Positions 1 to 21,312 of a stretch of DNA of 21,312 nucleotides are shown here, piece after piece. The stretch lies in IMG/VR virus record IMGVR_UViG_3300030060_007771, positions 13,584-34,895 of that record; one strand, given 5' to 3'. This stretch comes from a virus. Both the position numbers and the translations under genes were made by a program. The notes below the pieces were generated by a model that made no database searches, was not told the origin of the DNA, and saw nothing but the letters and a program-made list of their open reading frames with translations. Numbering within the stretch: position 1 is the stretch's first letter; each line of letters opens with the position of its first letter.

Positions 1-575
1 GTTATTGTGGCCGTTTTTGTTTCAATTGGTTGAGGCTTTGCAACTACTTGGAACCTTCTTCCAACTATTGAAATAGACTTAGTTGAATCACCAGCAAAGT
101 CAGCCACAGTAGGATTATATCTTGAATCTATTCCTCCACCTGGAGCAACGTTAAGATAACAAACATCTGAATCAGATAATATAGCAGTGTATCCGTATGT
201 TGCATTTCCATTGGCAAAATTAGTTGTTGTAGGAGATATTTGGGCATTTTGTCCTGCACTAGTTAAAGTTAGTGCTGTTGGAACAGCAGTAACTGTTGGC
301 ATTCTTGCAATATTTTTTGGTAACGTTACTAACTTATACTTACAAACCTGAGTTTCGTCTGGTACAGCTTCAACTAATGGTAATGCTTCAATAGCTTGTC
401 CGTAGTAATTACTACCTAAAGAGTGATTAACATCCCATAAGTTATAATCTATCTCATCATCTGCTAATGCAAACTGAGTAATTTCAAAAAATTCAGAACC
501 TTTAGCTAAAAGTTCTCTACCCTTTTTTGTTAAGATTGCGTCTACCGTAATTGTTGTTTTGTCTAAATATCCCAT
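1..575 (-). CDS. Conserved phage structural protein, 3' end outside window
   Basis: An open frame runs from ATG at 575 to the left edge without a stop, giving 191 residues; the C-terminus lies outside the window. The start is supported by a good ribosome binding site (AGGAG, about 8 nt upstream) and by a promoter-like TATATTTATA 27 nt upstream. The protein begins MGYLDKTTITVDAILTKKGR and continues with ELLAKG, ITQFALADDEIDY and a GSNYYG segment. From memory this N-terminus is a recurring signature of virion-associated proteins in T4-like and distantly T4-like phages, but its exact role is not known to me. After about residue 90 the sequence is rich in Thr, Ala and Asn and looks beta-rich. It has its own promoter after the large baseplate gene, which fits a protein needed in quantity. 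I am confident that it is a gene and moderately confident of the family. Confidence 0.85.
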   Translation of the reverse strand, partial: MGYLDKTTITVDAILTKKGRELLAKGSEFFEITQFALADDEIDYNLWDVNHSLGSNYYGQAIEALPLVEAVPDETQVCKYKLVTLPKNIARMPTVTAVPTALTLTSAGQNAQISPTTTNFANGNATYGYTAILSDSDVCYLNVAPGGGIDSRYNPTVADFAGDSTKSISIVGRRFQVVAKPQPIETKTATI

Positions 576-602
576 ATTATTGCTCCTATAATTTATTTCA
601 TA

Positions 603-612
603 TATAAATATA
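603..612 (-). promoter_or_regulatory. Putative late promoter TATATTTATA
   Basis: The coding strand reads TATATTTATA in the gap between the stop of the 1528-residue gene and the ATG at 575, 27 nt upstream of that start. The same 10-mer occurs in three other intergenic gaps at a similar place. It would drive the left-edge structural gene. No obvious -35 box is visible, which is also true of T4 late promoters. Confidence 0.6.
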
Positions 613-629
613 TCTTTAAGATGATTTTA

Positions 630-3600
630 TTAACTTCCTCGGTTAAAGTTTCTACCTCTTGGTGTTGGTGTTGCTCCTCTTAAATTTTGTCCAGCTGGTT
701 GTTGAAATGTTCTACCAACCGGTGCTTGTTGTTGTCTTATTGCTAATTGTTGTCCTATACCTTCACCAGCAGTTAATAATTTTCCGTCTGCATTTTCATC
801 TGCTGCTACATATTTGAATGGACTTACATCATAATATTCTACAACAGGTCCTCCATCAACTGTTTGTGCTGATTCCATGTTAAAGTCAGATCCAACCAAT
901 TTACAACCGTGCCAGTAAAGGTTTTGTAAAGCTGTTTGTTTGAAATCTTGGTATTCAGCTGATTCACTTAAACTATGACTTGGCATAGAACCAGAAGGAA
1001 TACTCGATCCTTTATAATTTATGTGGCCAGTTCCTCCTAAAACAGAAGCATTACCCCAGTTTTGTATGTGTCTTCTTGGAATAGCTTTACCCAATGATTG
1101 ACTAAATTCAGATGCAAAATAATATAGTTGCCTATATCTCTCAAAAGATTTTCTTGATTGACTTATAAAGGGTACATATTGTTCTGAAGTATGTTTTCTA
1201 TTTAATCCATATCTAACATATCCATCAGTTACGTCTGGGGCTGAAGAAGCTGTAAAATTATCATAATTGTATCCATGAGGACCATGTATTCCTGGATGAG
1301 GTGGAGTATGAATAGTCATTCCCCATGCATCTCTACGATAGTATGCATTCCAAACTCTAGCACCAAAAGGGTCTACCCCGGTACCTGTCTTTTTTGGAAA
1401 TTCTACTGTTGTATGGATATATCTACTTCCATATTCTTTTACAAAATAACCATACTTATCATCCCATTGAATACCACCCTCAAATTCTCCAACTGTTCTA
1501 TGGTCTAAAGACGCTAATATCTGCTTATTAGATTGAGGCTCATCTGGTATTGTTTTAGTTAATTGATGTTGTGAATGAGATGGAGTAAACATAAAGCCAC
1601 CCTCTCTTCTTCCTAATCTATTAGAACCGTTTCTATGAATATTAGAACCACCCTTTAATCCAGTGTATATGAAAGGTCCTCCTTCACCAGCACTATAACC
1701 TGATAATGATGCAGATTCATATGGAGCAATGTAAGCATCCAATATAGTCATATCATTAACAGGTTTTTCGTCTACATTAACCTTATATCCTACCTTACTT
1801 GCACTAGGATATTTTAATATTCTAGGCCTTTCTAGTAGGTGAGGTTTAACCAATAAACCTACTTGGCCTTTTGCTCTTGCAGGTATTAGTTGTCTAACAG
1901 TTCTAAATAGTGATGCATCAAAGTATCTTAATATTCTTAGGAACTCGAAGAAATTCGGGTTTCCAAGATGTTTTTTCCAATAGTGATTATTAAGCCTTAT
2001 CAATTCTGTATATTTTTTATTGTATGTATCTCTAGGGTCTCCAACAAAATTATCAAAGTCAAAAGGACCCAATTCTGAAGCTATATCTAAATCTATTTCA
2101 TCTGTTGGAGAGAAAAATACACCAAGTTTATTTGAGTCTAATGGGTTTCTATCAAATGAACTTATTTCTCTTTTTTGTATTGGATGTAGGTCTCCTCTTA
2201 ATTTATTATCTTCTATTCTAATTTTTTCAGAGTAATAAGTTGGACCAATAGACCTAGGCATTAGGGTATAATATCTCTCTTCCTCTTCGCTATACCCTTT
2301 ATTTCTTCTTGCAGTATTTGTTAAATCATCCTGAGATAAATGTTCGAACCCATTTAGATAACCTTTAGTAGGCAAAAACGGCGTACCACTGGATGTTTGG
2401 AATCTAGACCTACCGTATGGATGGCTAGAAGACATTAGTAAACTATGTGAAACTGGGTATCTTAATAAATCTGCACCCATTGACCATCTACATAATAAAG
2501 TACCATATGAAGCAGTGACTCCATTTGCAGCTATAGATAAAGGAGACTGTACATGATAATTAAATATTGACTCTGATAGTGGAGTGTGCCACAGTCTAAA
2601 CTCTTGCATTGAACCAGAAAAACCAACAATGTTTCTAGTTGGCGTATTGCTTGCACTTTTGAATAAGAAATCGTCTCCAGCAAAGGATTCTGTTGCTCCT
2701 CCTAAGTAGTGCCTTAATGTAGTATTATCGTTTGCGTTTACTATAGAACTTCCTATACCTCCCCAAGCTCTATTATAGCTTTTTGAAGGTTCTCCTAGCG
2801 AACCAGATATACTTAAACTAGAACTTACGGCCCAATTTATTCTTCCAAACCTAGAGTAATCAGACATCTTTTTACAATATAGTTCATATAGCATATCTTG
2901 GTCTTCATGAGTCTCTATTCTAACCGAAGAAGTAAATGCCAAAGAAGTACCATCTCTAGAAGGGTCTCTCCTATTTAACATTACACTCCACCAATCGTTA
3001 TCATAAATAGGTGCCCAATCAGTTGATGCTGTTACGTATCTGTGTTGATGATTTGGACCAAGAGAGCCAGACCTAAGTGCAAAATTTACCCTTCCGTAAA
3101 AGCTTTGAGATTCATTTGGCTTCAAAGAACTAGTGTGTTCTGCCCATATAGCTAAACTACCACTATATGTATTCCATAGAACCATGTCTTTTTTATTTTC
3201 TTTTTTATCAGGAATATTGAATCTAAATTGTACCGTATCTGGGTATCTAACTCTACCAAATGATGTAGAAGCAGGAGACCATGAGCCAGTAATTACAGAT
3301 GCTTCATCAAAATTTTGTGAATATGAAAATCTGTCGTATATATTTTTAGAGTGTCTGCCAGGTAGTTTTTGTGGACCACCATACTCGTGTATTCTAAGTA
3401 TTGTAGAAGGTAATCCATAAATATTTATTATAGACCTAATACTTTCTTCTGTTCCTTTTGATTTCAATACGTATGGAAGATTATTTAATATTCTTTTCCA
3501 TAATTCTTTGCTTATATTATCTCTAGAAAAAGATTGAGATTTTTGAGATTCAACAGCATATGATATTGACTCTGAAAAATTAGCAGTCATATTGTTATGA

Positions 3601-5216
3601 GATGCTCCAAAACTTCCGCTTCCGTCTGTACCAAAATTATACGCCCATAGGTCATCAAAATCAAACCCTTGAAAAGGCTGCCAACCAAAAGACTTAAGGA
3701 CTGGTTCCAATAGCTTTTTAGGTAACCCTTCATATAATGGGTGCTCTCTAGAATGAATATCCAATAAGTGCTTTGTATATAAGTAATGTTGGTCATAATG
3801 GTCTGCTACCATTTTAACAAACTTTACATATTTATCATTATCCTCAGAAAATCTTATATGTGCAGGTATAGTTTTTATCAGAGCATTGTCATTGTGTTCG
3901 TCATATCTTGATGCAGAATAAATTACACCGGCATTGTAGTAGTCTCCAGTAGGATTATCTACCTGACCATACCAAGACTTAAAAAGCTGTGAATCAGATG
4001 ATGCTAATACATATGGTTCTACTGTCGTTGTTTTTGGCCATGAAAAAGGAATAAACTCTCCATAAGAATTACTAACATAAGATTGAGAAGAATAGTATAG
4101 GTGCTCCTCAAAATCATCAAACGTACCTATTAGTTCGGTCTTTTTACTTTCCCATTTAAGTTTACTTTGTAAATAATGATATGAACTAGTCGCACTTGTT
4201 CCTGCTAGACCAATTAAATTACTTGATACATCTGCTATATTATTATCATATGTTTCCAGTAATCTTATTTTATATTTAAAGTTTTCAAGTTTATCAAAAA
4301 CAGACCCAAAGTGTACAACATTCTTAAACCCATCATATGTATCATCACCAATTTGCTGTGGTATATTAAAGTCTATATTTATCCTTACATCACCAAAACT
4401 TCCACTATATAATTTTTGAAAAAGCCTATTTTGATTTGTTTTATCAGATGTGGCTAGTATCTCCTGTTGGCTCATATATCCTGTTGGAGTTGGCGGATTG
4501 TAGTGTGCAGGTATAGAAAAATCTGGTGGAGCAAGTTTGTTGGACGAAAAACCAACCTTATTAACCGTTAGTTTTATATCTTCTACTATAGGTTCAGCAA
4601 CACTTTGAACTATCCACAGTTTATCTCCTTCTTCTAAAATATCTGGAAGAGGTTCATAAAGCTTAAATACCACTGAGTGAGGAAATGTTGGGTATGATTC
4701 ATAATCAACTGCCCAATTAACAGCCAATACCAAATTATCTTCACCAAAATTTAAGACCAGGTCTGGCCAGTTTGTGTGAGCAGATAACTCACTACCTTCT
4801 ATTCTTTCACCTAGCTCTATTAAATCATCGCCTACCTCTGTATCGTCTCCAACCGGTCGTATTCTAATTTCTTTTCTATCATTTGATATTTCATCGATAA
4901 ATAAGAGGTTATTTGGGTCTCCTACAAGGGCACGTAAAAAATTATACTTTATTGTAAATGTACCAGACTGGTATCCCAACGACCTAATGTCTCCATGAAT
5001 ATTAAGCTTTATTGCTGGAGCTTCTTGGTTGGTTTCGCTTTGATCTGTAGAATATGTTTTTAGATTGTATTCACTCTCTAAAGTATTTTCACCGCTTTTT
5101 ACGTGAAATTCTACATAATCAGTATGCTTGCCTTTCCCAAAATTTGTAAATATAGTCTTTGAACTTAATAGTTCTAAGTCTTTTGGGTCATATACTGGTA
5201 ATCTTTGTGTTGACAT
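630..5216 (-). CDS. Giant baseplate/tail structural protein with LamG-like domain
   Basis: This 1528-residue protein is the last gene of the wedge operon. Its position after gp25, gp6 and two accessory proteins suggests a large peripheral baseplate component, in the place where T4 has gp7, gp8 and gp10; I see no direct similarity to those. Residues 570-615 hold a segment with LNNLPYVLKSKGT, IYGLPS and EYGGP, of a kind I associate with phage tail/baseplate proteins. Residues about 655-890 look like a LamG/concanavalin A-like beta-sandwich, closing with FSGSMQEFRLWHTPLSE. Residues 1089-1135 (FFEFLRILRYFDASLFRTVRQ, then IPARAKGQVG) are another tail-like segment. The last 40 residues are rich in Gln, Gly and Arg and probably disordered. 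The start at 5216 has AGGATAAG upstream and follows the previous stop by 13 nt. Structural role is likely; exact T4 counterpart is unknown. Confidence 0.85.
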   Translation of the reverse strand: MSTQRLPVYDPKDLELLSSKTIFTNFGKGKHTDYVEFHVKSGENTLESEYNLKTYSTDQSETNQEAPAIKLNIHGDIRSLGYQSGTFTIKYNFLRALVGDPNNLLFIDEISNDRKEIRIRPVGDDTEVGDDLIELGERIEGSELSAHTNWPDLVLNFGEDNLVLAVNWAVDYESYPTFPHSVVFKLYEPLPDILEEGDKLWIVQSVAEPIVEDIKLTVNKVGFSSNKLAPPDFSIPAHYNPPTPTGYMSQQEILATSDKTNQNRLFQKLYSGSFGDVRINIDFNIPQQIGDDTYDGFKNVVHFGSVFDKLENFKYKIRLLETYDNNIADVSSNLIGLAGTSATSSYHYLQSKLKWESKKTELIGTFDDFEEHLYYSSQSYVSNSYGEFIPFSWPKTTTVEPYVLASSDSQLFKSWYGQVDNPTGDYYNAGVIYSASRYDEHNDNALIKTIPAHIRFSEDNDKYVKFVKMVADHYDQHYLYTKHLLDIHSREHPLYEGLPKKLLEPVLKSFGWQPFQGFDFDDLWAYNFGTDGSGSFGASHNNMTANFSESISYAVESQKSQSFSRDNISKELWKRILNNLPYVLKSKGTEESIRSIINIYGLPSTILRIHEYGGPQKLPGRHSKNIYDRFSYSQNFDEASVITGSWSPASTSFGRVRYPDTVQFRFNIPDKKENKKDMVLWNTYSGSLAIWAEHTSSLKPNESQSFYGRVNFALRSGSLGPNHQHRYVTASTDWAPIYDNDWWSVMLNRRDPSRDGTSLAFTSSVRIETHEDQDMLYELYCKKMSDYSRFGRINWAVSSSLSISGSLGEPSKSYNRAWGGIGSSIVNANDNTTLRHYLGGATESFAGDDFLFKSASNTPTRNIVGFSGSMQEFRLWHTPLSESIFNYHVQSPLSIAANGVTASYGTLLCRWSMGADLLRYPVSHSLLMSSSHPYGRSRFQTSSGTPFLPTKGYLNGFEHLSQDDLTNTARRNKGYSEEEERYYTLMPRSIGPTYYSEKIRIEDNKLRGDLHPIQKREISSFDRNPLDSNKLGVFFSPTDEIDLDIASELGPFDFDNFVGDPRDTYNKKYTELIRLNNHYWKKHLGNPNFFEFLRILRYFDASLFRTVRQLIPARAKGQVGLLVKPHLLERPRILKYPSASKVGYKVNVDEKPVNDMTILDAYIAPYESASLSGYSAGEGGPFIYTGLKGGSNIHRNGSNRLGRREGGFMFTPSHSQHQLTKTIPDEPQSNKQILASLDHRTVGEFEGGIQWDDKYGYFVKEYGSRYIHTTVEFPKKTGTGVDPFGARVWNAYYRRDAWGMTIHTPPHPGIHGPHGYNYDNFTASSAPDVTDGYVRYGLNRKHTSEQYVPFISQSRKSFERYRQLYYFASEFSQSLGKAIPRRHIQNWGNASVLGGTGHINYKGSSIPSGSMPSHSLSESAEYQDFKQTALQNLYWHGCKLVGSDFNMESAQTVDGGPVVEYYDVSPFKYVAADENADGKLLTAGEGIGQQLAIRQQQAPVGRTFQQPAGQNLRGATPTPRGRNFNRGS

Positions 5217-5229
5217 ACTTGTTCTTATC

Positions 5230-6564
5230 CTAAGTTATTTGTAAGTTAGACCAATCCCTTGGCAAACCTCTTGCAGCCCTGTGGTCAAAGTATTCTTGTT
5301 CAGTTGCAAAAGAATACGTGACTCCTCCTGGAGAATCAAAGTACACTGTTGGGCTATCAGCAGCTTTTCTATATACTCCTCCAACTGTTCTAGTTATTTT
5401 AGCTGCGTCTGATATTCCTCCATCAATTTTGGTTACAGGGTTTGGATTGTCTCCGCTGGATCTAACCGACTGTTGGGCTCCGCCAGGTATTTCAACCCAT
5501 TCTCCACCACCTCTTTCTCCTTCAGCCCATCTTAATTGTATCCATCTTCCTTCGCCTACAATATAGTCAAAGAAGTCATCAAATTTAGAAACTCTTTCGT
5601 CATGGTCTTCGTCTCTAACATAATTTCCAGTAGGTATATAAACTACTTCTTCACCAATAGTTTGAGGAGTTAATTCGTTCAGTAAACCTCCTAAAACATT
5701 TACAAAATATGACTTAGAGTTGGTTGTTCCTTTTTCATTAGACACTTCAACATGGTATCTACCTCTTTGTTGTAGCTGCATATTTGTAACCCTAAGAACC
5801 TGGCCATTTCCTACAACCTGGTCTCTAGCATTACCTATACCGTCAGCATTAAATTTCCACGTGTAAGTTAACCCATCAGTTACTCTAGTACCTACTTCAT
5901 TTACATAACTATAACCCTTTGCAAAAAGTACTAATGTATTATTTGCGGCTATTTGTAATGATGGCTCTCCAAGTTCAGGAAGTACCTGTATAGAATATCC
6001 GTCGCTGTACTGTCCGTCTAAAGTACCGAAACCAGGATAGCATTGTACAAGCTGTATAACAGGTGCCTGTTTTGGTTTTGTTATTTCTTTTGGAACACGT
6101 TTAAGCTGAGTGATACTTGTGTCTACAATACCAATATAACTATTTGCTTGCCAAACGTGTTTTACTAAAGGGACAACATAATCATTATCAGAAGATCTAG
6201 CATTGTTTTCTGGTGTAGACATTATTACACCAAACCTAGTCCTATTCACCTTTGTGGTTGGTACCTGCTGGCCACCTTCTGTTTTAGATAGACCACCTGT
6301 ACTTGGGTCAGCTCCATTTACTTCGTAATTCTGAAGTTGTACAAAGTCATAATCTTGTAAATCAACCGCTCCATCATAAGCCGTAACCGTATCTGTTGTT
6401 GCTGTAAATGTTACGTCATTTCCATCTTCTTGTGTTTTTTGTATTTTTACAGGGCTCTCAGGCATCGTTTTACCTAACACCTGATCCATATTATGGGTTT
6501 TTATTCTAGGCTTTCTTGCTGGTGTAAACCTTGAAGCTAAAGATTTTTTTCTACGCATTACCAT
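5230..6564 (-). CDS. Baseplate-associated protein with Ig-like domain
   Basis: The protein has 444 residues. The N-terminus is very basic (MVMRRKKSLASRFTPARKPR), then comes a Thr- and Asp-rich region. Residues about 195-292 resemble an immunoglobulin-like beta-sandwich: a core Trp in LTYTWKF (W236), then LRVTNMQLQQRGRYHVEVSN, which matches the F-strand Tyr pattern of Ig/I-set domains, without the usual disulfide cysteines. The C-terminal part (about 300-444) holds acidic and Gly-rich stretches and ends in a segment with EQEYFDHRAARGLP. The gene lies 4 nt after the upstream gene, and ATG codons at 6564 and 6558 are both possible starts. Ig-like domains on phage particles are usually surface-exposed and bind weakly to cell-surface sugars, so a decoration or adsorption role at the baseplate edge is my inference. 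Confidence 0.75.
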   Translation of the reverse strand: MVMRRKKSLASRFTPARKPRIKTHNMDQVLGKTMPESPVKIQKTQEDGNDVTFTATTDTVTAYDGAVDLQDYDFVQLQNYEVNGADPSTGGLSKTEGGQQVPTTKVNRTRFGVIMSTPENNARSSDNDYVVPLVKHVWQANSYIGIVDTSITQLKRVPKEITKPKQAPVIQLVQCYPGFGTLDGQYSDGYSIQVLPELGEPSLQIAANNTLVLFAKGYSYVNEVGTRVTDGLTYTWKFNADGIGNARDQVVGNGQVLRVTNMQLQQRGRYHVEVSNEKGTTNSKSYFVNVLGGLLNELTPQTIGEEVVYIPTGNYVRDEDHDERVSKFDDFFDYIVGEGRWIQLRWAEGERGGGEWVEIPGGAQQSVRSSGDNPNPVTKIDGGISDAAKITRTVGGVYRKAADSPTVYFDSPGGVTYSFATEQEYFDHRAARGLPRDWSNLQIT

Positions 6565-6568
6565 AATA

Positions 6569-7729
6569 TTATCTCACTACCTTAAACAAATAATCTTTAT
6601 CATAAACTCTTTCTAAAAATGGAGAATCCATTGAACCGCTTATTACCTTAAATAAAAACTTATACCTTCTTCCTGAGTAAAACTGATCCATCCATAAGTC
6701 TACATAGTTTCCTTGATTATCACAGTTTATTTTTGTACTAGCCGTATTAAATGGTACTATTGTCTCTCCTGTTAGAGCATCTTGTATAGAATAATAACTT
6801 GAGCTAGGTAAATATTTTACAGCCAATTCTGCTGAGACAGTATCATATGTTTTTGTAGGATATTTTTCTCTACCAACAATTCTAAATCTTTCTTTACTTT
6901 GCCTCTTATATTCTCTTCTGTTATTTTTAACATATAATAGGTTATGTTTTCCTATATCTAAAGCAGAAAGGCTACCTGTTTCAAATGTTGTATCATCCCA
7001 TTCAACAACTAATCTAGGTTGGTAAATAGTATGTGTGTCTGTAGAAAAGAATTGCAATGTACCATAGTCTACAGAATTTTGCTCTTCGTTGGAGTTTCCT
7101 GTCTGTGTCGATCCACTTCTCAACACTATGAATCCTTCATTTGGGTTAGTTCCAGTTATCCAGTCATTCACTACGTTAGTAACGTTCATTAAAACATCGG
7201 TATCCTCATAATCAAATGTTTGATATACAGAATTATAGTTTGATCCAGTAAACCAAGTACATCCACCACCAGTAGTTGTAAATGAACCCGTTGTTCCAGG
7301 GTTATATGACGAAGTTGCCCAAACATTTCCGTATTGTGTTTCTCCGTCTCTATATTTCCAGCTTACTCCTTCTTTTTCAAATGATAGGGCTCCTCCTGCA
7401 GTTATCTTTCTTGTTTGTTTTCTGCCCTTACCCATTTCCCATGATTGAGATACTGGAAAAGCCTCAATACCATATTTTATAGCTAAAGCCTTTGCGTTTG
7501 ACGTATATAATTGTAAAGAATATGTTGGATTTGTTATTGACCCATTAACCAATGACTTAGATATATATGACAGGTCAAACTTTATTAGTATCCTAGAATT
7601 AAATATGTTTGAGGTACCTGAAGAAGATATTGTCTTTTCTAACTCTAATATTTCATCCAATCCACTATTAAGGCTTTCTGACCTTTCATATATTGTTGAA
7701 TCTTTCTGTGCTGTTATTGAGTAATACAT
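6569..7729 (-). CDS. DNRLRE-like baseplate/tail protein
   Basis: The protein has 386 residues. The first 240 residues resemble a DNRLRE-type domain: an opening Ala-x-x-Asp-Ser-Thr-Ile-Tyr-Glu motif, NSRILIKFDLS near residue 45, a VTNVVNDWITG segment with NEGFIVL after it, and a closing PRLVVEWDD. That order is typical of DNRLRE beta-sandwich domains, which occur in cell-surface and virion proteins. The last 130 residues form a second region with YYSIQDALTGETIVPF and FKVISGS motifs, unassigned. The ribosome binding site AGGAGATAAAA overlaps the stop codon of the gp6-like gene, so the two are probably translationally coupled. The position directly after gp6 suggests a wedge accessory or peripheral baseplate protein. 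The domain call is by eye; the functional role is inferred from context. Confidence 0.75.
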   Translation of the reverse strand: MYYSITAQKDSTIYERSESLNSGLDEILELEKTISSSGTSNIFNSRILIKFDLSYISKSLVNGSITNPTYSLQLYTSNAKALAIKYGIEAFPVSQSWEMGKGRKQTRKITAGGALSFEKEGVSWKYRDGETQYGNVWATSSYNPGTTGSFTTTGGGCTWFTGSNYNSVYQTFDYEDTDVLMNVTNVVNDWITGTNPNEGFIVLRSGSTQTGNSNEEQNSVDYGTLQFFSTDTHTIYQPRLVVEWDDTTFETGSLSALDIGKHNLLYVKNNRREYKRQSKERFRIVGREKYPTKTYDTVSAELAVKYLPSSSYYSIQDALTGETIVPFNTASTKINCDNQGNYVDLWMDQFYSGRRYKFLFKVISGSMDSPFLERVYDKDYLFKVVR

Positions 7730-7738
7730 TTTTATCTC

Positions 7739-9622
7739 CTAGTACGTTACCACCCTTCCTTTAATATCTAGAGCAGGAAACTTTACTTCAAATATTGCTG
7801 GATCCTGAGATGGGTATATAATTTTATTTTTTGTTGCTTCTGCAATATCATAGAAGTTGCCAGAATAACCGCTTTCTGCTTCATGTTTACAATATACGTC
7901 TAGGTCTTGTACTGTTTGTACACCCTCTATTTTATCTATTTCTGTTGCTAAATTTGCCAAGAATATAGGCTCATTAAATTGCCACTTTCTAATATCAAAT
8001 ATCTCAGCAATTTTTCTACTTGCCTTTAATATTACTTGTTGTGAATTGTGTCCAGGTAATGTTATTATAGAGTATTGTATTCCTATATTTATTATGAACC
8101 CATCCTTTATGTTTATTGCGTCAGTAAGCATTCTAAACTTACTTAAGTAATTTCTTATATTTTCCTTTGTTGCAGCATTTGCTTGTGTCAAGTTTCCACT
8201 TGCGTTATATGATAGTAGATATATGTTTAATGCTAAAGGATTTGCTACTTCCTCTCCTGTTTCTACTTTAAGTTGTTCATCTTGTACTATAAATGCTTTA
8301 GCAACATTTCCAAACCTAGCAGGCATTGAATACAATCTAGCAATAAAATCTTCTCTAGTAACTGCTCTATGCTGAGTGGCTGCAAAAGCCATGGCGTTTT
8401 GTCTTATTTCTTCTACTGACTCAAAACCTTTTCCTCCAGTTGCAGGAATAGGATTACTAACAGCAACAGATTTTTTTACAAATTGTACAGTTGCCGCAGA
8501 TAAACCATCGGTTTCCATAGTAAATGAAATACCAGTTATTTCTCGTATGGTTCCAGCTGGCACATTGTCTTTTATACCTCCTCCAACTACGTATTTGAAT
8601 TGTAATGTTTGATTTGCTGGAGCTTGACCATAGGCTCTAGTAAACATTGCGTTAGAAGGATCCCAAGCATTGTCCATTGCTGAAACATTTCCATAAGGCA
8701 AATTTAATCCCATATTATTTGGATTAGGAACTATCAATTCGTCTGCAATATTAGAGTTACCTGCTCCAAACATTATTTCAGTACCTAGGTCAGCTGTTAC
8801 GTTTACTTGAAATCTTCTACCAGTTTTTCTTAGCTTCAACAAGTAAGGCGTTTCATCTCTTAATTTAGAAAATTCAGGGTCTATTGTTCTAGTATTTTTT
8901 ACCTCTTCGTATACCATGTTTTGAGCTATATAGTCTACTTCATACCACCTATTACCTTCTTGATCTCTACAGTCAAGAACCTCTATTACATTATTGTCTC
9001 CAATTAAAACCTTATCATATTTTTTAGGAGATTGAAAAGAGAAAGTTTTATATTTAACTACACCTGACTTTGCTTCTACTTGTTTTTTCAAAAGATATGT
9101 TTCAGGGTTACCATCAGAGTCTATTTTGTATATTGAAACGTCTGTTGGATCTACTGAACTAGAAAAATTAAAATCTACTGGTTGTAGCGTGAAAAAAGGA
9201 GTTGCTGCAGTTTTTGTTTGGGCCCTTAGTCCTTCATCAATAATTGGAGCATATCTCCAATCTGGAGCCGCTGTTGCTCCTGTCCCTTGTACAGGTAATA
9301 ATACATAAACATCTAGTGTTACTCTTGATGGAGCAGATTGTAATGGTTTATATCCTACACCTCTAGCAATATCCATAACGTTTGACCTTTCTTGAGCATG
9401 CAATAAAAGGCTTTCTCTTAAAGAGTTGTCAATATAAAAAGAAAGAACGTCTCCAACATATGCCGACATCTCAACAAACATTTGTCCAGGAGAAGACTCA
9501 TTAAAATCGTTTGATATATCAGGAAAGTACACCTGCGAAAAGGTGTTTAGCTTATCTTTGAATCCCTTAAAATCTATATTTAGATAGTTTACATCCTTTG
9601 TTTGTAGCTTTTGTCCACTCAT
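7739..9622 (-). CDS. 6: gp6-like baseplate wedge protein (baseplate J family)
   Basis: At 627 residues it is close to T4 gp6 (660). In T4, gp6 dimers form the continuous inner ring of the baseplate wedge. The N-terminus has the family's typical features: FNESSPGQMFVEMSAYVGD (about 40-58), then YIDNSLRESLLLHAQE and VMDIARGVGYKP. Around residues 405-440 is the EIRQNAMAFAATQHRAVTREDF segment, the conserved core of baseplate J-like proteins. The C-terminal 100 residues include an INIGIQYSI strand and FLANLATEIDKIEGVQTVQD, typical of the gp6/J C-terminus. It sits 1 nt after the gp25-like gene, the same neighbour as in many contractile tails. The start is supported by AAGGATAT upstream. I am confident of this assignment. 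Confidence 0.93.
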   Translation of the reverse strand: MSGQKLQTKDVNYLNIDFKGFKDKLNTFSQVYFPDISNDFNESSPGQMFVEMSAYVGDVLSFYIDNSLRESLLLHAQERSNVMDIARGVGYKPLQSAPSRVTLDVYVLLPVQGTGATAAPDWRYAPIIDEGLRAQTKTAATPFFTLQPVDFNFSSSVDPTDVSIYKIDSDGNPETYLLKKQVEAKSGVVKYKTFSFQSPKKYDKVLIGDNNVIEVLDCRDQEGNRWYEVDYIAQNMVYEEVKNTRTIDPEFSKLRDETPYLLKLRKTGRRFQVNVTADLGTEIMFGAGNSNIADELIVPNPNNMGLNLPYGNVSAMDNAWDPSNAMFTRAYGQAPANQTLQFKYVVGGGIKDNVPAGTIREITGISFTMETDGLSAATVQFVKKSVAVSNPIPATGGKGFESVEEIRQNAMAFAATQHRAVTREDFIARLYSMPARFGNVAKAFIVQDEQLKVETGEEVANPLALNIYLLSYNASGNLTQANAATKENIRNYLSKFRMLTDAINIKDGFIINIGIQYSIITLPGHNSQQVILKASRKIAEIFDIRKWQFNEPIFLANLATEIDKIEGVQTVQDLDVYCKHEAESGYSGNFYDIAEATKNKIIYPSQDPAIFEVKFPALDIKGRVVTY

Positions 9623-9623
9623 A

Positions 9624-10079
9624 TTATATATCCTTTATCTCTATTACAATTTCTTCTTCATCAATTGTATTATTTACTAAACTAATTTTTAATACGGCTA
9701 ATATTCCATGGGTTGGGTCTACTAAACCTGTTTGGCCAAACTTAGGCACGGTTACATCTAATGCATTTATTACAATATATGGTAACCACAATTCAATAGC
9801 ATCTCTAATCTCTGTTCCAACCTTTTCTCTAAGCGATTCAAAATTTGGTTCAAACAGGTAGTCTCTTAGGTTTGTTCCAAACTGGGGATGATTTATTCTT
9901 TCTCCTTTTCTTGTTAGTAATAGATTTTTTACATTTGCTATTGCAGCATCTATAGAAAAAAATGTCAAGTCAAATGCTGATCCATCTCTACCATTCATTG
10001 GAAAATTTACACCAAGAGCAATGTCTTCGTTATCATCCGCCACGGGACTAGATATTATTTCTCTTCTTATTCCTGCCAT
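9624..10079 (-). CDS. 25: gp25-like baseplate wedge protein (GPW/gp25 family)
   Basis: The 151-residue protein belongs to the GPW/gp25 family by its diagnostic motif LLLTRKGERINHPQFGTNLR followed by DYLFEP, residues 53-78. Family members join the baseplate wedge to the tail tube and sheath initiation site; T4 gp25 has 132 residues. The N-terminal 40 residues (REIISSPVADDNEDIALGVN and onward) form the usual lead-in, and the C-terminal part is a short beta domain ending in EEEIVIEIKDI. The start at 10079 shares one base with the stop of the upstream gene (TAATG), and there is no strong ribosome binding site, so translation probably depends on coupling. It is followed after 1 nt by the gp6-like gene, reproducing a gene pair common to contractile injection systems. 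Confidence 0.93.
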   Translation of the reverse strand: MAGIRREIISSPVADDNEDIALGVNFPMNGRDGSAFDLTFFSIDAAIANVKNLLLTRKGERINHPQFGTNLRDYLFEPNFESLREKVGTEIRDAIELWLPYIVINALDVTVPKFGQTGLVDPTHGILAVLKISLVNNTIDEEEIVIEIKDI

Positions 10080-10537
10080 TACTTATTCTGTCGTTTTTTA
10101 TCTATTGCTTTCATTAGTTTTGAATAGTCTCTTGTTAAAGCTTTTCCTACTTCTTCTGGTACTTCAACGTGTTTTCTATCATCTGGAGCCATTTGTTGAG
10201 CTGTTGGTTTTCCTCCAAACATTTGATCTGGAGCCTGCATTCCCATCATTGCAGCTAGACCAGCCTTTCCTCCTTGGGCGTGATTTGCATTTAGTGTCTT
10301 TCCTCCCATAGTTGGCCAAGCCTCATTTGCTGTTTCATTTAATACATCATTTAGTACTGGGTTTTTTGTAAAACTCTGTTTTGATTTATTGCCGTTGAAT
10401 AAATTGTCTGCATGAGACATCATGCTTGAAAATTCTTCATTTGTAGAAGTTTTCTTTCCAAATTCTTCTTTAAGTACAGCCTTTACCTCTGCTCTAACTG
10501 CTTCTCTAATTATTTTAACTAAATCAGATTTTTTCAT
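10079..10537 (-). CDS. Uncharacterised protein, first gene of the wedge operon
   Basis: The 152-residue protein starts with a predicted amphipathic helix (MKKSDLVKIIREAVRAEVKA) rich in Lys, Arg and Glu, followed by a Gly/Met/Gln-rich low-complexity middle (about 80-120, with a MMGMQAPDQM stretch) and a basic C-terminus ending KKRQNK. No enzymatic motif is visible. Similar short proteins beginning with a KIIREAVR-type helix recur, from memory, beside baseplate genes of marine T4-like phages, but I cannot name a function. It has a clear ribosome binding site (AAGGAGAT) and a putative late promoter 36 nt upstream, and its stop overlaps the gp25 start by one base. Context suggests a virion or assembly protein; a chaperone or adaptor for the wedge is possible but unproven. 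Confidence 0.8.
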   Translation of the reverse strand: MKKSDLVKIIREAVRAEVKAVLKEEFGKKTSTNEEFSSMMSHADNLFNGNKSKQSFTKNPVLNDVLNETANEAWPTMGGKTLNANHAQGGKAGLAAMMGMQAPDQMFGGKPTAQQMAPDDRKHVEVPEEVGKALTRDYSKLMKAIDKKRQNK

Positions 10538-10553
10538 AAAATATCTCCTTTAT

Positions 10554-10563
10554 TAGTATACTA
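10554..10563. repeat. Perfect palindrome TAGTATACTA in 5' leader
   Basis: TAGTATACTA is identical on both strands and lies between the putative promoter at 10574-10583 and the start codon at 10537. It could be an operator half-pair or chance in AT-rich DNA. No second copy was noticed. Confidence 0.3.
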
Positions 10564-10573
10564 TTATACGTTA

Positions 10574-10583
10574 TATAAATATA
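10574..10583 (-). promoter_or_regulatory. Putative late promoter TATATTTATA for the wedge operon
   Basis: The coding strand reads TTTATATTTATATAA here, containing the shared 10-mer, 36 nt upstream of the ATG at 10537. It would drive the 152-residue protein, gp25, gp6 and the three large genes that follow. A perfect 10-bp palindrome, TAGTATACTA, lies between the motif and the ribosome binding site at 10554-10563. Confidence 0.6.
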
Positions 10584-10602
10584 AAGAAGGAGGAATTATA
10601 TT

Positions 10603-11043
10603 CTATAACCAGGTAGTAGTTGCACCTGATACTGTTTGTGTTGCCGTTCCTGAAGCAAACCACGGCGAGGTGACTGCCGCTAGTGCTGGGCCAAGTGATC
10701 CTTCTGTAGTAACGTTATCTATATTTACCTGCTCAAAACCTCTATAGTTTAGTGGAGGTTTAGCTGCCCACAAAGGCAGCATTCCTGGAGCCATAGAGAC
10801 AGCAAAAATACTTACTGCTGCGTTCATAAACTTTTTACCATTGTCGTTGTTTTCATATGCTAACATGAAAAGACCAAACATTGCCTGTTTTGCAACAGTA
10901 TTTGTTAAAGATGGAGGCGTTGGGTTTCCATAACCAGCAAAATAAGCGTTTGCCCATGCGTTAGCAAAGTCAAACCTTGTATTAGGCTTGCTTCTTTCAA
11001 GACTGTTTATATTTGCTATGAATGCCCCTGGATTAAATGCCAT
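10603..11043 (-). CDS. Uncharacterised protein after the needle gene
   Basis: The protein has 146 residues and no motif I recognise. It starts MAFNPGAFIANINSLERSKP. The middle (about 50-100) is hydrophobic and alanine-rich (AKQAMFGLFMLAYENN, then AAVSIFAVSMAPGMLPLWAA), without a clear long membrane helix pair. The last 30 residues are rich in Ala, Thr, Ser and Trp. It begins 2 nt after the stop of the needle-like gene, so it is almost certainly co-translated with it, and it is the last gene before the next promoter. A tip, chaperone or plug partner of the needle is conceivable from position alone. There is no PAAR-like repeat or conserved His/Cys metal site, so it does not look like the T4 gp5.4 tip protein. 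Confidence 0.8.
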   Translation of the reverse strand: MAFNPGAFIANINSLERSKPNTRFDFANAWANAYFAGYGNPTPPSLTNTVAKQAMFGLFMLAYENNDNGKKFMNAAVSIFAVSMAPGMLPLWAAKPPLNYRGFEQVNIDNVTTEGSLGPALAAVTSPWFASGTATQTVSGATTTWL

Positions 11044-11045
11044 AT

Positions 11046-11435
11046 CTATAGTGTGAAGTTTTGCGCGCTTAAAATGTTCTTAGCTTTGTTTTTAATTGCA
11101 GTATATGATGCCGCGTTTATTGGAGGTCCTGAAGGGCCATTAGGTGTTGGATGCGTTTCTTTTCCAAGAGCATCGCATAACTCTTCTATTAGCGCAACAA
11201 GCGTATCTCCAAGAACCATCTTTTCCTCTGCATCTAGTCCTAAATATATACCAGGACTATTTATTATCGTGTCTTCTCCCGTGTCTACATTAAATGTACC
11301 ATTAGTAGATATTCCAACAGACTTGTCTGAAAAAAGAAAAACAGAATCTGTTCTAGCATTAAATAGTATTCTATCTGAGCTTATTAGTACTTGTTTACCT
11401 GCATATTCTGCTGGTGGTACCGGTTGGTATGCCAT
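11046..11435 (-). CDS. Stand-alone baseplate needle (gp5 C-terminal beta-helix-like)
   Basis: The 129-residue protein has a run of about eight consecutive 8-residue units at positions 15-78, for example ILFNARTD, SVFLFSDK, SVGISTNG and TFNVDTGE. Octad repeats of this kind form the triple-stranded beta-helix needle of T4 gp5C and of VgrG-type spikes. After the repeats comes a helix (LVALIEELCDAL), then THPTPNGPSGPP and a short C-terminal helix; from memory this Pro/Gly segment is common in phage spike and baseplate proteins. None of the three upstream hub paralogues shows octads, so the needle seems to have been split from the hub. The ribosome binding site is GGAG, with a putative promoter 19 nt upstream of the ATG. 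It probably trimerises on the hub; that is inferred from the family. Confidence 0.75.
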   Translation of the reverse strand: MAYQPVPPAEYAGKQVLISSDRILFNARTDSVFLFSDKSVGISTNGTFNVDTGEDTIINSPGIYLGLDAEEKMVLGDTLVALIEELCDALGKETHPTPNGPSGPPINAASYTAIKNKAKNILSAQNFTL

Positions 11436-11454
11436 AGTTATTCTCCATTACTTA

Positions 11455-11464
11455 TATAAATATA
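11455..11464 (-). promoter_or_regulatory. Putative late promoter TATATTTATA for the needle unit
   Basis: The coding strand reads TTTTATATTTATATAAG, containing the shared 10-mer, in the 44-nt gap between the third hub gene and the needle gene. It ends 19 nt before the ATG at 11435, the shortest spacing of the four copies, which leaves a very short leader. Confidence 0.6.
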
Positions 11465-11479
11465 AAACTATTCATATTT

Positions 11480-13744
11480 TTACAATATTGGATCCTCCCA
11501 ATCCTCAATTGCTATATCTAGGTCTTCCTTAAAAAGTTCAACGGCGTTGTCAATGGTTCTAAACATATATCCGTTTCTACCAGTAACCTCATACGTTTGT
11601 ATTTCTAATTCAAACCAGTATCCTTTGTCTATTTCATCCATAGGATCTATGTTTATTTCTGCAGCCGTTTTTATTTCTGTAGAAAAGGGAGGATTTTCTG
11701 TTTGATTTCTATCAAACCATACGTATGAATTACCCTTTTCTTCGGTATATAACATTATGTTGAATCCCTTATATGTTTCTAATACTCTTTGGCCTTTTTG
11801 AGATGGTGGAGGTGGAGGTGCAGGCGGTTCTCCTTGTCCATTTATTTGCGCCCTATACGCCTCAAGGTCTTTAGGAATTCCACCGCATATTTGTTGATTA
11901 CTCATTTCATATCCACCTACAAACGTTGCTATATCCACTTGATCTGCCTGCTCTTGAAGATACTGGTTTAATGATGCGTATCCAGGAGTATTATCAAAAT
12001 AATCTCCTACCCCTAATAATTTTATAGAAGCTGCTCCTCTTTCTTTTAACACCTTCATCATGGCTACTATAGTATTATCTGACCCATCAAGTTTGTAAGG
12101 TCTTCCTCCCAATGGTCCACTCATCAGTCTATTAAAATAACTAAACTTTAAGTCGTTGTATGTTTGGGTAACATTCCACTCAGACTTATCCAGGACCCTA
12201 TCCTTATTAAGTTCTGGCCTGCCTTGCATCTGTCTTGGCCATTGAGGTTTCGTATCATCTATAGTTATCCTATTTGTTCTCATCATTTCTTCAAACTGCC
12301 TTGCATCCATAGTTCGATTGTAGTATCCTCCAAATCTAAAGGATCCATCATACTTAAGGTATATTGGAAGTACTGATGTGAGTCTATCCTTCTTATCAAA
12401 ATATTTATTTATGTGTATAATACGAGCACCTAAACAATCTTTAACACTATCCCAACCTAGTGAAGAAATAGAGGTATCCAATATAACGTTCTTTCCTTCT
12501 AAGTCTCCAGGGTAGTCTACACATGCCTGGTATACCTCTTTGACAAGAGCTCGGGACTTATATTTTCCATATGTTCCTTGTGGTATATCTACAGACCAAC
12601 CAGTATAGCTATCTACTCCACCAGCAAGTTGATAAGCAAGATAACCTCCTATGATAATATCAGTTATTTCTTCGTCAACGTTGCTTTCTTCTTTTTCTTC
12701 TTTTTCCTCTTCTTTTATGTCTTCTTCTTTTTTATTATCCTCTACCTGTTTTTCTTGGTCTCTATCATCACCACCACTAGATTCTTTATTTTCTACTTCT
12801 GCCTTATCTATTTCTGCTTTAAAGTTTAATTCTGTTGGGCCTATCTTTGGAATTTTTGAAACGTTTCCATATGAATCTTGTCTAATATTATTTCCAATTA
12901 CTGAAGGTACTTCTATAGGAATTGTTTGTGTACAGGTTAAAATAACTACGGAACCATCTTTATTAGGGTCTTCTATTTTATATATGTTATCATAAGTAGT
13001 ATCGTCAATTTCAAATTCTCCAGGCGTTGGGCTGTGTCCATCACTTATTATAGTTATTGGGTCTCCATTTTCTCCTGTGGTCGACCACCAATTAGGGTAC
13101 TCTGCTCCTTTAACTGTGCTTCCAAATCTTATACTATGGCCAGACCTACCTTCAAGCATTACGTCTCCCTCATAAGGAAATAGCTTTTGTATATTTTTTG
13201 CATCAAATATTTTTCCTAGTGGAACGTCTGGCAAACCTGACCTAACAGTACCTGGATTAGACGTGTATTGCCCAGAAGGATTACATTCTTCAGCTTCGGT
13301 CGTTTCACTAGATACTCTTCTGTAACTTGAACCCGGTAATTGGTTATTATTAACGTCCTGCCATATGTTTATTGGAGGAAGATAATATAGTTCAGTAACC
13401 TTATGGTCTCTTTGAGCAGACTTTCCAGCTGCCGCCACAAGAGTTACTACTTCGCCTATCAGAGGAGGAGTCCATATTCCTACTCCAAAGTAAGGCCTGT
13501 AAAAACTTAAATTTTCATCTGGTACACCAAACTCATGTTCTAGTTGTCTAGCCTTTATTGCTCCAATAAATATTCTGGCTTGAGGATTGTAATCTTTGTG
13601 AGTGTCTTCAAGTACTATGTCTATCACTTCAGCAGATGCAAATCTCAAATTAGCTTGAGATGATATTTGCCTAGTGTTTGAATTTGGCCTTTTTCTAGTT
13701 TTTTTACTTTTTCTAAAAGATGATTTTGCTGCTCCTCTAGCCAT
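11480..13744 (-). CDS. gp5-like baseplate hub paralogue C, unknown cargo domain
   Basis: The 754-residue protein is the third tandem hub paralogue. Its first 290 or so residues align by eye with the other two: basic N-terminus, AEVIDIVL, PPLIGEVVTLV, YYLPPINIW, EECNPSGQ (about 153-159), PYEGDVMLEGRSGHSIRFGS (190-209), ENGDPITIISDGH and KIEDPNKDGSV. From memory this pattern is typical of gp5-type hubs of marine T4-like phages. An acidic Lys/Glu linker follows (310-360). Residues 360-635 form a domain I do not recognise, including GKNVILDTSISSLG and IKLLGVGDYFDNTPGY; no lysozyme signature is visible. A poly-Pro hinge (640-647) leads to a C-terminal module (about 655-754) resembling that of paralogue B. 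The start at 13744 shares one base with the B stop, with AGGAG upstream. Confidence 0.85.
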   Translation of the reverse strand: MARGAAKSSFRKSKKTRKRPNSNTRQISSQANLRFASAEVIDIVLEDTHKDYNPQARIFIGAIKARQLEHEFGVPDENLSFYRPYFGVGIWTPPLIGEVVTLVAAAGKSAQRDHKVTELYYLPPINIWQDVNNNQLPGSSYRRVSSETTEAEECNPSGQYTSNPGTVRSGLPDVPLGKIFDAKNIQKLFPYEGDVMLEGRSGHSIRFGSTVKGAEYPNWWSTTGENGDPITIISDGHSPTPGEFEIDDTTYDNIYKIEDPNKDGSVVILTCTQTIPIEVPSVIGNNIRQDSYGNVSKIPKIGPTELNFKAEIDKAEVENKESSGGDDRDQEKQVEDNKKEEDIKEEEKEEKEESNVDEEITDIIIGGYLAYQLAGGVDSYTGWSVDIPQGTYGKYKSRALVKEVYQACVDYPGDLEGKNVILDTSISSLGWDSVKDCLGARIIHINKYFDKKDRLTSVLPIYLKYDGSFRFGGYYNRTMDARQFEEMMRTNRITIDDTKPQWPRQMQGRPELNKDRVLDKSEWNVTQTYNDLKFSYFNRLMSGPLGGRPYKLDGSDNTIVAMMKVLKERGAASIKLLGVGDYFDNTPGYASLNQYLQEQADQVDIATFVGGYEMSNQQICGGIPKDLEAYRAQINGQGEPPAPPPPPSQKGQRVLETYKGFNIMLYTEEKGNSYVWFDRNQTENPPFSTEIKTAAEINIDPMDEIDKGYWFELEIQTYEVTGRNGYMFRTIDNAVELFKEDLDIAIEDWEDPIL

Positions 13745-16224
13745 TATGAATTCTCCTCATCTATCCAGTCTTCTATTTGTTCGTCTATAAACGCCTTAAT
13801 GGCAAATATATATCCTTCTGGACCAAACGCTTTTTCAGCGTCTTCACTTGGAAAGTCTTTACCTGCCAAATCATGGTATTCAGAGTATCCGCTTCTTAGC
13901 TGTCTTAAAAAGCTAAACATTGGGCCAGATGACGGTGAAGGTACCAGGTAGTCCTTAAACCCTTGCTTGTCCTGTATGTTTTCAATTTGAGGAGAAGGAA
14001 CAAAGGCAGTCTCCACATTATAGAAATACCAGGCTGGCTGATCGTTTCGCGTGTTTTCTGCAAACTCATCTTCAGCTCCTGTTTCTTGTAGTATTTTGAA
14101 TCCTCCATATACTTCTACCTCAAAGTATCCATCTTCTCTAGATATAACTATATCTTCTGCCGGGGGTTGTATAACATTTGTAGATACTGGTGCAGCTGTT
14201 GGAGGGTCTGGAAATAAAAATCCTTTCCAAGTTGTGTATGTATTTTCAGCATTCTCAGTACGCTTTTTTACAGAGTGATTGTAATAATCGCTGTATGTTG
14301 AACCTTTGCTGGGTTTATTTGATATTCCACTTGGATTTTTTCCTCCAGGTCTTCCATATATGTATGATGTTGGGGTTGCAAATCTTGCGTATATCTCAAA
14401 GGTTATTTTTCCTATATCCCTACTCTTGGTAACTAAATCATAGACGCTTCTATATCCTGATTTCATTTCTATTAGAGAATAAACTAATTGAGCATTAAGT
14501 CCAGGCTTACTACCCCTATAAGTAGCATTCAATATTGCTCTGTTGTATTCTGTTCTATTATGGGGTTTTGGAGTTATTCCTATCTCTGTTGGAGCAGTAA
14601 CTAGTTTTCCGTTTTTCCATTTACCTCCGCCTCCTTTTCCAAATGAAGTTTTAGGCCATAAATACCCTCCTGTTCCATCGTAATATGGTGGAACCCCTAA
14701 GGCTATTTCAAATTTTGTTCTTCTTACTCCTGTCCACTGTATTAGGCCGACACCACCTTGCCAATTTGCATATCTTGTAAACTGAGGGTCACTTTGGTTT
14801 GGTCCGTATGTTTTCTTTTTATATACTGTTTGCGTTTCAAATGCTCCAACACCACACCAACAACCTCCATCACACTTTGTTCCGCCTCTTTCTGTTGTAT
14901 TCACCCCATTCCAATATCCATTCTGATTAGATTTAGTTTGTGGTCCACTGCTCTTATCAGTACGCCATTTTTCCAAATTATATAGCGCACTGGCAACAGC
15001 TTTTCCAGGATCTTTACTTGGAGCAGATGTGCATATTGGTCCTGCACCTTCTGATAAAAAGTTTCCAATTAAAGCTGAAGCACCTTCAGGTGTAGCACCA
15101 TTTGCAACAAGGTCATCTACCATTTCCTTTAATAACAACTTTCTTTCATCGTTTCCATTGGCCTCATCTGCATCCCAACATTTTTTTACAACTCCAGTTA
15201 CCTCTTGGTTTGATTCAAAGTCATCATCTTCTTCTTGTTCTGAAGGCTGTTCTTCACAATCCCCTTCTTCATTCATTACGTAGCCTTCTGGACATGCATC
15301 ATCTTTTTCCTCGGTTTCGTCTTCTGGGTCGTCGTGTTTTTGTACCTCTTTGTCTTGTATAATATCTAAAGCCTTTTGTTCGGCTTGTTTTCTATCAAAT
15401 GTAGTGCCATAAGAGTCCCATATATCTGAGGCTACATATATTGGTATCAACTGTCCTTCACAATACATTATCACTGAACAATCCCTATTTATATCTTCTA
15501 TGTGGTAGTCTGAATCTTGAGCCACTGCGTGGCCGTTACTTATTATGGTTATAGCATCACCGTTTAGTCCTTCACTTGACCAGTAATTTGGAGTATCAGC
15601 AAAAGTAGAAGTACTACCCATCCTAATACTAGCGCCAAATCTTCCTTGTATTATTGTATCTCCTTCATAAGGAAACAGTGGAGCAATCTCTTTTTCAACA
15701 AACGTTTTACCTAAAGGTACCTCTTCTACCTGATCTTGTTTCTCTATTCCTGGGTTTGAACTATACTGGCCTGATGGGTTACATATTTCATCTTCAGTTG
15801 TATCTCCAAGAGCGTTTGTAGATATTCCCGCATTTTGATTATTGTTAACATTATGAAATACGTTTACGGCTGGAAGATAATATTTTTCAAACTTTATTGG
15901 GTTTTTTTGGCTCCCTTTACCCGCTCCCTTTACAAGTAATACATTCTCCCCTATTAATGGGTACTGACTATATAGGTTTTGTAGCATTGGGTGATACCAC
16001 TCAACATTTTCTAGTGGTTGATTTATTCTGGTAGTTGTCCTAGCTTGTACACATCCGACAATTCTTCCTCTTTGTGGATTAAATTCTGGATGGTTTGGGT
16101 GTAATATGACGTCAACTACCTCGGCTTTTTCCTTAATGACGTTCATAGCATTACTTGCTAATCCAGACTTAAAGTTTGGCCTAGTAAATTGAGTTTTATT
16201 TTGTGAAGTTTTTGCTCTTGCCAT
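13744..16224 (-). CDS. 5: gp5-like baseplate hub paralogue B with tail lysozyme domain
   Basis: The 826-residue protein combines the shared hub region (1-275; ICNPSGQ at 147-153, PYEGDTIIQGRFGASIRMGS at 185-204, IISNGH at 227-232) with a peptidoglycan-hydrolase module. A CPEGYVMNEEGDC motif (311-323) and an acidic linker precede it. The hydrolase spans about 350-670 and resembles the phage tail lysozyme family: GASALIGNFLSEGAG (381-395), where E392 is a candidate catalytic acid, and GGVGLIQWTGVRR (490-502), the family's conserved Gly-Gln-Trp-Thr-Gly region. In T4, the gp5 lysozyme opens the cell wall during tail contraction; this protein is the best candidate for that job here. Residues 690-826 form a C-terminal module shared with paralogue C. 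The start at 16224 follows paralogue A by 3 nt and has only a weak GAG ribosome binding site. Confidence 0.88.
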   Translation of the reverse strand: MARAKTSQNKTQFTRPNFKSGLASNAMNVIKEKAEVVDVILHPNHPEFNPQRGRIVGCVQARTTTRINQPLENVEWYHPMLQNLYSQYPLIGENVLLVKGAGKGSQKNPIKFEKYYLPAVNVFHNVNNNQNAGISTNALGDTTEDEICNPSGQYSSNPGIEKQDQVEEVPLGKTFVEKEIAPLFPYEGDTIIQGRFGASIRMGSTSTFADTPNYWSSEGLNGDAITIISNGHAVAQDSDYHIEDINRDCSVIMYCEGQLIPIYVASDIWDSYGTTFDRKQAEQKALDIIQDKEVQKHDDPEDETEEKDDACPEGYVMNEEGDCEEQPSEQEEDDDFESNQEVTGVVKKCWDADEANGNDERKLLLKEMVDDLVANGATPEGASALIGNFLSEGAGPICTSAPSKDPGKAVASALYNLEKWRTDKSSGPQTKSNQNGYWNGVNTTERGGTKCDGGCWCGVGAFETQTVYKKKTYGPNQSDPQFTRYANWQGGVGLIQWTGVRRTKFEIALGVPPYYDGTGGYLWPKTSFGKGGGGKWKNGKLVTAPTEIGITPKPHNRTEYNRAILNATYRGSKPGLNAQLVYSLIEMKSGYRSVYDLVTKSRDIGKITFEIYARFATPTSYIYGRPGGKNPSGISNKPSKGSTYSDYYNHSVKKRTENAENTYTTWKGFLFPDPPTAAPVSTNVIQPPAEDIVISREDGYFEVEVYGGFKILQETGAEDEFAENTRNDQPAWYFYNVETAFVPSPQIENIQDKQGFKDYLVPSPSSGPMFSFLRQLRSGYSEYHDLAGKDFPSEDAEKAFGPEGYIFAIKAFIDEQIEDWIDEENS

Positions 16225-16227
16225 TTA

Positions 16228-18516
16228 TTACTCGCACTTTCTCACTTTATCTTCTAATAAATCTTTTTCGTCTGGCGTCAATGACTGTTGGAAGCCGAAA
16301 GACCTATTACTATTTCTAAAAAAGTCATCTGCCCATACACAAAAGTCTTCTTTGTTCATACACTTCCAACCATCTACCCCCTTATTGTAATTAGGATCTG
16401 AACAGTCTTTTGGTGTGCCGTCCTCATTTGTTGGTTCCTTACCCACACCTTCTCCAGTATATTCACTAACCTTACATTGCGCTCCTTGCCAACCTGATTT
16501 TCCTGTTCCTCCAGAACCGTCAAGACTTGACCTTCTAGGTCCACTGCATCCACCATATACAAATGGTTTATAGTGCACGTTATTTGAGTCTAACAGGCAT
16601 TTACAAGGAGGATATTTTTTGTGTAGCATATTGCACCTACTTCTACAACAAGCTACTTGTTGCTTATCTGATTCTCCGCCAGTCGATTTATTTTTACCCT
16701 TAACCATTCCTCCACAGTATACTCTAAGTAATTCTTCTGAGTCCCAGTTTTTTCTGGTTCCCCAACTATCCTGATCGTTAAAGAATGAGTCTTTATATAG
16801 TGGTGCACCGTATGAATTTAGATGGAACATCACCATTGCATACTCTCTAGCTGTTTGATATGGCGGATAACCTGCAGCCTCTGCTTGTGCACTAATATCT
16901 TCAACTTTAGCTCCAAACTTCTCCCATACGCCTCTTCTCTGCGCTTTTCTAGAATCACTACTATTATTTAAGAAGTCTCTCATTGAGTCTGCCCACCATG
17001 GATAATTTAATTCTTTATAGTCTGCATGTTTACAAAAATCCTTTAATACTTCATAGGTGATTTGTACAGTTTGACCTTCATACTTACCATCGTAATACCA
17101 GCCCTTTGAAGCATCCTTTTTTGGTATTGTCACTTTATCTGGCCAATACTTTTCTATCATGCCTTCTTTTTTCATTCCATCATACAGTGTTTCAGTTGCT
17201 GCTCCTGTCCAGTGTAATATTCCTACCCAACACTCTCCTCCTCCTGAATTATATCCACCCTTTTTTAGTTTCCAAGATTCTTTCATCCAACCAAGGTCAC
17301 TGTATTTTTTAGAGCCTCCTCCTGCAATTGTATCTTGGACTATCTGCATGCATAAAGATTTAGTTAACCTTCTATCTAAACCACAAGTATGTTCTTTTGT
17401 TTTATTTTCTTCCGAGTTTGAAACGTCTTTTCTTGCAGCGGCTTCTTCAACCTCTTTAGCGCATGGAGAACAATCGCCATTAGTATCTTTTTTAGGGACA
17501 GTTCCATCAGGGCATTCAGGACAAGGTTCATCCTCTTTAACTGGTGGTTGTTCTTCGTTTGGTGCTTCTTCAGCAGGCTTTGGTTTAAACGGGTCTGGGG
17601 CAGGGGTTGGTGTATATCCTTCCTCTTCTCTTTGTGACTCTATTTGATTATCAAACGTTACCTCATACGAATCAAAAAGGTTTGAAGCAGTTGTTATATC
17701 CACAGATTGTCCATTACACATAAACATTATTGAAGCATCCTGGTTTGGGTCTTCTATATGATTAGGAATAGGTTCATCTGATTCATTTTTATCTTTTGTG
17801 CCAGGCCTGTGACCATTACTAATGACTATTATTGGGTCTCCATTTTCTCCGCCTCCAGAATAAAAATTAGGAGACAATCCAGTTTTATATGTACTACCAA
17901 ACCTAAGACTTTGGCCATGCCTACCTTCAAACATTACATCTCCTTCATATGGTTGTAATTTTTTTATTGGCATGTCTTGAAATGTTCTTCCTAGTGGCGG
18001 TTCTAAATTTACTTCTTCTTGTTCGGTTGTTTGTGCTGTAATTTGCCCTGAAGGATTACAATCCTCAGCCTCTGAAGGGGTAACGCTTAATAGGTTAATA
18101 TCAAAGCTAGAAGCAGGAAGTTGGTTGTGGTTAGGGTCGTCCCATACGTTTACAGCTGGAAGATAGTATAGGTTTTTACCTAAGTAAGATTTTTGAGTTG
18201 AGGCTGATGGAGCATCAACTAATAGTACTATCTCTCCAATTAGTGGAAAACCAAAAAAACAATTTGGAAGCATTGGTTTAACGTATTCTAATTGATCTGT
18301 CGGTAAATTAAAGTTTTCCAGCTTTCTTACTTTTGCATCACCTATTTGCCTGGTAGGGTATTTTTCTGAATCGTAGTCAGGGTGGCTTGGGTCTAGAATA
18401 ATATCTATAACCTCTGCACTTACACCTAATCCATCAGATATTTTTTTATTTAATGATTTATTAGCTGTTGGCTTCTTAAATTGTGTTTTATTTTGTCCGC
18501 TTTTAGCTTTTGCCAT
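16228..18516 (-). CDS. gp5-like baseplate hub paralogue A, Cys-rich hydrolase-like cargo
   Basis: The 762-residue protein is the first hub paralogue. Residues 1-290 carry the shared hub region (DCNPSGQ at 152-158, PYEGDVMFEGRHGQSLRFGS at 189-208, VISNGH at 231-236), and its N-terminus is nearly the same as that of paralogue B. A Pro/Glu linker is followed by a four-Cys cluster (C332, C335, C349, C352), a possible small metal- or disulfide-stabilised knot. Residues about 375-600 look like a cell-wall hydrolase: GECWVGILHWTGAATETL (427-444) resembles the Gly-Ile-x-Gln-Trp region of phage muralytic domains, with His replacing Gln. Which acid is catalytic is unclear. A second Cys-rich stretch lies at 620-660 (CCRSRC, then CKC and GGC). 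The C-terminal module of B and C is absent. The start overlaps the preceding gene by 14 nt. Confidence 0.85.
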   Translation of the reverse strand: MAKAKSGQNKTQFKKPTANKSLNKKISDGLGVSAEVIDIILDPSHPDYDSEKYPTRQIGDAKVRKLENFNLPTDQLEYVKPMLPNCFFGFPLIGEIVLLVDAPSASTQKSYLGKNLYYLPAVNVWDDPNHNQLPASSFDINLLSVTPSEAEDCNPSGQITAQTTEQEEVNLEPPLGRTFQDMPIKKLQPYEGDVMFEGRHGQSLRFGSTYKTGLSPNFYSGGGENGDPIIVISNGHRPGTKDKNESDEPIPNHIEDPNQDASIMFMCNGQSVDITTASNLFDSYEVTFDNQIESQREEEGYTPTPAPDPFKPKPAEEAPNEEQPPVKEDEPCPECPDGTVPKKDTNGDCSPCAKEVEEAAARKDVSNSEENKTKEHTCGLDRRLTKSLCMQIVQDTIAGGGSKKYSDLGWMKESWKLKKGGYNSGGGECWVGILHWTGAATETLYDGMKKEGMIEKYWPDKVTIPKKDASKGWYYDGKYEGQTVQITYEVLKDFCKHADYKELNYPWWADSMRDFLNNSSDSRKAQRRGVWEKFGAKVEDISAQAEAAGYPPYQTAREYAMVMFHLNSYGAPLYKDSFFNDQDSWGTRKNWDSEELLRVYCGGMVKGKNKSTGGESDKQQVACCRSRCNMLHKKYPPCKCLLDSNNVHYKPFVYGGCSGPRRSSLDGSGGTGKSGWQGAQCKVSEYTGEGVGKEPTNEDGTPKDCSDPNYNKGVDGWKCMNKEDFCVWADDFFRNSNRSFGFQQSLTPDEKDLLEDKVRKCE

Positions 18517-18877
18517 CTTTTACTTTAGGCTCTTCTTCCCACTCAACTTTAGTGGTTGTCTTTACAGTATCTAATAATTGTTTTTTCTCTTCATCAGAAA
18601 GATTAAAGTCTCCTCCTTCTGCTTCAGTTCTATTCATAGCTCTTTGTATTATACCGGCCATTTTTATTAGGGCATCATCATTTTTTATACCTACGTCTAG
18701 GTAGTCCTTTATTAGTGGTACTAGTATTGTTGCATCAGTTATATTCTTAACCAATGGTTGAAGCTGAGCTATAAGTGAATTTATTTGTTTTTCTTTTTTC
18801 TTTGAATTTGTATGTATTTCCTTTAATAAATCAGAAAAGCTTTTGCCTTCAAATATTTCTTCATCAAACTGTGACAT
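18503..18877 (-). CDS. Small helical protein preceding the hub genes
   Basis: The 124-residue protein is mostly charged and helical: a predicted coiled-coil-like segment (SFSDLLKEIHTNSKKKEKQI, about 13-32), then ILVPLIKDYLDVGIKNDDAL (51-70), KMAGIIQRAMNR and an acidic LSDEEKKQLLDTV helix. No membrane segment or enzymatic motif is seen. I recall similar small proteins next to gp5-type hub genes in marine T4-like phages, but cannot name the function. It has a GGAG ribosome binding site and a putative late promoter 29 nt upstream of the ATG, and its end overlaps the first hub gene by 14 nt in another frame, so the two are coupled. A hub assembly factor or chaperone fits position and size, as an inference only. 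Confidence 0.8.
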   Translation of the reverse strand: MSQFDEEIFEGKSFSDLLKEIHTNSKKKEKQINSLIAQLQPLVKNITDATILVPLIKDYLDVGIKNDDALIKMAGIIQRAMNRTEAEGGDFNLSDEEKKQLLDTVKTTTKVEWEEEPKVKDGKS

Positions 18878-18906
18878 GTTTTATCTCCGCTATACGTTGT
18901 CTTTAC

Positions 18907-18916
18907 TATAAATATA
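18907..18916 (-). promoter_or_regulatory. Putative late promoter TATATTTATA for the hub operon
   Basis: The coding strand reads CTTTATATTTATAGTAAAG, containing the shared 10-mer, 29 nt upstream of the ATG at 18877. It follows a strong terminator at 18927-18962 by about 10 nt, so the hub operon is insulated from the membrane-protein unit before it. Confidence 0.65.
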
Positions 18917-18926
18917 AAGTTCCTAT

Positions 18927-18962
18927 AAAAAACAAAAAGCCCGGAGAATTAACTCCGAGCTT
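18927..18962 (-). terminator. Rho-independent terminator after the 74-residue membrane protein
   Basis: The minus-strand RNA forms a 10-bp stem, AAGCUCGGAG with CUCCGGGCUU, around a UUAAUU loop, followed by UUUGUUUUUU. In this direction the only non-Watson-Crick pair is a G.U wobble; on the plus strand the same position is a C.A mismatch, and no U-run follows the stem. Both facts point to minus-strand termination. Confidence 0.88.
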
Positions 18963-18988
18963 ATTTGCTTAGCTTATTTTATCAATTA

Positions 18989-19213
18989 TTATTTCTTGAC
19001 AAAAAATGAGGCCACGATTAGTAATACTACCAATCCTGTAAATCCACCTTGGCCAAATCCATCTACTAATGCAGTAAGATTTGCGATTACATCCATTCCG
19101 AATACTGATCCACCAGATAAAACGAACCATAAGATCGTTACTGGTAAAACAGCCATAAGGATTGTAGATAATCCACCAAAGAATCCTGTAATATATTTAA
19201 TTACGCTATCCAT
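18989..19213 (-). CDS. Small two-helix inner-membrane protein
   Basis: The 74-residue protein has two hydrophobic segments, about residues 9-33 (TGFFGGLSTILMAVLPVTIL and onward) and 57-72 (GFTGLVVLLIVASFFV), joined by a Gly-rich, polar loop, and ends in KK. The start is well supported by AGGAG 8 nt upstream. It follows the outer-membrane protein gene after 66 nt and is followed by a strong terminator, so it closes that unit. Size and topology would fit a holin or another small envelope protein; I also recall small, Gly-rich two-helix proteins in marine T4-like phages with no known role. No lysin gene of the usual free type lies beside it, so the holin reading is weak. Confidence 0.8.
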   Translation of the reverse strand: MDSVIKYITGFFGGLSTILMAVLPVTILWFVLSGGSVFGMDVIANLTALVDGFGQGGFTGLVVLLIVASFFVKK

Positions 19214-19261
19214 TTTGATTTCTCCTGTTTTCTCTATTGTTAATAATTATCGAGAGCATCT

Positions 19262-19274
19262 GTCCAATATGGAC
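19262..19274. repeat. Short perfect hairpin after the outer-membrane protein gene
   Basis: GTCCA-ATA-TGGAC forms a 5-bp perfect stem with a 3-nt loop, 5 nt beyond the stop codon of the outer-membrane protein gene. No U-run follows on the minus strand, so it is not a normal terminator. It might stabilise a 3' end or be chance. Confidence 0.3.
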
Positions 19275-19279
19275 GTTAA

Positions 19280-19690
19280 TTAAAATTTAAGACCAAACCC
19301 TAGAGTAAGGTTTGTAGTCTTTTCACCTGTATTGTAAACCACCTTAGGGTCTACGTAAATATTGTTTCTAATTGTAAACAATTTACCGAATCCAACACTT
19401 AATGTTTCAGTGTCCAATCCGCTTGTTGCAGCGTATACAAAATATCCTTTTACAAAATATCTTGCATGGAAATCTAATTCCATATCTACTGTCGAGTCTG
19501 CTTGAGATACTGATGCTCCAACCATTAGGTTGTCTGTTACACCATATCCTACAGTTGGCGAAACTGCCCAATCTGTCCAAGCTACGTTTGCAACGTCACC
19601 AGTACCAATGTACCAATCGCCTTTAGTTTGCGCTTGTGTTCCAATAATAGTCGCACACGCTAAAACTACTGTTAAAATAATGTTTCTCAT
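19280..19690 (-). CDS. Phage-encoded outer-membrane beta-barrel protein
   Basis: The 136-residue protein starts with a clear Sec signal peptide (MRNIILTVVLACATIIGTQA, with likely cleavage in or after AQ at residues 20-21). Signal peptides ending in AQ before the mature chain are typical of Bacteroidota envelope proteins. The mature part alternates polar and hydrophobic residues in short strands with turns such as GYGVTDNLMVG and SVGFGKLF, and ends in Phe (LTLGFGLKF), the usual C-terminal signal for outer-membrane insertion. About 115 mature residues would make a small barrel of roughly eight strands, like OmpX/Lom-type proteins. A good ribosome binding site (AGGAG) precedes the ATG. Phage-encoded outer-membrane proteins can alter the infected cell surface, for example to block superinfection; that role is inferred. 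It may be of host origin. Confidence 0.82.
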   Translation of the reverse strand: MRNIILTVVLACATIIGTQAQTKGDWYIGTGDVANVAWTDWAVSPTVGYGVTDNLMVGASVSQADSTVDMELDFHARYFVKGYFVYAATSGLDTETLSVGFGKLFTIRNNIYVDPKVVYNTGEKTTNLTLGFGLKF

Positions 19691-19744
19691 AAAATTCTCT
19701 CCTATCTAATTTGCTTAATAATGAAAATGCTCTCTTCTTTTAAG

Positions 19745-19806
19745 CCTTTATTGAATAACCTGACGTCATTCTAATAACCTTTATTTAATAACCTTTTTCT
19801 ATAACC
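19745..19806. repeat. Direct-repeat regulatory region before the outer-membrane protein gene
   Basis: The plus strand shows CCTTTATTGAATAACC at 19745-19760 and CCTTTATTTAATAACC at 19778-19793: 15 of 16 bases identical, 33 nt apart. Each contains the inverted repeat TTATTnAATAA. Two further ATAACC copies end at 19779 and 19806, and a perfect TGACGTCA palindrome lies at 19761-19768. The cluster occupies the leader between the promoter-like motif at 19810-19819 and the start at 19690. It looks like an operator or a structured leader; nothing in the window names its ligand. Confidence 0.6.
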
Positions 19807-19809
19807 AAT

Positions 19810-19819
19810 AATAAATATA
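19810..19819 (-). promoter_or_regulatory. Promoter-like motif TATATTTATT upstream of the outer-membrane protein
   Basis: The coding strand reads TATATTTATT, one base different from the 10-mer at the four virion promoters. It lies just after the sigma factor gene and 119 nt before the ATG at 19690, so the transcript would include the repeat cluster as leader. Weaker evidence than the other four because of the mismatch and distance. Confidence 0.4.
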
Positions 19820-19828
19820 CATTTTATA

Positions 19829-20599
19829 TTAAAAATATGCTCCATTTTCAAATTTCTTGTACATCAGGGCAAAATCCTCTTTAATGACATTAACCACCTT
19901 TGTTATGTGTTGTGTTTTGGTGTTAGTCATTTCTCTAATCATAATATATAATGCTTTTTTATTAAAAATTTCAATGTTTTTTCTATCCTCAAACAACTTC
20001 AAGACAGCATGGGCGATCTTTTTATCTCTTTGAGATTTGAATTTTTCATCAACCATCTTACCATAATAGACAATAAAACCTTCCATAAATACATCTAAGC
20101 CGTCTCTTTTTTCTTGCAATGCTTGTTCAGCACCTAAATCTCTTTGAAAATCTATCACTGATATTGGGGCTTTATTTTTTAAGTCTTTGTAATTTTTATT
20201 GTTATTCTGTATAAGATAATTTTTAGCTATTTGTCCGAAGTATGAAAATGCTTTACCCTTTCCTTCTACAAACTTACCCATTTTTTCAATTAAGAAAGCT
20301 ATAACTTCTTGTTGTACCTCTCTTGTTCCACCGTCAAAATAATAAAACTTAAACGTATGAATAATGTTCTCTGATAATTTTTGAAATGGATAATATATGA
20401 ATTCATTAAACACCTTGTTTTTTAAGACGTCTGAAGTTTCTTTATTGTATGCTATTATTGCCATTTCTGTTTCGTTGGTAAAATACATTTTTCTTTTTCT
20501 TGGCCTTCCTCTTCTAGCTTTTGCAGGTAGCTTAGCTTCCTCTCTTTCTTTTTCTCTTAATTTTTCTATTTCAATATAAAACTTTTCTACTGGGCCCAT
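19829..20599 (-). CDS. 55: gp55-like late transcription sigma factor
   Basis: The 256-residue protein resembles T4 gp55, which directs host RNA polymerase to late promoters; T4 gp55 has 185 residues, so this one is longer. Residues about 60-140 form the sigma region 2-like core: FNEFIYYPFQKLSENIIHTF, then EVQQEVIAFLIEKMGKF and FSYFGQIAKNYLIQNNNKNY, which match the spacing of the gp55 core. An N-terminal extension carries an AT-hook-like ARRGRPRKRK (28-37). The C-terminal 65 residues contain a helix-turn-helix-like segment (IREMTNTKTQHITKVVNVIK, 221-240). The clamp-binding LDFLYE-type tail of T4 gp55 is not visible. The gene lies 1 nt after the small membrane protein gene, with a weak GGAAA ribosome binding site. 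It probably reads the TATATTTATA promoters in this window. Confidence 0.85.
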   Translation of the reverse strand: MGPVEKFYIEIEKLREKEREEAKLPAKARRGRPRKRKMYFTNETEMAIIAYNKETSDVLKNKVFNEFIYYPFQKLSENIIHTFKFYYFDGGTREVQQEVIAFLIEKMGKFVEGKGKAFSYFGQIAKNYLIQNNNKNYKDLKNKAPISVIDFQRDLGAEQALQEKRDGLDVFMEGFIVYYGKMVDEKFKSQRDKKIAHAVLKLFEDRKNIEIFNKKALYIMIREMTNTKTQHITKVVNVIKEDFALMYKKFENGAYF

Positions 20600-20600
20600 A

Positions 20601-20858
20601 TTATTTTTCCAACTCTTCTAATGACTTTATGGTATCTTTTATTGCATCAAACATGCTTCCAACCTCATCATCAGATTCAAACAAATTTTTAGAGTCTAAT
20701 TCTCTAATTTCTGTTAGTATATTTTTTAGAGATTCAGAATAATTATCTAACCAATCACTAAGTTCGTCATTGGCTTCTTCTAATTTTTCTGTTTTTCTAA
20801 ATAAATTTATATTTACGTATATAGAAACAATAAGTAATAAGCTAATCACCCATATCAT
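20601..20858 (-). CDS. Small N-terminally anchored coiled-coil protein
   Basis: The 85-residue protein has one N-terminal membrane segment (IWVISLLLIVSIYVNINLF, 2-20), then a charged, helical, coiled-coil-like stretch (KTEKLEEANDELSDWLDNYS, 22-41) and a conserved-looking LFESDDEVGSMFDAIK motif (58-73). From memory, small T4-like phage proteins with the same layout and the FESDDEVG motif are widespread, with no established function. The start codon shares its A with the TAA stop of the HD gene (TAATG), and the sigma factor gene follows 1 nt after its stop, so the three genes are translationally linked. It would sit in the inner membrane with the coiled coil in the cytoplasm; orientation is inferred. 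Confidence 0.82.
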   Translation of the reverse strand: MIWVISLLLIVSIYVNINLFRKTEKLEEANDELSDWLDNYSESLKNILTEIRELDSKNLFESDDEVGSMFDAIKDTIKSLEELEK

Positions 20859-21312
20859 TAAGCTTCTCCAAATAAGTCCTTAAACATATCTTGTGCAGAA
20901 TTATTTCCTGCAGATATTTTTGTCTTTTTAGGACTAGGCTTTTGTTTATACTTAGGCTTTGTCGTGAACGCAGCTCTAACTTTATTTCCATTCTTCCAGT
21001 TTTCATACTCTATTCTAGATGCCATATGATCTGCATGGTGTAATACTATTGGCAAATTATTCCACAAGGCTTTTTCCTTTCCCCATGGTTTAAGATATGC
21101 GTCATTGGCTGAATCGTATACGCCGTCATGAGTTAATATACCTATCATTTCATTTTGAGAAAATTGTATATTATACTGTGATAGTAACCAGATGCTCCTA
21201 TGAGGAACCGTCATGTGTTGGATATTTGGATTTGGGTCATAAATCTTACCTTGATTTTTTCTATGCCATTCACTTGGATTTGGTACATAGTAATCGTTAT
21301 CTTTATCTCCAA
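20858..21312 (-). CDS. HD-family metal-dependent phosphohydrolase, 5' end outside window
   Basis: The frame is open from the right edge of the window, giving 150 visible residues; the true start lies outside. An internal ATG at 21214 is probably not the start, because the 32 residues before it (ending KIYDPNPNIQH) fit the family well. HD-superfamily metal ligands are visible in order: His in PHRSIWLL, the His-Asp pair in GILTHDGVYD, and Asp in VLHHADHMASRIEYE. From memory this arrangement matches the HD phosphohydrolases of T4-like marine phages, which may act on nucleotides; the substrate is not known. The C-terminal 40 residues are basic and low in complexity (KPKYKQKPSPKKTK), ending in DMFKDLFGEA. 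It is coupled to the following gene by a one-base stop/start overlap. Confidence 0.85.
   Translation of the reverse strand, partial: GDKDNDYYVPNPSEWHRKNQGKIYDPNPNIQHMTVPHRSIWLLSQYNIQFSQNEMIGILTHDGVYDSANDAYLKPWGKEKALWNNLPIVLHHADHMASRIEYENWKNGNKVRAAFTTKPKYKQKPSPKKTKISAGNNSAQDMFKDLFGEA

Follow-up and report, generated by a model that had tools for sequence, protein, structure and literature searches.

The locus described here raises the question of why a phage with a contractile tail should carry three adjacent genes for one kind of baseplate hub protein, and whether the products are assembled into one spike or into separate ones. The textbook view is that phage spikes are homotrimers. In the preliminary description of this DNA, the genes were regarded as gp5-like hub paralogues with a common N-terminal region and unlike C-terminal halves, and either a mixed trimer delivering three different activities or alternative spikes were proposed.

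Gene Order and Features of the Locus

The window, i.e., the whole analysed stretch of 21,312 nt, is part of a 37,076-base virus record, and its tail operon is coded on the minus strand. In order of transcription, a 124-aa protein is followed by the hub paralogues h1, h2, and h3, a 129-aa tip protein, two small proteins, and gp25-like and gp6-like proteins. The features used below are as follows:

18503-18877, minus strand: conserved small protein, 124 aa, overlapping the start of h1
16228-18516, minus strand: h1, hub paralogue 1, 762 aa (ORF list, pairwise BLASTP)
17650-18516, minus strand: h1 N-terminal putative spike-base domain, about aa 1-289
16546-17391, minus strand: h1 cargo, aa 376-657, chitosanase-like fold in the model, with invariant GGExWxGILHWTG
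13744-16224, minus strand: h2, hub paralogue 2, 826 aa (ORF list, pairwise BLASTP)
15397-16224, minus strand: h2 N-terminal putative spike-base domain, about aa 1-277
14140-15159, minus strand: h2 cargo, Phage_lysozyme2, PF18013 (Pfam)
11480-13744, minus strand: h3, hub paralogue 3, 754 aa (ORF list, pairwise BLASTP)
12863-13744, minus strand: h3 N-terminal putative spike-base (OB-fold) domain, about aa 1-294
11840-12676, minus strand: h3 cargo, aa 360-637, SGNH-like fold in the model, nucleophile and His not conserved
11046-11435, minus strand: tip protein encoded on its own, 129 aa, homologous to the repeat-containing C-terminal half of single-gene hubs
9624-10079, minus strand: gp25-like baseplate wedge protein, PF04965, E 1.8e-10 (context)
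7739-9622, minus strand: gp6-like baseplate wedge protein (context; basis of the phage tree)

The family of the 124-aa protein was found at 125 loci. Judged by consensus match only, the 124-aa gene is closely preceded by a terminator-like hairpin (18962-18937, same strand), and no strong terminator was found from there to the 129-aa gene, with a single weak match inside h2.

Several other genes were noted in the surroundings. Next to the baseplate operon, at 19280-19690 (minus strand), a 136-aa protein is encoded that has a Bacteroidota-like signal peptide; it also occurs at L006 4055-4489, L007 2072-2482, and L009 266-676. It has a weak similarity, below the cut-off, to outer-membrane beta-barrels (PF13505, E 0.003); an outer-membrane protein encoded by a phage is unusual. 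In the baseplate region, the product of 6569-7729 (minus strand) has a weak similarity to a carbohydrate-binding module (PF24517, E 1.6e-4) and that of 5230-6564 (minus strand) to an Ig domain (PF13927, E 0.0014), both below the cut-off.

Shared N-Terminal Domain

The N-terminal regions of h1, h2, and h3 are 36-41% identical in pairwise BLASTP (E = 8e-59, 1e-57, and 1e-60) over a shared domain of 277-294 residues. Motifs CNPSGQ (at 153, 148, and 154 in h1, h2, and h3, respectively), PYEGD (at 189, 185, and 190), GRxGxSxRxGS, ISxGH, and IEDxNxD occur once each and in identical order in all three. Coordinates, alignment, and the five ordered motifs thus agree with the common region proposed before, and chance motif similarity is ruled out by E values of 1e-57 or better.

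AlphaFold2 monomer models of h3 and h1 had mean pLDDT of 54 and 57, respectively, with individual domains better defined. For the base domain of both models, the top ranks in Foldseek and structure comparison were phage and secretion-system spikes. Chain 9vzk_q of the P1 C3 baseplate ranked first for the h3 base domain with the best Foldseek E value (0.015), and its VIA Z-scores against the two base-domain models were 8.2 (115 aa, rmsd 5.8) and 7.7 (115 aa, rmsd 5.2). Chain 8kea_D of Anabaena phage A-1(L) ranked first for the h1 base domain, and further matches were 3qr8, the pyocin R2 spike, phi92, Mu, P2 gpV, and VgrGs. With moderate confidence, as the Z-scores are near background and pLDDT is low, the shared domain can be placed in the group of OB-fold spikes (P1 gp5, P2 gpV, pyocin R2, VgrG). 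Sequence similarity of the hub family to T4 gp5 was not detectable (hhalign probability 0.1), no match to the family was found in PHROGs, Pfam, or PDB sequences, and a sequence search of the base and cargo chains against solved structures in PDB gave nothing credible.

The gp25-like and gp6-like wedge genes lie downstream of the hubs in the window, and the same holds for gp6 in most of the hub loci whose length covers that stretch. The gp5-like nature of the hubs is therefore backed by fold and gene neighbourhood.

Cargo Modules

No significant similarity was found among the C-terminal halves of h1, h2, and h3 in pairwise BLASTP; they carry distinct cargo modules, as had been described. The cargo follows the position in the array, with a chitosanase-like fold in h1, a Pfam tail lysozyme in h2, and an SGNH-like fold in h3, and with one lineage as an exception.

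In h1, the base domain is followed by an acidic, Cys-containing linker, the cargo, and a Cys-rich tail. The cargo has no Pfam match. Its mostly helical model matched 7c6c (Z 8.4, 188 aa, rmsd 4.3), 6lwu (8.0), 2d05 (6.9), and GH80 5b4s (6.5), and a resemblance to the GH46 chitosanase fold may be stated with caution. One Glu is invariant in GGExWxGILHWTG. The model also matched 4nso_A (Z 6.3), a chain of an effector-immunity complex, which we take to be the wall-hydrolase domain of VgrG3.

The h2 cargo matches PF18013 in all eight arrays found (see below), with the best E value of 1.2e-12; in the window, the domain scored 28.8 bits against a cut-off of 28.2, and the whole protein 25.4. A conserved Glu is in GNFLSEG (387-393). 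Both the h1 and the h2 cargo are probably hydrolases of wall glycans, and neither had a match in cultured phages. Homology of the two is not claimed, as their profile match covers 10 columns around VGI-WTG with a probability of 5%. Weak matches of h1 and h2 to Tudor, Chlam_OMP3, and similar families were taken as chance.

The h3 module, at first called unrecognised, revealed an SGNH-like fold in the model, with matches to OatA 6vjp (Z 9.4, 126 aa, rmsd 3.2), 6wn9 (9.3), and 1fxw (8.6). The position of the GDS motif, placed by eye after strand 363-366 of the model, reads GGY in the window (366-368), L089, and L090, GDA in L092, L093, and L113, and GAS in L091, and the terminal His at the DxxH position is absent in all seven SGNH-fold h3 cargos. 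With its SGNH fold, the h3 cargo thus seems to be catalytically dead, and a binding or structural role is inferred for it. The idea that all three cargos are enzymes is not supported for h3, which lacks the GDS nucleophile and catalytic His. The proposal of three different activities holds only in part: the cargo modules do differ, but h3 looks dead and h1 and h2 are probably both wall glycan hydrolases. The h3 profile also had a weak match in PDB to a cellulosomal scaffoldin (E 0.009).

The exception to the rule of position is h3 of L006 (9923-12172), in which an h3-type base is joined to a cargo of the h1 type, with about 33% identity to the cargos of h1; the cargo is modular. A C-terminal domain of about 125 aa is common to h2 (aa 696-825) and h3 (aa 649-753) and absent in h1. 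It is about 50% identical between the two in L089-L091, with signs of exchange between paralogues, which indicates that parts are exchanged although the base domains stay distinct.

Three-Hub Arrays in Other Viruses

Searches with gp6 and hub profiles recovered about 150 loci, and among these there are eight distinct three-hub arrays: the window (with a near copy, L004/L007), L089, L090, L091, L092, L093, L113, and L005/L006. All are from uncultured records, mostly fragments. The three-gene order is therefore present in other viral contigs, as the preliminary description had proposed to check. Each of the eight arrays has exactly three hubs in the same order, between the 124-aa gene as the 5' boundary and a single tip gene, and the spacing from h1 to h2 and from h2 to h3 is -1 to +11 nt. 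Among the about 150 loci, none had two or four hubs; the longer records behind four of the arrays contained no fourth copy, and a genome scan confirmed no host-borne copy. Gene pairs as closely spaced as these are reported often to encode subunits of heteromeric complexes (PMC10666635).

Tip Gene and Origin of the Array

Microcystis phage Mel-JY01 and Flavobacterium phage immuto have a single gene at the same place, composed of the N-terminal domain and a repeat region, and this region is homologous to the separate 129-aa protein of the window. According to the tip-domain profile, most relatives have the tip fused to the hub, and it has a gene of its own in L062, L088, the L009/L010 clade, and the lineage of the window. 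The tip protein is predicted from homology and repeat pattern to be a beta-helix, and the 129-aa gene is, judging from the homology, the detached C-terminal half of an ancestral spike protein. The array therefore extends past h3, which the preliminary description took as its last gene. Single-hub relatives carry cargo in the same chain, namely VanY in L010 (PF02557, E 5.9e-13) and GH19 in L038. The single hub of L088 (2593-5007) has a cargo of about 550 aa without a Pfam match, and a separate tip gene.

A maximum-likelihood tree was built from 44 base domains, and all 24 hubs of the arrays fall into a single clade (bootstrap/SH-aLRT 100/99). Within this clade, h1, h2, and h3 are each one clade across phages, supported by 100/97, 76/45, and 100/99, respectively; the support of the h2 clade is weak once L006 is included. 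Since each array position has its own clade, one old triplication explains the arrays, and recent local duplication is ruled out. The gp6 tree covers 82 phages, among them seven of the arrays, namely those that could be placed in it. These seven group as a single clade (99), next to which stand 12 single-hub phages with a split tip (support of 100 for the two together); in the larger set around them, phages with a fused single hub prevail. The simplest history is a fused single hub, then a split of the tip, and then one triplication. Fused single-hub, split single-hub, and triple split forms all survive, so each step is testable.

Selection and Divergence of the Paralogues

The dN/dS ratios against the near copy are 0.11 for h1, 0.08 for h2, and 0.04 for h3 (over the available part of h3). 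They indicate that all three genes are under purifying selection and that their base domains are constrained to a similar degree. Hubs of the same type from different phages are on average 60.8% identical, and those of different types within one phage only 44.6%; the base domains have therefore not been homogenised. Fourteen positions are fixed in and private to one hub type, whereas shuffling gave a mean of 0.004. There is no alignment column in which every type is fixed and the types differ from each other, so determinants of specificity would be modest in number. Thirty-nine base-domain columns are invariant in all 24 array hubs.

Composition of the Spike

A 1:1:1 base heterotrimer of h1, h2, and h3 under a homotrimeric tip is the best reading of the locus and somewhat more probable than not, because the number of hubs is constantly three, the tip is single, the genes are coupled, and the base domains are not homogenised. 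These grounds are indirect; the precedent is the heterotrimeric VgrG complex of bacterial type VI secretion. In relatives, one protein carries both the OB-fold spike base and the tip. In the lineage of the window, the tip became a separate gene, and the base gene was then triplicated once, with each copy fused to its own cargo. With the tip detached, the intertwined tip chains and the cargo chains need not be the same polypeptide, and the base could therefore become hetero-oligomeric. One h1, one h2, and one h3 would form a pseudo-threefold base ring, on which a homotrimer of the 129-aa protein would sit. On tail contraction, the tip would cross the outer membrane, and the base would take its cargos into the periplasm on flexible acidic linkers. 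These would be a chitosanase-fold glycan hydrolase (h1), a tail lysozyme (h2), and a probably non-catalytic, wall- or sugar-binding SGNH-fold domain (h3).

The ancient single triplication, near-zero spacing, purifying selection, paralogue-specific residues, and single tip all fit a mixed trimer, and the match of the base fold to known homotrimeric spikes speaks for it as well. The low pLDDT of the monomer models, the weak support of the h2 clade, and the modest number of specificity determinants speak against it. Ancient retention of three copies would also be expected if three homotrimeric spikes each had a necessary job. Each paralogue could form its own homotrimer with the common tip, different virions or hosts using different spikes, and one tip gene would be enough for all of them. 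Loci for type VI secretion (T6SS) contain several VgrGs as alternatives to one another, and the gp5-like spikes of solved phage structures are as a rule homotrimeric, such as P1 gp5 and A-1(L) gp25 (PMC12810830, PMC10966104). We consider this unlikely, though worth keeping in mind, as one would expect an optional set to differ in copy number or to have lost members, which is the case in none of the eight arrays (a small sample). The fixed order and tight spacing in all of them favour equal production of the three proteins in each infection.

It is more doubtful still that one paralogue is the true spike base and the other two dock elsewhere on the baseplate, delivering wall enzymes there. Other baseplates do have several structural paralogues placed at different positions, and the separate tip protein would allow more than one OB ring to be stacked on the axis. 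However, base-domain conservation and dN/dS are similar in all three paralogues, and the shared invariant columns give no sign that two of them have left the axial role. A baseplate protein family of other function with an OB-like domain, and thus not a spike at all, would account for the lack of sequence matches and for fold matches that are weak as single statistics, but this is very improbable. Two different models both rank spikes first (9vzk_q, A-1(L), R2 pyocin, phi92, Mu, VgrG), the gene is among conserved baseplate genes near gp25 and gp6, as T4 gp5 is near gp6, and in relatives the hub chain also includes a tip, GH19, or VanY domain.

If the mixed trimer is correct, its origin would be one ancient triplication turning a homotrimer into a 1:1:1 base, with one copy of each cargo per virion and the homotrimeric tip already separate. 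The chances are about even that this is the first phage lineage with an obligately heterotrimeric, asymmetric spike. If a lineage has settled on three base paralogues that are co-transcribed and not interchangeable, with the tip detached, it would show how a symmetric puncturing device comes to be asymmetric in its build.

Comparison with Known Systems

T4 gp5, the hub subunit and tail lysozyme, together with gp5.4 likewise brings an OB-fold base, a wall hydrolase, and a beta-helical tip into the axial spike, and its gene is shortly upstream of gp6, like the hubs. In T4, one gene codes for a homotrimer with lysozyme and helix in one chain, whereas here there are three base genes and a separate tip gene.

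The single-hub relatives (Mel-JY01, immuto, L009/L010) have the same base-domain family, neighbours, and tip domain as the arrays, but one hub gene only, with the tip fused in Mel-JY01 and immuto and split in L009/L010, where the cargo is VanY.

In Methylophilales phage Melnitz (L178 3962-7005), gp5 is split into a gene for the OB domain with cargo and then a gene for the beta-helix with cargo, which are adjacent and overlapping. Both end in D,D-peptidase-like stretches. Melnitz has one OB gene only and was ruled out as a paralogue array; the split is an independent one, in a cultured phage of the T4/Kyanoviridae line.

The baseplate hub protein gp15 of A-1(L) carries lysozyme, endoglucanase, and peptidase domains (PMC10966104). 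Several wall-degrading domains are thus mounted on the hub, as in the arrays, but a single polypeptide carries them all, in a homotrimeric hub that is not part of the spike, and they are not spread over paralogues.

VgrG1, VgrG2, and VgrG3 of V. cholerae are three paralogous spike proteins, some with C-terminal effectors, like h1, h2, and h3. A heterotrimeric VgrG complex was reported in this T6SS, with C-terminal effector domains on VgrG1 and VgrG3, but the same paper argues that its apparent necessity reflects the loading of effectors rather than heterotrimer formation itself (PMC8668125). The VgrGs differ in belonging to a bacterial secretion system, in having base and needle in one chain, and in the lack of a dedicated tandem triplet. 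If the mixed trimer proposed here is true, the arrays would be a phage parallel to this disputed heterotrimer and a natural way to load several proteins on one spike.
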